Origin: Akkermansia muciniphila
Lineage (GTDB): Bacteria > Verrucomicrobiota > Verrucomicrobiia > Verrucomicrobiales > Akkermansiaceae
Length of the DNA: 64,000 nt
Reading direction: 5' to 3'
Assembly: GCA_945874895.1 (NCBI GenBank)
Contig: CAMCIC010000003.1
Coordinates: 1-64,000, forward strand
Shown: piece after piece, positions 1 to 64,000 of the stretch
How positions within the stretch are numbered: position 1 is the stretch's first letter
How the letters are laid out: each line of letters begins with the position of its first letter
Made by a program: the position numbers and the translations under genes
The notes under the pieces: model-generated
The model's input: only the letters and a program-made list of their open reading frames with translations
The model's database searches: none
What the model was told of the DNA's origin: nothing

Positions 1-83
1 CCGTCTTGGTTCAAAACACACAGGGCGTGCTTCTTATCGCCGAGATCGAGACCGATGGTGATGGATGGAATTTGTGTTTTCAT
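1..83 (-). CDS. IS110-family transposase, N-terminal fragment cut by window edge
   Basis: Reading the complement from an ATG at 83 to the window edge gives 27 residues starting MKTQIPSITIGLDLGDKKHA. The GLDLGDK stretch matches the first catalytic motif (first Asp of the DEDD, RuvC-like domain) of IS110/IS1111 transposases. IS110 elements are mobilised by this DEDD recombinase, in the studied IS621 case guided by a bridge RNA made from the element's own end. Only the first motif is visible; the rest lies outside the window, so intactness cannot be judged. It is seen only on the complement, and the plus-strand reading frame over the same bases is a shadow. Confidence 0.75.
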   Translation of the reverse strand, partial: MKTQIPSITIGLDLGDKKHALCVLNQD

Positions 84-130
84 GGCAGTGAGGATTGTAT
101 CACAGCGCTCACGCGCTGCCAGTCACTGCC
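84..130 (-). promoter_or_regulatory. Transposase promoter embedded in nested inverted repeats (IS110 end)
   Basis: On the minus strand a promoter-like pair CTGGCA (117-122) / TACAAT (94-99) with a 17-nt spacer ends 10 nt before the transposase ATG. The same segment carries a perfect 8-bp inverted repeat (84-91 with 123-130) enclosing a perfect 6-bp hairpin (103-108 with 113-118). In IS110-group elements the non-coding end upstream of the transposase contains the promoter and the bridge-RNA gene. This segment is a candidate for part of that end; the outer boundary of the element was not identified. Confidence 0.4.
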
Positions 131-189
131 TTCTCATCTAATCTTGTTCGGCTTGGGTTGCGTCTTTGATCGGTTTGGTGTCATGGGAA

Positions 190-498
190 TCACTTCAAAA
201 GTTCGGCAAGAAATATCAAAAGACCTGAAGCTAATATAAGAATGATAAGACCCATGTTCAGGTAGAGCGGGACACGGAGGCATCGATCAGCACGATCCTT
301 CCATAGGCGAATAGTGTAACCGATAGCGGCAAGAAATCCGACTACTATGGCTATCTCAAAATAACCATGCGTGTAGCGAAAAATATCTGGACGAGTGGCT
401 CCAAGGAAATGCCCGACAATCAGCGGAACGACCGCCAGAATAGGAGGCCAGCAGTAGGTGGCGGGATGCCTCGAAGAATTGTCGCTAGCTGGTTCCAT
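190..498 (-). CDS. Small hypothetical membrane protein
   Basis: I do not recognise this family. From the ATG at 498 the product is 102 residues with about three hydrophobic helices: one near residues 18-35, one around 48-70 (centre AIVVGFLAAIGY) and a strongly hydrophobic C-terminal one (GLIILILASGLLIFL). The frame stays open upstream to a TTG at 573, but those 25 residues are hydrophilic and have no ribosome-binding site. It lies between the insertion-sequence end and bioD, all on the minus strand. Bases 499-794 upstream hold no other convincing gene. Confidence 0.45.
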   Translation of the reverse strand: MEPASDNSSRHPATYCWPPILAVVPLIVGHFLGATRPDIFRYTHGYFEIAIVVGFLAAIGYTIRLWKDRADRCLRVPLYLNMGLIILILASGLLIFLAELLK

Positions 499-794
499 TT
501 CTGCCGAACAGTATTTATTCGTATCCCATTTGACCGTTATATCAAGTAGGCATTTCGCTAGAGAAAAAAGCAAAGATTCCTTGATGCTGCAAGGAATATC
601 TCAAAAAACGTTATTATATCAGGCAGGTTTATCTGGCAGTGGAGGGACGGGAATATCTTTTCTGATATACGAACGCTGCCACTATGATTTCATCGTTTCG
701 GTTGGTAGCGGGGGCGTGGTTTTGCGTGGTTGTGGAGAAAACACGGCGATCAAGCGAGGGAAACGATGGACCATGATTCCGCTTGGTTTTTTCT

Positions 795-822
795 GATGCG
801 GACTCAAGTCCGCGCTCCAATT
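795..822. repeat. Dispersed palindromic repeat, short copy
   Basis: GATGCGGACT (795-804), a 2-nt loop, AGTCCGC (807-813), then G-CTCC-A-ATT. The arms form a perfect 7-bp stem. The same outer blocks, GATGCGGACT and AGTCCGCnCTCCnATT, recur at 54985-55042 around a longer loop. Both copies lie on the 3' side of a minus-strand gene (bioD here, ppdK there) in the same orientation. This resembles a REP-type element. Two copies in 64 kb suggest a genome-wide family, but that is inference. Confidence 0.6.
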
Positions 823-856
823 GCCCTCTTTCACCGATGGCAGAGATTAGCGCATC

Positions 857-1489
857 TCAGGCTCCTGTGAGCCAGTCCGTCTCGATCCAATCCTGCGAGT
901 GGATCACTTCCGTGAGCAGTGGGGTTTTTGCCACTTGTGGGATGCAGTTTTTGTTGGAGATGATGGCGGTATCGAATTCATCCACGAGGTGATTGAGGAT
1001 GATTCCGCGCAGATTCATGCCGCGAGCGCGGATCGACTGGCAAGAAAGCACGGTGTGATTGATGGCTCCCAAACGGTTCGCCACTACCAGCACCACAGGC
1101 AACCCGAGATCCGCAGCGAGATCGGCTGTGGAGTAATTCGCGGTGATCGGCACTTCCCAACCGCCGCAGCCCTCGACCAGGACCAGTTCGTGCTCGGCGG
1201 CGAGAATCCTGTAACCGGCGATGAGGGCCTCCACATCGATGCTGGTATTTTCCAACTGTGCCGCCACCCACGGGGCGACAGGGGTTTTCAGCCACACCGG
1301 ATTCACTTGCTCTAGGGGCAGTCCGCCTGAAGCTGCGGCCAGGATGTGGGCGTCATCACGATCACCGCAAACGATCGGTTTGTAGCCCACCGCGTCAATG
1401 CCATCAGCACGCAGGGAGTCTAACAAAATTTTTGTCGTATGGGTTTTTCCCACACCTGTATCGGTTCCGGCGATAAAACAATTCATCAT
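857..1489 (-). CDS. bioD: Dethiobiotin synthetase
   Basis: ATP-dependent dethiobiotin synthetase converts 7,8-diaminopelargonic acid, CO2 and ATP to dethiobiotin in biotin synthesis. The P-loop GTDTGVGKT sits at the extreme N-terminus, followed by YKPIVCG and the LVEGCGGWEVP segment typical of BioD, then VVANRLGAINH near residue 140. The ATG pair at 1489/1486 gives a family-like N-terminus (MMNCFIAGTDTG). A GTG at 1510 would add seven residues and overlap the preceding gene. No other biotin genes are nearby. It is the last gene of the cdaA operon, an unusual pairing whose reason is unclear. Confidence 0.9.
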   Translation of the reverse strand: MMNCFIAGTDTGVGKTHTTKILLDSLRADGIDAVGYKPIVCGDRDDAHILAAASGGLPLEQVNPVWLKTPVAPWVAAQLENTSIDVEALIAGYRILAAEHELVLVEGCGGWEVPITANYSTADLAADLGLPVVLVVANRLGAINHTVLSCQSIRARGMNLRGIILNHLVDEFDTAIISNKNCIPQVAKTPLLTEVIHSQDWIETDWLTGA

Positions 1490-1502
1490 GCGAAGGGGGC
1501 GG

Positions 1503-1802
1503 TCACTCACTGGTAGTTGGGGTTGCTGCCGGGTTTTGTTCTTCTTCCACCACTTTGGCCTTAGGCGCGTTCTCGGTCATGGTCTTGTCGATCTTTTGCT
1601 GCAAGATGGATACTTCCAACAATTTTTGCTGCATTTCTCTTTGTAGGTTCTGCTGCTGCAACTGCTGGTCACGTGCTTGTTCAGAAATGAAGCGGAATCC
1701 ATCGCCATCATTGATGTGCTTGTGAATCACATACCAAATCGCGTAAGCAGCCACGAGCGAGGCGATTTTAGCCGGCCAGTTCTTTGTCAGTGATGTTTTC
1801 AT
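1503..1802 (-). CDS. Short membrane-anchored protein, YbbR/CdaR-like N-terminus
   Basis: The 99-residue protein opens with NWPAKIASLVAAYAIWYVIH, resembling the N-terminal helix of YbbR/CdaR proteins, and continues as a glutamine-rich predicted coiled coil (about 42-75) and an Ala/Pro/Thr tail. It has no YbbR repeat domains. It starts inside the last 35 bases of cdaA. In Firmicutes the gene after cdaA is cdaR, whose product binds and tunes the cyclase, so position and anchor suggest a reduced regulator. The functional link is inference; a generic single-pass coiled-coil protein is the alternative. Confidence 0.7.
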   Translation of the reverse strand: MKTSLTKNWPAKIASLVAAYAIWYVIHKHINDGDGFRFISEQARDQQLQQQNLQREMQQKLLEVSILQQKIDKTMTENAPKAKVVEEEQNPAATPTTSE

Positions 1803-2571
1803 CTTGAGCAGGTGAGGAGAGAAATAGGGCTTCGAGACGGGTGCGGAAATCTTCTGCGCTCGTGGTGCGTATCATTTCGCCATCCACACAAAGTGAGATG
1901 CTACCGGTTTCTTCGGACACAACGACAACTACGCAGTCGGCTTCTTCGGAAACACCTATGGCCGCGCGGTGGCGGAGACCGATCGATCGATCGCCCAGTT
2001 CTTTTTGGCTAACGGGAAAAACGCAAGCAGCACCGGCCACCCGATCCTGGGCGATGATCATCGCGCCGTCGTGCAATGGCGCTTTGGGATGAAACACCGC
2101 CAAGGCCAGTTCCGGAGAAAAGATGGCGTCCATTTTGACGCCGGTATCAAGATAGGGGCGCAGGCTGATGCCTCGCTCGATCGCAAAAAGTGCACCCAGT
2201 CGTTTTTTTGATAGGGTGATAACCGCATCGGCAAAGGTTTCTAAGAACGCAAGCTTGCGGTTGGTGGAAAACAGGAACAAACGGCTGCTGCCCAGTTTCG
2301 CGAGGGCATTGCGCAGTTCAGGTTGGAAGATAACGATCAAGGCAAGGGCCAGCGCTGCGGCGGCGCGGGTGATGATCCAGCCGATGACCTGGAAGGAGAA
2401 CAGTTGGGAAATGAGCGTGAGAAAGATCAGGATCGATGCCAAACCCACCAAAATGCGGGCGCCACGGGTGGACTTGAAGGCACGGAAGATCTGATAGACC
2501 CCCAGGGCGAGAATCAAAATCTCGATGGCATTGCGCCAGTGTTCCGAAATCCATTTTCCAATTTCCGCCAT
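1768..2571 (-). CDS. cdaA: Diadenylate cyclase CdaA
   Basis: Synthesises the second messenger c-di-AMP from two ATP at the inner membrane. The 267-residue protein has three N-terminal membrane helices (about 17-35, 42-60, 63-83) and a DisA_N cyclase domain with both signature motifs: DGAMII (about residue 168) and RHRAAIG (about residue 201). Length and layout match CdaA/YbbP. It is first in a minus-strand operon with the short YbbR-like protein (35-bp overlap) and bioD. c-di-AMP usually controls potassium and osmotic balance; no c-di-AMP phosphodiesterase is visible in the window. Confidence 0.92.
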   Translation of the reverse strand: MAEIGKWISEHWRNAIEILILALGVYQIFRAFKSTRGARILVGLASILIFLTLISQLFSFQVIGWIITRAAAALALALIVIFQPELRNALAKLGSSRLFLFSTNRKLAFLETFADAVITLSKKRLGALFAIERGISLRPYLDTGVKMDAIFSPELALAVFHPKAPLHDGAMIIAQDRVAGAACVFPVSQKELGDRSIGLRHRAAIGVSEEADCVVVVVSEETGSISLCVDGEMIRTTSAEDFRTRLEALFLSSPAQDENITDKELAG

Positions 2572-2648
2572 GTGCGGGCAATGTAAACCTTGGCAGGGGT
2601 ATTGTCACTTTGATTCTTAGCGGAAAATCGATGACGGTGACTCGGTTC

Positions 2649-2677
2649 TTGTCAAAGAGACCCGTTCCCGCTATCTT
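2649..2677 (+). promoter_or_regulatory. Promoter of the fumarylacetoacetase-family gene
   Basis: TTGTCA (2649-2654), 17-nt spacer, TATCTT (2672-2677). The -10 box ends 6 nt before the ATG at 2684, so a start at the usual distance would give an essentially leaderless mRNA. The same geometry occurs before several other genes in this window. Confidence 0.5.
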
Positions 2678-2683
2678 CTATTC

Positions 2684-3535
2684 ATGAAATTGATTCGTCA
2701 TGGTGATATCGGACGCGAGGAACCGGGGGTTTTGTTGCCGGATGGACGGCGCATCGATGCCAGTGAGGAGTTCAACGACTACGACGAGGGTTTTTTCGCC
2801 ATGGGTGGTATGGAGTCGCTCGCGCAGTGGGTGGAAGACGGTTGTGTGGGCGGGCGTGAGATTCCTTCGATGGCACGCATCGGACCGCCAGTGGACCGGC
2901 CATCCAAGATCGTGTGTGTCGGGAAAAATTACCTCGATCACGCCAAGGAGTTTGGTGAAGGAATCCCCACCGAGCCCGTGTTGTTCATGAAGGCTTCGTC
3001 CTGCTGGTCAGGGCCGTATGATGAAATCATACGGCCACGCGGTGCGGAGAAGCTCGATTACGAGGTGGAACTGGCGGTGGTCATTGGGCAAACCATGAGT
3101 CACGTGAGCGAGGAGGATGCCCTTTCGTATGTGGCGGGTTACTCGGTCTTTTGTGATTATTCCGAGCGCGCTTACCAAAAGGAAATGGGCGGGCAGTGGA
3201 TGAAAGGAAAAAGTTATGACCGTTTCGGTCCCATCGGTCCCTGGTTGGTTCCAGCCTCGCAAGTGCCCGATCCGCAAGCTTTGCGTTTGTGGACCAAGGT
3301 CAATGGAGAGCTGAGACAAAACGGTTACACGGGTGACATGATGTTTCCTGTGAAAATGGTGCTCAGCTACATCAGTCGGTTCATGACGTTGTTACCCGGT
3401 GATGTGGTTGCTACCGGCACTCCGTCGGGCGTGGCCATGGGTATGAATCCGCCCAAGTACTTGCAACCCGGAGATTATGTTGAACTCGGCATCGACGGGC
3501 TGGGTGAGATGGGTCAGCGAGTCGTAGCCGGCTAG
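2684..3535 (+). CDS. Fumarylacetoacetate hydrolase-family protein
   Basis: This 283-residue protein has the FAH C-C-bond hydrolase fold. Family marks include VGKNYLDHAKE (about 85), PVLFMKASS, the metal-site segment DYEVELAVVIG (about 124-134), KGKSYDRFGPIGPW and the late MTLLPGDVVATGTPSGVAMG. Relatives hydrolyse acylpyruvates, including 2,4-diketo-3-deoxy-L-fuconate in non-phosphorylating fucose/rhamnose breakdown. That would fit the deoxyhexose theme of the microcompartment operon, but sequence alone does not fix the substrate. It is transcribed alone and converges on the alpha/beta hydrolase, with only 5 bases between the stop codons. Confidence 0.88.
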   Translation: MKLIRHGDIGREEPGVLLPDGRRIDASEEFNDYDEGFFAMGGMESLAQWVEDGCVGGREIPSMARIGPPVDRPSKIVCVGKNYLDHAKEFGEGIPTEPVLFMKASSCWSGPYDEIIRPRGAEKLDYEVELAVVIGQTMSHVSEEDALSYVAGYSVFCDYSERAYQKEMGGQWMKGKSYDRFGPIGPWLVPASQVPDPQALRLWTKVNGELRQNGYTGDMMFPVKMVLSYISRFMTLLPGDVVATGTPSGVAMGMNPPKYLQPGDYVELGIDGLGEMGQRVVAG

Positions 3536-3540
3536 CGTCG

Positions 3541-4383
3541 TTATTTCGATCCGTCGTCTTCCTTCTTGGGCAAAAGTTGATGCCTTTGCAGAAATCCTTC
3601 CATCGCCTGCATCGTAAGGTCGTGATGAGTAGGACTGCAGTTGAAATTGAAGAACCGATGATCCACCGCTTCGTATTCGATCACATCCACTTTGTTGCCT
3701 TTCCATCTCATCCAACGGCGAAAGGAATGCACCGGTTCGAGGGGCGTGATTCGGTCATTTTTTGCATGCAGGAAAAGCATGGGGGGCAATTTGCGGCGTG
3801 TCATTTTCAGCGGACTGTTCGCCTTGGCAGCGGAGCGTGAGCCGAATCGCGAGACATGATCCGTCCCGGAGGACGTATCTACGAGCGCGCTGAACAGAAC
3901 CAAGGCTTGAGGTCGTGAATCTAGGCCTTCATCGTTGCGAGGATGTTTTCTCATGGCCGCGTGCAGAGCGAGCAACGCCCCGCCTGCGGCACCCGCCAGC
4001 ACGACTTTCTGTGGGTCGATGCCCAAGGTGGATGCGTTTTTTTTGGCGGCAATGATCAGGTCCTGTGCGTCTTCAATCGCATCCAACGGGCTGCTTTGAT
4101 GTCGCGAGCTCACGCGTGTTTCCGCCGCGATGCAAACACAGCCGCGCTCAGCAAAGTAGAGACATTGGGTAGCGAATTGAGTTGCCGCGTAGGCATCCCA
4201 GAAACCGCCGTGAAAAAAAATCAGCAGGGTGGTGGGTGGTCCCTGAGGGGGGTCTAATGGAAAAAAGACATGGGCATGTAGGTCGCCCTGCTCGGTTTTT
4301 TTGTAGCAAAAAGTGGTGGCGTCTTTCAGGAGCTCGCGATCGCGCGTGGGGCCGAAAGCGGGTAGTTGCGTAAGGATGCTCAT
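3541..4383 (-). CDS. Alpha/beta hydrolase-fold protein lacking the canonical nucleophile serine
   Basis: A 280-residue cytosolic protein with the carboxylesterase/dienelactone-hydrolase layout. It has an oxyanion-hole segment FFHGGFWD (about 53-60), a nucleophile-elbow region VVLAGAAGGALLAL, a late Asp in KNDRITPLE and a His in DHRFF. The elbow reads G-A-A-G-G where active enzymes have G-x-S-x-G, and the codons (GGT GCC GCA GGC GGG) are unambiguous. Asp and His remain. It may be a non-catalytic binding protein or use another residue. Downstream of the NodT-type gene on the same strand, 11 bases away, it may be co-transcribed. Confidence 0.75.
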   Translation of the reverse strand: MSILTQLPAFGPTRDRELLKDATTFCYKKTEQGDLHAHVFFPLDPPQGPPTTLLIFFHGGFWDAYAATQFATQCLYFAERGCVCIAAETRVSSRHQSSPLDAIEDAQDLIIAAKKNASTLGIDPQKVVLAGAAGGALLALHAAMRKHPRNDEGLDSRPQALVLFSALVDTSSGTDHVSRFGSRSAAKANSPLKMTRRKLPPMLFLHAKNDRITPLEPVHSFRRWMRWKGNKVDVIEYEAVDHRFFNFNCSPTHHDLTMQAMEGFLQRHQLLPKKEDDGSK

Positions 4384-4394
4384 GAAATGTGCAA

Positions 4395-5780
4395 TTACCA
4401 GGATCCGCCCAGTGCTTTGATCAGATTGGTGGTGATGGCGAGTCGCTGCGCACGCAGTGATGCGGCAAGACGCTGAGTGCTCAGCAGTGTGCGCTCGGCA
4501 TCAACCACTTCGAGAAAGCTCACCAGACCGGCGGAAAACCGCTGACGTGAGAGGTCTAGTGCTTGCTGCGCAGCAAGCACTGCTTCGTTTTGTGCTTCTT
4601 CTTGGCGGCGAAGAAAGTCGAGCCCTGTGAGGCCGTCCTCTGTCTCGCGCAGGGCGACGAGAACGGATTGTTTGTAATCGAGCGATGCTGCCTGATGGCG
4701 AGCTACGGCCGCATCATAGTGGGCGCGGATTCTTTTTTGGCCGAGGATGGGATAAGTGAGTGAGGAGCCCAAGGACCAAACGATGGAATCGGCGCGGAAG
4801 AGCCTATCGGAATCCTGGGCTGCGAGGCCTCCACCAGCCCGCAAGTTGAGGCTCGGGTAGAAGGCCGCCTTGGCAACACCAATCTCGGCATTGGCTGCGG
4901 CCACAGTGCGCTCGGCGGCATACAGATCGGGACGGCGGAGCAGCAAGTCGGAGGGGATTCCAGCAGGGATGCCCGGTGGCTTGGGCAGTTTCGCCTCAGC
5001 TGGGATTGAGAAACGGCCCGCGTTGCGACCGGTGAGAACAGCCAGCGCATTGACGAGCTCCGAGCGATTTCGATCGACGCCGATCAGCTCCGCTTCGAGT
5101 TGAGCGACCTCGGTCTGGGCCTTAGCGACATCCATGGCATTGACGGTGCCAGCGCGAAAGCGTGCCTCCACCAGTGTCTGCGATTCTTTGCGCAGCGCGA
5201 TGCTATTGACCAACAGGGCTCGGTCGGCATCGATCGCGCGCAGCGCCCAATAGGTTTGCGCGGTATCCGCTGTGAGTGTGAGTTGGGTGGCGATGAGGCT
5301 GGCTTGGGCGACGGCTTCGCGGGCATTCGCTCCTTCGACCTCTCGGCGCACCTTGCCCCATACATCGACTTCGTAGGACAGTTCCATGGGAAGACTGAAG
5401 TTATTGACCTGGAGGTTGTTGCCGCGGCCGAAGATGAACTTGCTGCGGCTCACATTGCCGTTGAAATCGAGCGAGGGCAGGACTGCAGTGCGGCTCGCTC
5501 GGCTCAGCGCGCGCGCTTCATGCAGACGCGCGGTGGCGGCCTGCAGACTGAGATTTTGTGCCGCGGTAGCACTGGCGAGATCGTTCAGAGTGGTATCACC
5601 GAAAACCCGCCACCAAGGGTTGTTTTCATCGAGCTTGGGTGCGCTGGTGCGTTTCCACTGGATGCCGTTGTGAGAAAACGAAGCGGGCAAATTCGTTTGC
5701 GGGCTTTCATGATTCGGTCCCACAGCTTGACAGCCGATCAGCAGGATGGTGGAGACCAGCACGATTGAGGAATATTTCAC
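4395..5780 (-). CDS. RND efflux outer-membrane lipoprotein, NodT/OprM type
   Basis: A TolC-like trimeric channel component for drug or solvent efflux. The 461-residue precursor has a lipoprotein signal ending LLIGC (Cys about 17), the typical AVGPNHESP segment, and two outer-membrane-efflux repeats rich in long Ala/Gln/Arg helices. The second includes RRPDLYAAERTVAAANAEIGVAKAAFYPSL-type sequence (about 283-312). The start is GTG at 5780. No membrane-fusion protein or RND pump gene lies nearby, so its inner-membrane partner must be encoded elsewhere. The alpha/beta hydrolase gene follows at 11 bases. Confidence 0.9.
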   Translation of the reverse strand: MKYSSIVLVSTILLIGCQAVGPNHESPQTNLPASFSHNGIQWKRTSAPKLDENNPWWRVFGDTTLNDLASATAAQNLSLQAATARLHEARALSRASRTAVLPSLDFNGNVSRSKFIFGRGNNLQVNNFSLPMELSYEVDVWGKVRREVEGANAREAVAQASLIATQLTLTADTAQTYWALRAIDADRALLVNSIALRKESQTLVEARFRAGTVNAMDVAKAQTEVAQLEAELIGVDRNRSELVNALAVLTGRNAGRFSIPAEAKLPKPPGIPAGIPSDLLLRRPDLYAAERTVAAANAEIGVAKAAFYPSLNLRAGGGLAAQDSDRLFRADSIVWSLGSSLTYPILGQKRIRAHYDAAVARHQAASLDYKQSVLVALRETEDGLTGLDFLRRQEEAQNEAVLAAQQALDLSRQRFSAGLVSFLEVVDAERTLLSTQRLAASLRAQRLAITTNLIKALGGSW

Positions 5781-5786
5781 TTGCGA

Positions 5787-5814
5787 AGTATGCTTTCAAA
5801 GCCTGATCGCGCAA
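5787..5814 (-). promoter_or_regulatory. Promoter of the NodT-type efflux gene
   Basis: On the minus strand TTGCGC (5809-5814), 16-nt spacer, CATACT (5787-5792). The -10 box ends 6 nt before the GTG start at 5780, again a near-leaderless arrangement. No Shine-Dalgarno sequence is present. Confidence 0.4.
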
Positions 5815-5913
5815 GAGTAAGATGCGATAAAGTGGAGTGCGAAAAATTTCTACGATTTTGCATTTTGCGATTGAATTCCTCCGCTGTATGGGTTTTCCTT
5901 TGCCTCCCTGAAC

Positions 5914-5993
5914 GGCGGTTTGGCGGAATTGGTAGACGCGCTCGACTCAAAATCGAGTACTAATGTGTGTGGGTTCGAGTCCCACAGCCGCTA
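5914..5993 (+). tRNA. tRNA-Leu (CAA)
   Basis: Acceptor arms GGCGGTT/AGCCGCT pair throughout (with G-U at 1-72 and 6-67). The D arm contains AATTGGTAGA, the anticodon stem CTCGA/TCGAG encloses CTCAAAA with anticodon CAA at 5948-5950, and the T arm is GTGGG-TTCGAGT-CCCAC. There is a class II variable arm and discriminator A. The 3' CCA is not encoded. A possible promoter, TTGCGA (5865-5870) with TATGGG (5887-5892), lies upstream. Confidence 0.95.
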
Positions 5994-6035
5994 TTTTCTC
6001 TTTGATGACGATTCTCTAGTGAGAATCGTATTTTT

Positions 6036-6329
6036 TTACCCATCCTCCCGCGCTGCGCGTTCGGCTTCTTCTTCGTGGGAATGGATTTGCAGAGAGAACT
6101 GGACATTTTCGCGATCGGCGGCGGCTTTCATGACGCTGCGAATGGCGGAGGCGGTGAAGCCGTTGCGACCGATCAGTAGCGCAACGTCCGAGGAAGCGAG
6201 AATGAGGCGGAAGCGCAGGCGGTTCGGCCCAACCTCGGCGACGCGGAGCTGCGCTTGGTCCGGATGTTCGATCAGTTGCACAGCGTAATATTGCAGAAAC
6301 GAACGAAGTTGGTTGGCCACGGTTTGCAT
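6036..6329 (-). CDS. KH-domain RNA-binding protein, KhpA/YlqC-like
   Basis: A small KH-domain protein. The RNA-binding loop is LIGRNGFTASAIRSVMKAA, in which I-G-R-N-G-F provides the GxxG-type turn seen in YlqC/KhpA. KhpA binds RNA, often with KhpB, and affects cell-wall and growth regulation in Gram-positives; its role here is unknown. From the ATG at 6329 (MQTVANQLRSF) the product is 97 residues, close to the family length plus an acidic tail. The frame remains open to an ATG at 6452, but that extension looks unlike the family and enters the divergent promoter region. Confidence 0.75.
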   Translation of the reverse strand: MQTVANQLRSFLQYYAVQLIEHPDQAQLRVAEVGPNRLRFRLILASSDVALLIGRNGFTASAIRSVMKAAADRENVQFSLQIHSHEEEAERAAREDG

Positions 6330-6467
6330 GCTGACAATCTGCAACAGCGCAGGATTTCCTGCAAGGGAAAATGCTGAGTCGAACGGGATCTTGTGATTTC
6401 CGAGATTTTTGACTTTTGTGCAACTTTTTCTATCGAATGGCGTTCTATCCATGAATCCAATTTTATC

Positions 6468-7985
6468 ATGCTACCGAAAGCCGAAAATCAATGGACATGG
6501 GAGGAAGCGGCGCACTTGCTGAATCGAGCGGGTTTCGGCGGGAATCCGCAGGAAATTTCCCAACTCCACGCGCTGGGTCGTCACAAGGCGGTGGACTTTT
6601 TGCTCCATCCTACAGAAGCCATCGATTTCCTGCCCGCACCTGAGTGGACCACTCCTGAAAAACGTCAGGAAGCAGCTCGCGAACGCTTTGCCGCGTTTCG
6701 CGACAATCGCAAAACGATGCCGGGCATGACCCTGGAGGAGGCGGACCGCAAGCGCCGGGAAATCGCACAAAAATTTCAGCAACTGGAGCGACGCGAGGGA
6801 CTCGAAGCCCAAGACTGGTGGCTTGATCGCATGTTCCGCACACAAGCGCCCTTGCGTGAAAAAATGACCTTGTTCTGGCACGACCACTTCGCTACCAGCG
6901 CCCAGAAGGTCAGGGAATCCTCACTGCTGTTTGATCAGAATGTGACATTTCGCAAGCATGCCTTAGGGAATTTTAAGCAACTGACCCACACCATGGCCAA
7001 GGACCCGGCGATGATGTTATACCTTGATTTGCAGACCTCGAAAAAAGGCAAGCCTAACGAAAACTTCGCCCGTGAGGTGATGGAGCTTTTTACCCTGGGG
7101 CAGGGGAATTACTCCGAGGAGGACATCCGTCAAGCGGCGCGCGCTTTCACGGGGTATGACATCAACCGCTTCATGGGAACTGTCAGCCACAGCAAGCGCA
7201 ACTGGGATGATGGGGAAAAAACATTCCTTGGTCAGAAGGGAAAGTTCGATGCTGATGGCATCATCGATGTGATTTTCCAACAACCCCAGGCATCCAGGTA
7301 TGTATCCATGAAATTGTGGGAATACTTCGCCTATGAAAATCCACCCGAGACTGCGGTGGAGGATCTCGCAAAGACCTTCCGCGAAGCCAACTTTGAGTTG
7401 GTGCCCCTGTTGCGCGAGATTTTTCTGTCGAAAGAATTTTATTCCGCGGACTGCATGAGCAATCAAATCAAAAGCCCGGTGTCGTTTTTCATCCAAACGC
7501 TCAAGCAGCTCGAGGTGCCGAGTTTGCCCAAAGGTTATGCGCTCTATGTGCAAAGCCAGTTGGGTCAAATTCTGTTTGCTCCACCCAATGTGGCCGGCTG
7601 GGACTGGGGCAAGGCTTGGATCAATACCAACACACTGCTCACGCGTTACCAAATTTCCGGCTTCCTCTGCAAAGGAACGGATGGTGGCACGCCGAATCGA
7701 GACATGGGCAAGGTCCAAGGTTTCGGCAACGGAATGCAGCGCATGGCGGAAATGACCTGGAAGGGCCCGGATTACGATGCCTTGGTGCCGCGCGCCGCGC
7801 GCGAGAATGTCGAGACCATGGTTGATTCGCTGATTCAGCGCCTGTTCCAGCGTCATCTCAGTGGCCATGTGCGTGAACAATTCATCTCTTACGCCACCGA
7901 GAAAAAAGGAGTGATTTTCACCAATCAGGAAGTGGCGGAATTGCTGCACCTGATGATGAGCACGCCCCACTACCAACTCACTTGA
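6468..7985 (+). CDS. DUF1800 domain protein
   Basis: A 505-residue member of the DUF1800 family, recognised by the N-terminal EEAAHLLNRAGFGG motif, the FWHDHFATS segment and the PNENFAREVMELFTLGQGNY block. The biochemical role is unestablished. DUF1800 genes are typically followed by DUF1501 genes, as here (31-bp gap), and the pair is probably one operon. The ATG at 6468 is chosen because family similarity begins at MLPKAENQW. Upstream in-frame codons (to 6393) look non-coding. No Shine-Dalgarno sequence precedes it. Confidence 0.9.
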   Translation: MLPKAENQWTWEEAAHLLNRAGFGGNPQEISQLHALGRHKAVDFLLHPTEAIDFLPAPEWTTPEKRQEAARERFAAFRDNRKTMPGMTLEEADRKRREIAQKFQQLERREGLEAQDWWLDRMFRTQAPLREKMTLFWHDHFATSAQKVRESSLLFDQNVTFRKHALGNFKQLTHTMAKDPAMMLYLDLQTSKKGKPNENFAREVMELFTLGQGNYSEEDIRQAARAFTGYDINRFMGTVSHSKRNWDDGEKTFLGQKGKFDADGIIDVIFQQPQASRYVSMKLWEYFAYENPPETAVEDLAKTFREANFELVPLLREIFLSKEFYSADCMSNQIKSPVSFFIQTLKQLEVPSLPKGYALYVQSQLGQILFAPPNVAGWDWGKAWINTNTLLTRYQISGFLCKGTDGGTPNRDMGKVQGFGNGMQRMAEMTWKGPDYDALVPRAARENVETMVDSLIQRLFQRHLSGHVREQFISYATEKKGVIFTNQEVAELLHLMMSTPHYQLT

Positions 7986-8015
7986 TCATACAAACTTTAC
8001 TCTACCCATACGATT

Positions 8016-9332
8016 ATGAAAACGCGTCGTGATTTTTTACGCACCACTTTGTTAGGCGCTTCGGCCACGTGGACGGTTCCGGGGTTTGTCAACCAGACCT
8101 TCGGGGCTCTGGATGCCGCTACACGCGACAAGGCCACGCAATTCACCACGGGCAAGGATGGTCCTATCCTTGTGGTGATCCAGTTGGCCGGTGGCAATGA
8201 TGGTCTGAACACGCTCGTGCCGTATGGCGATGACGATTATCACAAAGCCCGTCCGCGCATTCACAAGACGCAAAAGGAGATCATCCAGCTCTCGGATTAC
8301 GCCGGGCTCAATGCCAGCATGCCTTTCATGGGATCTCTCTACAAAGAGGGCGATCTTGCCGTGGTTCAGGGCGTGGGCTATCCGAATCCGAACCGTTCGC
8401 ACTTCGTCTCCACATCGGTTTGGGAAACGGCCGATCCGACCACGCGATCGAACACCGGCTGGATCGGTCGATATTTCGACAATGCCTGTGCCGGTGCCGA
8501 TCCTACCGTGGGCATGAGTTTCAACAAGACGCAGCCGGAGTCCTTCGGCGCACTGAAAAATTCCGGTGTATGCCTGTCATCGCCGGAACTCTATCGCTGG
8601 ATTCACGGCGGCGGCGAACAAGCCAAGGCGGAGGAGTTTTTCGCCCAACTCAATAGCCCGGAGGCCGACCATGATGACGCGGATTCGCCCGTCGATGGCG
8701 CCAGCATCGGCATGAGTGCCGGAGGCAAACCGGGCACAGTGAAAGGGGAATCCAATCTCGCATTTTTGGAGCGCGTGGGCATGGATGCTCGCGTTTCTTC
8801 CAAAACGATTTTGGAAATCGCCTCAAAATACAAATCCCAGGTGAGTTATGAGGGCACAGCTCTCGCCCGCAGCCTCAATCTGGTATCGCGCATGATCGCC
8901 GGTGGTCTTCCTACCCGCGTGTTTTATGTCAGCCACGGTGGCTTCGATACCCACAACAACCAGCTCAATTCCCACGATCGTCTGCTCGGTCAATTGGATA
9001 GCGCCCTGAAGTCATTCCTCAAGGACATCAAACAGCAAGGCAATGCCGACCGAGTCACCGTGATGACTTTCTCCGAGTTCGGTCGTCGTGTGGGAGAAAA
9101 CGCCAGTAGTGGCACGGATCACGGCCAAGGTTCCTGCATGTTCCTCGCCGGTGCTCCCGTGAAAGGTGGCCTGTATGGCAAGCACCCCAGCCTCACCGAT
9201 CTCAGCCAAGGCGACTTGAAATTCACTACCGATTTTCGCAGCGTCTACGCGACGGTGTTGGAAGATTTTATGAAAACTCCATCGCAGCCCATCCTCAAGG
9301 CAGTGTATCCGAAGCTCGGGCTGATCGGTTGA
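8016..9332 (+). CDS. DUF1501 domain protein with Tat signal
   Basis: This 438-residue exported protein has a twin-arginine signal (RRDFLRTTLLG, residues 4-14). The DUF1501 core includes VIQLAGGNDGLNTLVPY, SHGGFDTHNNQL and MTFSEFGRRVGEN, followed by GTDHGQG. The family has an alkaline-phosphatase/sulfatase-like fold, but its substrate is unknown. It is coupled to the DUF1800 gene immediately upstream. Export through Tat implies folding, perhaps with cofactor insertion, in the cytoplasm. A tatC gene lies elsewhere in the window. Confidence 0.92.
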   Translation: MKTRRDFLRTTLLGASATWTVPGFVNQTFGALDAATRDKATQFTTGKDGPILVVIQLAGGNDGLNTLVPYGDDDYHKARPRIHKTQKEIIQLSDYAGLNASMPFMGSLYKEGDLAVVQGVGYPNPNRSHFVSTSVWETADPTTRSNTGWIGRYFDNACAGADPTVGMSFNKTQPESFGALKNSGVCLSSPELYRWIHGGGEQAKAEEFFAQLNSPEADHDDADSPVDGASIGMSAGGKPGTVKGESNLAFLERVGMDARVSSKTILEIASKYKSQVSYEGTALARSLNLVSRMIAGGLPTRVFYVSHGGFDTHNNQLNSHDRLLGQLDSALKSFLKDIKQQGNADRVTVMTFSEFGRRVGENASSGTDHGQGSCMFLAGAPVKGGLYGKHPSLTDLSQGDLKFTTDFRSVYATVLEDFMKTPSQPILKAVYPKLGLIG

Positions 9333-9382
9333 TGCCATTCCTTTGAATCGTCCGAGCTCTCGCTGGATTCTGAGATTTGTGC

Positions 9383-9412
9383 TTGTCGTTTGAATACGCC
9401 ACGGCATAGAGT
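9383..9412 (+). promoter_or_regulatory. Promoter of the HAD hydrolase gene
   Basis: TTGTCG (9383-9388), 18-nt spacer, TAGAGT (9407-9412), ending 11 nt before the ATG at 9424. It matches the close-to-start promoter pattern seen elsewhere in the window. Confidence 0.4.
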
Positions 9413-9423
9413 TTTCCACTCTC

Positions 9424-10305
9424 ATGGCCGTGCCGCAAAACACCATCGCGCTTGTCTACGACTACGACCAGACATTGAGTCCACGCTACATGCAGGACGA
9501 TGTCTTGTTTCCGCAGTTCGGCATCGATCCCGTCCAGTTTTGGAAGAAGTGCAATGGTCTTGTTACCGAGCAGAAATGGGATGGCGAGCTGGCTTACATG
9601 AAATGCCTGCTCGATTACCTCGGCATGGACAATGTGACCAATGCGCGCCTGACAGAACTCGGCGCGGGTCTTTCGTTCTTCCCAGGTCTGCCGGAAATTT
9701 TTACCGATCTACCCAAAGTGTGTCTCAGTCAAGAACACGAAGCGGCGGGGATTAAGATCGAGCACTACATCGTTTCCTCGGGACTCAAGGCCTTGCTCGA
9801 TGGCTCGCGCTTGCAGCCGCACGTGAAGGCCATTTTCGGTTGCGAGTTTGGCGAGGATGCCGAGGGCCGAATCAGTTTCCCTAAGCGCACGATCTCGCAC
9901 ACGACGAAGACCCAGTTTCTCTTCCGCATCAATAAGGGCATGCTGCGCTACGATCAAGATGTGAACGATCACATGCCCAACGAGCTGCGCCCTGTGCCCT
10001 TTGAAAACATGGTGTATGTGGGTGATGGGCCCACGGATGTTCCATGCTTCACCGTGCTGAATCGCAACGGTGGGCAGGCGATCGCGGTGTATAATCCCGA
10101 GGACTCCACGGGCAAAAGTTTCCGCAAATGCTTCCAGCTGTGCACGCACGCGGGGCGAGTCAAGCACATCGCGCCAGCAGATTACCGCAAGGGCAGCCAC
10201 TTGTGGTTGTTGCTCAGCGAAATGGTGCGCGAGATGGCCGATCGCATCCTGCGTCAGCGAATGGAGGAAAGCGAGAATGGCCGAGTCGCCGCGCCCACGT
10301 TTTGA
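9424..10305 (+). CDS. HAD-superfamily hydrolase
   Basis: A 293-residue HAD-type phosphatase or phosphotransferase. Motif I is DYDQTLSP (about 13-20), with the nucleophile Asp first in the D-x-D-x-T pattern. Motif II is likely IVSSG (about 118) and motif IV is [10 protein letters not shown] (about 201). The substrate cannot be told from sequence. It is encoded 18 bases before mpl on the same strand, so the two are probably co-transcribed. A link to cell-wall sugar phosphates is possible but unproven. Confidence 0.82.
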
Positions 10306-10323
10306 TTGTTAGAAAAAATCCAC

Positions 10324-11706
10324 ATGTCGCAAAAACAGCATTTTCATTTCATCGGCATCTGTGGCACGGCCATGGGTGCCGTCGCCTCCGGTATGAAATC
10401 ACGGGGCTTTACGGTGACCGGCAGCGATGCCAATGTCTATCCGCCGATGTCCACATTTCTGGAATCGCAGGGCATCCCTTTGACCGAAGGCTACAAGGTA
10501 GCCAACATTCCTGCTGAGGCAGATGTGATCGTGATCGGTAACGCCATCAGTCGAGGTAACGAGGAGGCGGAAGCTGCACTCGATCGCAAGTTGCTCTACG
10601 TTTCGCTGCCGGAGGTGCTCAAAGAGCATTTCTTGCGCGGCAAACGAAACTTCGTGGTGAGCGGTACTCATGGCAAGACCACCACGTCCTCGATGCTCGC
10701 TTGGTTGCTCAAATCGGCCGGACGCGACCCGTCCTACATGATTGGCGGACTTCCGAAAAACCTCGGCGGTGGCGCGGTGTTCACGAATTCCGATATTACG
10801 GTTCTTGAAGGCGATGAGTATGATACGGCGTTTTTTGACAAGCGTTCCAAATTTCTTCACTACCTCCCCGAATGCGTGGTGATCAACAACATCGAGTTCG
10901 ATCATGCGGACATCTACCACAACGTCGAGGAGATCAAGCTCAGCTTCCGGCGTCTGCTTAACATCGTCCCGCGCAATGGCATGGCCTTCGTGAATGGCGA
11001 TGATGCCCATGCGTTGGAAGTAGCGAAAAATGCCCCTTGTCCCGTGACTTCCGTGGGAATGAGCGAGGATTGTGACATGCGAATCGTGAATGTCGGTTAT
11101 CACCATGATGGTTCTACTTTTACGATAGGCAATGAAATGTATGAGATTGCCATGGTCGGTGAATTCAATGTGCGCAATGCTGCGATGGCGGTGAGTGCCG
11201 GGCTGTTCGCGGGCCTTACCCCTGTGGAAATTCGCGTGGGATTGTTGCGCTTTGAAGGTGTGGCAAGACGCCAGGAGCTGAAAGGAGAAGTGCGCGGCAT
11301 CAAGGTAGTGGATGATTTTGCGCATCACCCGACCGCCATCAAACTGGCCATTGCCGCGTTGCGACAACGCTACGCCGACGCGCGTCTATGGGTTTTATTT
11401 GAACCGCGATCCAATACCACCAAACGCAAGGTGTTCCAGACGGAACTCGCGCAGTCGCTCGCTTTGGCGGATTTTGCCGTGGTCGCAGCGATTTCTGATC
11501 TGCACAAAGTTCCGGAGCATGAGCGCCTCGATCCTGATCGCTTGTCGCACGACATCGTCGCCTTTGGTGGCAAGGGTTGGTATCTGCCTGGGGTGCCGGA
11601 AATTGTCGACCTCGTCGTCGCGCAAGCGCAGCCCGGTGATGTCATCGCCGTATTGAGCAATGGCGGCTTTGGTGGCATCCATCAGAAATTGTTAGAGCGC
11701 TTGTAG
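10324..11706 (+). CDS. mpl: UDP-N-acetylmuramate:tripeptide ligase Mpl
   Basis: A Mur-ligase-family enzyme that reattaches recycled L-Ala-gamma-D-Glu-meso-DAP to UDP-MurNAc. The 460-residue protein starts MSQKQHFHFIGICGTAMGA, the Mpl/MurC nucleotide-binding signature. The ATP-binding loop SGTHGKTTTSSML lies near residues 117-129. The central EGDEYDTAFFDKRSKFLHY block is characteristic of Mpl rather than MurC. The ATG at 10324 is preferred to an upstream in-frame TTG at 10306. It shows that this organism recycles DAP-type peptidoglycan. Confidence 0.93.
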   Translation: MSQKQHFHFIGICGTAMGAVASGMKSRGFTVTGSDANVYPPMSTFLESQGIPLTEGYKVANIPAEADVIVIGNAISRGNEEAEAALDRKLLYVSLPEVLKEHFLRGKRNFVVSGTHGKTTTSSMLAWLLKSAGRDPSYMIGGLPKNLGGGAVFTNSDITVLEGDEYDTAFFDKRSKFLHYLPECVVINNIEFDHADIYHNVEEIKLSFRRLLNIVPRNGMAFVNGDDAHALEVAKNAPCPVTSVGMSEDCDMRIVNVGYHHDGSTFTIGNEMYEIAMVGEFNVRNAAMAVSAGLFAGLTPVEIRVGLLRFEGVARRQELKGEVRGIKVVDDFAHHPTAIKLAIAALRQRYADARLWVLFEPRSNTTKRKVFQTELAQSLALADFAVVAAISDLHKVPEHERLDPDRLSHDIVAFGGKGWYLPGVPEIVDLVVAQAQPGDVIAVLSNGGFGGIHQKLLERL

Positions 11707-11815
11707 ACATGTTGCCCAGCATGGGTTGGATCTTGCGGATCGGTAGAATCATCGTCATCTGAGTATTCCCCCATGATCCTCTGCGAAAAAAATGAAATTT
11801 TTTCGAAAAAAGAAC

Positions 11816-11844
11816 TTGCCTATCTCATCGTATTCCCGTAACAA
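11816..11844 (+). promoter_or_regulatory. tRNA-Lys promoter
   Basis: TTGCCT (11816-11821), 17-nt spacer, TAACAA (11839-11844), 28 nt before the mature tRNA-Lys 5' end. The -10 box resembles TACCAA before tRNA-Ser, which has the same spacer length. Confidence 0.4.
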
Positions 11845-11872
11845 GTGCGCCCCCTCACGGGGATAGAGAAAA

Positions 11873-11945
11873 GCGAGGATAGCTCAGTTGGTAGAGCAGT
11901 TGGCTTTTAACTAATTGGTCCTGGGTTCGAGTCCCAGTCCTCGTA
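11873..11945 (+). tRNA. tRNA-Lys (TTT)
   Basis: Acceptor GCGAGGA pairs with TCCTCGT. The D arm AGCTCAGTTGGTAGAGC is canonical, the anticodon stem GTTGG/CTAAT encloses CTTTTAA (anticodon TTT), and the T arm is CTGGG-TTCGAGT-CCCAG with discriminator A. CCA is not encoded. Confidence 0.96.
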
Positions 11946-11965
11946 CTTCTCTTTCTGTTGCCAAG

Positions 11966-11990
11966 GCCCTGCTCAAGCGGGGCTTTTTTT
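11966..11990 (+). terminator. Rho-independent terminator after tRNA-Lys
   Basis: Stem GCCCTGC/GCGGGGC (7 bp with one G-U), 4-nt loop, followed directly by seven T residues. It lies 20 bases past the tRNA. Confidence 0.85.
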
Positions 11991-12417
11991 GTTGTTGGGC
12001 GGCATGAGATGGTCTCGAAGGGTTCCGTCGAAATCTGAAAAAAGTTGCATTTTTCGGCAACGGTTTCTGATGGTTTTCGCATGTGGTCTGTGCCTTGCAG
12101 TCGCTTGGTGCGAACCAATCTGTGTTTTGCTTCAACCGATCGGTGTTTGAAATTCGCTCCCTACAGAGCAGGACAAGGGCGTGGAGAAGTGCACGAGCGT
12201 CAAGCGAGAGAATTGCTTGATCGCCGCAACATACCAGAGGCTGCATCAGATCGCAAAAGGCGCTAAGGGCAATGCACCAGAGAGACAATTCTTGCCTGCC
12301 TCCACGATGCGGACTCTGTTTTCGCACGATCGTTTCAGTATCTTTTTTCTGGAAAATTCTGGTTTTTTTTGGTTTTTGGTTGACAAAGGCGAAAAAACAA
12401 AGAATCTACTGCCGACG
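11991..12417. other. Intergenic region before the microcompartment operon
   Basis: About 430 bases without a convincing gene. In-frame extensions of pduL reach 12181 and antisense frames cross it, but none has family-like sequence. The 3' part is A/T-rich and holds a promoter-like pair. No regulator gene of the DeoR type, which often accompanies this BMC class, is found here. Confidence 0.6.
12380..12408 (+). promoter_or_regulatory. Candidate promoter of the BMC operon
   Basis: A perfect TTGACA (12380-12385) is followed after 17 nt by a weak -10 (AATCTA, 12403-12408). The box ends 9 nt before the pduL ATG. The poor -10 could mean activator dependence or that the true box lies elsewhere. Confidence 0.3.
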
Positions 12418-13092
12418 ATGTCTTCTTCAACCCCATTCCAAGTGAGCCGTGAGATGATTGAGCGGTTGGTGCGTGAACAGGTGTATGCTACGCTGAAGAA
12501 ACCCGTGCCGAGTCCAGCTCCGAACAAGCTTTTGGTAAATATCAGCGCACGGCACTGTCATTTGACGCAAGAAGCAGTAGAGGCACTCTTCGGTCCTGGC
12601 TATCAACTCCAACCGATGAAGGATTTGTATCAGCATGGTCAGTATGCTGCCAAGGAGACGGTCACACTGATCGGTCCCCGCAGTCGTGTGATTTCCAACC
12701 TTCGCATCCTCGGCCCATGCCGCAATCTCAATCAAGTCGAGCTCGCCTACACGGATTCCATCGCTCTTGGCTTTGACATTCCTGTCAAAATGTCGGGCGA
12801 TATCGCAGGCACCCCCGGTGGCATGCTGATGGGACCTCACGGATATTTCGAGTTGAAGGAGGGTATCATCCGGGCCCAGCCTCACGTTCACATGCATCCT
12901 GATGACGCCAACTTTTACGGCGTGAAACATCTCGATACCATGAAATTGAAAGTCCATGGACCACTGGCCATGACTTTCGACAAGCTGGTGGTGCGTGTCG
13001 ATCCCACTTTCAAGCTGGAGGTTCACATCGATACCGATGAAGGCAATGCCTGCGGCCTCAAGCCCGATACTTTCTGCGAACTGACCAAGTAA
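12418..13092 (+). CDS. pduL: Microcompartment phosphate acyltransferase PduL
   Basis: Converts acyl-CoA plus phosphate to acyl-phosphate plus CoA inside the compartment, regenerating CoA for the aldehyde dehydrogenase. The 224-residue protein has the two zinc/phosphate-site motifs of PduL: NISARHCHLT (about 41-50) and HVHMHPDDA (about 158-166). Residues 8-27 (SREMIERLVREQVYATLKK) form a predicted amphipathic helix followed by a Pro-rich linker, the layout of an encapsulation peptide. It is first in the BMC operon. The ATG at 12418 is chosen because upstream frame sequence is unlike the family. Confidence 0.93.
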   Translation: MSSSTPFQVSREMIERLVREQVYATLKKPVPSPAPNKLLVNISARHCHLTQEAVEALFGPGYQLQPMKDLYQHGQYAAKETVTLIGPRSRVISNLRILGPCRNLNQVELAYTDSIALGFDIPVKMSGDIAGTPGGMLMGPHGYFELKEGIIRAQPHVHMHPDDANFYGVKHLDTMKLKVHGPLAMTFDKLVVRVDPTFKLEVHIDTDEGNACGLKPDTFCELTK

Positions 13093-13134
13093 TTTTTACC
13101 AACAATCAACTAAAACGAACCACAACCAACCATT

Positions 13135-13407
13135 ATGAGTGCAGCACTCGGATTCATCGAAACCAAAGGATATGTCGGCAGCGTCGAGGCTACCGATGCC
13201 ATGACGAAAGCGGCTAATGTCGAACTCGTGAAACAAATTCAAACCGGTGGCGGCTTCCTCACCGTCATTGTCAAGGGCGATGTCGGCAGCGTGAAGTCTG
13301 CTGTCGCAGCTGGCGCAGATGCCGCCGGTCGCGTGGGTGAGCTCGTTGGCTCGCACGTGATCGCTCGTCCGCACAACGACCTGCTGGTCCAACTCGGCAT
13401 TGCGTAA
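13135..13407 (+). CDS. BMC-H shell protein 1
   Basis: A 90-residue single-domain BMC protein that forms the hexameric tiles of the microcompartment facet. It has the canonical start LGFIETKGYVGSVEATDAM and the ending GSHVIARPHNDL. The expected pore loop reads TGGGF, which is different from the two other hexamer proteins (GSGL and GSAL), so the three pores probably differ in selectivity. The gap from pduL is 42 bases and is A/C-rich with no Shine-Dalgarno sequence. Confidence 0.96.
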   Translation: MSAALGFIETKGYVGSVEATDAMTKAANVELVKQIQTGGGFLTVIVKGDVGSVKSAVAAGADAAGRVGELVGSHVIARPHNDLLVQLGIA

Positions 13408-13434
13408 TCTCTCACATTCTAACTAACCACCATT

Positions 13435-13713
13435 ATGGCCAAACAAGCAATCGGAATCATTGAAACCAAAGGCTTCATCGCACTCATCGAGGGCGCAGAC
13501 GCTGCCCTGAAATCCGCCGACATCCAAATGACCGGCTGGGACAAAATCGGCTCCGGCCTCGTAACAGGCTTCTTCACCGGTAACGTCGCAGCCGTGAAAG
13601 CCGGACTCGATGCCGCCGCCGCCGCCGCTGCCAATGTCGGCACCGTTACTTCCGTGCAAGTGATTGCCCGTCCACACGACGACCTCGGCAAGCTCGGCAC
13701 CTGGATCGGCTGA
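13435..13713 (+). CDS. BMC-H shell protein 2
   Basis: A 92-residue hexameric shell protein, close to shell protein 1. It starts AKQAIGIIETKGFIALIEGADA, has pore segment KIGSGL and an alanine-rich helix (LDAAAAAAANVG, about 58-69), and ends SVQVIARPHDDLGKLGTW. Only 27 bases separate it from shell protein 1, and the leader again ends ACCATT before the ATG. Tandem duplicated hexamer genes are usual in this BMC type. Confidence 0.96.
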   Translation: MAKQAIGIIETKGFIALIEGADAALKSADIQMTGWDKIGSGLVTGFFTGNVAAVKAGLDAAAAAAANVGTVTSVQVIARPHDDLGKLGTWIG

Positions 13714-13757
13714 TCAATCTCGTTTCAGATTTTCAGCGTTTCAGATTTTCGCATCGT

Positions 13758-14942
13758 ATGTTAGTCCTTATCGCCAACCTCGGATCCACATCCTTCAAGT
13801 ACCGTCTCTATCGCATGGAGTCTACGGAACAGGAGGTCTTGGCGAAAGGGGGCTACGAGCGAGTGACGGATTATGCCGCAGTCATCGATGACGCGCTCGC
13901 CACCTTGCAGAAGGATGGTGTGATCGCATCGCCGGATGAAATCGATGCCGTCGGCTTCAAAACCGTTTTGGGCAAAGATCTCAGTGGCTGTGTTGTGGCG
14001 GACGATGTCTGCGTGAAAGCGCTTGATGACTTCGCTGCTGTAGCACCCGCGCACAACCCTCCGTATGCGAATGGCATTCGCCAGTTCGCTCAGTCCCTTC
14101 CCAAAGCACAGCTGGTAGCTCTCTTTGAGACGGCGTTTTATCAGTGGGTGCCTCAGGCACGCGCGAACTACGCACTGCCTCAAGCGTGGCGTGATGCTGG
14201 TATCAAGCGCTATGGTTTCCACGGTGCGAGTCACAAATTTGTGGCCGAGCGTTCCGCGGAAATGCTTGGTCGGAATGATGTGGCTGCAGTTACCGCTGCT
14301 CTTTATCAAAAAGGTCCGCAAGAGATCTCCGGCACGCCTCTGCGCGTGGTTTCCTGCCACCTTGGCGGTAGCAGCTCGGTGACTGGCATCTACAACGGCG
14401 TAGCCATTGGCACCAGCATGGGCTTTTCACCGCAGAGCGGTTTGCCGCAGAACAATCGCGTCGGAGATCTGGACTCCGGCGCTCTTCCCTACGCCATGAA
14501 GACTCTCGGTCTCACGCTGGAGGAAGCCGAGCGACAAATGACGAAAGAGTCAGGTTTGCTCGGTCTCTCGGGTGTGAGCAATGACCTGCGCGATGTGATT
14601 GCTGCCATGAAGGACGGCAATCCTCATGCCGCTCTTGCGCTCGATCATCTGGTTGACTCGATCCGTCATTGGGTCGGGGCTTTTGCCTGGCAGATGGGTG
14701 GGCTCGATGCTTTGGTCTTCACCGCTGGCATTGGCGAAAACAATTCGGATCTTCGTGCCGCGGTCTGTGCTGGCTTGGAGAACTTCGGTCTGGTGATCGA
14801 TTCCGATAAAAATACAGCTGCCCGCGCAGTCGAAGCTGAGCTCCAGGCCGCTCATTCCCGCGTAAAAATTCTCGTCATTCCCGCTAACGAAGAGCAGGTC
14901 CTAGCGCGCGAGGTGTATCGTAAAATTTCATCCCTTTCTTAA
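13758..14942 (+). CDS. ackA: Acetate kinase
   Basis: Makes ATP from acyl-phosphate and ADP, the energy-yielding end of the BMC pathway. The 394-residue protein has the N-terminal IANLGSTSFKYRLY phosphate motif, the YGFHGASHKFVAERSAE block (about 151-167), HLGGSSSVTGIYNGVAIGTS (about 201-220) and FTAGIGENNSDLRAA (about 321-335). The usual HLGNGxS and GTRSGDxDP motifs are altered here to HLGGSS and NNRVGDLD. Such changes may reflect a BMC-specific branch acting on propionyl- or lactyl-type phosphates. It is encoded between shell genes, 44 bases on each side. Confidence 0.94.
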   Translation: MLVLIANLGSTSFKYRLYRMESTEQEVLAKGGYERVTDYAAVIDDALATLQKDGVIASPDEIDAVGFKTVLGKDLSGCVVADDVCVKALDDFAAVAPAHNPPYANGIRQFAQSLPKAQLVALFETAFYQWVPQARANYALPQAWRDAGIKRYGFHGASHKFVAERSAEMLGRNDVAAVTAALYQKGPQEISGTPLRVVSCHLGGSSSVTGIYNGVAIGTSMGFSPQSGLPQNNRVGDLDSGALPYAMKTLGLTLEEAERQMTKESGLLGLSGVSNDLRDVIAAMKDGNPHAALALDHLVDSIRHWVGAFAWQMGGLDALVFTAGIGENNSDLRAAVCAGLENFGLVIDSDKNTAARAVEAELQAAHSRVKILVIPANEEQVLAREVYRKISSLS

Positions 14943-14986
14943 AAAAGATTTCATCTAACAACTCAACAACCAAACCAACAAAAATT

Positions 14987-15289
14987 ATGGCCAAACAAGC
15001 AGTAGGACTATTGGAAACACGCGGGCTCGCCTGCCTCGTCGTCGGCGTCGATGCGATGCTCAAATCCGCGAACATTGAACTCGCTGGTCCGATGAAACAA
15101 GTCGGCAGCGCACTTTGCAACGCTGTCATCACGGGTGACGTGGCTGCCGTGAAGGCTGCCATCGATACCGGTGCCGCCGCCGCCAGCACATGCGGAGAAG
15201 TGGTCAGCGCCCACGTCATTGCACGTCCCGATGATGCGATCGAAGGCGTTCTGCCCAAGGACGCTGCCGCCCGTGCACCGCGCAAGTAA
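14987..15289 (+). CDS. BMC-H shell protein 3
   Basis: A 100-residue hexameric shell protein starting AKQAVGLLETRGLACLVVGVDA. The pore region reads QVGSALC, and there is an extended Lys/Ala/Arg C-terminal tail after IARPDDAIEGV. It contains three cysteines (about residues 19, 43 and 67), one next to the pore segment. Shell proteins 1 and 2 have none. This may allow redox or metal chemistry at the shell, though it may be incidental. It lies between ackA and a strong stem-loop that precedes the first pentamer gene. Confidence 0.95.
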   Translation: MAKQAVGLLETRGLACLVVGVDAMLKSANIELAGPMKQVGSALCNAVITGDVAAVKAAIDTGAAAASTCGEVVSAHVIARPDDAIEGVLPKDAAARAPRK

Positions 15290-15299
15290 GCTGTCGAGT

Positions 15300-15331
15300 T
15301 CGCACCCGCCGACTCTGTTGGGCGGGTGCGA
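15300..15331 (+). promoter_or_regulatory. Intra-operon stem-loop between BMC-H3 and BMC-P1
   Basis: A perfect 11-bp stem (TCGCACCCGCC with GGCGGGTGCGA) around a 10-nt loop starts 11 bases after the hexamer stop codon. It has no T-run, so it is more likely a partial attenuator or an mRNA 3'-end stabiliser than a full terminator. It sits exactly where expression should drop from abundant hexamers to scarce pentamers. Confidence 0.65.
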
Positions 15332-15353
15332 TATTCTCTAACGAAACAAAATC

Positions 15354-15662
15354 ATGTTTCTCGCAGAAGTCATCGGTCAGGTAGTGGCCACGAAAAAGGA
15401 CGAGCATCTCACAGGCCGCAAGCTCTTGATTCTCCGTCCTAAGCTCGTGGACGAAAAGGACAGCCGTCAGTTCAAGAACGGTCAGAACACCGTCGTCGCC
15501 ATCGATACCGTAGGTGCCGGAGTGGGCGAGATGGTCCTTTTTTGCCAAGGCAGTAGTGCCCGGCAAGCCGGCGACCTCAAGCCCGTACCTGTCGATGCTG
15601 CCGTGGTAGCCATCGTGGACCGCGTGGAAGTGCAAGGGACTACGGTATATAAGAATCAATGA
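15354..15662 (+). CDS. BMC-P shell vertex protein 1 (EutN/CcmL family)
   Basis: A 102-residue pentameric vertex protein that closes the corners of the shell. It has the family start FLAEVIGQVVATKKDE, GRKLLILRP (about 22-30) and the signature AIDTVGAGVGEMVLFCQGSSAR (about 50-71). It is the first of three pentamer genes. The planctomycete/verrucomicrobial BMC class is known for carrying three. It begins 22 bases after the intra-operon stem-loop and has no Shine-Dalgarno sequence. Confidence 0.95.
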   Translation: MFLAEVIGQVVATKKDEHLTGRKLLILRPKLVDEKDSRQFKNGQNTVVAIDTVGAGVGEMVLFCQGSSARQAGDLKPVPVDAAVVAIVDRVEVQGTTVYKNQ

Positions 15663-15712
15663 TCCGCAGGTCCGTCAATTCTGACTGATCATCCCAAATA
15701 AAAACAATTTTC

Positions 15713-17173
15713 ATGACTCTCGACCAACAACAAATCCAATCCGTGGTGGAAAGCGTGCTGTCACGCTTGCAGGCAGCGAACGTGACTGCTGCGCCCGCTG
15801 CAACAAAAGAGGGCTGCGGCTGTGGCTGCCCCGGCGCAGATGGCGACTACGGCGTTTTCACCTGTGTGGATAAGGCGGCAGATGCCGCACATCACGCTCA
15901 CCTCAAGCTCAAAAAAGCAGGCATCGGTGCCCGTGCCAAGGTCATTGAAATCGTCAAAACGCTCGCGGTTGCCAACGCCGAGCCTTGGGGCAAGTTTGAG
16001 ATGGCGGAAACGAAGATCGGCCGCGTAGATCACAAGATCGGTAAACTGCTCATTACGAAAAACGTTCCTGGTGTCGAATACCTGCGTCCTGATGCGATGA
16101 GCGGTGATGGCGGTATCATGATGGAGGAGTTCGCTCCCTTCGGCGTGATCGGTGCCATTTTGCCCGTGACGCACTCGGTGCCGACACTGACAGGCAACGT
16201 GATCAGCATGGTTGCGGCGGGCAATGCCATTGTTTTTAATCCTCACCCCGGTGGCGCGCGCAGTGCGGCGATGGCCGTGCGTGAATACAACAAGGCGATC
16301 GAACGTGAGCTGGGCATTTCCCATCTCATCACCTGCATCGAGCAACCGACGCTCGAGTCCTTCAATCTCATTTGCAAAAACGAGCAGATTCCCTTGCTCG
16401 CTATTACCGGTGGTCCTGCTGTTGTCAGTGCGGCGATGAAATCCGGTAAGCGCGCCATCTGCGCCGGTCCAGGCAATCCGACTGTGGTTGTCGATGACTC
16501 CGCTGATCTCGCCAAAGCCGCTCGCAGTGTGATCGAGGGTGGAGGTTTTGACAACAACTTGCTCTGCATCGGTGAAAAAGCCGTTTTTGTTGTCGGTTCT
16601 GTATTCAATCGCTTCATGGAGGAGCTGGAGAAAGCGGGAGCTGCCCGCCTCAATGCGGTGCAAATCGACTCTCTCACCAAGGCCGCCTTCACCTATAAGG
16701 AAACGGATGGTGGATGCTCGCATGCCGCGGTCAATCGCGATCTCATCGGGGCTGATCCCACCGTGCTTGCCCGTCATGCGGGAGCTAACGTTTCTGCCAG
16801 CGCGCCTATTCTGTTTGGCGAAACCAGCGCAGATCACCCCTTCGTGCAAGAGGAGCAAATGATGCCTATGATTCCCATCGTGGCTTGCCCCGATTTTTCC
16901 ACGGCGGTGAAACATGCGAAGCAGGCCGAGCACAACTACCGCCACTCGGCGATGATCCATACTCGCAACGTCGATCACATGACCGCAATGGCGAAGGAAA
17001 TGGATACCACGATTTTTGTGAAAAATGGCCCGAGCACCGCTGGTCTCGGTCTCGGTGGAGAAGGCTATCTTTCTTACTCGATCGCCACGACCACCGGCGA
17101 AGGCATTACCACACCGAAGACCTTCACCCGCGTGCGCCGTTGTGTGCTGGTGGACAACCTTCACATCATCTAA
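15713..17173 (+). CDS. CoA-acylating aldehyde dehydrogenase, PduP-like
   Basis: Oxidises the aldehyde released by the aldolase to acyl-CoA with NAD+ inside the compartment. The 486-residue protein has a predicted N-terminal encapsulation helix (QQIQSVVESVLSRLQAA, about 5-21). An unusual cysteine-rich linker CGCGCPG follows at about 35-41, then the ALDH fold. The coenzyme-binding core includes PVTHSVPTLTGN, and the active-site cysteine lies in FDNNLLCIGEK (about residue 284). The C-terminal glycine-rich GLGLGGEGYLSYSIATTTGEG segment is typical of PduP/EutE. The next gene starts 15 bases later. Confidence 0.94.
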   Translation: MTLDQQQIQSVVESVLSRLQAANVTAAPAATKEGCGCGCPGADGDYGVFTCVDKAADAAHHAHLKLKKAGIGARAKVIEIVKTLAVANAEPWGKFEMAETKIGRVDHKIGKLLITKNVPGVEYLRPDAMSGDGGIMMEEFAPFGVIGAILPVTHSVPTLTGNVISMVAAGNAIVFNPHPGGARSAAMAVREYNKAIERELGISHLITCIEQPTLESFNLICKNEQIPLLAITGGPAVVSAAMKSGKRAICAGPGNPTVVVDDSADLAKAARSVIEGGGFDNNLLCIGEKAVFVVGSVFNRFMEELEKAGAARLNAVQIDSLTKAAFTYKETDGGCSHAAVNRDLIGADPTVLARHAGANVSASAPILFGETSADHPFVQEEQMMPMIPIVACPDFSTAVKHAKQAEHNYRHSAMIHTRNVDHMTAMAKEMDTTIFVKNGPSTAGLGLGGEGYLSYSIATTTGEGITTPKTFTRVRRCVLVDNLHII

Positions 17174-17188
17174 TCGAACGCACCCCTC

Positions 17189-17464
17189 ATGCTCATCTGC
17201 CGCATCGTAGGCCATGCCGTTGCCACCCATTGCCACCGCTCACTCAGCGGGAAAAAGCTGCTGCTCTGCCAGCAACTCGGCGATGGCGATGTGAATGTGG
17301 GCGCGCCTTTCGTGGCAATCGATCTGTTCGGTGCCGGTCTGCATGAGCGGGTGCTCGTGAGTACGGATGGTCTCGGCGCGCGGCACATCGTTGATGATGA
17401 CAGTTCACCGATCCGCATGTTTGTGCAGGGGATTATTGATGAGAAACAAGAACCTCAGACATAA
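17189..17464 (+). CDS. BMC-P shell vertex protein 2
   Basis: A 91-residue EutN/CcmL-family pentamer protein starting LICRIVGHAVATHCHRSLSG, with KKLLLCQQL (about 22-30) and the AIDLFGAGLHERVLVSTDG signature. The signature departs from the usual GAGxGE (GAGLHE). It is shorter than its two paralogues. Its stop codon lies inside the left arm of an 18-bp inverted repeat that separates it from the third pentamer gene, so translation of its end must open that structure. Confidence 0.92.
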   Translation: MLICRIVGHAVATHCHRSLSGKKLLLCQQLGDGDVNVGAPFVAIDLFGAGLHERVLVSTDGLGARHIVDDDSSPIRMFVQGIIDEKQEPQT

Positions 17465-17533
17465 GACATAAGATGAAGATATTCTTTAAACACAATCGCT
17501 CGCATCAGGCACAAGTCTTATGTCTTATGTCTG
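17456..17533 (+). promoter_or_regulatory. Perfect 18-bp inverted repeat between BMC-P2 and BMC-P3
   Basis: The left arm at 17456-17473 (CAGACATAAGACATAAGA) is exactly complementary to the right arm at 17516-17533, with a 42-nt loop. The left arm contains the BMC-P2 stop codon, and the right arm ends 18 nt before the BMC-P3 ATG. Each arm is itself a tandem repeat of ATAAGAC-type units. Translation of BMC-P2 could melt it, which would couple the two genes. Confidence 0.7.
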
Positions 17534-17551
17534 CAAATCTTATTTCTTAAT

Positions 17552-17860
17552 ATGCGCATCGGACAAGTCATCGGCAAAGCGGTCATGAGCGTGCAGGATG
17601 CAGCGCTCAAGGGCGGTCGTTGGCTGATTGTCAGCCCGCTGGATGCCGCACAATTTTCCGCAGCTTGTTCCAAAAAACAAAATATCAGCGCGCAGTCTTC
17701 GCTTATTGTTTACGATAACATAGGCGCTGGTGAAGGTGATGTGATCGGCTTCAGCGAAGGGGCCGAGGCAACGGCTCCCTTTTCCGAACCCATTCCCATC
17801 GATGCGCTGTGCATCGCGATTTTCGACACGATCGACTACACTCCTTACCCCGCAGTCTAA
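17552..17860 (+). CDS. BMC-P shell vertex protein 3
   Basis: A 102-residue EutN/CcmL-family pentamer protein starting RIGQVIGKAVMSVQDAALKG, with GGRWLIVSPLD and the signature VYDNIGAGEGDVIGFSEGAEA (about 52-72). It ends with an aromatic tail (DYTPYPAV). It is separated from the other pentamer genes by the 18-bp inverted repeat, so its expression may be set separately. The aldolase follows after 26 bases. Confidence 0.93.
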   Translation: MRIGQVIGKAVMSVQDAALKGGRWLIVSPLDAAQFSAACSKKQNISAQSSLIVYDNIGAGEGDVIGFSEGAEATAPFSEPIPIDALCIAIFDTIDYTPYPAV

Positions 17861-17886
17861 CCTTTTTTACCCACCATTTCACGCAT

Positions 17887-18945
17887 ATGAAAAAAGTCAT
17901 CACCGCAGCCGACGCCGAAGCCATGATCCGCAATGGCAACATCAACATTCCTGCCGGAGCCATTGTCACACCCGCCGCCAAGGATGTTTTCGGCAGTGCC
18001 AAGCAATCGTATGGTGTCGCCGCGCCTGCTGCGAAAAAAGTGGACCCCATCCTGCCTGATTACGAATACCATTGGACTCCTGGCAAAGACCCTAAAACTC
18101 CCGCCGAGATCGAGGCGTTTTTCCATTCGCCCGCTATCACCAAACTCAAGGAGCGCATGGTCGAGATCGGCCAACGCATGTGGGCACGCGAATACACCGA
18201 TGGCAACGGCGGCAACCTTACCATTCGCGTGGGTGACAACCTTGTGCTCTGCACTCCTACCCTCGTTTCGAAAGGATTCATGACCGTAGAGCAAATGGGC
18301 CTCGTTGATTTGGAGGGCAATCAGCTCGCTGGAAAATTCAAGCGCACCTCCGAGTGCATGACGCACCTCGCCATCATGAAGCGTCAGCCCAAGGCCAAAG
18401 CCTGCTGCCACGCTCATCCGCCTCACGGCACAGCCTTCGCCGTTGCTGGTGTGCAACCACCGACCTGCATGATCCCCGAAGCCGAAGTGTTCCTTGGACA
18501 AATCGGCATGGCCGAATACCGCACGCCCGGCACCCCTGCGAATGCTGAAGTGGTGGGTAACGCCGCCGTCGATCACATGGCAGTGCTGATGGTCAACCAC
18601 GGTGTCATCACTTGGGGCAAGGACATCGAGGACGCCTACTGGAAAATGGAAAACGTCGAGTCGTATTGCAAAACTGTCTGGGTGGCATCGCAACTCAACG
18701 GTGGCAACCTTCTTACCATTACCGGTGGCCAAGCGAAAGAACTCATTGCCTTGCGCAAGATGCTCGGCATGGACGACAAGCGCGCCAACTGGAAAGAGTG
18801 CGAGCTTTGCGACAACGCCGAGTTCCGCCCCGGCACGGTTTGTTCCATCGGCGGTCCCGCTGCAAAGGGGGACAGTGACTCTCATCCCGAAGCCGAGGCG
18901 CTGGTGAAGGCGATTACTGATCAAATCATGGCCAGCATGAAGTAA
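17887..18945 (+). CDS. Class II aldolase of the microcompartment (fuculose/rhamnulose-1-phosphate type)
   Basis: The 352-residue protein has a class II aldolase/adducin domain. Zinc-ligand histidines are visible in CHAHPPHGTAF (about 177-187) and in LMVNHGVITWGKD (about 234-246). In studied planctomycete BMCs the matching enzyme splits fuculose- and rhamnulose-1-phosphate into DHAP and lactaldehyde. The N-terminal 75 residues are an extra segment with a short helix (TAADAEAMIRNG) and a linker, plausibly a targeting peptide. A Cys-containing tail (CELCDNAEF) follows the domain. It is the last gene of the operon. Confidence 0.92.
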   Translation: MKKVITAADAEAMIRNGNINIPAGAIVTPAAKDVFGSAKQSYGVAAPAAKKVDPILPDYEYHWTPGKDPKTPAEIEAFFHSPAITKLKERMVEIGQRMWAREYTDGNGGNLTIRVGDNLVLCTPTLVSKGFMTVEQMGLVDLEGNQLAGKFKRTSECMTHLAIMKRQPKAKACCHAHPPHGTAFAVAGVQPPTCMIPEAEVFLGQIGMAEYRTPGTPANAEVVGNAAVDHMAVLMVNHGVITWGKDIEDAYWKMENVESYCKTVWVASQLNGGNLLTITGGQAKELIALRKMLGMDDKRANWKECELCDNAEFRPGTVCSIGGPAAKGDSDSHPEAEALVKAITDQIMASMK

Positions 18946-18988
18946 GCCGGGAGAGTTGCTGCCTCGGCGGCAGATGGACCCCATATCA

Positions 18989-19027
18989 ATCAAGCGCTTG
19001 ATCTCTCAACAACTTCGCATGAAGTTG
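18989..19027. repeat. Palindrome plus hairpin after the BMC operon
   Basis: A perfect 14-bp palindrome ATCAAGCGCTTGAT (18989-19002) is followed by a hairpin CAACTTC-GCAT-GAAGTTG (19010-19027). They lie between the aldolase stop and the convergent mrr gene. There is no T-run. The pair may act as a transcription stop, an RNA end or an operator. Confidence 0.45.
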
Positions 19028-19091
19028 ATTCTTGCAGCCGCAGAGACGGTGGCGCTCCTGAAACTAAGATCCCGCCTCCGAGCCAAACAAC

Positions 19092-20003
19092 TCAAGTATC
19101 GTTAAAGTAATCGGAATCGATTTTCTTTACTTCATAGACTGATGCTATCGCAACTCCCACGTTGTGATCAAACATCAGTTTGGCGAGAAGCGATCCATCA
19201 ATCAGAATGATTTTTGTATCGATCCGGGCGGCAAATTCGCGAGCCTCTGCGGTGAAAGATGAGGTCGTAATGAAAATTCCTTTCTTCGCACGTTGTCCCT
19301 GTAAGGCCCCAGCGAATTTTTGAATTTCCGGTCTGCCTACAGGGTTTTCCCAGCGTTTTGCTTGTAGGTAAATGATGTCCAGTCCTAACGGATCTTCGTT
19401 GATGATTCCATCAATCCCTTCGTCACCACTGCGCCCAAGTGCTTTGCCCGCGTCCTTGCGGTTACCACCGTAGCCCATTCGAACCACCATATCCACCACG
19501 ACCCGCTCAAGAAAATCGGGAGGACTCGCCATGATCTGCGACAACAAATCGCGTTCGATTTGCCGACGCACTTGAAGGTAGGCGTTTTCGAGAATTTCCT
19601 CGGGTGTTTTTGAATTTTGCGAGTCTTCGATTTGCGGCGTGGATTCTTCTTCGTCTTTGCGGCGGTTGCGGAATTCGCGAAAATCTTCGAAATTTTGTAG
19701 AACACGTAAATCGATGCGGTCAGTATTTTCCAACAAAGCCTGTTGTCCGCGCGCTGTGATCACCGATATCGCACGACGGGTTGAAGCGAGTAATCCAGCC
19801 TGATTCAGATGGGTTTTTGCCCAGCCAATGCGATTGTCGAACAAGCGAGCACCACCACTAGGTAAGAGTTCACGGCGTTCCTCTTCCGTGAGAAAGAACT
19901 GTTCCGCAAGTTGGGCAACAAGATCGCGATTCAGATGCTCTGCACCGTCAGCGTGTAGCTGCAAAAGGGGGCGCATCAATGTTTGAAAATCGGGGATTGG
20001 CAT
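19092..20003 (-). CDS. mrr: Mrr-type restriction endonuclease
   Basis: A type IV-like endonuclease that cuts modified DNA. From the ATG at 20003 the product is 303 residues. The N-terminal Mrr_N winged-helix region carries DRDLVAQLAEQFFLTEEER and RIGWAKTHLNQAGLL. A charged linker follows (about 125-150), then a PD-(D/E)xK nuclease domain with GDEGIDGII and IYLQAKRW, giving the catalytic D and Q-x-K. GIFITTSSFTAEAREFA follows. No methyltransferase is adjacent, as expected for Mrr. An extra 16 residues upstream (start 20051) look unlike the family. Confidence 0.92.
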   Translation of the reverse strand: MPIPDFQTLMRPLLQLHADGAEHLNRDLVAQLAEQFFLTEEERRELLPSGGARLFDNRIGWAKTHLNQAGLLASTRRAISVITARGQQALLENTDRIDLRVLQNFEDFREFRNRRKDEEESTPQIEDSQNSKTPEEILENAYLQVRRQIERDLLSQIMASPPDFLERVVVDMVVRMGYGGNRKDAGKALGRSGDEGIDGIINEDPLGLDIIYLQAKRWENPVGRPEIQKFAGALQGQRAKKGIFITTSSFTAEAREFAARIDTKIILIDGSLLAKLMFDHNVGVAIASVYEVKKIDSDYFNDT

Positions 20004-20166
20004 GAATCGTAAATATGGAATTAACACTAGCAGTTTACTGACATACCGCAAGCGTTTCTGAGTTTACTGTTGCAAAAGAAGCGACTTGTTAGGAGTTGTG
20101 CTCCGTGATGACAAAAGTCGTTTCGGGTAGTGACATTGTTTTGAGACTTTCAGCTGAGGCTGCCGT

Positions 20167-20784
20167 TCACGTCCCAAACAACCGGTCGCCCGCGTCGCCC
20201 AGTCCTGGGAGAATGTAGCCTTGCTCGTTGAGGCAGCGGTCGAGCGCGGCGGCGTAGACGGGCACATCGGGGCAGGCCGCGGTGAAAGTTGCCACGCCTT
20301 CGGGTGCGGCGACGAGACAAGCGAAGCGGATGCTTTTCACTCCCGCCGCCTTGAGTTGTCGCACGGCTTCCACGGCTGAGCCGCCGGTGGCCAGCATGGG
20401 ATCAAGTAGGATCACGTCATGCTCCGCGCTGTTTTCCGGAAGATTGGAATAGTAGGTCTTGGGCAAAAGCGTCTCTTCATCGCGTTTCAATCCGATGTGG
20501 GCGACGCAGGCCTGCGGGATCATGTCGAGAAAGCCATCAAGAAAGCCAAGCCCCGCGCGCAGAATGGGCACTAGCATGATAGGACGGGCGAGAGTCTTGC
20601 CCTGAGATTGCTCCAGAGGAGTCTGGACCGTCACAGGCATGGTGGGAAGATCTTGGCAGAGATACGGGGTCATGAGCGCTCCGATGCGACGCACACAGGC
20701 TCGGAATGTGTGCGGAGGACAGTTGGCTTGGCGCAATTGCGCGAGTTCCTGCTGGATCAGCGGGTGTTGCAGTTCCTGAAACAT
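20167..20784 (-). CDS. upp: Uracil phosphoribosyltransferase
   Basis: Salvages uracil with PRPP to UMP. The 205-residue product from the ATG at 20784 has PILRAGLGFLDG (about 79-90), the PRPP-binding loop LLDPMLATGGSA (about 127-138) and the C-terminal uracil-binding LPGLGDAGDRLFGT. All are diagnostic. It starts 4 bases after the stop of the sigma-54 activator gene, so it is expected to be translated from the same mRNA. Direct regulation of upp by that activator is not implied by this order. Confidence 0.95.
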   Translation of the reverse strand: MFQELQHPLIQQELAQLRQANCPPHTFRACVRRIGALMTPYLCQDLPTMPVTVQTPLEQSQGKTLARPIMLVPILRAGLGFLDGFLDMIPQACVAHIGLKRDEETLLPKTYYSNLPENSAEHDVILLDPMLATGGSAVEAVRQLKAAGVKSIRFACLVAAPEGVATFTAACPDVPVYAAALDRCLNEQGYILPGLGDAGDRLFGT

Positions 20785-20788
20785 GGTT

Positions 20789-22165
20789 TCACGGAGCGAG
20801 AAGTTTTTTGAGTTCTTCCTGCGAGATCCCGAGGTTGATCGCGGCCTGCTTGAGATCATTGTCCGCCATTGCCACCGTCCGCTGGGCGAGTTGAGAAATC
20901 ACCCATGGGATGACGTTGCCCGAGGGCGCGGAATGGATGATGCGGTCGATGGCATCATCAATTTTGAACTTCGAAAGGATCGGAGATGAGGCGAGGGGGA
21001 TGTCGCCAGGCAGCAGCACCGATGATGAAGCTAATGCGCAGGCGCGCGCGATGGTATTTTCCAGTTCACGAACGTTGCCAGGCCATTGGTAGGACTGAAG
21101 CGCTGTCACCGCTTCCTGTGACAAACGGATCCGAGCCATGCCATTCTTATGCGTGATGCGCTGCAGGAAATACTCCGCCAGCAGGGGAATGTCTTCTTTG
21201 CGATCACGCAAAGGCGGGATGCGCACATCCACCACATTGAGTCGGTAGTAAAGGTCCTCGCGGAAACGTCCAGCCGCCACCTCGGCGGCGAGATCTTTGT
21301 GCGTGGCCGTAATGATGCGAGCATCGCTGGAAATTGTCTCATTCGATCCCACGCGGGAAAAGGTGCCGTCCTGCAATACGCGCAGCAGTTTCACTTGGAT
21401 CGATAATGGCATATCGCCGATTTCATCGAGAAACAAGGTCCCGCCATCAGCTTGCTCAAAGCGACCGGCGCGACGTGCAATGGCACCGGTGAAAGAGCCT
21501 TTTTCATGACCAAATAATTCTGACTCCAATAGGTTTTCCGGAATGGCGCCGCAATTGATAGGAATCAACTCCTTGAGGCGACGCGGGGAATACTCATGAA
21601 TGGCCTTGGCAATCAGTTCCTTGCCTGAACCACTCTCGCCAGAAATCAGAACGGGTGCATCGGATCGCGCTACGCGACCGACGATTTTGAATACATCTTG
21701 CAGGGGACGCGAGACCCCGATGATTTTCACACGGCCATCGAAGGCTTGTTGCGCGGGCGCAGAGGTATCGGCACTGCGCCGATCATCAGCGAGTTGCATC
21801 GCGGACTCCACGACCGATCGGAGTTCAAAAGGCAATGACTCTTTCCGCATGACATCATGCGCACCGCGCTGGGTGGCCTCGATCACTTGACCCGTGGTCG
21901 GGAAACCAGCGATGAGAATCACCAGCGTGGAAGGAGACTGAGCCTTGATTTTACCAAGCAACTCCATGCCGTCGAACGGTTGAAGATCGAGGGCCGTGAG
22001 CACCAAATCGACGCGAGTTTTTTCGAGGATTTTTATGGCTTTATCGGCTTGGTCCGTGCGCAGGATTTTCAACCCCTTGGCGGCTAGATGCTTCGTCGCC
22101 CAATCAAGAAATTCAATTTCCTGATCGACGATAAGAATCGTTTGATCGTTTTCCTGTTCGGTCAT
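20789..22165 (-). CDS. Sigma-54 activator with degenerate receiver domain
   Basis: A 458-residue NtrC-family bacterial enhancer-binding protein. The receiver-like domain (about 8-120) lacks the phosphoacceptor: the segment reads [14 protein letters not shown] where active receivers have an Asp after L-T. The AAA+ domain is intact, with Walker A GESGSGKE, the sigma-54-contacting GSFTGA loop, Walker [12 protein letters not shown] and [19 protein letters not shown]. The C-terminus has a Fis-like helix-turn-helix ([20 protein letters not shown]). No cognate kinase is nearby. The receiver probably responds to something other than phosphorylation. Confidence 0.9.
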
Positions 22166-22310
22166 GGCCTGGCAAGAGAAAAGCAGATTTGACTGATTAG
22201 GCACGAAAAAACCACGCATGATACAGGAAAATCAACCAAATGAGTGAATTTTTCCTTTCGTTCTCGGGGATGAGAGCTGGGTCTGAGATGTGAAAAAACA
22301 CGATGCGTGC

Positions 22311-22339
22311 TTGCGCGCATAGGTCTCATTGGTTAGATT
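22311..22339 (+). promoter_or_regulatory. Promoter of the glycine-zipper lipoprotein gene
   Basis: TTGCGC (22311-22316), 17-nt spacer, TAGATT (22334-22339), ending 9 nt before the ATG at 22349. This is another close-to-start promoter. Confidence 0.45.
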
Positions 22340-22348
22340 CATTGCGCT

Positions 22349-22813
22349 ATGAAAAACAAAACAATACTTCTGGTTCCGATTCTCGGCTTGTTGGCATCAT
22401 GCGCTCAGGACAGCATGTCGGGAGATGTTTATTCTCGTAACGAGGCCCGCATGGGGCAGAGCGTTCAGACAGGTCGCGTGACGAGCGTTCGTTTTGTCAA
22501 AATCGAAGGCGGTAATCAATTTGGTGCCATCGCAGGAGCGGTCGCGGGCGGCGTTCTTGGTAGCAATATTGGACAAGGCAAGGCATCGAATCAGGCCGGC
22601 GCCATTGGTGGTGCCGCTGCGGGTGCGGCACTCGGTTCTCACTTGCAACAGAGAATGGGCTCTCGCCAAGGAATGGAAGTCACCGTTCAACTTGACCAAG
22701 GTGGTTCTGTTGCCGTGGTGCAGGAGATCAATCCGAAAAATCCTTCCACATTCCATGTCGGTGATCGCGTCCGCGTCATCGACTCGGGTGGAGCGATGCG
22801 AGTGGCTTATTGA
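22349..22813 (+). CDS. Glycine-zipper outer-membrane lipoprotein, SlyB-like
   Basis: A 154-residue lipoprotein with signal ending LLASC (Cys about 18). Two glycine-zipper hairpins follow: FGAIAGAVAGGVLGSNIG (about 53-70) and AGAIGGAAAGAALGSHL (about 78-94). The C-terminal beta region resembles SlyB/PcgP proteins (VTVQLDQGGSVAVVQE). Such proteins insert in or stabilise the outer membrane. It is a single-gene unit with its own promoter and a strong terminator. Confidence 0.85.
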   Translation: MKNKTILLVPILGLLASCAQDSMSGDVYSRNEARMGQSVQTGRVTSVRFVKIEGGNQFGAIAGAVAGGVLGSNIGQGKASNQAGAIGGAAAGAALGSHLQQRMGSRQGMEVTVQLDQGGSVAVVQEINPKNPSTFHVGDRVRVIDSGGAMRVAY

Positions 22814-22837
22814 TTCATCCTCAAGGGTGGATCCGCG

Positions 22838-22867
22838 CCTCTTGGGTTTGTTCCCAAGAGGTTTTTT
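22838..22867 (+). terminator. Rho-independent terminator
   Basis: A perfect 9-bp stem CCTCTTGGG/CCCAAGAGG with a 6-nt loop is followed by TTTTTT. It lies 25 bases after the lipoprotein stop codon. Confidence 0.9.
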
Positions 22868-22969
22868 CTTTTTCTGTGAGACCTATTTTTTCATCAATGT
22901 CACAGGAGAAAACAGTCAATTTTCTTGTATTCATCGTTTTTTTATGATTACTTCCTTTGACAAACGACT

Positions 22970-24181
22970 ATGGAACAAGCGCAGCTGTTGATATTGATAT
23001 TGGGTCTTGGAATTCAAATGATAGTGCTTTGGGTGCTGTGGCGGCAATCGCGCTCCTCAAATGATCAGCAGCACGGTGAATTGCGCGAGATGTTGCGTGG
23101 CATCATGTCGCAGGAATTTCGCGATACGCGAGCGGAGTTGAATCAAGGCATGCGAGACAATCGACAGGAGATGGCGCAGGGATTGAAAGATTTTCGTGCA
23201 GAGTTGACTGAACAACAGCGTCAGAAATTCAACGAGTTGGTGCTGCGGCAGGAGGATTTGGTAAAGACCACGGAAGCGAAGTTGGAAAAAATGCGAGAGA
23301 CCGTGGACGAAAAATTGCACAAAACACTCGAAGAGCGATTGGGCCAATCGTTCCAGATTGTCAGCGAGCGGCTCGAAGCGGTTCAGAAAGGCTTGGGCGA
23401 AATGCAGAATTTGGCGCAGGGCGTGGGAGATTTGAAAAAAGTGCTCACCAATGTCAAAACGCGGGGGGTAGTAGGAGAGATCGCGCTGGGTTCGATTCTC
23501 GAGCAGTTGCTGTCGCCGGAGCAGTATGATGCGAATGTGAAGACCAAGAAGGGCTCGAACGATCACGTGGAATTCGCAGTCCGTCTGCCAGGTCAAGAAG
23601 CGGGCGATGGCCATCCGGTTTATCTGCCCATCGATGCCAAATTCCCGCAGGAAGACTACCTGCGATTGCAGCAGGCTTATGAACTGGGTGATGCAGCTGC
23701 GGTCGATGTCGCTAACCGAGCCTTGGCGCAAGCGGTGAAAAAATTCGCCAAAGACATTCGCGATAAATACATCGATCCACCCAACACCACGGACTTCGGC
23801 ATCATGTTTTTACCGATGGAAGGTCTCTTTGCGGAAGTCGTCCGCCAACCAGATTTGGTGGCGCAATTGCAGCGGGAATTCCAGATCATTGTTACGGGAC
23901 CGACTACCCTTGCCGCGATGTTGAACAGCTTGCAAATGGGATTCAGAACACTTGCCATTCAGAAGCGGAGCTCGGAAGTGTGGCGCATCCTCGGAGCGGT
24001 AAAGACCGAGTTCGGGAAATTCGGCGGAGTATTAGAAAAAGCCCAGAAAAAGCTGTTAGAAGCGAATCAGGAAATCGACACCCTAGTCGGAACGAGAACG
24101 CGGATGTTGCTCAACAAACTCAAAAACGTCGAGGCTGTGGATGGGATTGCCGCGGTAGAAGCCCTGGGTGATGACCCTTAG
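22970..24181 (+). CDS. rmuC: DNA recombination protein RmuC
   Basis: A 403-residue RmuC-family protein, thought to limit DNA inversions, with a nuclease-like core. It has an N-terminal membrane anchor (LLILILGLGIQMIVLWVLW, about 6-24) and a long coiled coil (about 30-145). The RmuC domain includes TRGVVGEIALGSILEQLL, VYLPIDAKFPQEDYLRL and NTTDFGIMFLPMEGLFAEVV. Length is close to family typical. A candidate promoter TTGTAT-17-TTACTT lies just upstream, with a leader of about 10-15 nt. Confidence 0.92.
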   Translation: MEQAQLLILILGLGIQMIVLWVLWRQSRSSNDQQHGELREMLRGIMSQEFRDTRAELNQGMRDNRQEMAQGLKDFRAELTEQQRQKFNELVLRQEDLVKTTEAKLEKMRETVDEKLHKTLEERLGQSFQIVSERLEAVQKGLGEMQNLAQGVGDLKKVLTNVKTRGVVGEIALGSILEQLLSPEQYDANVKTKKGSNDHVEFAVRLPGQEAGDGHPVYLPIDAKFPQEDYLRLQQAYELGDAAAVDVANRALAQAVKKFAKDIRDKYIDPPNTTDFGIMFLPMEGLFAEVVRQPDLVAQLQREFQIIVTGPTTLAAMLNSLQMGFRTLAIQKRSSEVWRILGAVKTEFGKFGGVLEKAQKKLLEANQEIDTLVGTRTRMLLNKLKNVEAVDGIAAVEALGDDP

Positions 24182-24288
24182 GAGCGCAAGTCAGGACTAC
24201 CCTATTCAAGTCGACACAGAGATTCGGAAATAATGTTAGATTACGAGCAATGTTCGTGCTCTGAGTCAGAGAAATAAATTTTATTATT

Positions 24289-24978
24289 ATGAAATATTTG
24301 TCACCCAGTCAATTAATTCTCTTTGTGACTGCATCTTGCTTGCCGATATCAGTATATTGTCAGAATGTCGCAAATGATACTGAAGATGGAAGATATACTA
24401 AAATAGTGCTTCAATATAGGGCAGATAAAAAGCTTGAAGATGCTGCAGCTGCCCTTAAAGATATGCCGCGTCGTGATGTGGTTTCAGAGTTAATTGACAG
24501 CGCGGGAAAATACGCGAGTATTGGGGGCCTTGAAGGCGCTCCCTTTGTTCCATTGATCAAAACAGCTCAAAACCTAGATGTTAATTTTTTCAAAGAAGAA
24601 TTTCTCAAATCTGCAAAGAAATTGATAGGAGAGAAAAAATACGAGGTGCTTTTAAAGTGCGGATATCTTTACATGCATGACTTGAAATTTGCAGACTTAT
24701 CATTAGGTAACGATTTGCTGACGGATTTTATAGGGTTAACACATGAGAGAATGCAAGAAAGATTATCACTAATTAACTCAAAGCATACGTATCGTATCTA
24801 CATTGTCGAAGAAATTAGAAGGTTAACTTCACTTGAGGAAAATAACCATTATATTTTTATTTTAGAAGGTATAAGAGCGCACTATTTGAATTCTGATGAA
24901 TTTGATGAAAGAACTGCTGAAGAAGTAGTTGATAAGTGCAACAGGGCTTTAGCTCATGTTAGGAAATTGAGAGGGTGA
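24289..24978 (+). CDS. Secreted hypothetical protein, AT-rich gene
   Basis: I do not recognise a family. The 229-residue product has a signal peptide (about 1-24, ending SVYCQ) and a mostly helical, charged body without repeats or obvious catalytic motifs. Base composition is clearly more AT-rich than the genes to its left, as in the operon to its right. Its 3' end overlaps by 25 bases the 3' end of the convergent small gene, so antisense pairing of the two mRNA tails is possible. Confidence 0.65.
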   Translation: MKYLSPSQLILFVTASCLPISVYCQNVANDTEDGRYTKIVLQYRADKKLEDAAAALKDMPRRDVVSELIDSAGKYASIGGLEGAPFVPLIKTAQNLDVNFFKEEFLKSAKKLIGEKKYEVLLKCGYLYMHDLKFADLSLGNDLLTDFIGLTHERMQERLSLINSKHTYRIYIVEEIRRLTSLEENNHYIFILEGIRAHYLNSDEFDERTAEEVVDKCNRALAHVRKLRG

Positions 24979-25205
24979 ATGGGGTCAGGAGCTGCGGTGA
25001 TGATGTCAAGTAGCTTATTGTCAACAAATATACCGCGAATAAATATTATTTCACCTAGCTTAGTTCCAAGATGGTCGAAACCTGTTTTTTCGTAATTTTC
25101 ACGCGAGTAATTGTTAAGTCGCATTTTATTATTTTTGCCAGAAAAAATAAAAAAAGCATTTAATAGCAAAGAAATAATCAACGTTACATAAAGGATTATT
25201 TTCAT
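24954..25205 (-). CDS. Small membrane-anchored orphan at the end of the CotH operon
   Basis: An 83-residue protein from the ATG at 25205, with one N-terminal hydrophobic helix (IILYVTLIISLLLNAFFIF, about 3-21) and a basic then mixed soluble part. The frame continues upstream to 25235, but the ATG at 25205 places the helix at the N-terminus. It follows the porin stop by 44 bases on the same strand and is likely the last gene of that operon. No known family is recognised. Confidence 0.55.
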   Translation of the reverse strand: MKIILYVTLIISLLLNAFFIFSGKNNKMRLNNYSRENYEKTGFDHLGTKLGEIIFIRGIFVDNKLLDIITAAPDPIHPLNFLT

Positions 25206-25249
25206 TTGTAGATTAAATTTAACAAACACCACCATGAAAAAAAGTCATC

Positions 25250-26497
25250 TCAAAAAAAAGTGCGGACTGCGAGTAGGTAAGTCGTTCCTGTAAAGTCGGA
25301 TGTTCGCGCGCTCATTTTGTCGTAAGATACGCCGCCCATGACTTTGAAATGATCGCCGCAGATATGCCAGTTCATACCTAGGTAAAATGAGTGATTTTCA
25401 TCACCATAACCTCCATCTAGATCGAGACTAGGCGTGTTATGAAGTGCGCCGATGTAACGATTGTTGATGCGTAGACCTTCCATTTCATCGGCACGGGCAT
25501 ATTGGTAACGTGCTACACACTGAAGACGTTTTTTTATGATCCAATACCATGGCATCACAATCGAACCATAGAAATCTCCTTGCCGCATGGCTGTAAGATT
25601 GCCGTTATCCGCTCCGCCGTTGTCACCATGTATCAAATTCACCATCAGTCCCCAATCTTTTTTTTCGTAAACGGCTGATAGTGATGTCGCTTGCACATAG
25701 CCAAGGAAATCATCTGAGCCAGATGGATTATTTTGTACATGATCCACCCGTGTTAGGAGACGTTTGGAGATCTGCCAGGCAAGACTTCCATAAGCGACTT
25801 CACCATCGTTCCAGCTACCGATGAATGCAGAGTCATCTTCGCCACTAAAGATACCAACTGTGCCGGTCCAATCGTTTTTGCCCAATTCCATGGTGAGACC
25901 TGTAGGACGTGGATTATTGCCACCTAGCTCGTCAGCAAGATTTGAGCGTTCAATCGTCAGAATTCGATTGGATGATTCATGTACCTCTTCCGTGATATTA
26001 AATTTCATTCGACCATAATGCAATTTAATGTCATCTAAGGCTTCTGTTCCGATGGCTTTGCCGAGATTAAAGCTAAGGATCGCGCTATCAAAAGTATCAT
26101 ATCCCCACTGTAACTTCCTATTGGTTGAATTACGGAATCGCCTGTCGTCCACAAGATTGACACCCAATTCTATGTCAAAATAAGTAAGAAAGTCGATTTC
26201 TGTTTCGATACGAAAACGTCGATTTTCTTCAAAATGGTTCTTGAATGAATTCCCGCGGACATCTTCACCGTGGACACTTCCCATTTGGTAGTGAAATCGA
26301 CCACCGATGGCTATACTGTCAATCCAAGGATTGTTTTTGTTTTTGTAGAGCTGTCCTGAATTGTTGGAAATCAATTGGCACCAGTCACGGGGGTAATCTG
26401 ATTTTTGTTGAACAGGAGTTTTTGTCGCTTTTTTTGATTCAGCAGAAACGAGAGAAATACAAGGGAGCGCGATCAGCCAAAAAATAGGGAATTTCAT
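25250..26497 (-). CDS. Outer-membrane porin, OprO/OprP-like
   Basis: A 415-residue outer-membrane beta-barrel with a signal peptide (about 1-19), a short Lys/Thr linker and a barrel of alternating strands. Examples are FRIETEIDFLTYFDIELGVN, WGLMVNLIHGDNG and CVARYQYARADEMEGL. The last residue is Phe, the usual outer-membrane insertion signal. The overall pattern resembles phosphate/polyphosphate-selective porins. The assignment is by pattern, so anion selectivity is not proven. It starts 17 bases after the DUF4956 gene in the CotH/VTC operon, where such a porin would fit a phosphate role. Confidence 0.75.
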   Translation of the reverse strand: MKFPIFWLIALPCISLVSAESKKATKTPVQQKSDYPRDWCQLISNNSGQLYKNKNNPWIDSIAIGGRFHYQMGSVHGEDVRGNSFKNHFEENRRFRIETEIDFLTYFDIELGVNLVDDRRFRNSTNRKLQWGYDTFDSAILSFNLGKAIGTEALDDIKLHYGRMKFNITEEVHESSNRILTIERSNLADELGGNNPRPTGLTMELGKNDWTGTVGIFSGEDDSAFIGSWNDGEVAYGSLAWQISKRLLTRVDHVQNNPSGSDDFLGYVQATSLSAVYEKKDWGLMVNLIHGDNGGADNGNLTAMRQGDFYGSIVMPWYWIIKKRLQCVARYQYARADEMEGLRINNRYIGALHNTPSLDLDGGYGDENHSFYLGMNWHICGDHFKVMGGVSYDKMSARTSDFTGTTYLLAVRTFF

Positions 26498-26514
26498 GAA
26501 AATAGTTAGCCGAG

Positions 26515-27210
26515 TTATAGATCCAGTTCTTGTCCTGTGGGAGTGAGGACTACGCGGTTGTTTCCAGAAACATGGTGGAGGGCTTCGAGCAGCAGGTGGG
26601 TGCTGGCGCCGTCTTTCAGTTGTAAGCCATAACGAAGTTCGGTCATCATGCCCGCCTGGGCAGAAGTGACGCTGACGAGTTGTGTGTGCTCGGTGAATTC
26701 CGCGAAGACTGGCTTTAGTAAAGTCTCAAAATCCATCTCGCAGGTCATTCGTAAGCTGAGTAAGTGTGAAGCGCGACGTGGTGCAAAAGCATCCGTTTTG
26801 GAAAGAATGAGAATTGCTGTGCCGACGATGACTGTGATGATGATCGCCATGGGGTATTGCCTAGCACCGACGACCATTCCTATGGCCATTGCAAAGAAGA
26901 CGAAGGCAAGATCACGTGACTGCCCGAGATTGCGGCGAAAGCGAATTACAGAAAACGCGGCGAACATACCGAATGCAATAGCGCCGTTTCCACTAACAAC
27001 GATGATCAGGATCGTAGTGACCACACCGATCATGATCAAGGTTTGGACGTAGTCTTGGGAATAGCGTGTGCCTTTGTAGGTTTTCCGATAGAGGACAGCG
27101 ATGGCGAGATTGAGAGTAATGCTGAGGATCATTGCTAAAATGATTTCAGCGGGTGCGGGGGGATTGGCTATCGTTGCATGGTTCGATTGGAATATGTCTT
27201 CGAGTGTCAT
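26515..27210 (-). CDS. DUF4956 membrane protein
   Basis: A 231-residue inner-membrane protein with four or five helices in the first 135 residues. The DUF4956-type core contains GMFAAFSVIRFRRNLGQSRD (about 81-100). A soluble C-terminal domain (about 145-231) resembles an ACT-like or ferredoxin-like fold. Its function is not established. DUF4956 genes repeatedly sit beside VTC-domain and CotH genes. Here its ATG overlaps the VTC stop codon (ATGA), indicating translational coupling and likely physical partnership. Confidence 0.85.
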   Translation of the reverse strand: MTLEDIFQSNHATIANPPAPAEIILAMILSITLNLAIAVLYRKTYKGTRYSQDYVQTLIMIGVVTTILIIVVSGNGAIAFGMFAAFSVIRFRRNLGQSRDLAFVFFAMAIGMVVGARQYPMAIIITVIVGTAILILSKTDAFAPRRASHLLSLRMTCEMDFETLLKPVFAEFTEHTQLVSVTSAQAGMMTELRYGLQLKDGASTHLLLEALHHVSGNNRVVLTPTGQELDL

Positions 27211-27959
27211 TTTGGCTGGGATTCGAGGTTGCTGGAATTTGTTTTTAGTTTAGTAAGTTCGATCGATTTGGCGTATTTGCTAAAACTGCATGGAGTGAGG
27301 TTGAAATCACCGATCAGATTGCGAAACCAGTAAGGTACGGGGCCTATCGTTTTGACTTCCATGATGGACGCGCCCGGGTCCATGAGGTTGAGATCAAAGT
27401 CATCGCAGTTTGGCAGCATAGGTTTCAAATGGAATCGACAACGAAGGTCGAGATCGAAGGTGATACGGATGGTGCCATCCGCGCCGCTATCATAGGCGTA
27501 GCGATGGTAACGAATCTGAACGACGGGTCGATAATTATGATTGTCAATCAGATCAGCAATTTCAGCGATGATCCGGTTATCTGTTCTTGTCAGTAATTCC
27601 AAATCGCTAGGGATTTTCCCACGAGAAAAAAAGATTAGATCTTTCAGTTCACAATTCACTCTTCGTTTTACTGTGGCACCATCTAGCTTGTGCTTGATTT
27701 CGATGAAGGCTGCTGGAGGAATGCTGCCATCTTTACAGCTATAGAGACGACCACGCAACCGGCGGCGAGTGGGCGAACCCAGTTGTTTTTGCCAATATGA
27801 CTTTAGATCGCATGAGTCAAAATATTCAGATATGACGGTGTAGCCATCTCGTGCGTGAATGTCGGCAGTTAGATGTTTTGCCACTTTTTCTCGAATGAAA
27901 GACTCCTGTCCTGCCCTCAGGATAAACTTGAATTCGCGACGATTTTCACTAGCTAGCAT
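27207..27959 (-). CDS. VTC-domain polyphosphate polymerase-like protein
   Basis: A 250-residue triphosphate-tunnel-type protein with the VTC catalytic domain. Charged motifs run in the expected order: NRREFKFIL (about 5-13), EYFDS, RRRLRGRLY (about 65-73), FIEIKHK (about 85-91), VKRRVN, IRYHRYAY (about 149-156), RITFDLDLR and MEVKTIGPVPYW (about 202-213). In yeast Vtc4 this fold polymerises ATP gamma-phosphate into polyphosphate. No membrane helices are visible; the DUF4956 partner may supply the membrane part. The CotH gene ends 37 bases upstream. Confidence 0.88.
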   Translation of the reverse strand: MLASENRREFKFILRAGQESFIREKVAKHLTADIHARDGYTVISEYFDSCDLKSYWQKQLGSPTRRRLRGRLYSCKDGSIPPAAFIEIKHKLDGATVKRRVNCELKDLIFFSRGKIPSDLELLTRTDNRIIAEIADLIDNHNYRPVVQIRYHRYAYDSGADGTIRITFDLDLRCRFHLKPMLPNCDDFDLNLMDPGASIMEVKTIGPVPYWFRNLIGDFNLTPCSFSKYAKSIELTKLKTNSSNLESQPK

Positions 27960-27996
27960 GAGGTTAATCTACGGCTCGATCTTCTTGGTATGGGCG

Positions 27997-30900
27997 TCAA
28001 TTGTTAGCTTTATGTCTAAGGATCATAGACGAAGTCTTGAAGCTCCCTTTGGGACCGATGGTAGGGACTAAAATTGTACCAAGCCCTGTGATATCACCCC
28101 AAGAATCTCCTTGAAGCAGCAAGCCACTCGCTGAGGCTGTTCCTGCGGGGATGTTGCTAGAGAAGCCTGAAGGAATTCGGAAGGTTCCTCTAAAGCTACC
28201 ATCGGCTTTGGATACTCGACCCACCCATGGAATCAAAGGCACATCGGAAGGAGCAAAAGAGAGAAGTCCGAATTTGTCGTCGATGCTCAATTCTGTGGTC
28301 AGTGAGGCAATGGTGGATTGTGGTTCAGAATTATTCAAGCCGCCGCCAGCAATCGTAAGTTGCGATTGGCGTTGATTTTTCCATCCTAGTGAAGATCCCA
28401 AGGCCGTAGCAGAGTCTGGTATGGTCCATTTTGCACTGCCGATTGTGACGGGTATGGCAGGAAAACCGCTCGGGTAGCTGAGTGTTTTTCCATCAGCTTC
28501 TTTGCGCCACCATACATTACTATGGAGAAGTGTTGCGTTCGTGATGGGTTGATTGAGATCACTGAGAGTGATGATGCCACCGATGAAAGAGTTCTTATTT
28601 GCGTAGGGCTGCATCCACAAAACAGCTTGACCAGTAGGGGATACTCGTAAGGATGTTGTTACGTTAGTACCATCTCCTAAAAGGCCCACGAAGGTGCCGA
28701 TACCTTGATTGCTAACTCTGCCCCTTAACCAACCGAAACCGGCAGGAATATGATGGCCATCTTGTGTTCCTGGGTTGATAATGATGCCGTATGCAATCGT
28801 TGCAGATGGTGCTTCTGCCGGGCGGGCATGGCGAAATCCTCGTAGATTACCGTCGTTGTAGCTACCCATTTGATTGAGTAAAGTCCCATCAATGGCGATA
28901 TTGATGGCTACGGGTGGCATACCGAGGTTTGCAGCAAAATTTGCAGTGATCGGTGCGACAGGATTGCCTTCTGCAAGTAAGAAGCCACCTCTTGCCCCTC
29001 TTGCTCTGGATGATCCCTTCATAGACAGACTAGCTGACCATTGGTTCGGGGATGTGATATTGAGACGTAGTGCGCCAGTTGGTAATGAATTGGAATCTTC
29101 TAAAATAAAATCGTAGCTGCCGATAAGTGAAGTAGGGAATTCTAATATAGAGATAGGAAAGGGAATGGATCGAATAATTTTTTTCCCTTGAAGAACCTGA
29201 ACAATGAATTGATAACTGCGGGGGCGGCCAGTGAGAGTCCCAGAAAGACGCATCGTGACAGGGTCAAACTTTAATCCATAGGGTATTGTGCCAGATACTC
29301 TGATTCCTTCACCCTGATTTGTAAGTCGTTTCAAATCAAACATGACGGAATTTCCAATCCGCAATGGGAAAGGATTGCCGAGGAAGCAAAAGGAGAATGG
29401 ATCACTGGTAATGCTGTTGCCAATCAGGGCGATGTCGATTGGTTTTTCAATCGTTTCCTGCGAAGTGATTTTAAGCGCAGCATTGATGGAACCGAATGAA
29501 GTAGGGTTGAGTGTTACCGTAAAACTAGTGGTAGCTCCTGGACTCAAAGTTGTAGTCCTGAGAGTTGATAGAATGTAATCAGATCGATGAACACCAAGAA
29601 GATTGACCTGTAATCCAGTGAGGTCATTCGTATCAACATTTCGAAGGGTAATCGTTTTGGTTACGAAAGTTTCGATCTCTGTAGCGCCAAAATCAAGGTG
29701 GGATGATTGGTCGATGAGTATCGTGTTTTCTGGGTGTTCCACCTGTAACTTGGGTGGAGTTGGTTGAATTTGATAAGTTGATTCTGCTAAAGCACTCCAT
29801 ATAGGGCCGTTTTTTGCGCGGAAGCGGATCGTGCGCTTGCCTGTGTTGCTTAATGTAACCGGAGTGGAAGTGAATGATCTTATTGCGTCTAACGAGCAGT
29901 TCATGCTGAGATCGCTGCTGGATTCGTTCGCTTGATGAATTTCTATGGCAAGTGTGTTTCTGCCGTTAACCAATAACGAAGCAGGTAGGTTTACAGATTC
30001 GATCGTGTCCTCGATCGCTGTTCCCGTGTAGAAGTCATGAGCGACGTTGTCAGGAAGGTTTCCTGCTACACGAGTGCCGTTCAGGTAGAGAGAGTAACCA
30101 TCATCGTATTTAATTGTAGCTAGAAGTGAGGTAATGTTTCCTACATCAGAGACATCAAACTGCCGGCGAAAATAGCAAGTAGCAGGTCGTTGAATGCCAG
30201 CAGTCGAGGGATTGATGTCATAAACCGGTATCTCGGTCGCTTCATCGCCATCGCCGTAACCGGATTCCGCATTACCGATGTGCCATGAGGCGTCATCAAA
30301 ATTCTGCAATCGCCACGAGTTACCGAGATTTTCTCCAGTGGCTAGGAATTTCCATTCGCTTGCCGAAAGGGGGAGCAGAGTTTCACTTGTGGTGTTGCTC
30401 TTGTAAGTGAGTGCGCCCGATCGTAATGCTCCACCTACCGCTCGTGGATCCGAGCCATCTGGCATGTAATATATGGTTGATTCGTTAGGGGCGGTGATGG
30501 CGATTTCCGTTCCCTGCCTTACATTGCCTCCGCTTGGAATCAGAACAGGAGCATTGAGGCTAGGATACAGCCCTCTGGCGCGTAGTTGCGATAAAACTAC
30601 GGGATGGCGTGGCGCAATGTAGTGGAGAATCGCATTCTTGGCGTTCACCCAGTCTTCCTTTGTCCTAGGCTCGCTCGTTTTTGAGCTTCCCCAGCGAGCG
30701 CTTTCCGCAATGATAGCTTGATCGACGATTGATGAAAATCGATTGACACGGTTGCTCCAGGCCGATGGAGTTAGCGCGCCGTCATTGAATAAATGTTTGT
30801 GAATACGGTCAGCCCAGCGCATCCGATATTCTTGATTTGCGCTGAGATCTTGATGTAAGAAAAATGGATTTGAGTAGACAAACTGCCGTTCGCTCGCGCT

Positions 30901-33843
30901 GTTGAATGGACCGATACGGTCTTCATTTACATCAAACATGCTGTGCTCGAAGTCGTGCACAAAAAAGCGAAATCCTTGCCGTGCATCTTTGTCGCGTGAT
31001 CGGCACCCAAACCAATTATTTCCTCTTTCATTTCCAAGAAATGCTGAAACACAACCATCAAAATTACCCGTCCAGAATGTGACTAAAAGGTAATCGATAA
31101 GGTTATCAGGATCTAACAGAACGGGATCCGCTGTAGGAGTTACACCATTGGACGACAGTCCTTGCATGCGAAAATAGTTTGTATTGGTAGGGGAGGCGCG
31201 ATGAGCTTTTCCTTTATTCCATAAATCTTGCCAGGCCATTAAATTTCCATCCGTGGCGCCTACAGTGTAGCCGTTGTCGCTTTCGGATTTAACGACATCG
31301 TAATCTTCTTTTTTACCACCGAGGTAGGTTTCGGCGAATGCCGCATCTTTGCGTTCATCGAAGTTATGCAAGCCCCAATATTGTCCATTCAGGTAGAGGT
31401 GAAAATAACGCACATGAGAGCCAGGTTGTCCCATGTCGATCTGAGCCTGCCGTGATGATTCTTCACGTAAAAAAGTATTTTGATCTCCGCCTTCGAAGGA
31501 CCATGAGTAATTCTGTGCCGTGCGTAGGTCGATCTTATCAAATTCACTAGCCGCCTCATTTCCGAAAATAGGGTATTGTAACTTTGATGCGCCGTATTCT
31601 TGTCGAAAAAATAATCGTAATGCGTGTTTGGGGTTATCCTCGCTGCGAGAATATCCACCGCGTATTCTCAGTCCGGCATTGATTTGAAACTGACCGCTGC
31701 CGTTAGGACTCTCTCCTGTTGGCGGATTGATCCACTCCACAGATACTGGTCGTTCCCATGCGAAACCACGTTGGTAAGGATTTGAGTAGATTCCCTGCGA
31801 ACCTTCCATATTGAACAGGTTTGGCAGATCGGTTGTTAGGCAGACGGACGGTAAGGAATGGAGTGCGGATATTACCTGTTCTTGGCCACCGATATTGGGA
31901 TTTGTGTGATTCACGATGCGTGGATCCATGCCAAACTTGAGTATTTGGTTCGTTCCACTACTTTGTGGCCAGCCAGCTGGGGTCGCACCGTTGGCTGATT
32001 GCGTGATGATATCGTCAGTAAAAAGATACGTCTGCGTAATCACATTAGAGGGTTTCCAACCATCAAGCGTTGCGACGGCGCGAAGCACTGTCGTGCTAGA
32101 AATCGTGAATGGAGTCGTGTAAATAGAACCGTTCGTCTCGGTCGGAGTTGAACCATCCGTGGTATAGCGAATTACGGCATCAACCGTGGGGGTTGTGAGA
32201 GCGATTTGCACAGGCGTTTTGTAAAATCCGCGATCCGTGCTGCATATCACATCTGCGACAAAACCGAATGAACTGGGGGAGCCATTGATCCAACCTGGAG
32301 TGGCTAACTCGTCGGCGTATATCACGGGTTCTGTCGTGGAGTTCAAGCGGCCGATGATGATCTCAGGGAGGACGAGGAAGCTGGTATCTGAAATGGATGA
32401 TTTCATTCCATGGATGGCCATAAGATTTGTGCCATGGATCAAGTTAGGAATTTCCGCAGTGAGATTGAATCCGCTCCGTTGAATGGTTTCACGAATGGGT
32501 CGTGATGAAGTCGCTAAGGAGTTCCATGCTGGCTTGAGGGGGGCATTGCTTGCCGCTACTTGCGTTCCATTAAGCCATGCGGTAAAGCCATCGCTGTAGC
32601 GGATGACAAGTGAACATGACGTTGCATTTCCCTGATCGATGAATTCAAATGGTTGACGAATGTAAGCACCACGACTGGCTGACATCTCACTTGCCAAATC
32701 CGTAGCAATGAATTCACTAGCGCCTTGTGGGATGGTTGTAGTCGCCAAGCCGCCGTTCTCTACATCGCCCACTAATCGAAATGCTGATGCATCGAAGGAG
32801 GTTAGCTTGCCGGGTGCCGCGAAAAATTCCACACAGTCGCCGCCACCACCTTCAAACATTATGACCTGAAAGGTGTGGGTTCCGGCTGAGAGAGTTATGG
32901 TGCCGAATCGATTTTCTGGGCCATGAAACGAATCATCCCGCATAACTTGCGTTTTGTTGATTATGATTTGCCCACCGTCGTCGCTATTCAATCCGAAGGT
33001 GTATGCTCCTGCATTAGGAATAGTGAGGGTGCCAGTGGCAACAATGGCATAGTTTTCGCCGCCGCCACCTGGTGGGTTTTCGTTGAGTCCATAATTTCCG
33101 TCGCTGCCTTCACCTAACAGATTTAACGTTTTCATCACCGCTGTTGTCGAGCTAAGCACGAGAGGATCGCTCGCGGGGAGAGATATCAAGTTTAACGCAT
33201 CGTTTAAGCCTTCGATACCGCCATTTTTAGAAACTTGTCGAACAGTCATCCCTGGTGTGGCAATACCGAAACCGAAACCGCTTACGCCATTCGTCCAGGA
33301 ACTGTCATCAAAGCTGGGTTGATTCCATGTAGGCGAAAGCGCTGAAGCACCGGTTGGCATGGCATATTTGCCATTCGCGCCATGCGGGAGTAGCGTGGTC
33401 GATGAAAAACGAGCTCCGAATGAGGCATCGGTCCCTTGCGCTGGGAACTGGGGCGAAAATTCCTGTTGTATGGTGACACCATCGGGACGCACAAGTGCCA
33501 GATATTCCCCGGCCTTGGAAAGGGCGAAATTCGTATGCAAGGGCGCGCCTACTACACGACGGTCTTTTGACGATGCCCACACCAGAAGAAATTCGCCCGG
33601 TGCCAGTGTGACACTCGGAAACTTCCACTGTGTCATATTTGCAGTGCGATCCGTAAGAGCCCAATCCAACAAATTGATCGTAGTTGATGTGGGGTTGTGG
33701 ATTTCGATCCAGTCGGAAAAATTTCCATCTTCGTCGGCAATGGTAGATTTGTTATCTGCCATAAATTCGCTAATCACAGGATTGGCGAATACGCATGTGG
33801 GCATGATGAAAAAAAGAAGAAAAATCAATAGTGCGTTCAACAT
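27997..33843 (-). CDS. Giant secreted CotH-kinase protein with lamin-tail and carbohydrate-binding-like domains
   Basis: The 1948-residue protein has a signal peptide (1-20) and a lamin-tail domain (about 21-115, with NPVISEFMADNKS and SDWIEIHNPT). Beta-sandwich/PA14-like modules follow (about 160-490), then a chitobiase-C-like repeat (about 535-607, IRYTTDGSTPT). The CotH kinase region (about 690-1085) carries YWGLHNFDERKDAAF and FFVHDFEHSMFD, probable active-site/metal segments. Further beta domains (1090-1500) and a long C-terminal region complete it. Known CotH proteins are atypical kinases of spore-coat proteins. This one would act at the cell surface on an unknown target. It is first in the operon with VTC, DUF4956 and porin. 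Confidence 0.9.
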   Translation of the reverse strand: MLNALLIFLLFFIMPTCVFANPVISEFMADNKSTIADEDGNFSDWIEIHNPTSTTINLLDWALTDRTANMTQWKFPSVTLAPGEFLLVWASSKDRRVVGAPLHTNFALSKAGEYLALVRPDGVTIQQEFSPQFPAQGTDASFGARFSSTTLLPHGANGKYAMPTGASALSPTWNQPSFDDSSWTNGVSGFGFGIATPGMTVRQVSKNGGIEGLNDALNLISLPASDPLVLSSTTAVMKTLNLLGEGSDGNYGLNENPPGGGGENYAIVATGTLTIPNAGAYTFGLNSDDGGQIIINKTQVMRDDSFHGPENRFGTITLSAGTHTFQVIMFEGGGGDCVEFFAAPGKLTSFDASAFRLVGDVENGGLATTTIPQGASEFIATDLASEMSASRGAYIRQPFEFIDQGNATSCSLVIRYSDGFTAWLNGTQVAASNAPLKPAWNSLATSSRPIRETIQRSGFNLTAEIPNLIHGTNLMAIHGMKSSISDTSFLVLPEIIIGRLNSTTEPVIYADELATPGWINGSPSSFGFVADVICSTDRGFYKTPVQIALTTPTVDAVIRYTTDGSTPTETNGSIYTTPFTISSTTVLRAVATLDGWKPSNVITQTYLFTDDIITQSANGATPAGWPQSSGTNQILKFGMDPRIVNHTNPNIGGQEQVISALHSLPSVCLTTDLPNLFNMEGSQGIYSNPYQRGFAWERPVSVEWINPPTGESPNGSGQFQINAGLRIRGGYSRSEDNPKHALRLFFRQEYGASKLQYPIFGNEAASEFDKIDLRTAQNYSWSFEGGDQNTFLREESSRQAQIDMGQPGSHVRYFHLYLNGQYWGLHNFDERKDAAFAETYLGGKKEDYDVVKSESDNGYTVGATDGNLMAWQDLWNKGKAHRASPTNTNYFRMQGLSSNGVTPTADPVLLDPDNLIDYLLVTFWTGNFDGCVSAFLGNERGNNWFGCRSRDKDARQGFRFFVHDFEHSMFDVNEDRIGPFNSASERQFVYSNPFFLHQDLSANQEYRMRWADRIHKHLFNDGALTPSAWSNRVNRFSSIVDQAIIAESARWGSSKTSEPRTKEDWVNAKNAILHYIAPRHPVVLSQLRARGLYPSLNAPVLIPSGGNVRQGTEIAITAPNESTIYYMPDGSDPRAVGGALRSGALTYKSNTTSETLLPLSASEWKFLATGENLGNSWRLQNFDDASWHIGNAESGYGDGDEATEIPVYDINPSTAGIQRPATCYFRRQFDVSDVGNITSLLATIKYDDGYSLYLNGTRVAGNLPDNVAHDFYTGTAIEDTIESVNLPASLLVNGRNTLAIEIHQANESSSDLSMNCSLDAIRSFTSTPVTLSNTGKRTIRFRAKNGPIWSALAESTYQIQPTPPKLQVEHPENTILIDQSSHLDFGATEIETFVTKTITLRNVDTNDLTGLQVNLLGVHRSDYILSTLRTTTLSPGATTSFTVTLNPTSFGSINAALKITSQETIEKPIDIALIGNSITSDPFSFCFLGNPFPLRIGNSVMFDLKRLTNQGEGIRVSGTIPYGLKFDPVTMRLSGTLTGRPRSYQFIVQVLQGKKIIRSIPFPISILEFPTSLIGSYDFILEDSNSLPTGALRLNITSPNQWSASLSMKGSSRARGARGGFLLAEGNPVAPITANFAANLGMPPVAINIAIDGTLLNQMGSYNDGNLRGFRHARPAEAPSATIAYGIIINPGTQDGHHIPAGFGWLRGRVSNQGIGTFVGLLGDGTNVTTSLRVSPTGQAVLWMQPYANKNSFIGGIITLSDLNQPITNATLLHSNVWWRKEADGKTLSYPSGFPAIPVTIGSAKWTIPDSATALGSSLGWKNQRQSQLTIAGGGLNNSEPQSTIASLTTELSIDDKFGLLSFAPSDVPLIPWVGRVSKADGSFRGTFRIPSGFSSNIPAGTASASGLLLQGDSWGDITGLGTILVPTIGPKGSFKTSSMILRHKANN

Positions 33844-34129
33844 GCAGGTATTTTGGTGGAAAAACTATACAACGAGTTTTGTTTTCAAATGCAATGGGGT
33901 TTAACTTTGTGTCTTCTTAATGTGCACTTAAACTAAAATGGGATCAAGTCTGATTTCAATGAGGATCACCCTCGCGTGCTTGCCATAACCGTCGCCTGCC
34001 CCACAAGCACAAGTGAGGGCATCCTTCCGATCCGTAATCGCCGCCCTCGGCTCCCTGCTGACTCTGTAAAAAACCGTTCAAACCCACGGCCCCGGGGCAG
34101 GGTTCTCGTCCCACCCCCTCAAACGCCAT
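33844..34129. other. Upstream region of the CotH operon
   Basis: There is no gene. On the minus strand a TATAGT -10-like box (33864-33869) lies 20 nt before the CotH start. It has no well-spaced -35: TTGCAT is at 19 nt and TTGAAA at 13 nt. From about 33955 the sequence turns abruptly GC-rich and C-tract-rich up to the tRNA-Ser hairpin. Long frames on the complement there run across the tRNA and are not credible genes. Confidence 0.5.
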
Positions 34130-34160
34130 CACCCCAACCCAGTTGAGCTGGATTGGGGTG
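34130..34160 (-). terminator. Stem-loop 3' of tRNA-Ser
   Basis: CACCCCAA (34130-34137) pairs with TTGGGGTG (34153-34160), with an inner CCAG/CTGG stem. It begins 4 bases past the mature tRNA 3' end. It has no T-run, so it is a probable processing or weak termination structure. Confidence 0.5.
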
Positions 34161-34164
34161 AGAG

Positions 34165-34249
34165 CGGAGAGGGTGGGATTCGAACCCACGGATGGTTTCC
34201 CATCTTCGGTTTTCAAGACCGACGCGATCGACCACTCTGCCACCTCTCC
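34165..34249 (-). tRNA. tRNA-Ser (TGA)
   Basis: The complement reads acceptor GGAGAGG paired with CCTCTCC, D arm GGCAGAGTGGTCGATCGC, anticodon stem CGGTC... with loop containing TGA, a long class II variable arm (GATGGGAAACCATC), T arm GTGGG-TTCGAAT-CCCAC, and discriminator G. CCA is not encoded. Confidence 0.95.
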
Positions 34250-34272
34250 TGAGATTTGCTGGTCGCGAGAAC

Positions 34273-34301
34273 TTGGTAGTGGGATTTTCCTGCCTTGACA
34301 A
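34273..34301 (-). promoter_or_regulatory. tRNA-Ser promoter
   Basis: On the minus strand TTGTCA (34296-34301), 17-nt spacer, TACCAA (34273-34278), 23 nt before the mature 5' end. Confidence 0.45.
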
Positions 34302-34785
34302 GAAAAACTGGGTGATAAGGTCATTTTCCCGCGATTCCAAGCACGTAGAGACATCGGAAAGCTTTGTCTCCTCCGTGGTAATAGAGTGAGGGCGCGAGGG
34401 ATGAATGGATTTCAGAAAAAAAATAAAAGTGGAAAAAAGATTGACAATCTTTCCTAATGCATTAATTTTTCCATGTCGCAAGTCGACAAGGCGGTCCGAT
34501 CATCAAGCACTAGGTTTTGGGTTTTTCCTAGGCATTCTGATCGGGCCGCTTACTTTTTGTACTTTTTGGTGAGATCGGAAGGGGCAACTGTGTTCTCATG
34601 CGCTGTGGAGATTTTCACCCTATCCTCGCAGGCTTCTCTGACATCGCGCCGTTGTCATCGCTCATCGATTCTTAGGCATCCACAGAGTTCCGTGTTTGGT
34701 GAGAGATATCAAACATGCCGAATTTTTCGTCGTATGCATTTGGTTTTGCCTGATGGGTCTTCCTGTGGCAGGTTTGGTCTCGTCC
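34302..34785. other. Intergenic region between tRNA-Ser and the metallohydrolase gene
   Basis: About 480 bases. A plus-strand promoter-like pair TTGACA (34441-34446) / TAATTT (34463-34468, 16-nt spacer) points at an ATG at 34473. The 108-codon frame it opens is rich in Ser/Arg/Phe with no recognisable domain, and I do not call it a gene. The promoter may instead serve the metallohydrolase gene with a leader of about 310 nt. Confidence 0.4.
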
Positions 34786-35592
34786 ATGGAGACACATGAA
34801 AATCAACCTGCGCGGCGTCCGCGTCTCACCTTTCTCGGCACTGGTACGTCCACCGGTGTTCCGGTGATTGGTTGCTCTTGTGCAGTATGCCTCTCCATCG
34901 ATCCGCGCAATCGACGACTGCGTTCTTCGGTCTTGTTGGAGAGCGAGGAAACGAACCTGTTGGTCGATGCTGGTCCCGATCTGCGGCAACAGGCGCTGCG
35001 TGCAGGAATCAAAAAGGTGGACGCGGTTCTCTACACTCACGGACACATGGATCATGTGGTTGGTTTTGATGAATTGCGCGCGTTTTGTTGGCAACGTGAT
35101 ACTCCCTTGCCGATGTATGCCAATCCGGGATGCATGGATATTTTGCGCACGATGTTTGCCTGGGCCTTTGCCGAGACCAACATCTATCGTGGATACATCA
35201 AGCCAGGTCCAGTGGTGGTGGAGGGACCGTTTGTGATTGGAGCATGGAAGATTTCTCCTCTGCCTGTGATGCACGGTGCGGTCGAGACCAATGGCTATCT
35301 CTTTGAGCGTGAGGGTGCCAAATCGTTGGCGTATATCTCAGATGTGAAGGCCATTCCCGATGCCACCATGGCGATGATTCGAGAGGTGGACTTGCTCATC
35401 CTGGATGCGCTGCACTACCGCCCGCACCCCACTCACATGCATATCGAGGAATCTCTATCCGTGATCGCCGACCTGAATCCTCGCGAGGCTTATCTCATAC
35501 ACTGTTCGCATGAGGTCGATCATGCGACACTTGAAAATGAACTGCCTGCTCACGTTCGTGTGGCTTTCGATACGCTTTCGTTAGAATTATGA
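34786..35592 (+). CDS. MBL-fold metallohydrolase, PhnP-like
   Basis: The 268-residue product from the ATG at 34786 has FLGTGTSTGVPVIGCSCAVC at the N-terminus. Its CxCxxC stretch is like the structural zinc site of PhnP. The metal-binding THGHMDHVVGFDE motif lies at about 83-95, with later His ligands in VMHGAVETNGY and in HCSHEVDHATLE. PhnP cleaves cyclic phosphodiesters; relatives have other substrates. The stop codon overlaps the next gene's start (ATGA), so the two are translationally coupled. The longer frame to 34696 adds an unconvincing hydrophobic stretch. Confidence 0.85.
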   Translation: METHENQPARRPRLTFLGTGTSTGVPVIGCSCAVCLSIDPRNRRLRSSVLLESEETNLLVDAGPDLRQQALRAGIKKVDAVLYTHGHMDHVVGFDELRAFCWQRDTPLPMYANPGCMDILRTMFAWAFAETNIYRGYIKPGPVVVEGPFVIGAWKISPLPVMHGAVETNGYLFEREGAKSLAYISDVKAIPDATMAMIREVDLLILDALHYRPHPTHMHIEESLSVIADLNPREAYLIHCSHEVDHATLENELPAHVRVAFDTLSLEL

Positions 35593-37163
35593 AAACGACT
35601 TTGTTCCGACTCTTGTTCTGCCTGTGTGGCCTTCTTTCTGCGGCGCCCGCACCGCTATCTCCAGAGCGAGTGGTCGTGCTTTACAACTCAGCCCTGCCTG
35701 ACTCGCAAGAACTGGCGAAAGCCTACCAAATAGCGCGCGGTATTCCGTTAGCAAATCTGATCGGTCTGCCCATGCCGGACCGCGAGGAAATCACGCGTGA
35801 GGAATTTGAGACTTCGATCCGCGTCCCGCTGCGTGCTGAGTTTGACAAACGTGCGTGGTGGAAAATGGGGCGGGCTGATGCCCATACCACAGTAGCCGTG
35901 GAAAATCGCATGCAGGTGATCGTCTCGATGCGCGGTGTGCCATTGAAGATCGCGCGCGTTGCTGATTCGATCCAAGCTGCTGAAGTCAAGCCCACGGCGG
36001 AGAGTGCGGCACCGAAAAATCCGATGCTGATCGCGAACGAGGCATCGGTTGACTCAGAGTTGGCGATTCTCAGTTGGAGTGGTCAGTCCATTGCTGGTCC
36101 TTTGCAGAATGCTTATTTCCAGTCGAACAAGGGCTTCTCTGAAGCTGCACTTCCTTTTTTGATGCTCGTTGGGCGCATCGATGGCCCATCGCAGGTCATT
36201 TGCCAGCGCATGATTGCTGATGCCGTGGCTGTGGAAAAAACGGGTTTATGGGGTCGGGCTTACTGCGATTTGGCTCAGTTCTATCCTCAAGGGGAAACGT
36301 GGATCCGTTCCTCTGCCTTGCAGTGTTCTGATGCCGGCATGCCCGTGGTGGTGCATCCATGGAAAGAAGTTTTTCCCAAACACTACCCGATGACGGAGGC
36401 AGCCGTCTATTTCGGATGGTATGAGTGGAATGTCTGCGGACCCTTCGTGAAGCCCGGCTTTCAGTTGCGTCGTGGTGCGGTGGCCGTGCATTTGCACAGC
36501 TTCAGTGCTTCCACCATCCGCAGTGAGACGGCCAACTGGTGTGGTCCGCTGCTAGCCCGTGGCGCTGCCGTTACGCTCGGCAATGTCTACGAGCCATATC
36601 TCGGCTCCTCCCATCATTTTGACGAATTGCAAAAGCGTTTGCTGGAGGGTTACACATGGATCGAAGCTGCCTATGCAGCGATGCCCGTGCTCTCATGGCA
36701 GGGAGTGGTGCTGGGTGATCCACTTTATCGGCCCTTCCTGCATCTTGATGGAAGCGGTGAAAAACTGCCTGCCGATCGTCCCTACCGAGCGCTGCGAGTG
36801 GCGAAACTTTTGCACGACGGGCAGGACAGCAAAATGCTCGCGGAAATCGAACGCATCGGTCGGGAAAAAGGCAACGCTGTGATGTTAGAGTCATTGGGCT
36901 TGCTTCACTTGCAGCGCAAGCAGGAGGCACTGGCCTTGCGGTTCATTCAGGAGGCAAAGCCCTTGTATCAGGATGCCGCTGACCGCTTGCGATGTGACAT
37001 GCATGTGATGGGTATGGATCGAGATGCGGGTCGCATCGGCCTAGCGGTCAAAAACGTGCGAGATGCCGAGATTCTTTATGCGGACCTTCCGGAAGTGCAA
37101 GCAGTGCGTTCGTGGCGTGCGATTCTCGATCCTCCGCCACCGGTGCAGCCACCGAAAAAATGA
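35589..37163 (+). CDS. TIGR03790 family secreted protein
   Basis: A 524-residue exported protein with a signal peptide (about 1-19, ending SAAPA). The TIGR03790-type opening is VVVLYNSALPDSQELAKAYQIARGIP (split here by function: strand, then helix), continued by LANLIGLPMPDREEITREEF. The family is found mainly in planctomycetes, verrucomicrobia and some proteobacteria, and its activity is unknown. Tetratricopeptide-like helices occupy the last 120 residues (SMLAEIERIG, LGLLHLQRKQEAL). Four-base overlap with the metallohydrolase gene suggests the two act together or need matched amounts. Confidence 0.82.
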   Translation: MKTTLFRLLFCLCGLLSAAPAPLSPERVVVLYNSALPDSQELAKAYQIARGIPLANLIGLPMPDREEITREEFETSIRVPLRAEFDKRAWWKMGRADAHTTVAVENRMQVIVSMRGVPLKIARVADSIQAAEVKPTAESAAPKNPMLIANEASVDSELAILSWSGQSIAGPLQNAYFQSNKGFSEAALPFLMLVGRIDGPSQVICQRMIADAVAVEKTGLWGRAYCDLAQFYPQGETWIRSSALQCSDAGMPVVVHPWKEVFPKHYPMTEAAVYFGWYEWNVCGPFVKPGFQLRRGAVAVHLHSFSASTIRSETANWCGPLLARGAAVTLGNVYEPYLGSSHHFDELQKRLLEGYTWIEAAYAAMPVLSWQGVVLGDPLYRPFLHLDGSGEKLPADRPYRALRVAKLLHDGQDSKMLAEIERIGREKGNAVMLESLGLLHLQRKQEALALRFIQEAKPLYQDAADRLRCDMHVMGMDRDAGRIGLAVKNVRDAEILYADLPEVQAVRSWRAILDPPPPVQPPKK

Positions 37164-37182
37164 ATCATCGCAGATTCGATTG

Positions 37183-37211
37183 TTGTGCGTTGCTGCATTC
37201 GTGATTATTCT
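37183..37211 (+). promoter_or_regulatory. Promoter of the xylulokinase-like gene
   Basis: TTGTGC (37183-37188), 17-nt spacer, TATTCT (37206-37211), ending 8 nt before the ATG at 37220. A near-leaderless mRNA is implied. Confidence 0.5.
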
Positions 37212-37219
37212 CGCGCCCT

Positions 37220-38767
37220 ATGCATTTGGGTATTGATAGCTCCACGCAATCCTTGAGCGGTTTGGTCATCGATGTGACGACGGGTCAGATCGTCGCGGAA
37301 AAATCGGTGAACTTTGGTTTGGACCTGCCGCAATATGGCTCACCACAGGGTTTTCTTCCCGGTGGAACGGATGGCGAGGTTCACTCCCAGCCTCGCATGT
37401 GGTTGGCGGCATTGGATCAAATGTTGTCGGAGTTGGGGGACCTTGTCGATCTATCACAAATTCGTTCGATCGGCGGCAGTGGACAACAACATGGTTCGGT
37501 GTATCTGAATGCGAGTGCTTCCGAGTGCTTGGCAAATCTCGATCCTCAAAGCGATCTGGTGACGCAGTTGCAGTCCGCATTCAGTCGCAATACTTCTCCG
37601 ATCTGGATGGACACCTCCACAGGTTCGCAATGTCGTGAAATCGCGGCTGCCATGGGCGGCGATGCGGAAGTTTGCGCGCGCAGCGGATCCACGGCGATCG
37701 AGCGTTTCACTGGCCCGCAAATCCGCAAGTTCTGGCAACAACAACCGGCAGATTATGACGCGACCGCGCGCATCCATCTGGTCAGTTCGTTTCTGTGTTC
37801 GGTGCTTGCGGGATGCCATGCCGCCATCGATTTCGGCGATGGCGCTGGTATGAATCTGATGAACCTCGCTTCTCGTCAGTGGGATTACGATTTGTTAGAA
37901 GCCACCGCGCCGATGTTGCGTGTGAAACTCCCAGAGTTGGCCGCGGCAGGAAGTGTGGTCGGGCCTGTGGCGGATTATTTTGTGGTGAAATACGGTTTTT
38001 CGCCTGAGTGCCAAGTGGGTGTTTTTACTGGTGATAATCCCGCGTCGCTTGTCGGCATGGGCGCGACATCGCCGGGGCAGGTGGTGATTTCGCTAGGCAC
38101 GAGCGATACCTTTTTCGCAGGCATGACGCAGGCTTTCACCGATCCACGCGGCTTTGGTCACGTTTTTGGCAATCCCGGTGGCGGTTACATGTGTTTGGTT
38201 TGTTTCCGCAATGGTTCGCTGGCGCGTGAAGCTCTGCGCGATCAGTATGGGCTCGATTGGTCGGCCTTTGATCGAGTAGCGCTTGCGCAGACTTCACCGG
38301 GCAACGATGGCAATTTGATGCTGCCTTTTTTCGGTCCTGAGATCACACCGCGATGTGACTTTGAAAAACCGCTGCGCAGCGGTAGCGAGGCTTTTGTGCG
38401 TGGCGAAGATCCCGCGAAACAAGTGCGAGCCTTGCTCGAAGGGCAGTTCCTCAACATGCGACTTCATACGGATTGGATCGGCATCCATGTCGATCGCATC
38501 CTCCTCACGGGGGGGGCCTCGCGCAATGACGGGATTGCTCAGATTGTGGCCGATGTATTTGGCGCCCCCGTAGAACGCCTCGCGATTGCCAATTCCGCCG
38601 CACTCGGCGCGGCGATTCTTGGCGCTGTTACTTCAGGACAGGATATGGGGCAGACGCAGTCGAAATTCTGCCATCCAGCTCATGACTCCCGCATCGAACC
38701 CACGCGCGGTGTCAGCTATGATGCGGAACTCTCCGCCTACGCCAATTTGCTCGCACATAGATCCTAG
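37220..38767 (+). CDS. FGGY-family carbohydrate kinase, xylulokinase-like
   Basis: A 515-residue sugar kinase with the FGGY two-domain layout. It has GIDSSTQSLSGLVID (about 4-18), GGSGQQHGSVY (about 90-100), WMDTSTGSQCREI, the hinge TGDNPASLVGMG, SLGTSDTFFAGM (about 292-303) and the ATP-binding LLTGGASRNDGIAQI. Residues around PQYGSPQGFLPGG resemble the long-form xylulokinase branch. Fuculokinase or rhamnulokinase activity, which would feed the microcompartment, cannot be excluded but is less likely. It meets the convergent dehydrogenase with a 4-base tail overlap. Confidence 0.88.
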   Translation: MHLGIDSSTQSLSGLVIDVTTGQIVAEKSVNFGLDLPQYGSPQGFLPGGTDGEVHSQPRMWLAALDQMLSELGDLVDLSQIRSIGGSGQQHGSVYLNASASECLANLDPQSDLVTQLQSAFSRNTSPIWMDTSTGSQCREIAAAMGGDAEVCARSGSTAIERFTGPQIRKFWQQQPADYDATARIHLVSSFLCSVLAGCHAAIDFGDGAGMNLMNLASRQWDYDLLEATAPMLRVKLPELAAAGSVVGPVADYFVVKYGFSPECQVGVFTGDNPASLVGMGATSPGQVVISLGTSDTFFAGMTQAFTDPRGFGHVFGNPGGGYMCLVCFRNGSLAREALRDQYGLDWSAFDRVALAQTSPGNDGNLMLPFFGPEITPRCDFEKPLRSGSEAFVRGEDPAKQVRALLEGQFLNMRLHTDWIGIHVDRILLTGGASRNDGIAQIVADVFGAPVERLAIANSAALGAAILGAVTSGQDMGQTQSKFCHPAHDSRIEPTRGVSYDAELSAYANLLAHRS

Positions 38768-39609
38768 TGAAAAAACGACTCATCCGCATAGGGCTTTGCG
38801 AGGGCTGTATAATCCTGCTCGGCAAGCCCGTCATCACAAAGTTCCTGCATTCGTCGTGATACGGTATGCATGGCAGGTAGTTCCAGGCGCATGCTGTGTG
38901 CGAGTTCCAGTGCGTAGACGGAATCCTTGCGCATGTTATCGAGCGAGAAATGGGTGTCGAAGTCACCCTTCAGCATGCCTGGCAATTTCATTTTCGTTAA
39001 GGCGGATGCGGTGCCATGTTGCGTGATGGCATGGGAGAAGGATTCCTTGCTGATGCCGTGCTTAAGGCAGAGTGCCATGGCTTCGGAAAGTGCTTGGATT
39101 TGGCAGGCGGCGATGAGGTTGGTGGAGAGTTTCACCACCGTGGCGTGCCCCATGGTTCCCATCCGAATCAATGCGCTTGCTGTCGGTGCCAGAATGGCTT
39201 CGGCACGCGCGACTGCGTCATCCGAACCGGCGAGGTAATACATCAATTTTCCTTCACCTGCCGCGATCTTGGAACCAGTGAACGGAGCGTCGACAAAAGA
39301 GCAGCCAATGGCATCACATTGATCGGCCATCCATAAAATGGTAGGCAGGTCTACAGTCGAATGGTTCATGACAAAATGGCCTGAGGTGAGAGTCGGCCGA
39401 ATCTGCTCGAATACAGAACGTAGGGATTTGCCGTCCTTGAGATAGAACGAGAGAATTTCCGATGCGTGCGTTGCTGCGGTCGGATCCGCGATGAATCCTG
39501 CTAGATCCTTGGCGGTGCGGTTCCAGCGAGTGACGCTTGCACCGGATTGTTGCCAGTTGTCGGCACAACGCGAGCCGATGATTCCCATGCCGAAGACGGT
39601 GATATTCAT
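38764..39609 (-). CDS. NAD(P)-dependent beta-hydroxyacid dehydrogenase
   Basis: A 281-residue member of the 3-hydroxyisobutyrate/tartronate-semialdehyde reductase family. It has a Rossmann start (ITVFGMGIIGSRCADN), the substrate motif DAPFTGSKIAAGEGKLMY (about 107-124) and the catalytic-lysine segment GHATVVKLSTNLIAA (about 154-168). The exact substrate is not determinable. It could take part in glyoxylate or branched-chain metabolism, or act as a succinic-semialdehyde-type reductase. The gene for a secreted hypothetical protein lies 20 bases upstream on the same strand. Confidence 0.87.
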   Translation of the reverse strand: MNITVFGMGIIGSRCADNWQQSGASVTRWNRTAKDLAGFIADPTAATHASEILSFYLKDGKSLRSVFEQIRPTLTSGHFVMNHSTVDLPTILWMADQCDAIGCSFVDAPFTGSKIAAGEGKLMYYLAGSDDAVARAEAILAPTASALIRMGTMGHATVVKLSTNLIAACQIQALSEAMALCLKHGISKESFSHAITQHGTASALTKMKLPGMLKGDFDTHFSLDNMRKDSVYALELAHSMRLELPAMHTVSRRMQELCDDGLAEQDYTALAKPYADESFFH

Positions 39610-39629
39610 GTGCGGCTACCGATAGCAGC

Positions 39630-40541
39630 TTATTCCCCGTTTTCCAGTTGAGTTTTGCTTTTGCGCCGGAATTGTTCGTCTCGCGCTTTTTTCAGGTATT
39701 CGAAATACCGTTGCTGTGCGTCCAGATCGGGTCGTTGTGTCATTGGTTTCGCTTGCGGACCATATTTTTTCCACGGTCCAAAAGGCACTTGGGATTCTTC
39801 TACAAATCTCCAATGCACCTGACTGGAATCGGCGATGCTGAGATAATCGCGAACGGCTGGCGAGATGTCGATCGCCGCGCCGCGATTGCTGGTATTGACC
39901 GGGCGCTTGTCGCCGAACACGTAGGGCCAGTCATCCACGACAAAAGGACCTACGTCCTCCCACTGAGCGTAGCAAGAGCGGTTGTTGGAGTAAATCTGAA
40001 GCCATCGACCTTTCAGGGTTGAGCTACCGTCGTTTTTTTTGACACGATGAAACCAAGGAATCACCTTTTCTGCCTCTGGCCTGTAGCCACCTTGTTGTTT
40101 GTCGTTGTAGGGAAGAGCGATGTAGAAGGGGTTGAGCTTCGGGACAAAATGTTTCGGGCGGAATTCTCCCGTGCTGTGCGAGGCGATGCGCTTCATCGGA
40201 TCGGGATCATCATAGCCGCCATAGTTGGCTTGCCAGTTGAGGTCCCATGAAGACACATGATTCGGCACGGGATTGTTTTGCGCCGGTTGTTCCCCGATCC
40301 AGAAGGCTGTGGAGGTGATATTGAGTTTCCACGGATAGAGTGTGCTTTGAGCAGGCGCCGTCGTCGCCCGTGCTGCAGCGGAAGTGGTGGGATACACGAT
40401 GCGCGTGCCGCTGGGGATCACCACCCGGGGAGTCCCTGCGGAGTTCTGAGCATGCAAAAAAGTAGGGATCAAAAAAAACAGGGCTGTAGCCGCGTGATGC
40501 ACGAGGCTGCGGAATCGGTGCTCATGGAACGGGAAACGCAT
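39630..40541 (-). CDS. Secreted hypothetical protein with DPBB/RlpA-like features
   Basis: From the ATG at 40541 (MRFPFHEHRF) the product is 303 residues with a signal peptide ending LHAQN (about residue 34). The body contains KLNITSTAFWIGEQPAQ, then CYAQWEDVGPF, then GAAIDISPAVRDYL. This succession resembles double-psi beta-barrel (RlpA-like) proteins, in which a late Asp lies in an AID-type motif. The tail is highly charged and helical. Family membership is uncertain. The TIGR or DUF assignment would need a profile search; the fold suggestion is inference from motif order. Confidence 0.6.
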   Translation of the reverse strand: MRFPFHEHRFRSLVHHAATALFFLIPTFLHAQNSAGTPRVVIPSGTRIVYPTTSAAARATTAPAQSTLYPWKLNITSTAFWIGEQPAQNNPVPNHVSSWDLNWQANYGGYDDPDPMKRIASHSTGEFRPKHFVPKLNPFYIALPYNDKQQGGYRPEAEKVIPWFHRVKKNDGSSTLKGRWLQIYSNNRSCYAQWEDVGPFVVDDWPYVFGDKRPVNTSNRGAAIDISPAVRDYLSIADSSQVHWRFVEESQVPFGPWKKYGPQAKPMTQRPDLDAQQRYFEYLKKARDEQFRRKSKTQLENGE

Positions 40542-40718
40542 GGGTACGATCGTGGGTAGCTCTGCGGAAAACGCCCGCAACTTTTGTCATGGCACAACGG
40601 AGGCATCAAGATCGAATTTTTTCCATCATCATGATTCGCTGGCTGTGGCCATGGGCAAGGATCGATGATATGACAAGTTCCGCTTTTCAAGCACTGCAAT
40701 TCCCGTTATGTCACGTGA

Positions 40719-43700
40719 GTGGAGGTATTGGGAGCATTCGATTGGCACTATCCGGCGGAATTGCCGGTGGTCGGCCTACGCGATGAAATCCTCGAATCCT
40801 TGCGCAAGCATGATGTGCTGGTGGTGGTCAGCGAGACTGGGTCTGGTAAGACGACGCAGTTGCCGAAGATGGTGACCGAGGTATTGCAGGAAATCTATGC
40901 AGACAAAATGGGGTTGATCGGCGTGACGCAACCACGGCGCATCGCAGCAGTCAGTGTGGCGAAGCGGGTGGCGGAGGAATTGAAACAACCGCTCGGGGGA
41001 CTCATCGGTTATCAGGTGCGCTTCGATGAAAAGATCTCGGCACAAACGCGGATCAAGTTCATGACCGATGGCATCCTCCTTGCGGAAACCCAAGGTGATC
41101 GCACGTTGAAACGTTACGACGCGATCGTCCTCGATGAAGCACATGAACGCTCGCTCAATATCGATTTTTTGTTAGGTTACCTCAAGGAACTACGTCGCGA
41201 ACGACCTTCGCTGAAAATTGTCATTTCCTCGGCCACTCTCGATGCGGGAGCTTTTGCAGAATTTTTTCGGGAAGAAGGCCAAGAAGTGCCCATCATTCAG
41301 GCATCGGGTCGCACGTTTCCCGTGGAGGAATGTTTTTTGCCGCCCAGTGAGGAAGAAGAGTTGCCGCAGCATGTGGCGCGTGCCGTCGATTGGTTGACGG
41401 ATCTCGATCCAGTGGGTGACGTGCTTGTTTTTCTCCCCGGAGAAAAGGAGATTCGCGAATGTGCGGATGCATTGGAGGGGAGAAAGTATTTCCGCACGGA
41501 GATTCTGCCTTTATTTGCGCGCTTGAGCATGGGGGATCAGCAGCGAGTCTTTGCGCCGGGAAATTTGCGTCGCGTGATCTTGGCGACCAATGTGGCGGAG
41601 ACATCGCTAACGATTCCGCGCATCACCAGTGTCGTCGATAGTGGTTTGGCACGGGTGAGTCGATGGAGCCCCGCGCGTGGCGTGCAGCGTTTGCAAATCG
41701 AGCCTGTGAGTCAAGCGAGCGCGAGGCAACGCAAAGGCCGCTGCGGTCGGGTGAAGGAGGGAATCTGCGTGCGCTTGTATGATGAACAGGACCTCGCGGA
41801 GCGTTCGGAATTTACCGATCCGGAGATCCGTCGCAGCTCTCTCGCAGGCGTGATCCTACGCATGATTTCGTTAGGTTTGCCACCTATGGAAGAATTTCCT
41901 CTGATCGATGCGCCAGCGCCTAAGGCGGTCTCTGAGGGCTACAGGACCTTGCGGGAAGTTGGCGCTCTCGGCAGGGAAAAGCAACTTACGGCAGCGGGTC
42001 GGCAAATGGCTCGAATGCCCGTAGATCCGCGGTTGGCGCGAATGTTGATCGAGGCCTCTCACGAGAAATGCCTGCGCGAATTGCTTCCTGTCATCGCGGC
42101 TTTGGAAAGCAGCGATCCACGCGAAAGACCAGCGGAAAAACAAAAAGAAGCCGATGCCGCTCATGCGCGCTGGAAGCATCCGCAGTCTGACTTTTTTTCG
42201 TTGCTGCGGTTGTGGTTGGACCTACAGCGCTTTCAGGATAAGGGGAAGTGGCGTCGCAATGCCCTGCGCAAGTATTGCGGCGAGGCGTTTCTCAACATGC
42301 GCCGGGCGATGGAGTGGGCAAACATCCATGAGGAATTGCTCGATCTTTGCCAGCGTGAGTTGAAGTGGGAAATCCCTGCTGCGATGCTACGGCTGGATTC
42401 TTCAGATGCCGAGTGGCAGGCGGCGTATGATCCATTTCATCGCTCTCTGCTGGCCGGCGTGCCCCGGCAATTGGCGTTGTGGGACGCTCAGGAAAAACAA
42501 TACCGAAGCGCCAGTGGAGGAGGATTTGCTGTGTTTCCCGGATCGGGATTATTTGCAGTGAAACGCTTTGATTGGGTATTGGGCATGGAGATTGTGGAGA
42601 CAACTCGTTTGTGGGCTCGCCGCTTGGCACGAATCGATCCCATATGGGTCGAAAAAGTAGCCGCACATCTCTGTTCATATCGATACAGCCATGGTTACTG
42701 GGATGAAAAGCAAGGTGCGGTATACGCCAAAGAAACCGTGCTTTGCGGCGGCTTGGTGGTCGTAAAGGACAGGCCCGTGCATTGGGGGCGCATCGATCCT
42801 AAGGCGGCTCGGGAAGTGTTCATCCGCGAGGGATTGCTCGGCGGCGGGATTCGCGCTGCTTGCCCGTCGCTGGCTCAGCTGTCGCGATTGCGAGAGCAAG
42901 TTCGTTTGATGGAAGTAAAGCTCCGTCGTCCCGATTATCTCTGGAGTGATGATCAGGCATACGCGTTTTTTGATCGCATCATTCCGCAGGGGATGTGCAC
43001 GGCAAAGGCGTTTCACAAGTGGCGTATGGATCATGAGTCTTCTCTGATGGCGGGGGCGGCTGATGTGGTATGGGATGAGAATTTGTTAGAAAATATGGAT
43101 GCGTTCCCCGATGTCCTTGCATGGGAGGGTGAGGAATACAGTGTCTACTACGCCATGGCACCCGGTGAACGCGATGATGGAGTCACGATAGGTGTGCACA
43201 TCGATCAGTTGCGAGATTTCCCCGTGCACCTTTTGTCATGGGGAGTGGCGGGTTATTTGATGGATCGCGTCGAGTTTCTCGTGCGTGCCCTGCCCAAGGA
43301 TCTTCGCAAGGTCTGTCAGCCCATCAGCGAATTTGTGAGAGAATTTGTCGAGGACTATGAAAATGCCATTCCTGACATCAGTTTGGTCAGAGTTCTTGCG
43401 CAGCGGGTGCAACAGCGGGTTCGTTACACGGTTCCGGAATCGGACATCGATTTGAGTGCCTTGCCTCCCGAGTGGCAGGTGAAATGCTGGGTCTGCGATG
43501 ATGAGGGTGACGAGATTTTGTTAGGTACGGATCTCTTGGCGATGAAGGAAAAGCTTCGTCCGCTCCTGCTCAAGCGCCTTGAAGAATATGCGAGTGAGGA
43601 ATGGCATTGCAGCGGAGCGAATGCATGGCCGATGGATTTGCCTGATAGGGTCGAATGCATGGGAGGTTATGCCTATCCCGCTTTGGTTGATGAAGGAGAA

Positions 43701-44441
43701 AGTGTCGGGGTTCAGGCATTTCATCACCCCGAACAAGCTCGCCAATCGCATCGCGCGGGATGCTCCCGGTTGTTGATGTTGGCGCAAGCCGATCAGGTGG
43801 CGTATCTGAGAAAAAAGTATCCCTTAGGTTTGGCGGCACGCGTCGAGTTGCCGCGACTGGGAGTGGGTGGCACGACAATGGAAGATTTGTTGCGTTTGGC
43901 GGCGGAAGGAGCTCTGGGTTCTGTGTTGCGTGATGCGGCGTCATTTGCCCTCGCTGCGCAGAAGGCGAGAGGCGAATGGCATGTGGCGGCTCTACCCGTG
44001 GGAAAGGCTCTGGATACCATCGTTTCCATGGTTCCTAAGTTGCTTGAATGGTGCGATCGCCAACGTGGATCGAAGTTTCTCGCTGCGGTGGCGATAGACA
44101 TCGAGGAGCAATTGCAATGGATGCTGCGCGAGCAATTCGCCTGGCGCGCGGGGCATGAAGCACTCTGCGATTACCCACGTCACCTGCTAGCCATCCAGCA
44201 GCGTATCGATCGATTGCAGAGTCTGCCCATTCAGAAAGATCTAGAAAAAATGGACCGCGTCCGAGAGTTGTGGGTGCCTTGGTTCGATGCGTGGAAGAGT
44301 GAACCACAGCGATGTGAGATTTGGCCCATCGGTTGGATGCTTTTAGAGTATCGCGTGTCTCTTTTCTCTCCCCATGTTCCGGTCAAGGGGAGCATTTCGG
44401 AGAAAAAGATTCGTGCCGCGATGCAGGACCTCTTGGGTTAG
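40719..44441 (+). CDS. hrpA: ATP-dependent RNA helicase HrpA
   Basis: A 1240-residue DEAH-box RNA helicase, close to the bacterial HrpA length, implicated elsewhere in resolving stalled ribosomes. Motif I is SETGSGKTTQLPK (about 39-51), Ia TQPRRIAA, II LDEAHERSLN (about 137-146), III SSATLDAG and VI QRKGRCGRV. The helicase-associated and DUF3418 C-terminal regions follow. The start is a GTG at 40719, or possibly the TTG at 40728. GGAGG at 40721-40725 is too close to the TTG for ideal spacing. It is divergent from the secreted hypothetical gene. Confidence 0.94.
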   Translation: MEVLGAFDWHYPAELPVVGLRDEILESLRKHDVLVVVSETGSGKTTQLPKMVTEVLQEIYADKMGLIGVTQPRRIAAVSVAKRVAEELKQPLGGLIGYQVRFDEKISAQTRIKFMTDGILLAETQGDRTLKRYDAIVLDEAHERSLNIDFLLGYLKELRRERPSLKIVISSATLDAGAFAEFFREEGQEVPIIQASGRTFPVEECFLPPSEEEELPQHVARAVDWLTDLDPVGDVLVFLPGEKEIRECADALEGRKYFRTEILPLFARLSMGDQQRVFAPGNLRRVILATNVAETSLTIPRITSVVDSGLARVSRWSPARGVQRLQIEPVSQASARQRKGRCGRVKEGICVRLYDEQDLAERSEFTDPEIRRSSLAGVILRMISLGLPPMEEFPLIDAPAPKAVSEGYRTLREVGALGREKQLTAAGRQMARMPVDPRLARMLIEASHEKCLRELLPVIAALESSDPRERPAEKQKEADAAHARWKHPQSDFFSLLRLWLDLQRFQDKGKWRRNALRKYCGEAFLNMRRAMEWANIHEELLDLCQRELKWEIPAAMLRLDSSDAEWQAAYDPFHRSLLAGVPRQLALWDAQEKQYRSASGGGFAVFPGSGLFAVKRFDWVLGMEIVETTRLWARRLARIDPIWVEKVAAHLCSYRYSHGYWDEKQGAVYAKETVLCGGLVVVKDRPVHWGRIDPKAAREVFIREGLLGGGIRAACPSLAQLSRLREQVRLMEVKLRRPDYLWSDDQAYAFFDRIIPQGMCTAKAFHKWRMDHESSLMAGAADVVWDENLLENMDAFPDVLAWEGEEYSVYYAMAPGERDDGVTIGVHIDQLRDFPVHLLSWGVAGYLMDRVEFLVRALPKDLRKVCQPISEFVREFVEDYENAIPDISLVRVLAQRVQQRVRYTVPESDIDLSALPPEWQVKCWVCDDEGDEILLGTDLLAMKEKLRPLLLKRLEEYASEEWHCSGANAWPMDLPDRVECMGGYAYPALVDEGESVGVQAFHHPEQARQSHRAGCSRLLMLAQADQVAYLRKKYPLGLAARVELPRLGVGGTTMEDLLRLAAEGALGSVLRDAASFALAAQKARGEWHVAALPVGKALDTIVSMVPKLLEWCDRQRGSKFLAAVAIDIEEQLQWMLREQFAWRAGHEALCDYPRHLLAIQQRIDRLQSLPIQKDLEKMDRVRELWVPWFDAWKSEPQRCEIWPIGWMLLEYRVSLFSPHVPVKGSISEKKIRAAMQDLLG

Positions 44442-44526
44442 TTTTGCCGCGCCATTCAGTGCCATTCCGCATCGCAGCAGCGGGGTGATCGCTCAGCGAG
44501 TGCATCCATGGATCCTGGCCTCCGAT

Positions 44527-45912
44527 TCACTTCTCGCGCTTTTCCATCCATTTGCGGAAATCCCCGCCTTTCCATGCGGGTAAGGTCCGCTGGTTCAGCC
44601 ATTCCTGCAGGGGCTTGAGTGGCGTCATGTGAATGGGCAGGTGGTTCATCGCCTTGCTCATGTTCATGGCTGTGCGCCACACAGAAGGTGAGGTGGCAAG
44701 AGTCGCAAATGGACTCATGGGCAGCGCGCCAGGAGAATAGACTTTTTCTTGTTTGGCTTTGTCGCGCAAACGCAAAAGCAAATCGGGAATAGGGATGTCG
44801 ACCGGACAAACTTCGTTACAGGCACCGCAGAGCGAGGACGCTTTCGGCAAATCAGCGAGTTCGGGGAAACGGTCGCCAAACAATAACGGCGACAATACGG
44901 CACCCACGGGACCACCGTAGGGCGAGCGATAGGCGTGTCCGGAGGCTTGGCGATAGACCGGGCATACGTTTTGACAGGCCCCGCAGCGGATGCATCGAAG
45001 AATTTCGCGACACTTCGATTCTAACACATCGGTTCGGCCATTATTCATGAAGACGACGTGCATGTTGGTCGGCCCAGATGGCTGGGTGGGGGACTTGGGT
45101 CCCTTGATGAACTCGGTGTAAACGGTGAGTTGCTGACCGGTGGCGGATCTTCCTAGCAAGTTGAGAAACACGCCGAGATCTCGATCGGTGGGGACGATTT
45201 TTTCGATGCCCACGAGGGCGATGTGCACATCCACGGGTGCCATGCCAAATCTGGTATTGCCCTCATTGGTAACCAATACGAGTCTCCCTGATTCCGCCGA
45301 CACGAAGTTCGCTCCCGTGATCACTGCCTGAGCCTCCATGTATTTTTCACGCAGGTGGTATCGGGCACGATGAGTGATGGTTTGCGGATCATCGTTGTAA
45401 TCGTTCGCTATGCCTTCACGCAGAAAAGTCTTTGCAATATCACGACGGTTTTTGTGAATGATGGGTTTGACGATGTGGGAAGGCTCATCATCATCGAGTT
45501 GAATGATGAATTCGCCGAGATCCGATTCCAGACACTCGATGCCGTTTTCGATCAAGAACGGATTGAGATGGATTTCTTCCGCCGCCATGGATTTCGATTT
45601 CGTAAGGCGTGAAACATCGTGGGAGCGAAGGATTTCTAGTATGGTCTGTTTTGCGTCATCTGCGGTATCAGCGAAATGAACATGGGCCCCGTTGCGCATC
45701 AACGCTGCCTCAGCCTTGGGCAGATACTCTTCGAGACGATGAAGCGTGTGATCCTTGATCTTCCCTGCTAGTCGACGCAGCGCATCTGGATCCTGGTAAT
45801 CATGAAACAGCACTTTGTATCGCTTTTCCGTTCCAGCTGCCGAGCCATCGATCACAGCGGCTTGCTTTTCATCGGAAATCTTTTGGGCGTAGGAATCGAT
45901 CAGCTGGTGCAT
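44527..45912 (-). CDS. LutB-like iron-sulfur LUD-domain protein
   Basis: A 461-residue iron-sulfur subunit of the lactate-utilisation type. The N-terminal LUD domain (about 60-290) includes LTKSKSMAAEEIHLNPFLIE and EAQAVITGANFVSAESG. Two 4Fe-4S motifs follow: CIRCGACQNVCPVY (about 307-320) and CGACNEVCPVDIPIPD (about 362-377), then a DUF3390-like tail. LutABC oxidises L-lactate; here LutA and LutC are absent, so the complex is either split or different. Lactate could arise from lactaldehyde made by the microcompartment pathway, but this link is speculative. Confidence 0.88.
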   Translation of the reverse strand: MHQLIDSYAQKISDEKQAAVIDGSAAGTEKRYKVLFHDYQDPDALRRLAGKIKDHTLHRLEEYLPKAEAALMRNGAHVHFADTADDAKQTILEILRSHDVSRLTKSKSMAAEEIHLNPFLIENGIECLESDLGEFIIQLDDDEPSHIVKPIIHKNRRDIAKTFLREGIANDYNDDPQTITHRARYHLREKYMEAQAVITGANFVSAESGRLVLVTNEGNTRFGMAPVDVHIALVGIEKIVPTDRDLGVFLNLLGRSATGQQLTVYTEFIKGPKSPTQPSGPTNMHVVFMNNGRTDVLESKCREILRCIRCGACQNVCPVYRQASGHAYRSPYGGPVGAVLSPLLFGDRFPELADLPKASSLCGACNEVCPVDIPIPDLLLRLRDKAKQEKVYSPGALPMSPFATLATSPSVWRTAMNMSKAMNHLPIHMTPLKPLQEWLNQRTLPAWKGGDFRKWMEKREK

Positions 45913-46061
45913 GGTCTTGTTGTGAGAAGATTATAGCACAATCATCAGGAATGAAAATTCCAGAATGCGCCCGAAAGAAAAAAAACAACATTCGCCGCAA
46001 AGGGGCTGTCGCGGAGAAAAGAATGCGCTGCTGTAGCGTGCAGCCCAGCTGTCCAGAGTCA

Positions 46062-48023
46062 TTAACTCTCGAAGTAGGTATAGCCACTTAAGCCGTTGCG
46101 GAAAAGATCCATGACCTCGCGACGCTCGCTGGGAGAGATGTTTCCTTTGCTCACCGCCTGTTCCGCAAAACTGCGGAAGCGACTCACGAGCTCCTTGGTG
46201 TCATACTCCACATAGCTAAGAACATCGGCCACAGTGTCGCCCTCGACCTCATGCGTATACACCGGCTTGCCATTTTCCATGTGCACGCCTACGACATGGG
46301 TATCACCTAGCAAGTTGTGAAGATCCCCCAAGGTTTCCTGATAGGCTCCCACCAAGAACACGGCGACGTAATAGGGAGTGCCGGGCTTGAATTCATGGAG
46401 CGGCAGAATTTTCGCCACATCCTCACGATCGATGAAATGATCGATCTTTCCATCGCAGTCGCAGGTGATGTCGGCCAGCACGGCCCGGTGACGCGGCCGC
46501 TCATCGAGGCGATGGATGGGCATGACAGGGAACAACTGATCGATGGCCCAGGAGTCTGGCAGACTTTGAAACAAGCTGAAGTTGCCGTAGTAAAAGTCAG
46601 TAAGTGAACTGGAGAGCTCGCGAAGATCCTCGGGGATATCATCCATTTCCGTCAGCAACTTCGATACACGGGTGAGAATGTGCCAGGCCCATGCCTCGCC
46701 CAGTCCTCTTTCACGCAGGGTAGCGTTGCCATGAAAGAACTGCGCCCGCAATTGGTCGCGGTAGTAGAGAGCATCGTTCACACACTCCTGCAGGTTTTTC
46801 TTGCAGAGCACTCGATTGACCTCGATGAGATTTTTCAACTGATCGTGCGGGTTCTCCGGCGTAGCGGGTTCGTTATCAGAAGTCTGCACGCTGGTCACAT
46901 CGAGGATGTTGAACACCAAGACAGAGTAGTACGAAACCACCGCGCGGCCGGATTCAGAAATGATGTTGGGATGCGCGATGTTCTGCTTTTGGCAAATGCT
47001 GGATATGACCTCGATGATGTCTGCACAATACTCGGATATCGAGTAGTTGCAGGACGAGGTGAAATTCGTGTGTGAGCCGTCATAATCGACAGCAAGGCCG
47101 CCGCCTATGTCAAGAATGCCCATGGGGGCACCCTCACGCACGAGATCACAATACATCCGTACGGCCTCGGTAGCACCCTCGCGAATCGAAGCGATGTTCG
47201 GAATTTGCGAACCTTGATGATAATGCAACATCTTCAGGCAATCGAGGTAACCGTGCTCTTTCAGTCGGTCTACCACTTCGATGACCTGCGCCGCATTGAG
47301 ACCGAAGACGGATTTGTCGCCGGCCGATTCCTGCCAGTGGCCGGCACCGCGGGTGGCGAGGCGTACGCGCACGCCGAGGTTCGGGCGAATGCCGATGGCA
47401 CGCGAGCGATTGATAATGGAATCAAGCTCGCTCGGCATTTCCAGAACCAGAATCACACGCAAGCCCATTTTTTGGGCATGCAGGGCGAGGTCGATGAATT
47501 CCTCGTCTTTGTAGCCGTTGCAAATGATGTAGGCCTCCGGATCATGCATGTGCGCCAGAGCTGCGATCAGTTCCGGTTTGGACCCTGCTTCGAGACCGTA
47601 ATGGTATTGTTTGCCGAACTCGGTGATTTCCTCGATCACCTGTCGCTGTTGATTGACCTTGATCGGATAGACGCCACGGTAAGAACCTTGGTAGTTCAAA
47701 TCCTTGATGGCCTTGTGAAATGAGTTGTTCAGTTCGGCGATGCGCGAGTGCAACAAATCGCGAAAACGCAGCAAGACGGGAAGTTGAGTCCCACGATCGG
47801 CGAGGCCATCGACGATGTTTTTCAGACTGATGTCGTATTTGTCATCGTCCTCTGTAAGTCGCACCGTCACTTCCCCTTGTCGGGAAACATGGAAGTAGCC
47901 GTGACCCCAGTCATCGATGCCATACAGTTCCGCTGACTTACTCGTGGACCATCCTTTTTGAGGCTTATCAGCAGTAGGTGCGGGTGTGACTTTCTTTTTC
48001 TTTTTCGTGGTGCTGGAGGACAT
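46062..48023 (-). CDS. speA: Biosynthetic arginine decarboxylase
   Basis: A PLP enzyme making agmatine from arginine, the first step to putrescine/spermidine. The 653-residue protein has WSTSKSAELYGIDDWGHGYF (about 25-44), the PLP-lysine segment GVYPIKVNQQRQV (about 118-130), the glycine-rich ILDIGGGLAVDYDG (about 302-315) and ISESGRAVVSYYS. This is the SpeA class, not the degradative type. The first 20 residues are an added Lys-rich stretch (TTKKKKKVTPAP), comparable to the tails of PpdK and the BlaI-like protein in this window. Confidence 0.95.
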   Translation of the reverse strand: MSSSTTKKKKKVTPAPTADKPQKGWSTSKSAELYGIDDWGHGYFHVSRQGEVTVRLTEDDDKYDISLKNIVDGLADRGTQLPVLLRFRDLLHSRIAELNNSFHKAIKDLNYQGSYRGVYPIKVNQQRQVIEEITEFGKQYHYGLEAGSKPELIAALAHMHDPEAYIICNGYKDEEFIDLALHAQKMGLRVILVLEMPSELDSIINRSRAIGIRPNLGVRVRLATRGAGHWQESAGDKSVFGLNAAQVIEVVDRLKEHGYLDCLKMLHYHQGSQIPNIASIREGATEAVRMYCDLVREGAPMGILDIGGGLAVDYDGSHTNFTSSCNYSISEYCADIIEVISSICQKQNIAHPNIISESGRAVVSYYSVLVFNILDVTSVQTSDNEPATPENPHDQLKNLIEVNRVLCKKNLQECVNDALYYRDQLRAQFFHGNATLRERGLGEAWAWHILTRVSKLLTEMDDIPEDLRELSSSLTDFYYGNFSLFQSLPDSWAIDQLFPVMPIHRLDERPRHRAVLADITCDCDGKIDHFIDREDVAKILPLHEFKPGTPYYVAVFLVGAYQETLGDLHNLLGDTHVVGVHMENGKPVYTHEVEGDTVADVLSYVEYDTKELVSRFRSFAEQAVSKGNISPSERREVMDLFRNGLSGYTYFES

Positions 48024-48124
48024 GCTTCTAATGCGGTGGAAGAGGGGGATATATCATGCAGGATTCTAGAAATAGCAAAGAAAATCCGCGAGGTGGGTCA
48101 AAATACTTTGATCCCTCCACTGCA

Positions 48125-48748
48125 TCATTCCGGTGCCTTTTCACCCTCTGCCGCCGATGGAGTGGTGGGCTCCGCAGCCTTGCCTCGGTTTGACATCGAC
48201 TGAAACAAATTCTGATGGGTTTCTTTCTTGTGGCGAATATTGAAACCTACATAGAACGCCAATACAGCGAGGACGACGAAAACCAGCATGGCGAGAAAGC
48301 CTTGGAGGGGATTGTCCGAGTTGGCAACAGGACGTCTTGATCCCGAATGGGCTGCAGGGCGAGAGACGGTTTTTTTCTCTACAGGGGTGGGTTCTGCAGC
48401 CGTAGCTGGTGCTTCCTGCGCGGGCTTCTCTCGGTTGAGTTCGTATTTTTCCTCGTCGTTCAGAGAGAATTGAAAAGAAACGTCTCCCAGCATGACAGTC
48501 ACCCCATCCTGCAGAGGGATGATAGGCAGGACCTCGCCATTGAGTTTGATCCCATTGGTGGATCCGAGATCGCGAATCTGATAGCCGCCAGCAACACGCT
48601 CCATCACGGCGTGTCTCATGGAGACGGAACCGCAGTGGATGGCGATGTCATTTTCCGGACCGCGTCCCAGCTGCACGGCATGGCGGTCGAGCTGAAAGCG
48701 ATAAGGCTGAGGAGTTTGGTCAGGTGCGGTAATGATGACTCGGGGCAT
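48125..48748 (-). CDS. FHA-domain membrane protein
   Basis: A 207-residue protein with an N-terminal forkhead-associated domain (about 22-90). The phosphothreonine-binding marks are LGRGPENDIAI, SMRHAVMER and DLGSTNGIKLNG. A Pro/Ala linker and one membrane helix (AMLVFVVLAVLAFYVGFNI, about 151-169) follow, with a short polar tail. FHA domains dock Thr-phosphorylated partners. No Ser/Thr kinase is seen in the window. It is followed by speA 101 bases downstream on the same strand, perhaps independently transcribed. Confidence 0.88.
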   Translation of the reverse strand: MPRVIITAPDQTPQPYRFQLDRHAVQLGRGPENDIAIHCGSVSMRHAVMERVAGGYQIRDLGSTNGIKLNGEVLPIIPLQDGVTVMLGDVSFQFSLNDEEKYELNREKPAQEAPATAAEPTPVEKKTVSRPAAHSGSRRPVANSDNPLQGFLAMLVFVVLAVLAFYVGFNIRHKKETHQNLFQSMSNRGKAAEPTTPSAAEGEKAPE

Positions 48749-49026
48749 GATAGCAATACGCGGTTCTAATGGAGTTTCTACCGAATTTTTTGTCTAAGGT
48801 AAATGGCAGATTGAGACTTACGGCAAAAATCCGCAAAAATGTTTGGAAATGGCAGGATGCATAGCACAAACCTCTGCGATGAACACACGAGCCATGGTTG
48901 GTTCATTCCGTGAATAAGGCTTTCTAAGCGAAAATGATCATGCGCTTGGCTCTTTTTGCTGTACTGACCCTGTGGAATCGGGACTCGGCTGTAAGTCCAT
49001 GGCAAGCACATCGGTATCAGAGTTGC

Positions 49027-49761
49027 ATGAGTTCTTGGACCGCGTTGTTTTCTGTTTTACTGGTGATGAAAATCCAGGCGTTCACGATGTTTTCTTGGAA
49101 CATCCATCGCGGTGTGGGCATGGACGGGAAGTTGGATGTGGAACGCACGGCGTCCATCATCAGGGCGCAAAAGGCCGATGTGGTGGTGCTGCAGGAAGTT
49201 GATCAGGGAACCACACGATCAGGCAAGCGCTTGCTTGCCAAGGAGCTCGCGGATCAACTGGGAATGCAAATGTTTTTCGGCAAGGCCATCGATTTTCAAG
49301 GCGGAGAATATGGCCAAGCGATCTTGTCGGCCCATCCTCTGCGCGATGCGCGAGTGGTAAAGCTTTCTTCCGCGGGCGAAGCTCGTATCGCCGTATTGGC
49401 AGAGGTGCAGGTCAACAAGCAATGGGTGACGGTGGGAGGCGTGCATCTCGATGCCGCGTCAGCCCCACGTCGTGCCGACGAAGGGAAAGCCCTGCTGGCC
49501 GCTCTGGCGGAAAATCAGGGCAAAATCTTCCTTGCCGGTGACTGGAACGAAGGGCCACGCGAAGCGTTGGGGCGGATGTGGGAATCATCGGGTTGGGTCT
49601 ATCAGAAAAAAACCGGCGAGCCTTGTTCTTTTCCTCAGGAGAAGCCAGAAATCGAGATCGATTTCTTCTGGACCAAGGCAGTCGAGCAGGCTGATGAATG
49701 CCGAGTGGTAGCGGTGAATGGTGCTTCCGATCACCGAGGAGTGGTAGCGATCTGGCGCTAA
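49027..49761 (+). CDS. Endonuclease/exonuclease/phosphatase-family protein, exported
   Basis: A 244-residue protein with the EEP fold. It has FSWNIHRGVGMDGKLDVERT (about 18-37), VVVLQEVDQGTTRSGK (catalytic Glu, about 50-65), GGVHLDAASA, LAGDWNEGP (about 161-169) and a final ASDHRGVVAIWR with the active-site Asp-His. The N-terminus from the ATG at 49027 looks like a signal peptide or anchor (WTALFSVLLVMKIQA). A start at 49066 would give a cytoplasmic form. The substrate may be DNA, a phospholipid or inositol phosphates; it is not determinable. Confidence 0.85.
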   Translation: MSSWTALFSVLLVMKIQAFTMFSWNIHRGVGMDGKLDVERTASIIRAQKADVVVLQEVDQGTTRSGKRLLAKELADQLGMQMFFGKAIDFQGGEYGQAILSAHPLRDARVVKLSSAGEARIAVLAEVQVNKQWVTVGGVHLDAASAPRRADEGKALLAALAENQGKIFLAGDWNEGPREALGRMWESSGWVYQKKTGEPCSFPQEKPEIEIDFFWTKAVEQADECRVVAVNGASDHRGVVAIWR

Positions 49762-49881
49762 TCCCTTTATAAAAACGACGGATGTCCACAATCAAAAAAA
49801 TGGCAATGCGGTGATTCTCGTTTTCCCGCGATTACAGATGCATCAGCGCTCGTGATGGCGGTGATACGATTGATCGCATCG

Positions 49882-51141
49882 CTAACGGGCATCGGTCGCG
49901 TCTCCACGATCGTCATGCTCGTGGGGTGTAGTTTCGTGAGTATCGCAGGGATCATGAGACAAGTCATGCGATTCTTTGTCAGCGGAGGATGCATGTGGCT
50001 CTAGCTCTGCGGGCGGTCGCGCGAGCAGGCGGGCGAGTCGCTCTTCTTCTTCCTTTTGTTCTTTCTTTTTCTGGGCGCGGTCATCGAACCATGCGAGCCA
50101 AATGGAGAGTTCGTAGAGCAGCATCATGGGAACAGCCAACAGAGCCAGAGTAAAGGCATCGGGCGTGGGGGTGATGACCGCTGCCAGAACCACGATGGCG
50201 ACCGCGGCATATCCGCGAGTACGACTCATGAGCTCGTAGTTCAGCAGTCCGATTTTTACTAGGACCCAAACGACCACGGGCAGTTCAAAACAGAGACCGA
50301 AGATGAGAGTGAACTGCGTGGCAAAAGAAAGGTAATAACCGATGCGCCATTCATTGGCGATGCCCATCGACTCACCATAGGAGTAGAAGAACTCCAACAC
50401 GCTGGGAAGAACCCACAGATAGGAAAAGAGGACGCCGCAGAGGAACAATCCGAAGCCAATACCCAAAGCCGGAAAGATGGCGCGCTTCTCATGCTGGTGC
50501 AAACCGGGCAGGATGAACTGGAGCACGTAGAACAACAGCAAGGGAAACGCGATCACGGTTCCAGCGAAAAAGGCGAGTTTCATGGATAACATGAACGCCT
50601 CCGTCGGATTGAGCGAACTCATGAATTTGAAACGATCCCTTGTCCCCGCCGCCGCGTCTGGTTTGCCCACGATCAGTTCTTCCAGCAAACTTTTCTGGTC
50701 TGCATTGAGGGAAACGAGTGAGGCGACGAATGCGGAATGTTTTTCGCTTGGTAAGGAAATCACGGCTCGATAGCAGGAAGCGATGATGACTCGATCGCGG
50801 TCCGCAGGCGCCATTTGATTCAGGTAAAGTTCGTGCAATGATTCGGGCAAATGGGCCAGAACTTCCGATCCTGTCTTGGCTGTTTCCCACTGGTCAGCGG
50901 TGAGTTTTCCGGATTTGGGCAGTTTGTTGGAAGAGTGGATTTCCCAGACGTCGCTGATCGGTTTGCGCAGAACTTCCATCAACTGGTCGCGATACGTGAA
51001 GCAGATCAGAGTCGTGATCAAGAGGGTCACCACCACGCGAGTGACCATCACCCGCAAATCCTCCAGATGCTCCAGGAACGGCTTCTCCTCGTCGGGATTG
51101 GCTTTGTCGCGAAGTTGGAAAACTTTTTTAAGAAGGAACAT
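49882..51141 (-). CDS. tatC: Sec-independent translocase TatC with expanded periplasmic loop
   Basis: The core receptor of the twin-arginine export pathway, which would serve the DUF1501 protein in this window. The 419-residue protein starts with the family motif PFLEHLEDLR (about 21-30). Six helices and FGLCFELPVVVWVLVKIGLL (about 285-304) are present. Between helices 1 and 2 the periplasmic loop spans about residues 51-185, roughly 100 longer than in E. coli TatC. A charged, His/Asp-rich cytoplasmic tail follows helix 6 (THETTPHEHDDRGD). The ATG at 51141 gives a normal N-terminus. Neither tatA nor tatB is adjacent. Confidence 0.9.
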   Translation of the reverse strand: MFLLKKVFQLRDKANPDEEKPFLEHLEDLRVMVTRVVVTLLITTLICFTYRDQLMEVLRKPISDVWEIHSSNKLPKSGKLTADQWETAKTGSEVLAHLPESLHELYLNQMAPADRDRVIIASCYRAVISLPSEKHSAFVASLVSLNADQKSLLEELIVGKPDAAAGTRDRFKFMSSLNPTEAFMLSMKLAFFAGTVIAFPLLLFYVLQFILPGLHQHEKRAIFPALGIGFGLFLCGVLFSYLWVLPSVLEFFYSYGESMGIANEWRIGYYLSFATQFTLIFGLCFELPVVVWVLVKIGLLNYELMSRTRGYAAVAIVVLAAVITPTPDAFTLALLAVPMMLLYELSIWLAWFDDRAQKKKEQKEEEERLARLLARPPAELEPHASSADKESHDLSHDPCDTHETTPHEHDDRGDATDAR

Positions 51142-51266
51142 CGGTGGCGCAGAGTAGCGTAGCTTTGAAACAAGCGCAAGATCCGCGTGCGAGGTCTGTG
51201 ACGGGTAGATGCCATGACAGAATTCTCTCATCCCTATTGAAGGAATCCCGCCATCCATGACGTTGC

Positions 51267-52283
51267 ATGACCATGCGATGGATGTTTTGCGCAAGCATGA
51301 TGGTTGTTTGGGGGGGGATTTTGCGGGCTGCGGAAAAAACCGAGCGGGAATGGCTGGAAACTAGGCCCTGCAGGGAGTGGATTGTTACGCCGCGCCGCCC
51401 ACCGGCTGATTGGCAAAAACGCAGTGCCGCAGTCTCGGTGAATCAGGCATGGGAAAAAGATCGAGCGAAGCCGTGGTATGTGGAAATGCAGCGCGAGGGC
51501 GCCCGCTGGGTGGAAGCTGGCATCGTCCATGCCAATGAGGCCAGTGTGAACTGGGGGTTACGGCAGTTAGCATGGGGGTTTGCTCAAATGCAGAGTGATG
51601 GCTCGTTTGCGTGTCAGGATCCGTTTCACAGCACGAGTTTTCTCGTCGAAAGCACCGCCCGCTCGCTGTGGCTGCTCCGTCATTCATCGCAGCAGCACGC
51701 GCTGCCCCCCGCCGCGGAAGCTCTGATGGCTCCGCTCTTGCAGAGCGCACGCTGGTTGGCATCTCCGGTTCATCAGAAAACCTTGAACAAACAACGCATC
51801 TACGCTCATCGTCGATTTCTGTTGGGCTGTGCGCTGGAGCAAACCGCTTGTCTGCATGATGACGCGGCTTTGCACCAAGCAGCAAGAGCCCTCGTGGCTG
51901 ATGGGTTGAGCTTGCAGCGGGAAGATGGCGCTTTTCCCGAAAAAAACGGTCATGATAGCAGCTACCACGCGGTCTCGCTGATTCATCTCCAGCGTTATGC
52001 GATGCTGATGCAACCCGGTTCATGGCGTGACACTTGCAATGCGGCCGCCGAAAATGGAATGAGCTGGCTGCTGAGCCGAATCGATGATCAGGGTGTGGTG
52101 AGTGCAGAGGGAAATACCCGCACGGGAAGGCAACAGGAGGTGGGTCGCAGCGGAGCTGTGAAACAGATCAATCTCCCTGAGGTTGCGACCGCCTTGTTGA
52201 TGCACGCGTATCGGTGGGATCAACATCAACTCGATCCGCTGGCGCAAAAAGTTCTGAAGAATCGGGAAGTTATCTCGCGTTGA
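51267..52283 (+). CDS. Secreted helical hypothetical protein, alpha/alpha-toroid-like
   Basis: I do not recognise a specific family. The 338-residue product has a signal peptide (about 1-21, ending ILRAA). It continues as a series of paired helices with recurrent aromatic and glycine turns (SVNWGLRQLAWGFAQMQSDG, EDGAFPEKNGHDSSYHAVSL, ENGMSWLLSRIDDQGVV). The QSDGSF, REDGAF and DDQGVV turns recur at regular spacing, as in alpha/alpha-toroid lyases and prenyltransferase-like proteins. A glycan-lyase or structural role is possible. Its stop overlaps by 14 bases the end of the convergent dehydrogenase gene. Confidence 0.7.
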   Translation: MTMRWMFCASMMVVWGGILRAAEKTEREWLETRPCREWIVTPRRPPADWQKRSAAVSVNQAWEKDRAKPWYVEMQREGARWVEAGIVHANEASVNWGLRQLAWGFAQMQSDGSFACQDPFHSTSFLVESTARSLWLLRHSSQQHALPPAAEALMAPLLQSARWLASPVHQKTLNKQRIYAHRRFLLGCALEQTACLHDDAALHQAARALVADGLSLQREDGAFPEKNGHDSSYHAVSLIHLQRYAMLMQPGSWRDTCNAAAENGMSWLLSRIDDQGVVSAEGNTRTGRQQEVGRSGAVKQINLPEVATALLMHAYRWDQHQLDPLAQKVLKNREVISR

Positions 52284-54435
52284 TTCTTCGCTTCGCGAAC
52301 GAGCATTGAGGTGCCTGTGCGGTCAGTTCCCAGGCTCCGCCCGGAGCCGCGTTGGCAGGGGCGGGTGGGAGTGTCAGGATGCCTTCTCGTTGGCCGCGCA
52401 CTTCGTTCATTCCCTCCGCCAAGCCGAGAATGGCGCGGATGATGTGCTGCGATTCCGCCTCGTTCACCGCCGCCTGAGGAGGCATGGGGATTTCTCCCCA
52501 GACACCAGCTCCCCCGTTTTTGAGTTTTTGTTGCAAATGGGCGAACGCGTTTTGCTGATCACGATAGCGCAGTGCGACATTCAGATAAGCCGGCCCCACG
52601 GAAGGGGTTTCGACTTGATGGCAGGCGAGGCACTGCTTGGCGGTGATCAATTTTACCACATCGTCTGGCAGCGCGGGGCCTCCCGCGTCATGTCCGGTCG
52701 GAGGAATGTAGCGGGCGCGCAAGACTAGGTCTTTGTCAGGTGCAGCGCCTTTGATCTTGAACGAGACCTTTTCTCCAAATGCCAAATCTTTGGGCTGACC
52801 CTTCAGTTCCAATTCCAACTCCGTTTGTCCGCCGCTTTGAAGCAATACCCGCGCAATGCCGCGGTTTCCGTGTGCATCGGTCGCCACGGCGCGCAATTGG
52901 TCTGCATTTGTATCGGGACATTCGAGCTTGGCTCCCGTTCCTACTTTGCGATCGGTGGTTCCTTTTGTGAGATACCACACAATCTCGCATGGCTGTTGTT
53001 TGAGGTCCTTGACGTCCGCCTCGTAGGCATTTCCCGCGCCAGCTTTGATGGCGATTTGTAGGGGCTTGTGACCTTGATCGGGCGTCAGATGACGGATTCG
53101 ACCGTTGTTGTTGAAATACCAACCCGACCCGTATTCTAAGAGATAAATGCTTCCATCTGGGGCCATTTCCATGTCCATCGGATGTTGGAGTCCCTCTAAC
53201 AAAACTTCCATTCGGACAAAGTTTTCCTGATCGTCGAGCTTGACCTTCCACGCCTTGTTTCGCATCCAATCATAGGTGATGAGGGTATGGTCATCCTCTA
53301 TGCCAAGCAGGTTCCATGGGCGCTTTGCTATGTGATAAAACACGGGTCCCGCCATGGCATTCCGGCCCCCTGATCCCATCAGTGGGAATTCCGTGCTAGC
53401 TCCATACGGATACCAGATCAGCGCCGCGCGCGCCGGTGGCAGCACCTCGAGGCCCGTGTTGAATTTCGACGGATTGCGCGGTGCGGCAGGATCGGTCATG
53501 GTGCCGATGGCCTTGCTGGAAAAATCCACAAGGGGATAGGGCTTGTTGTCCGCCACCAAAAACGGCCAACCGTGATTGCCCGCAGATTTTGCTTGGTTGA
53601 CTTCATCGTGTCCGGCTGGACCTTTGGGCGAGGGATTGCCAGCATCCGGCCCGACTTCTCCCCAGTAAATCGTTTGCGTTTTGGGATCGATCGACAACCG
53701 GAAAGGATTGCGACAGCCCATCACATAAATTTCCGGTCGGGTTTTCGGCGTGCCCGGTGGGAAGAGATTGCCCTTCGGTATTTCGTAGCCTTTTTCCGTT
53801 GGCTTGATGCGCAGCACCTTGCCACGCAAATCGTTGGTATTGCCCGCGCTCCTCATGGCATTGGCATGATCGTGCCCCTCACGGTCATCGATCGGTGCCA
53901 CACCTCCACTTTCAAAGGGATTGGTATTGTCACCGGTGCTGAGATACAACAAACCGTCCTTGCTGAAGGCTAGGGAACCGGCTTGGTGGCAGACTCTGTC
54001 GCGCCTGTCAGTGGGAATTTCTAACAAGATTTTCTCGGCTTTGAGATCGAGGATTCCATTTTTTAAAGTAAATCGTGAAAGACGATTGATCATCTGATCG
54101 GGAGCGCTATAGTAAAGATAGAGCCTCTGATTGCTCGTGAACTGGGGATCGAGAGCGATCCCGAGCAAGCCGTCCTCGCGCGCCCAGCTGCTGTCCTTGT
54201 TTTCCTTGCGCAAGGCCGTCACGGGGATCGATCCGATCTCCATCACCGCTCCCGTTCCAGGAATGACGCGCAAGACCCGCCCCTCGCGCTCGACGACATA
54301 CAAGTCGCCGTTCGGCGCAATGCTGATTTCCATCGGATCCCGCAAATCTGACGCAACAAAGGTGCTCTGAAGTCCCGCCTGACATGTCCATGGAAGCGAC
54401 AGCACAAGAGAAAGAAAAAGACGTTTGGCAAACAT
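52270..54435 (-). CDS. PQQ-type sugar (sorbosone) dehydrogenase fused to cytochrome c
   Basis: A 721-residue periplasmic protein with a signal peptide (about 1-20). The glucose/sorbosone-dehydrogenase beta-propeller (about 22-455) includes DGLLGIALDPQF, CHQAGSLAFSKDGLLYLSTG, MGCRNPFRLSIDPKTQTIYW and MDMEMAPDGSIYLLEYGSGW. A beta-sandwich module follows (about 460-580), then a C-terminal single-haem cytochrome c domain with CLACHQVETPSVGPAY (about 610-625) and a likely Met ligand in EIPMPPQ. Electrons from an aldose or similar substrate probably pass to the fused haem and on to the respiratory chain. Specificity is unknown. Confidence 0.9.
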   Translation of the reverse strand: MFAKRLFLSLVLSLPWTCQAGLQSTFVASDLRDPMEISIAPNGDLYVVEREGRVLRVIPGTGAVMEIGSIPVTALRKENKDSSWAREDGLLGIALDPQFTSNQRLYLYYSAPDQMINRLSRFTLKNGILDLKAEKILLEIPTDRRDRVCHQAGSLAFSKDGLLYLSTGDNTNPFESGGVAPIDDREGHDHANAMRSAGNTNDLRGKVLRIKPTEKGYEIPKGNLFPPGTPKTRPEIYVMGCRNPFRLSIDPKTQTIYWGEVGPDAGNPSPKGPAGHDEVNQAKSAGNHGWPFLVADNKPYPLVDFSSKAIGTMTDPAAPRNPSKFNTGLEVLPPARAALIWYPYGASTEFPLMGSGGRNAMAGPVFYHIAKRPWNLLGIEDDHTLITYDWMRNKAWKVKLDDQENFVRMEVLLEGLQHPMDMEMAPDGSIYLLEYGSGWYFNNNGRIRHLTPDQGHKPLQIAIKAGAGNAYEADVKDLKQQPCEIVWYLTKGTTDRKVGTGAKLECPDTNADQLRAVATDAHGNRGIARVLLQSGGQTELELELKGQPKDLAFGEKVSFKIKGAAPDKDLVLRARYIPPTGHDAGGPALPDDVVKLITAKQCLACHQVETPSVGPAYLNVALRYRDQQNAFAHLQQKLKNGGAGVWGEIPMPPQAAVNEAESQHIIRAILGLAEGMNEVRGQREGILTLPPAPANAAPGGAWELTAQAPQCSFAKRRINAR

Positions 54436-54757
54436 ACGAAGCTCCCATACGCGAAGAGGAGGGTGCAGTTATCGTCGGGCTGGCAAATAGGACGGATGCA
54501 TGTGAGATTTTTTGTTAGGTGATGCTCAAACGACTTCTGTGACCGTTGTCAGTTTCTGCTTGCCTTTGAGTCGTTTGCCGAAGTAGACAAATCCCGCCGA
54601 TGCGAGAATATTTCTTTATCTTTTTTTTGTCTGATGTGAAGGGGCTGACGCCGTATCACAACGATGGGGATACGGATGCAGGTTTTTCTGCTCGGACATC
54701 ATCTGTTTGTTCTGGGGTTTACGCGAAGCGTTTCTACCCTCGGATCCATCAACAAAT
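54436..54757. other. Intergenic region upstream of tRNA-Leu(TAA)
   Basis: About 320 bases between the divergent dehydrogenase gene and the tRNA, without a supportable gene. T-rich tracts are visible near 54610-54635. I found no well-spaced promoter boxes for either flanking transcript. Confidence 0.5.
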
Positions 54758-54841
54758 GCCACCGTGGCGGAATCGGTAGACGTCGCGGACTTAAAATCCG
54801 TTGCCCGCGAGGGCGTGCCGGTTCGAGTCCGGCCGGTGGCA
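54758..54841 (+). tRNA. tRNA-Leu (TAA)
   Basis: Acceptor GCCACCG/CGGTGGC pairs perfectly. The D arm contains AATCGGTAGA, the anticodon stem GCGGA/TCCGT encloses CTTAAAA (anticodon TAA at 54792-54794), a class II variable arm GCCCGCGAGGGC is present, the T arm is GCCGG-TTCGAGT-CCGGC, and the discriminator is A. CCA is not encoded. Confidence 0.96.
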
Positions 54842-54935
54842 CTTTTTGTGGGAGTGATTGATGGAGATTCTTCTGCTGTGTCGGAAAAGTGACGATCTCC
54901 TGCTGTTGATTTTTGATATTTGATTTGTTTGCGAC

Positions 54936-54972
54936 AAAAAAACCGCCCATCTGCATGGCAGATGAGCGGTTT
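54936..54972 (-). terminator. Rho-independent terminator of ppdK
   Basis: On the minus strand the hairpin has stems ACCGC/GCGGT and CATCTGC/GCAGATG. A run of T residues follows (the A-run at 54935-54942 on the plus strand). It lies about 70 bases past the ppdK stop, beyond the palindromic repeat. Confidence 0.75.
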
Positions 54973-54984
54973 GTCGTTATGTGA

Positions 54985-55042
54985 GATGCGGACTGCCTAC
55001 TTCGCCGAGGCTACGAAGGCCGAGTAAGTCCGCACTCCCATT
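54985..55042. repeat. Dispersed palindromic repeat, long copy
   Basis: GATGCGGACT (54985-54994) and AGTCCGC-A-CTCC-C-ATT (55027-55042) match the blocks of the copy at 795-822. The 32-nt loop contains a further CTTCG/CGAAG hairpin. The element's edge overlaps the ppdK stop codon, so it would form part of the ppdK mRNA 3' end. Confidence 0.6.
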
Positions 55043-57857
55043 ACTTTTTCTTGGCAGCTTTTTTCGCGGGGGCTTTGGCACCACCCGCGCGTTTTTCCTC
55101 AATCGCTGCTTGAGCGGCGGCGAGGCGAGCGACAGGCACGCGGTAAGGCGAGCAGCTGACGTAAGCGAGGCCGAGCTTGTGGCAGAACTTAACGCTGTCT
55201 GGGTCACCACCGTGTTCTCCGCAGATGCCGAGCTTGATGTCGGGACGCACGCTGCGGCCTTTGGCCACGGCGATCTCCATGAGTTGTCCTACACCAGTCA
55301 CATCGAGTGTGGCGAATGGGTTCTTCTTGAAGATTTCGTTTTCGGTGTAAGGCAGCAGGAAGTTGCCCATGTCGTCACGGCTGATGCCAAGAGCGGTCTG
55401 GGTGAGGTCGTTGGTGCCGAAGCTGAAGAACTGGGCGGTGCCGGCGATGTCATCGGCGGTGAGCGCGCCACGTGGCACTTCGATCATGGTGCCGACGAGG
55501 TAATCAAACTTGATTTTCTTCTCGGTCATGACGGCTTTGGCCGTGGCGTGAACCACTTCTACTTGCAGTTGCAGCTCCTTGGCGAAACCGACGAGTGGGA
55601 TCATCACTTCGGGCTTCACTTTGGTGCCTTTCTTGGCGACATCGGCTGCGGCTTCAAAGATCGCGCGGGCTTGCATCTCGGTGATCTCTGGATAAGCGAT
55701 GCCGAGACGGCAACCGCGGTGACCGAGCATCGGGTTGAACTCGTGGAGTTGTGCCACGCGTTGTTGGATGTATTCCACCTTGATGCCGAGTTTCTTGGCC
55801 AAGTCCAGTTGTTGCTCCTTGGTGTGAGGAAGGAACTCGTGGAGTGGGGGATCCAGCAGACGGATGGTGGCGGGCAGACCTTTGAGGGTCTTGAAGATGC
55901 CGGCGAAGTCAGCGCGCTGATAAGGCAGCAACTTGGCGAGCGCCTTACGACGGTCAGCCTCGTTGTTGGCCAGGATCATCTCACGCATGGCATCGATACG
56001 GTCGCCTTCGAAGAACATGTGCTCGGTGCGGGTCAGACCAATGCCCTTGGCACCGAAGGCCACGGCGATGTTGGTTTGCTCCGGCGTATCAGCGTTGGTG
56101 CGGACATCCATGCGAGTGGCTTTTTCGCACCATTGCATGAGTTGCAGGAAGTTTTTGAACTTCTCGGTTTTCTGCGCCGCTTTGTTGCCGCTGACGATAC
56201 CGGTGATGATCTCGGAGGGAGCGGTTTTCAGCTCGCCTGCGTAGACCACGCCGGAGGTTCCATCGATGGAGAGGAAGTCACCCTCTTTGAAGGTGAGGCC
56301 GGAAACCTTGACGGTTTTTTTGTCGTAGTCGATGTCCAGAGCGCCAGCACCGCAGATGCAGACTTTGCCCATTTGACGTGCCACGAGAGCAGCGTGGGAA
56401 GACACACCACCTTTGGCGGTGAGGATGCCCTCGGCAGCGATCATGCCGCGCAGGTCTTCGGGAGAAGTCTCATTGCGAACGAGAAGGACTTTTTCTCCGG
56501 CTTGCTCAGCGAGCACAGCGCGATCGGCATTGAAGTAGATTTTGCCTGAAGCGGCACCAGGACCGGCGGGAAGGCCAGTGGCGATCGCTTTGGCTTTCTT
56601 GACTTCGGCGAGGTCGAAGATCGGGGCCAGCAATTGGTCGAGCTGATCGGCAGGGTTGCGCAGCACGGCGGTTTCCCAATCGATGAGTTTTTCTTTGACC
56701 ATGTCTGCTGCAAACTTGAGAGCGGCGGCGGCGGTGCGCTTGCCGTTACGGGTTTGCAGCATGAACAATTTGCCGCTTTGAATGGTGAATTCGATGTCCT
56801 GCACGTCCTTGAAGTGCTTCTCGAGGATACCGCGCACTTTCATCAGTTCGGCGAAGGCCTGGGGCATCGCTTTCTTGAGCTTGGAAACAGGCTCTGGTGT
56901 GCGAACACCGGCCACCACGTCTTCGCCTTGCGCGTTGATGAGGAACTCACCGTAGAATTCGTTGACACCATTGGCAGGGTTACGAGTGAAGGCCACGCCG
57001 GAACCGGATTCTTTGCCCGTATTACCGTAAACCATGGCTTGCACGTTCACGGCTGTGCCCCACTCGGCAGGAATGTTGTATTTGCGGCGATAAACGATCG
57101 CGCGGTCATTCATCCACGAGCTGAATACGGCGCCAGCAGCACCACGGAGCTGATCCCAAACATCGTTCGGGAAACCTTTGCCGGTGCGATCTTTGACAAG
57201 TGCTTTGAAACGCTTGACCAGTTCCTTTTGGTCGTCGGCAGTCAGATCGGAGTCGATGATGTCCTTGCCGTATTTTTCATGCTTGAAGCCTTCGATCACG
57301 ACCTCGAAAGGCTCGTGGTCTTCTCCTTCGCGCTTTTGCACGCCGAGAACGACGTCACCATACATTTGGATGAAGCGGCGATAGCAGTCCCATGCGAAGC
57401 GCTCATTTTTCGTGGCGGCGACGAGAGCCTCCACAGTCTGGTCGTTGAGACCGAGGTTAAGAACGGTGTCCATCATACCGGGCATGGAGTCACGAGCTCC
57501 GGAGCGAACGGCGACGAGGAGAGGCATACCAGTGGTGCCACCGAATTTGGCGCCCATGATTTTCTCCATGTTGGTCACGCCTGCTTCCATTTGTGCTTGC
57601 AGGGAAGTGGGGTAGGATTTCTTGTTAGCGTAGAAATAGGTGCAAACTTCCGTGCTGATGGTGAACCCTGGAGGCACGGGGAGACCGATGCGGGTCATTT
57701 CCGCGAGGTTGGCTCCTTTGCCGCCGAGCAGGGCTTTTTGGCTGCCATCACCATCGGCCTTGCCGGCACCCCAGGTGTAAACATACTTGACGGATTTGCC
57801 TCCCTTGGCGGGGGCTGACTTTTTCGCGGCCTTAGTGGCCTTTTTTGCTGCTGCCAT
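55041..57857 (-). CDS. ppdK: Pyruvate, phosphate dikinase
   Basis: Interconverts pyruvate, ATP and phosphate with phosphoenolpyruvate, AMP and pyrophosphate. The 938-residue protein has all three domains: the N-terminal ATP-grasp part ([20 protein letters not shown], about 44-63), the phosphohistidine domain with [18 protein letters not shown] (about 484-501) and the C-terminal PEP domain ending [20 protein letters not shown] and [16 protein letters not shown]. Uniquely, both ends carry Lys/Ala-rich extensions ([19 protein letters not shown] at the start, [10 protein letters not shown] at the end). It is divergent from the BlaI-like repressor gene. Confidence 0.96.
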
Positions 57858-58113
57858 AATTCAACGTAATGATAGTTGTGGGTAGGTGGCAAAAGGGCAA
57901 AGCACTGTGCCTAACCCCTCTGACGCGCGCGGAGAATAGCTGCCAGAACATGGCTGTCAATCCGACAGTTGTGCCTTTTTTCCGGATTTTCGTCAGAAAT
58001 CTCCAGCCAATCCTTTGCGCCTGACGCATCACCATCCACACCATGCGCGGTCAAAAAACGGATTTTTTTAAAAAAATGGGAGGGTTTGCCATAAGACGCT
58101 CGAAATTTCAAAG
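57858..58113. other. Divergent regulatory region between ppdK and the blaI-like gene
   Basis: No gene is visible; the whole gap between the two start codons is 315 bases. A TATCAT box on the minus strand lies 11 nt before the ppdK start, with no clean -35. An A/T palindrome (GATTTTTTTAAAAAAAT) lies near 58060. The blaI-side promoter is listed separately. Confidence 0.4.
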
Positions 58114-58142
58114 TTGACATGCTTTCAATTCCTTCGTATTAC
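58114..58142 (+). promoter_or_regulatory. Promoter of the BlaI-like gene with flanking inverted repeat
   Basis: TTGACA (58114-58119), 17-nt spacer, TATTAC (58137-58142), about 30 nt before the ATG at 58173. TGACA (58115-58119) and TGTCA (58148-58152) form an inverted pair that brackets the promoter, a plausible autoregulatory operator. BlaI-family repressors bind TACA/TGTA-type dyads. Confidence 0.55.
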
Positions 58143-58172
58143 CTAATTGTCAGACGCACCCAAACGAAAGCC

Positions 58173-58643
58173 ATGATACGGATCTCTCAACCATCAAACT
58201 TGGAATTGCAGGCTCTCACCGTTTTATGGCATCAGGGTCCGTCCACGGTGGCGAAAGTTCTGGAAGAATTGCCCGATGGCAAAGAAAGAGCCTACACAAC
58301 TGTTCTCACTGTCATGCAGAACCTTGAGAAAAAAGGTCACGTGCGTCGGGTGAAACATGGCAGAGCTCACGTCTATCAGGCAGCCCACTCGCAGAAGTCG
58401 GTTGTTTCAGAGGCCGTAGAGGAATTTGTGACCAATACCTTCGGCGGTAGACTCGGCGAGGCTGTGATGGCTCTTCTCGTATCCGGTGCACTGAGCGCAG
58501 AGGAAAAAGCGGAAATTTCCCGTCACCTCAAGCACAGCAAAACATTGGTAGCAAAAAAAGCCGCAAAAAAATCGGCATCCGCTGCAAAGAAAGCTCCCAA
58601 AAAAGTTGCTAAGAAGTCTGCTGTTAAGTCATCGAGACGCTGA
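58173..58643 (+). CDS. BlaI/MecI-family transcriptional repressor with Lys-rich tail
   Basis: A 156-residue winged-helix repressor from the ATG at 58173 (MIRISQPSNLELQAL). It has the BlaI signature VLWHQGPSTVAKVLEELP and AYTTVLTVMQNLEKKGHV (about 40-57), followed by RRVKHGRAHVYQAA. The C-terminal 35 residues are a histone-like Lys/Ala/Ser tail (AKKAAKKSASAAKKAPKK). BlaI partners are usually BlaR1-type membrane peptidases; none is adjacent. Its promoter lies in the region shared with ppdK, which is a possible target. Confidence 0.88.
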   Translation: MIRISQPSNLELQALTVLWHQGPSTVAKVLEELPDGKERAYTTVLTVMQNLEKKGHVRRVKHGRAHVYQAAHSQKSVVSEAVEEFVTNTFGGRLGEAVMALLVSGALSAEEKAEISRHLKHSKTLVAKKAAKKSASAAKKAPKKVAKKSAVKSSRR

Positions 58644-58656
58644 TCGCGATACGACT

Positions 58657-60009
58657 TCAGTCTATTTCGATCTGATACAAGCGCAGCATCGAAGCCTCGG
58701 GCCAAGGTTCAGGGCGAGGTTGATCGCGATTGGCGGGCAGTGTTTCCCATCGCAGTTGATAACGTGTTCGCGGATTCGGGCTCTTCCCATCGTCTCCTTT
58801 TTGGCGGATTTGGAGACCCGGGAATTTTCCTTCCACGCGTGAAGGCAAAGCGGGTGCCGCTGGCTTATGAATTTTTGTCAGAGCTTTGAGGGTTTGGGGG
58901 TCCAATTTCCAAGTTCCGCCGCCGAATTCCGAATGACGATACGTTTGCGTCAGGGTGCCATCTGCCTCGGCCTTGACCGCATCCAGACGGATGCCGAATT
59001 GGATCGTGCCTCCTCCGGAAAAATCCCAGCGCCAAGGCCAGTCCGCAATCTGAGAAAACTTCCATGCGTCCTTTTCCCATCGCGCGTTCCATGGTTGTGT
59101 GTATCCCTTCGCATCGTGCTTGTGGTAGCTCAGAATGACCCGACCTTCGGTGTCGAATCCGATCGAGTGGTTGCCATTGATCAGTCCGCCTTGCACAGGT
59201 ATGGGATCGACGATCGCGCCATCGTTCAGTCGTATCGGCAACGTAAGCGCTTTGCCCGCTGCGGTTTGCCATTGGATCAGATCCTTGCTGCGAGCGTAGC
59301 TGAGGTCGTGATTCGTAGATGCATCCGGTGTTTCACGCCACACCCATGAGAGATGGAAATAGCCATCGGGGCCGAGTATGGGGCCGGAAAAGTAGGCATT
59401 GCGCTGGCCTTCTCCATCGGTCAATGGACGTTCCAGCATGCGCTTCCATGTCTTGGTTTTGAGATCGTATTGATTGATGATCTGATTGCCATCACCGCTG
59501 CTGCCATCGCGATACATGAATATCAGTTTTCCCGCAGGGCCCCGGAGAAACTTGGGATAGGTCGTGCGTTGTTCCTGCTCGCCTACCATTTGCGGGATGC
59601 GGCGCAGCGATGAAGCGTCCAGAGGTTTTTCGCTACGGAAGTAGTTCAGTGGCACGCAATGCATGTCACCGCTCAGGTGAAGGTAGCCCTCGTCATCGAT
59701 TGTCATCGTCAGATAGTTGTGACTGTCCCACTTGGTGGTGATCGGCAGTGGAGTGAACGTCCAAACTCGTTGATCCAATTTTCTTTGAGCCACGGTCAGT
59801 TGCCGTTGCGCATCGTAAAAAGCCACAAACTGATGGGGGGCTTGAGTGATAAGGCAAAAATCGACAGGGTGCGCCGCCCAAACGGGAGCGATGTCGATGG
59901 TTTCGCGCACGGGCGATTTCTCCTGCGCACTTGCGAAAGAAACTCCCATCAACAGTGCGCATAACAGGGCATGGCAGCATCGGTTGAACGGGGTGGGGTG
60001 ATCAAACAT
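58657..60009 (-). CDS. Secreted BNR_4 beta-propeller protein
   Basis: A 450-residue exported protein with a signal peptide ending SFASAQ (about 29). The propeller has the BNR_4-type block WDSHNYLTMTIDDEGYLHLS, then GDMHCVPLNYFRS (about 93-126), TTYPKFLRGPAGKLIFMYRDG and HLSWVWRETPDAST. The family includes putative neuraminidase-like proteins and the propeller polysaccharide lyases (PL24/25 ulvan lyase-like). The His of HN and of DMH, and downstream Tyr residues, are candidate catalytic residues by analogy. Activity is not proven. Confidence 0.8.
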   Translation of the reverse strand: MFDHPTPFNRCCHALLCALLMGVSFASAQEKSPVRETIDIAPVWAAHPVDFCLITQAPHQFVAFYDAQRQLTVAQRKLDQRVWTFTPLPITTKWDSHNYLTMTIDDEGYLHLSGDMHCVPLNYFRSEKPLDASSLRRIPQMVGEQEQRTTYPKFLRGPAGKLIFMYRDGSSGDGNQIINQYDLKTKTWKRMLERPLTDGEGQRNAYFSGPILGPDGYFHLSWVWRETPDASTNHDLSYARSKDLIQWQTAAGKALTLPIRLNDGAIVDPIPVQGGLINGNHSIGFDTEGRVILSYHKHDAKGYTQPWNARWEKDAWKFSQIADWPWRWDFSGGGTIQFGIRLDAVKAEADGTLTQTYRHSEFGGGTWKLDPQTLKALTKIHKPAAPALPSRVEGKFPGLQIRQKGDDGKSPNPRTRYQLRWETLPANRDQPRPEPWPEASMLRLYQIEID

Positions 60010-60113
60010 AGGGAGATACTACGAATCATCTCACCCGTTGTATCAATCCATTGAGTCATCATGTGGATCTCGCATGATAGCCCAGATGTCTTCACAGGCA
60101 AAAAGTTCTTGGC

Positions 60114-61619
60114 ATGAAACAGGCCAATGGGAAGATTTTTTCATTGTTGGCAGGCTCTATGCTTGGATGGGGTTTTGTTGTGAACACATTATTCGAGGGA
60201 TACAAAACGTGGAACGGCTTTGATGAGATGTTCGCTCCGGGTAACGAAGTCAGAGAATCCTGCGCATCGCTTCATCAAGTTTTTGAAGGGCTGACCCAAA
60301 AGGAATTCGAAGAGCGGAAGGCAGCCTGCGATATGTATTTCTTGCGGCAGGGAATTACCTTCAATGTGTATCATGATGACAAAGGAACGGAGAGGATTTT
60401 CCCTTTTGATCCTGTTCCTCGGGTTTTGACCGCAGCGGAGTGGGAGCACTTGGAGGCGGGGTTGACGCAGCGGATCGTGGCGCTGAATCTCTTTCTTCAC
60501 GACATTTATCACGATCAACACATCCTCAATGACGGAACGATCCCGCGCAGGTATGTGGAAGAAGCGAAAAATTACCGTGAAGCCTTTCGCGGCATGGATG
60601 TTCCCAAGGACATTTACATTCATATTTGCGGATCTGATTTAGTGCGTGGCTCCGACGGACGATTTTACGTGCTTGAGGATAACGGTCGCTGTCCATCAGG
60701 GGCTTCTTATTTGCTCGAAAACAGGAATGCGCTCAAAAGAGCATTCCCCGCGCTATTCGAGACGTCCGATGTCCGCCCTCTGGATGCCTATCCTCGTGAG
60801 TTGCTCAACATGCTGCGTTTCATTTCTCCCGTCAGAGAGGGTGATCCGATCTGTGTTTTATTGACTCCAGGATGTTACAACAGTGCCTATTTCGAGCACT
60901 GTTATCTGGCCCGTGAAATGGGCATTCCGATCGTCGAAGGGCGTGATTTGGTCGTGGTTGACCAATTCGTCTTCATGCGAACAACCAAGGGCTTGCAGCG
61001 AGTGGATGTGATTTACCGGCGGATCGACGACGATTTCATTGATCCCGTGGTCTTTCGTAAGGATTCGATGCTGGGCGTTCCCGGACTGATGAGCGCGTAT
61101 CGCGCAGGGAATGTCGCACTGGCGAATGCAGTGGGAACAGGTGTCGCTGATGACAAGGTGATGTATACATTCGTTCCCAAAATGATCAAATACTACTTGG
61201 GTCAGGATCCGGTGTTGCCGAATGTGGAAACGTATCTCGCTTCGGAAAAGAGCGATCTGTCCTACATTCTGGATCACTTGCCGGAATTGGTGGTCAAGGC
61301 TGCGAATGAGTCCGGAGGATACGGCATGCTGATGGGACCCTCCGCCAGCAACAAAGAGATCGAGGAGTTTCGGACCAGGCTGATCGAGGATCCTCGCAAC
61401 TACATTGCTCAGCCGGTGGTTTCTTTGTCCCAGTCTCCGACCTGGACGGGAGAGGAAATGTCCGGCCGTCATGTCGATCTACGACCTTACATCATTTATG
61501 GCGAAGATGTGAAGATTGTGCCGGGAGGGTTGACTCGCGTTGCTTTGAACAAAGGTTCCTTGGTGGTGAATTCCTCTCAGGGCGGCGGCAGCAAGGATAC
61601 ATGGGTGCTGCGTAGTTAA
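60114..61619 (+). CDS. Circularly permuted ATP-grasp type 2 protein
   Basis: A 501-residue ATP-grasp-fold ligase-like protein of the DUF404/DUF407 type. It has the YKTWNGFDEMFAPGNEVRE block (about 30-48), the conserved GITFNVYHDDKGTERIFPFD (about 81-100), HICGSDLVRGSDGRFYVLED (about 163-182), NGRCPSGASYLLENR and VVKAANESGGYGMLMGP (about 391-407). The family is linked to peptide-bond-forming reactions. It is the first of three consecutive genes whose combination recurs in many bacteria. The start may be the ATG at 60114 or at 60159. Confidence 0.9.
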   Translation: MKQANGKIFSLLAGSMLGWGFVVNTLFEGYKTWNGFDEMFAPGNEVRESCASLHQVFEGLTQKEFEERKAACDMYFLRQGITFNVYHDDKGTERIFPFDPVPRVLTAAEWEHLEAGLTQRIVALNLFLHDIYHDQHILNDGTIPRRYVEEAKNYREAFRGMDVPKDIYIHICGSDLVRGSDGRFYVLEDNGRCPSGASYLLENRNALKRAFPALFETSDVRPLDAYPRELLNMLRFISPVREGDPICVLLTPGCYNSAYFEHCYLAREMGIPIVEGRDLVVVDQFVFMRTTKGLQRVDVIYRRIDDDFIDPVVFRKDSMLGVPGLMSAYRAGNVALANAVGTGVADDKVMYTFVPKMIKYYLGQDPVLPNVETYLASEKSDLSYILDHLPELVVKAANESGGYGMLMGPSASNKEIEEFRTRLIEDPRNYIAQPVVSLSQSPTWTGEEMSGRHVDLRPYIIYGEDVKIVPGGLTRVALNKGSLVVNSSQGGGSKDTWVLRS

Positions 61620-61638
61620 AAAAAACACTGACCCAACT

Positions 61639-62667
61639 ATGATGATGTTATCAAGAGTAGCAAATACCTTATACTGGATGGTCCGTTACGTAGAGCGGGC
61701 AGATAACTTGGCTCGACTCATCGATGTGAACGAGCAGCTTCTATTGGATTGGGAGCGATTGGACAGCGAACGATTGCGGGATTTCTGGATGCCCATTGTA
61801 TGGAGTGCTGGAGATGATGCCCTCTACAACGAGCTGTATGGGAACGGGCACAGCGCAGACGTGATCCGTTTCCTGACCGATGATCGACGCAATCCTAATA
61901 GCATTGTTTCGTGCATTGTGCAGGCTAGGGAAAATGCTCGGATGGTGCGCGACCAATTGTCCTATGAATTGTGGGAGGAGTTGAATTCCCTCTATCTTTT
62001 TGTGAATTCCAGCGAAGCGGAAAAAATGTTGCGAGATGACCCACCACGATACTACGGGTTGATACGTCGAGCTGTCTTCACATTTCAGGGGATTGCTTCG
62101 TCTACCATTGATCGCAGCATGGGCTGGGATTTCATGGATCTCGGGCGCCATCTAGAGCGTGCCGATAAGACCACGAGATTTTTGGACATATCGACATTCT
62201 TGCCAGTATCGAGCACGACATCGATGCATTGGAATGCGATTATTCGTTCCTGTGGAGCCATTGGAGCTTATCGCTCTCTTCATGCTGGCAACGTCGAGCC
62301 GCGCAAAGTGATGGAATTGCTTGTGTTTTCTCGCACCTTTCCGCGTAGTGTGCGCTATTGCCTATCGCGGGTGGAGCATTGTCTGCACTCGATCTCCGGC
62401 ACCTTAGCTGGCGATTTCAGCGACAATGCCGAGAGGATTACGGGGCAAATCATGGGGCGTTTGAATTACGGTGTCGTGGATGAGTTTCTCGCGGCTGGTT
62501 TGCATGAAGCGCTGGATGATTTGCAAAAACAGTTCAACATGATTGGTGAGGCTGTGTTTGAAAGCTACGTTCTTATGCCTCACGTCATTGACACATCGTG
62601 GCCAGCCACACAAGGGGCAGCAACGATGAGGGCATGGAAATACCAACAAGAACAAGAGCAGCAATGA
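61639..62667 (+). CDS. Alpha-E domain protein (DUF403)
   Basis: A 342-residue all-helical protein with the alpha-E signature MLSRVANTLYWMVRYVERAD (about 3-22), DRSMGWDFMDLGRHLERADK (about 156-175) and repeated Glu-containing helices (ARENARMVRDQLSYELWEEL). Its role is unknown. It always appears with the ATP-grasp type 2 and transglutaminase-like proteins and is presumed to form a complex with them. It starts 19 bases after the ATP-grasp stop and overlaps the following start (ATGA). Confidence 0.92.
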   Translation: MMMLSRVANTLYWMVRYVERADNLARLIDVNEQLLLDWERLDSERLRDFWMPIVWSAGDDALYNELYGNGHSADVIRFLTDDRRNPNSIVSCIVQARENARMVRDQLSYELWEELNSLYLFVNSSEAEKMLRDDPPRYYGLIRRAVFTFQGIASSTIDRSMGWDFMDLGRHLERADKTTRFLDISTFLPVSSTTSMHWNAIIRSCGAIGAYRSLHAGNVEPRKVMELLVFSRTFPRSVRYCLSRVEHCLHSISGTLAGDFSDNAERITGQIMGRLNYGVVDEFLAAGLHEALDDLQKQFNMIGEAVFESYVLMPHVIDTSWPATQGAATMRAWKYQQEQEQQ

Positions 62668-63593
62668 GCCTGCCAGAGGAAATGAGTCAACAAGAGTCTT
62701 GCCAATCGTATCAGGGTGCGTCATGCACGCGCTCTTCGATGATGGGTACAAAATTGCAAGTCACTCATGTTACCACTTTTGAGTATGCGTCGCCGGTGAT
62801 CGACAGCGTGAATACGTTGCATCTCGAGCCTCGCACGTTTCCTTTTCAGCGCACGATTTCTTCGACAATCCGCATATTGCCCACAACTCGGGTGAGACGC
62901 TTCAGCGATCTTTTTCAAAACATTACGCATCATTTTGAAATCCCGAAGCCTCACCAGAAGTTGGAGGTTCACAGTCGCTTGCGTGTGCACAATCTGCCCC
63001 TTGTGGTGCCAGATCGCAGCATGAATGCAACCAAAGATGACTTGGCCGATCCATCCACTCGAGAGCGCACCTGGTCTTACTTGCAAGACAGCCTGCTGGT
63101 GACACATCACGCGGAGATATGGCGTTTGGCGATTGATTTGACCGATGGCATCCAGACTCTTCACGGGCGGGCAATGGCTTTCATGAGTTGGATTCACCGG
63201 CATTTCCGTTACCAACCGGGAGCCACCATGGTGAACACGAGGCTTGAGCAGGCCTTTGCCATCCGCGCGGGGGTATGCCAGGACTTCACGCACATGATGA
63301 TCGCCCTCTGTCGTGCTGTTGCTTTACCAGCGCGCTACGCCTCAGGATACATCTACAATGGTCCGACAGACCTGTTGGTGGGGGCACAGGCATCCCATGC
63401 TTGGTGCGAGGTGTATCTTCCGTTTGTGGGTTGGATTGGCTATGATCCGACCAATGACAATCTGGCAGATGAGCGCTACGTGAAGGTGGCAGTGGGCCGA
63501 GATTACGATGATGTTGCACCTGTTAAGGGAGCGTATCGCGGCACCTCTCATTGTGTGATGACCGTGAGGGTAGCCGTGGAAAAAATTGATTGA
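62664..63593 (+). CDS. Transglutaminase-like cysteine peptidase-fold protein
   Basis: A 309-residue protein with an N-terminal bacterial transglutaminase-like beta domain (LQVTHVTTFEYASPVIDSVN, about 30-49). The catalytic domain shows the Cys-His-Asp triad in GVCQDFTHMM (about 204-213), SHAWCEVYLP (about 247-256) and GYDPTNDN (about 262-269). Relatives may cross-link or cleave peptides. The ATG at 62664 overlaps the upstream stop, supporting coupling; an internal ATG at 62742 would start directly at the domain. It completes the three-gene ATP-grasp/alpha-E/transglutaminase unit. Confidence 0.92.
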   Translation: MSLPEEMSQQESCQSYQGASCTRSSMMGTKLQVTHVTTFEYASPVIDSVNTLHLEPRTFPFQRTISSTIRILPTTRVRRFSDLFQNITHHFEIPKPHQKLEVHSRLRVHNLPLVVPDRSMNATKDDLADPSTRERTWSYLQDSLLVTHHAEIWRLAIDLTDGIQTLHGRAMAFMSWIHRHFRYQPGATMVNTRLEQAFAIRAGVCQDFTHMMIALCRAVALPARYASGYIYNGPTDLLVGAQASHAWCEVYLPFVGWIGYDPTNDNLADERYVKVAVGRDYDDVAPVKGAYRGTSHCVMTVRVAVEKID

Positions 63594-63742
63594 TCTTGCA
63601 ATCGATCACATCCCCACGAGCACGATGACTCTTCTTTCTGAGGCGAGTCGGTTGTCTTTTTGGAAAAAAATCATCTATGTCCATTCTTTGCTTGCCAATC
63701 GAACCAACCTCTGGTTTTCTTCGCCTCCCGTTCATTTTTGAT

Positions 63743-63819
63743 CGGGCTGTAGCGCAGCCTGGTAGCGCACTTGCCTGGGGGGCAAGGGGTCGTGGGTTCG
63801 AATCCCGCCAGCCCGACCA
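63743..63819 (+). tRNA. tRNA-Pro (GGG), CCA encoded
   Basis: Acceptor CGGGCTG/CAGCCCG is perfect. The D arm is AGCGCAGCCTGGTAGCGC, the anticodon stem CTTGC/GCAAG encloses CTGGGGG (anticodon GGG), the T arm is GTGGG-TTCGAAT-CCCGC, and discriminator A is followed by CCA. It is the only one of the five tRNA genes here whose CCA is in the DNA. Confidence 0.96.
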
Positions 63820-63822
63820 CTC

Positions 63823-63857
63823 AAAAAAGTCATCCTCATCCGAGGATGGCTTTTTTG
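63823..63857 (+). terminator. Rho-independent terminator after tRNA-Pro
   Basis: Stem CATCCTC (63831-63837) with GAGGATG (63842-63848), extended by AAAAAAG/CTTTTTT pairing around a mismatch. It ends with a six-T run. Confidence 0.85.
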
Positions 63858-64000
63858 ATTTCTCGGCAGGTCGAGTGAGAAAATGGAGAGCGAAGCGAGC
63901 CCGTTCGAACGCGACGTGCTTGGAAAGCACATCTGATAAGCTGAGCCTGCGGAGGAGCAGGCTGGACTTTGGCATAGCCGAAACAGAGTGCAGGCAATCC
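63858..64000. other. Structured non-coding tail of the window
   Basis: There is no credible gene. Two perfect hairpins are visible: GTGCTT-GGA-AAGCAC (about 63918-63932) and AGCCTGC-GGAGGA-GCAGGCT (about 63945-63964). The DNA turns GC-richer than the preceding spacer. It could be the start of an RNA gene, a repeat or a rearranged tRNA-flanking element that continues past the window. Confidence 0.35.

Follow-up and report, generated by a model that had tools for sequence, protein, structure and literature searches.

In yeast, the polyphosphate chain is translocated by the membrane portion of the VTC complex (Vtc4 with Vtc1-3). Porins are passive, and the porins OprO and OprP serve uptake; adaptor-channel pairs of the EmrA/HlyD and OprM/TolC types are outward devices.

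A triplet of CotH, VTC and DUF4956 genes has itself already been published for Gram-positive Pel loci. In streptococci, clostridia and bifidobacteria, according to passages of one report, the triplet adjoins pel (PMC7112168). In passages of another, S. intermedius mutants in the CotH- and DUF4956-type genes had changed Pel levels and reduced aggregation, and the authors describe an MgtC domain (PMC12345266). Literature passages that name the DUF4956 family assign no function to it. We analyzed a 64,000-nucleotide stretch of an Akkermansia muciniphila genome, referred to as the window, that encodes the same three families. What is new here is which envelope partner follows DUF4956: an adaptor, often with a channel; a CotH protein; or a porin.

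Genes of the Akkermansia operon

Five open reading frames (ORFs) on the minus strand of the window are separated by gaps of 37, -4, 17 and 44 bases (Table 1). Their order, gaps and coordinates are exactly those of an initial annotation, which had read them as a single system that makes and uses polyphosphate or phosphorylates the cell surface. Scans for promoters and terminators gave results at chance level (14 versus 16.7 and 10 versus 10.3, respectively). Profile searches found one VTC match and one CotH match in the genome, which also encodes PPK1, so that VTC does not have to supply the ordinary polyphosphate of the cytosol. RmuC had no match in a genome of the same genus (G268).

Table 1. 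Genes of the operon in transcriptional order, with window coordinates
Feature	Coordinates	Strand	Basis
CotH-type kinase-like protein, predicted secreted, 1948 aa	27997..33843	-	Pfam
VTC-domain polyphosphate polymerase candidate, 250 aa	27207..27959	-	PF09359, 5.7e-38
DUF4956 membrane protein, 231 aa	26515..27210	-	PF16316, 9.7e-18
OprO/OprP-like 16-strand porin (by model), 415 aa	25250..26497	-	Porin_O_P PF07396, 1.6e-8, and AF2 model
83-aa ORF, hydrophobic start	24954..25205	-	open reading frame only

The family profile of the VTC protein matches the Vtc4 structure 3g3q (2.1e-25). K11, R69, R71, K89, K98, R153, E201, K203 and K228 are invariant in 33 aligned VTC rows, and R165 is present in at least 90% of them. 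The conserved basic tunnel positions and the metal-site glutamate align with the matching stretches of Vtc4, in which these residues presumably have catalytic roles. The initial annotation had named loss of the tunnel residues as counting against its reading; they are intact in the profile alignment, and the protein is, judging by its sequence, a likely polyphosphate polymerase candidate.

Pfam divides the CotH protein into LTD (residues 21-126), PA14 (256-334), CHB_HEX_C_1/Fn3_assoc (about 538-606), CotH (725-1080) and ASH-type (1381-1467) domains. The CotH domain (PF08757, 2.1e-21) is encoded at 30604-31671, and a phmmer comparison of it with solved structures returned one chance-level row. 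D929 and D964, which we take to be the catalytic and metal-site aspartates, are both present, and an aspartate occupies the D964 position in 98% of the 49 CotH domains aligned; E966 occurs where 78% of the aligned domains have D.

An AF2 model of the DUF4956 protein (pLDDT 88.4) has helices at 20-44, 52-72, 76-90, 98-115 and 119-139, followed at about 145-226 by an ACT/ferredoxin-like domain that is matched structurally by ACT-type folds. Y41 and R90-F91-R92 are invariant in an alignment of 41 rows. Comparison with solved structures gave no match to the membrane part, the lists being filled with ACT-type and similar ferredoxin-like domains; a channel function for this part is therefore one that we infer.

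The modeled porin has 16 strands (pLDDT 69.7). Its best Z scores are to OprO (4rjw) and OprP (2o4v), at 28.4-28.5, and the next family is PorB, at 25.1; in Foldseek alone, a PorB entry stands just above OprP (2.9e-14 versus 5.2e-14). The PF07396 match has its best stretch at residues 63-221 only, and the sequence profile of the porin found no match in the PDB. The modeled protein is OprO/OprP-like by fold. Its nearest paralogues adjoin PstS/PstC genes in five of six loci, PstS and PstC being confirmed in one of the loci (L215). Seven of the nine rows in the clade that holds the window DUF4956 have a member of this porin family after DUF4956; a close relative (locus L068, genome G215) has VTC-DUF4956 without the porin. 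The OprO/P-like porin of the initial annotation thus agrees with the predicted fold, with the Pst-linked paralogues and with retention in the clade.

The 83-aa ORF starts at an internal ATG of an open frame that comprises 93 aa from 25235. It has no match in Pfam or NCBIfam, and none among 59 other genomes of the family that were searched. It had been proposed as a member of the system; with these results, we rejected it as a conserved member, and it is probably an orphan outside the conserved system.

The VTC-DUF4956 pair and its envelope partners

Among 288 genomes of the phylum, VTC is found in 57, DUF4956 in 57, and both in 56. This co-occurrence, expressed as raw genome counts that include relatedness, is beyond chance. 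VTC adjoins DUF4956 in 61 of 66 DUF4956 loci, a count that leaves out DUF4956 ORFs of at most 400 bases (a split one, L081) and contigs with VTC only (L079, L110 and L128). The five loci counted as lacking VTC include one in which the VTC frame is overlapped by an over-long DUF4956 frame (L117), one with VTC 2.6 kb away (L112) and one with VTC on another contig of the genome (L129). The proposed VTC-DUF4956 core is therefore a tight pair. DUF4956 genes with no nearby VTC occur at L126 and L127 and, within about 6 kb, in Hymenobacter (L210) and Sinorhizobium (L212), and in such loci DUF4956 may carry something else. Long frames in L084, L117 and L118 that suggest a VTC-DUF4956 fusion share sequence with other frames and seem to be extended upstream. 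Genes were picked by longest open frame, and some were missed in GC-rich loci. The set of 80 named loci is the best 80 of 114 gathered with an adaptor-type DUF4956 alignment and is therefore biased toward the adaptor type; at least 16 of these loci are on contigs equal in length to contigs of the 288-genome set and might overlap with it.

By the same raw counts, CotH is encoded in 54 of 57 VTC genomes versus 21 of 231 others. In the neighborhoods of the DUF4956 loci, from which CotH positions were taken, it is within reach on the same strand in 27 of 66, and a model search found none so placed in the six other porin-type loci. CotH is coupled by genome and only variably by position.

In the 61 VTC-linked loci, the next place after DUF4956 is taken by a periplasmic adaptor of the EmrA/HlyD type (31), CotH (17, of which three are one gene away), a porin (seven) or none of these three (six); over all 66 DUF4956 genes, 10 have none of the three in that place. 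A channel of the OprM/TolC type is also encoded in 19 of the 31 adaptor loci, and in the other 12 the model search found no outer-membrane channel nearby, at least one of these loci being at a contig end. Partner types track the DUF4956 tree, with nine changes versus a shuffled mean of 28.9.

Within 1.17 Mb, 35 of 35 adaptor, 20 of 21 channel and seven of seven porin model hits are directly downstream of DUF4956. Because these loci also served to train the models (the top seven scores of the porin model are its own training rows), this clustering is a weak control, and independent support comes from Pfam and PDB matches. HlyD_3 was matched by 20 of 21 adaptors scanned, drawn from 35 model hits, and OEP by 27 of 30 channels scanned, drawn from 70 full-length hits. 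The adaptor profile matches EmrA (4tko, 1.3e-28), and the channel profile matches SilC, OprJ, OprM, CusC and TolC. We also scanned 54 of the 56 qualifying other same-strand neighbors in the 31 adaptor loci (L098:3-1355 was left out). Among the 25 commonest of 79 Pfam families, none had more than two matches, MacB/ABC had one match each, and no MFS or RND family was present. No adaptor or channel model hit was obtained at 16001-45000 of the window, these genes being found in relatives only. In Hymenobacter, the gene before DUF4956 has no match to Pfam or solved structures; it appears adaptor-like by eye, with a weak profile comparison (probability 21.8), and is a lead only. The TolC gene that comes after it is firm (5.3e-41).

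A possible route for polyphosphate

We give roughly an even chance to a mechanism in which synthesis of polyphosphate at the inner membrane is followed by its passage through DUF4956 and by its exit through an adaptor and channel or, in the window operon, through a phosphate porin. The family identities, the intact tunnel residues, the VTC-DUF4956 pair and the alternating partners at one genomic position are computed results; which polymer is moved, in which direction, whether DUF4956 is the channel and what CotH does are inferred. VTC would polymerize phosphate from ATP into polyphosphate at the cytoplasmic face, and DUF4956, the sole recurrent inner-membrane protein of the operons, would pass the chain through the inner membrane. 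From there, in roughly half of the loci in Verrucomicrobiota, the polymer would traverse the periplasm and outer membrane by way of an EmrA-like adaptor, which is often accompanied by an OprM/TolC-like channel. The OprO/OprP-like porin that occupies this place in the clade of the window may pass polyphosphate, or phosphate released from it, and the secreted CotH protein would act on or with the outside phosphate pool. Because export-pump parts take the place of the pore in so many relatives, this arrangement suggests that polyphosphate is moved out through the envelope and argues for export rather than simple exchange. Of the single polyphosphate system first envisaged, the VTC-DUF4956 core and the clade's porin stand, whereas the 83-residue ORF probably does not belong and the position of CotH is variable.

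Given that porins are passive and that OprO and OprP are used for uptake, the window version could run inward. The operon might then scavenge phosphate through the porin, with VTC-DUF4956 depositing polyphosphate as a periplasmic store. The OprO/OprP fold, the paralogues beside Pst uptake genes and the availability of PPK1 for cytosolic polymer are consistent with such a store, but 31 of the 61 loci with VTC have an adaptor in the same place, 19 of them together with an outer-membrane channel of the efflux type, which makes it rather unlikely. Alternatively, CotH, VTC and DUF4956 could tune or modify an exopolysaccharide that the adaptor and channel export, as is suggested by the triplet's location beside pel in passages of PMC7112168, by the altered Pel and aggregation of the S. 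intermedius mutants in passages of PMC12345266, and by the location of a triplet in Planococcus within a few genes of a glycosyltransferase. We consider this role distinctly unlikely, since PelG (PF16933) has no match in the window's own genome (97% complete) and a single match, on a different contig, in 58 VTC/DUF4956 genomes, and since neither a glycosyltransferase nor a polysaccharide synthase is among the 25 commonest of the 79 families in the 54 adaptor-locus neighbors. Judged by PelG, we rejected a pel locus in the window's own genome.

A role in phosphate/ATP homeostasis would involve no membrane crossing: DUF4956 would regulate in the manner of MgtC, sensing through its ACT domain, and VTC would be a phosphate sink under its control. 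The ACT-type C-terminal domain, the presence of the MgtC C-terminal domain (2lqj) among its structural matches and the MgtC domain described in passages of PMC12345266 point in this direction. Yet many other ACT-type domains score equal to or above that of MgtC, and it would be left unexplained why 38 of the 61 VTC-linked loci have an adaptor or a porin next; we therefore regard this role as very unlikely. The likeness to MgtC concerns the ACT part, and the Pfam scan of the window protein found no MgtC family.

If export through the envelope is correct, the polymer could in turn be the phosphate donor with which secreted CotH kinases phosphorylate surface proteins or glycans, ATP being scarce outside the cell. 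We view this extension as a long shot; if true, exported polyphosphate would power a system of phosphorylation outside the cytoplasm. The operons provide a concrete, testable candidate for a diderm polyphosphate exporter and for a function of DUF4956.

Comparison with known systems

The catalytic domain of the yeast VTC complex shares its tunnel positions with the window VTC protein, and the complex has a membrane partner able to translocate the polymer, for which DUF4956 is a possible counterpart. Unlike yeast VTC, the 250-aa window protein consists of the VTC domain only, without SPX or a fused membrane domain, and the membrane partner here, DUF4956, belongs to a different family. The pel accessory module, as described in passages of PMC7112168 and PMC12345266, shares the three neighboring families with the window. 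In contrast to those Gram-positive loci, the host here is a diderm with no PelG match in its genome, CotH comes first, and an outer-membrane porin is added, with an adaptor and channel in relatives.

The window porin shares a 16-strand barrel with OprO and OprP, and its paralogues are found near phosphate genes. The likeness is one of fold, at 14% identity over the aligned part, and the window porin is encoded with a polymerase rather than with an uptake system. As in EmrAB-TolC and HlyD-type exporters, operons of relatives combine an EmrA-like adaptor with a channel of the OprM family, and the two come directly after DUF4956. Unlike those exporters, the adaptor operons have no recurrent pump gene among the 25 commonest of 79 families; DUF4956 stands in the place of the pump, and in the window operon a porin replaces the adaptor and channel.

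The operon and its surroundings

By ORF coordinates, the five minus-strand genes (CotH, VTC, DUF4956, an OprO/OprP-like porin, and an 83-aa ORF) lie where the initial annotation placed them; the successive intergenic distances are 37, -4, 17, and 44 bases. Pfam matches CotH, VTC, DUF4956, and Porin_O_P in the operon proteins, and the gene identities and gene order of the operon are established. The CotH protein also carries LTD, PA14, CHB_HEX_C_1, and ASH domains, and its CotH domain retains D929 and D964. The 83-aa ORF matched no family in Pfam or in a further family search. The window's own genome (2.92 Mb in 26 contigs) has a single VTC match, a single CotH match, and also a PPK1 match.

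We consider the best reading of this operon, at about even confidence, to be an envelope-spanning polyphosphate module. Such a module would cross the cell envelope by joining a VTC-DUF4956 core to an envelope partner; we infer its substrate, its direction of transport, and the role of CotH in it.

A tRNA-Ser gene adjoins the operon, and GC content shifts there, from 0.39-0.51 over the operon to 0.53-0.56 beyond the tRNA gene. A same-genus genome (G268) has no match for VTC, DUF4956, or CotH, and the data suggest that this block was gained or lost recently.

Features in the window and in two compared gene neighbourhoods (L106, L212)
Feature	Location	Strand	Remarks
Five-gene operon	window 24954-33843	-	
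tRNA-Ser (tga)	window 34164-34249	-	just upstream of the CotH gene
524-aa protein	window 35589-37163	+	signal-like start; no Pfam match
229-aa protein	window 24289-24978	+	signal-like start; no Pfam match; gene end overlaps end of opposite-strand 83-aa ORF by 25 bases
Two divergent VTC-DUF4956-CotH copies (genome G157)	L106:1954-17034		~6 kb apart
DUF4956, Sinorhizobium meliloti pSymA	L212:4272-6642		64 bases after caspase-domain (Peptidase_C14) gene

The VTC-DUF4956 core

Across the 288 genomes searched in the phylum, 57 carry DUF4956, 57 carry VTC, and 56 carry the two together (hypergeometric 1e-57, a figure that ignores kinship between genomes). The same three of 14 named control genomes are positive for both families. 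In 68 fetched neighbourhoods plus the window, which supplied 66 DUF4956 genes, VTC adjoins 61, in support of a VTC-DUF4956 core. CotH was supposed to be conserved with this pair; by genome it is (54 of 57 VTC genomes vs 21 of 231 without VTC), but by position only variably: a same-strand CotH gene is within reach in only 27/66 DUF4956 loci, and a profile model places none near DUF4956 in the other six loci of the porin type.

The VTC profile, built from 33 proteins, matched yeast Vtc4 (3g3q) at 2.1e-25. Apart from the start Met, E9, K11, R69, R71, Y73, E87, K89, K98, P145, R153, D169, E201, K203, and K228 are invariant in all 33 rows, and D48, R100, Y151, and R165 are kept at ≥90%. The conserved positions align with the Vtc4 stretches TTKYW, RLRWYG, FVERK, VKAR, YNR, RVRISLD, LEVK, and FSKF, which hold the tunnel residues K200, R264, R266, K281, R361, R373, E426, and K458; E9 corresponds to T in Vtc4. 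The tunnel residues, whose possible loss had been raised earlier, are retained in the profile alignment.

The DUF4956 model (AF2, 41 sequences, pLDDT 88.4) has five membrane-type helices, of which the third is short and ends at the invariant R90-F91-R92. Its C-terminal domain is predicted to be ACT/ferredoxin-like; the hits listed in fold searches are ACT-type domains and related ferredoxin-like ones, including the MgtC C-terminal domain.

Envelope partners of DUF4956

The gene following the 61 VTC-linked DUF4956 genes encodes an EmrA/HlyD-type periplasmic adaptor (31), CotH (17, in three of which it is one gene away), a porin (7), or none of these (6). HlyD_3 was matched by 20/21 adaptors scanned, and the adaptor profile matched the solved structures of EmrA (4tko, 1.3e-28) and HlyD (5c22, 2.7e-11). 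An OprM/TolC-type outer-membrane channel was found in 19 of the 31 adaptor-type loci; OEP was matched by 27/30 channels scanned, and the channel profile matched SilC, OprJ, OprM, CusC, and TolC.

As a check for pumps, Pfam families were sought in 54 other proteins encoded on the same strand near DUF4956 in the 31 adaptor-type loci. Among the commonest 25 of the 79 families found, none occurs in more than two of the 54 proteins and none is an MFS or RND family; MacB_PCD and ABC_tran have one match each. Since no pump family recurs among the families listed, DUF4956 is, within the limits of gene picking, the only recurrent inner-membrane candidate in adaptor operons. One of these neighbours (set A7) has a CHAD domain (PF05235), a polyphosphate-binding domain.

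Eighty named loci, pulled with relatives' DUF4956 and thus biased to the adaptor type, contain VTC in 79, an adaptor in 76, and adaptor plus channel in 54 (49 of the 69 that extend far enough to include a channel). Where the record names a group, nearly all are Verrucomicrobia, Kiritimatiellae, Lentisphaerae, or PVC bins. CotH is within reach in 12/80 and is in some of these the gene next to the channel gene on its downstream side. L144, L152, L154, L170, L174, L176, and L197 have the complete order VTC-DUF4956-adaptor-channel-CotH, in which no more than 140 bases separate CotH from the preceding channel gene, and are good experimental candidates.

Partner types cluster on the DUF4956 tree (four groups, nine changes vs a shuffled mean of 28.9). 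The window's DUF4956 falls in a starred group of nine rows, of which seven are porin-type, one (L068) has no porin, and one (L127) is a second DUF4956 copy without VTC. Within this clade the porin is largely conserved with VTC/DUF4956; other VTC-linked loci carry an adaptor, CotH, or none of these.

The porin model (AF2, seven sequences, pLDDT 69.7) has 16 strands. By Z-score its predicted fold agrees with the OprO/P-like assignment made initially (OprO 4rjw, Z 28.5, rmsd 3.0 over 317; OprP 2o4v, Z 28.5, rmsd 3.4 over 321; PorB next, 25.1), but Foldseek E-values alone place PorB 3wi5 slightly ahead of OprP. In a phylum-wide profile search, the seven operon porins, which are the profile's training rows, scored 606-707 bits. 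Below them come six loci, at 341-462 bits, with paralogues located elsewhere; five of these loci adjoin phosphate transport genes. In L216, L217, L219, and L220, a PstS family is matched in all four (two above the curated cut-off), PstC is above the cut-off in all four, and PstA is matched in L219 and L220. L215 has open frames that share 73% identity with L217 PstS and 64% with L217 PstC; the same identity search found neither in L218. In the porin tree, the operon porins form the sister group of seven paralogues (support 100/100). A phosphate porin family was thus probably recruited into the VTC-DUF4956 operon.

Related arrangements and pel loci

Outside the phylum, a Planococcus plasmid has the order VTC-DUF4956-CotH, and a Hymenobacter plasmid has DUF4956 then TolC, with no VTC within the stretch examined. 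There is no VTC near the pSymA DUF4956, possibly a different use of this family. DUF2490 is an outer-membrane barrel family. In a transcriptome study, a Bacteroides thetaiotaomicron DUF4956 gene is listed together with a DUF2490 gene (PMC10434189). In a C. perfringens locus, VTC genes lie together with CotH and with genes labelled tubulin-like (PMC2879425). A review of VTC distribution deals with eukaryotes (PMC10657179). Among the papers listed in literature searches on polyphosphate export or secretion, bacterial VTC, and this gene combination in Verrucomicrobiota, no report of the present arrangement was found.

The CotH/VTC/DUF4956 triplet is known in Gram-positive pel loci (PMC7112168). 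According to a study of S. intermedius, Pel levels were altered and aggregation was reduced in mutants of the CotH and DUF4956-type genes, and its authors' analyses did not find the synteny outside the Pel locus (PMC12345266). PelG has a match in one of the 58 genomes with VTC/DUF4956, where it lies on a separate contig. Unlike the pel loci, the window's own genome has no match for PelG, but the triplet families are common to both.
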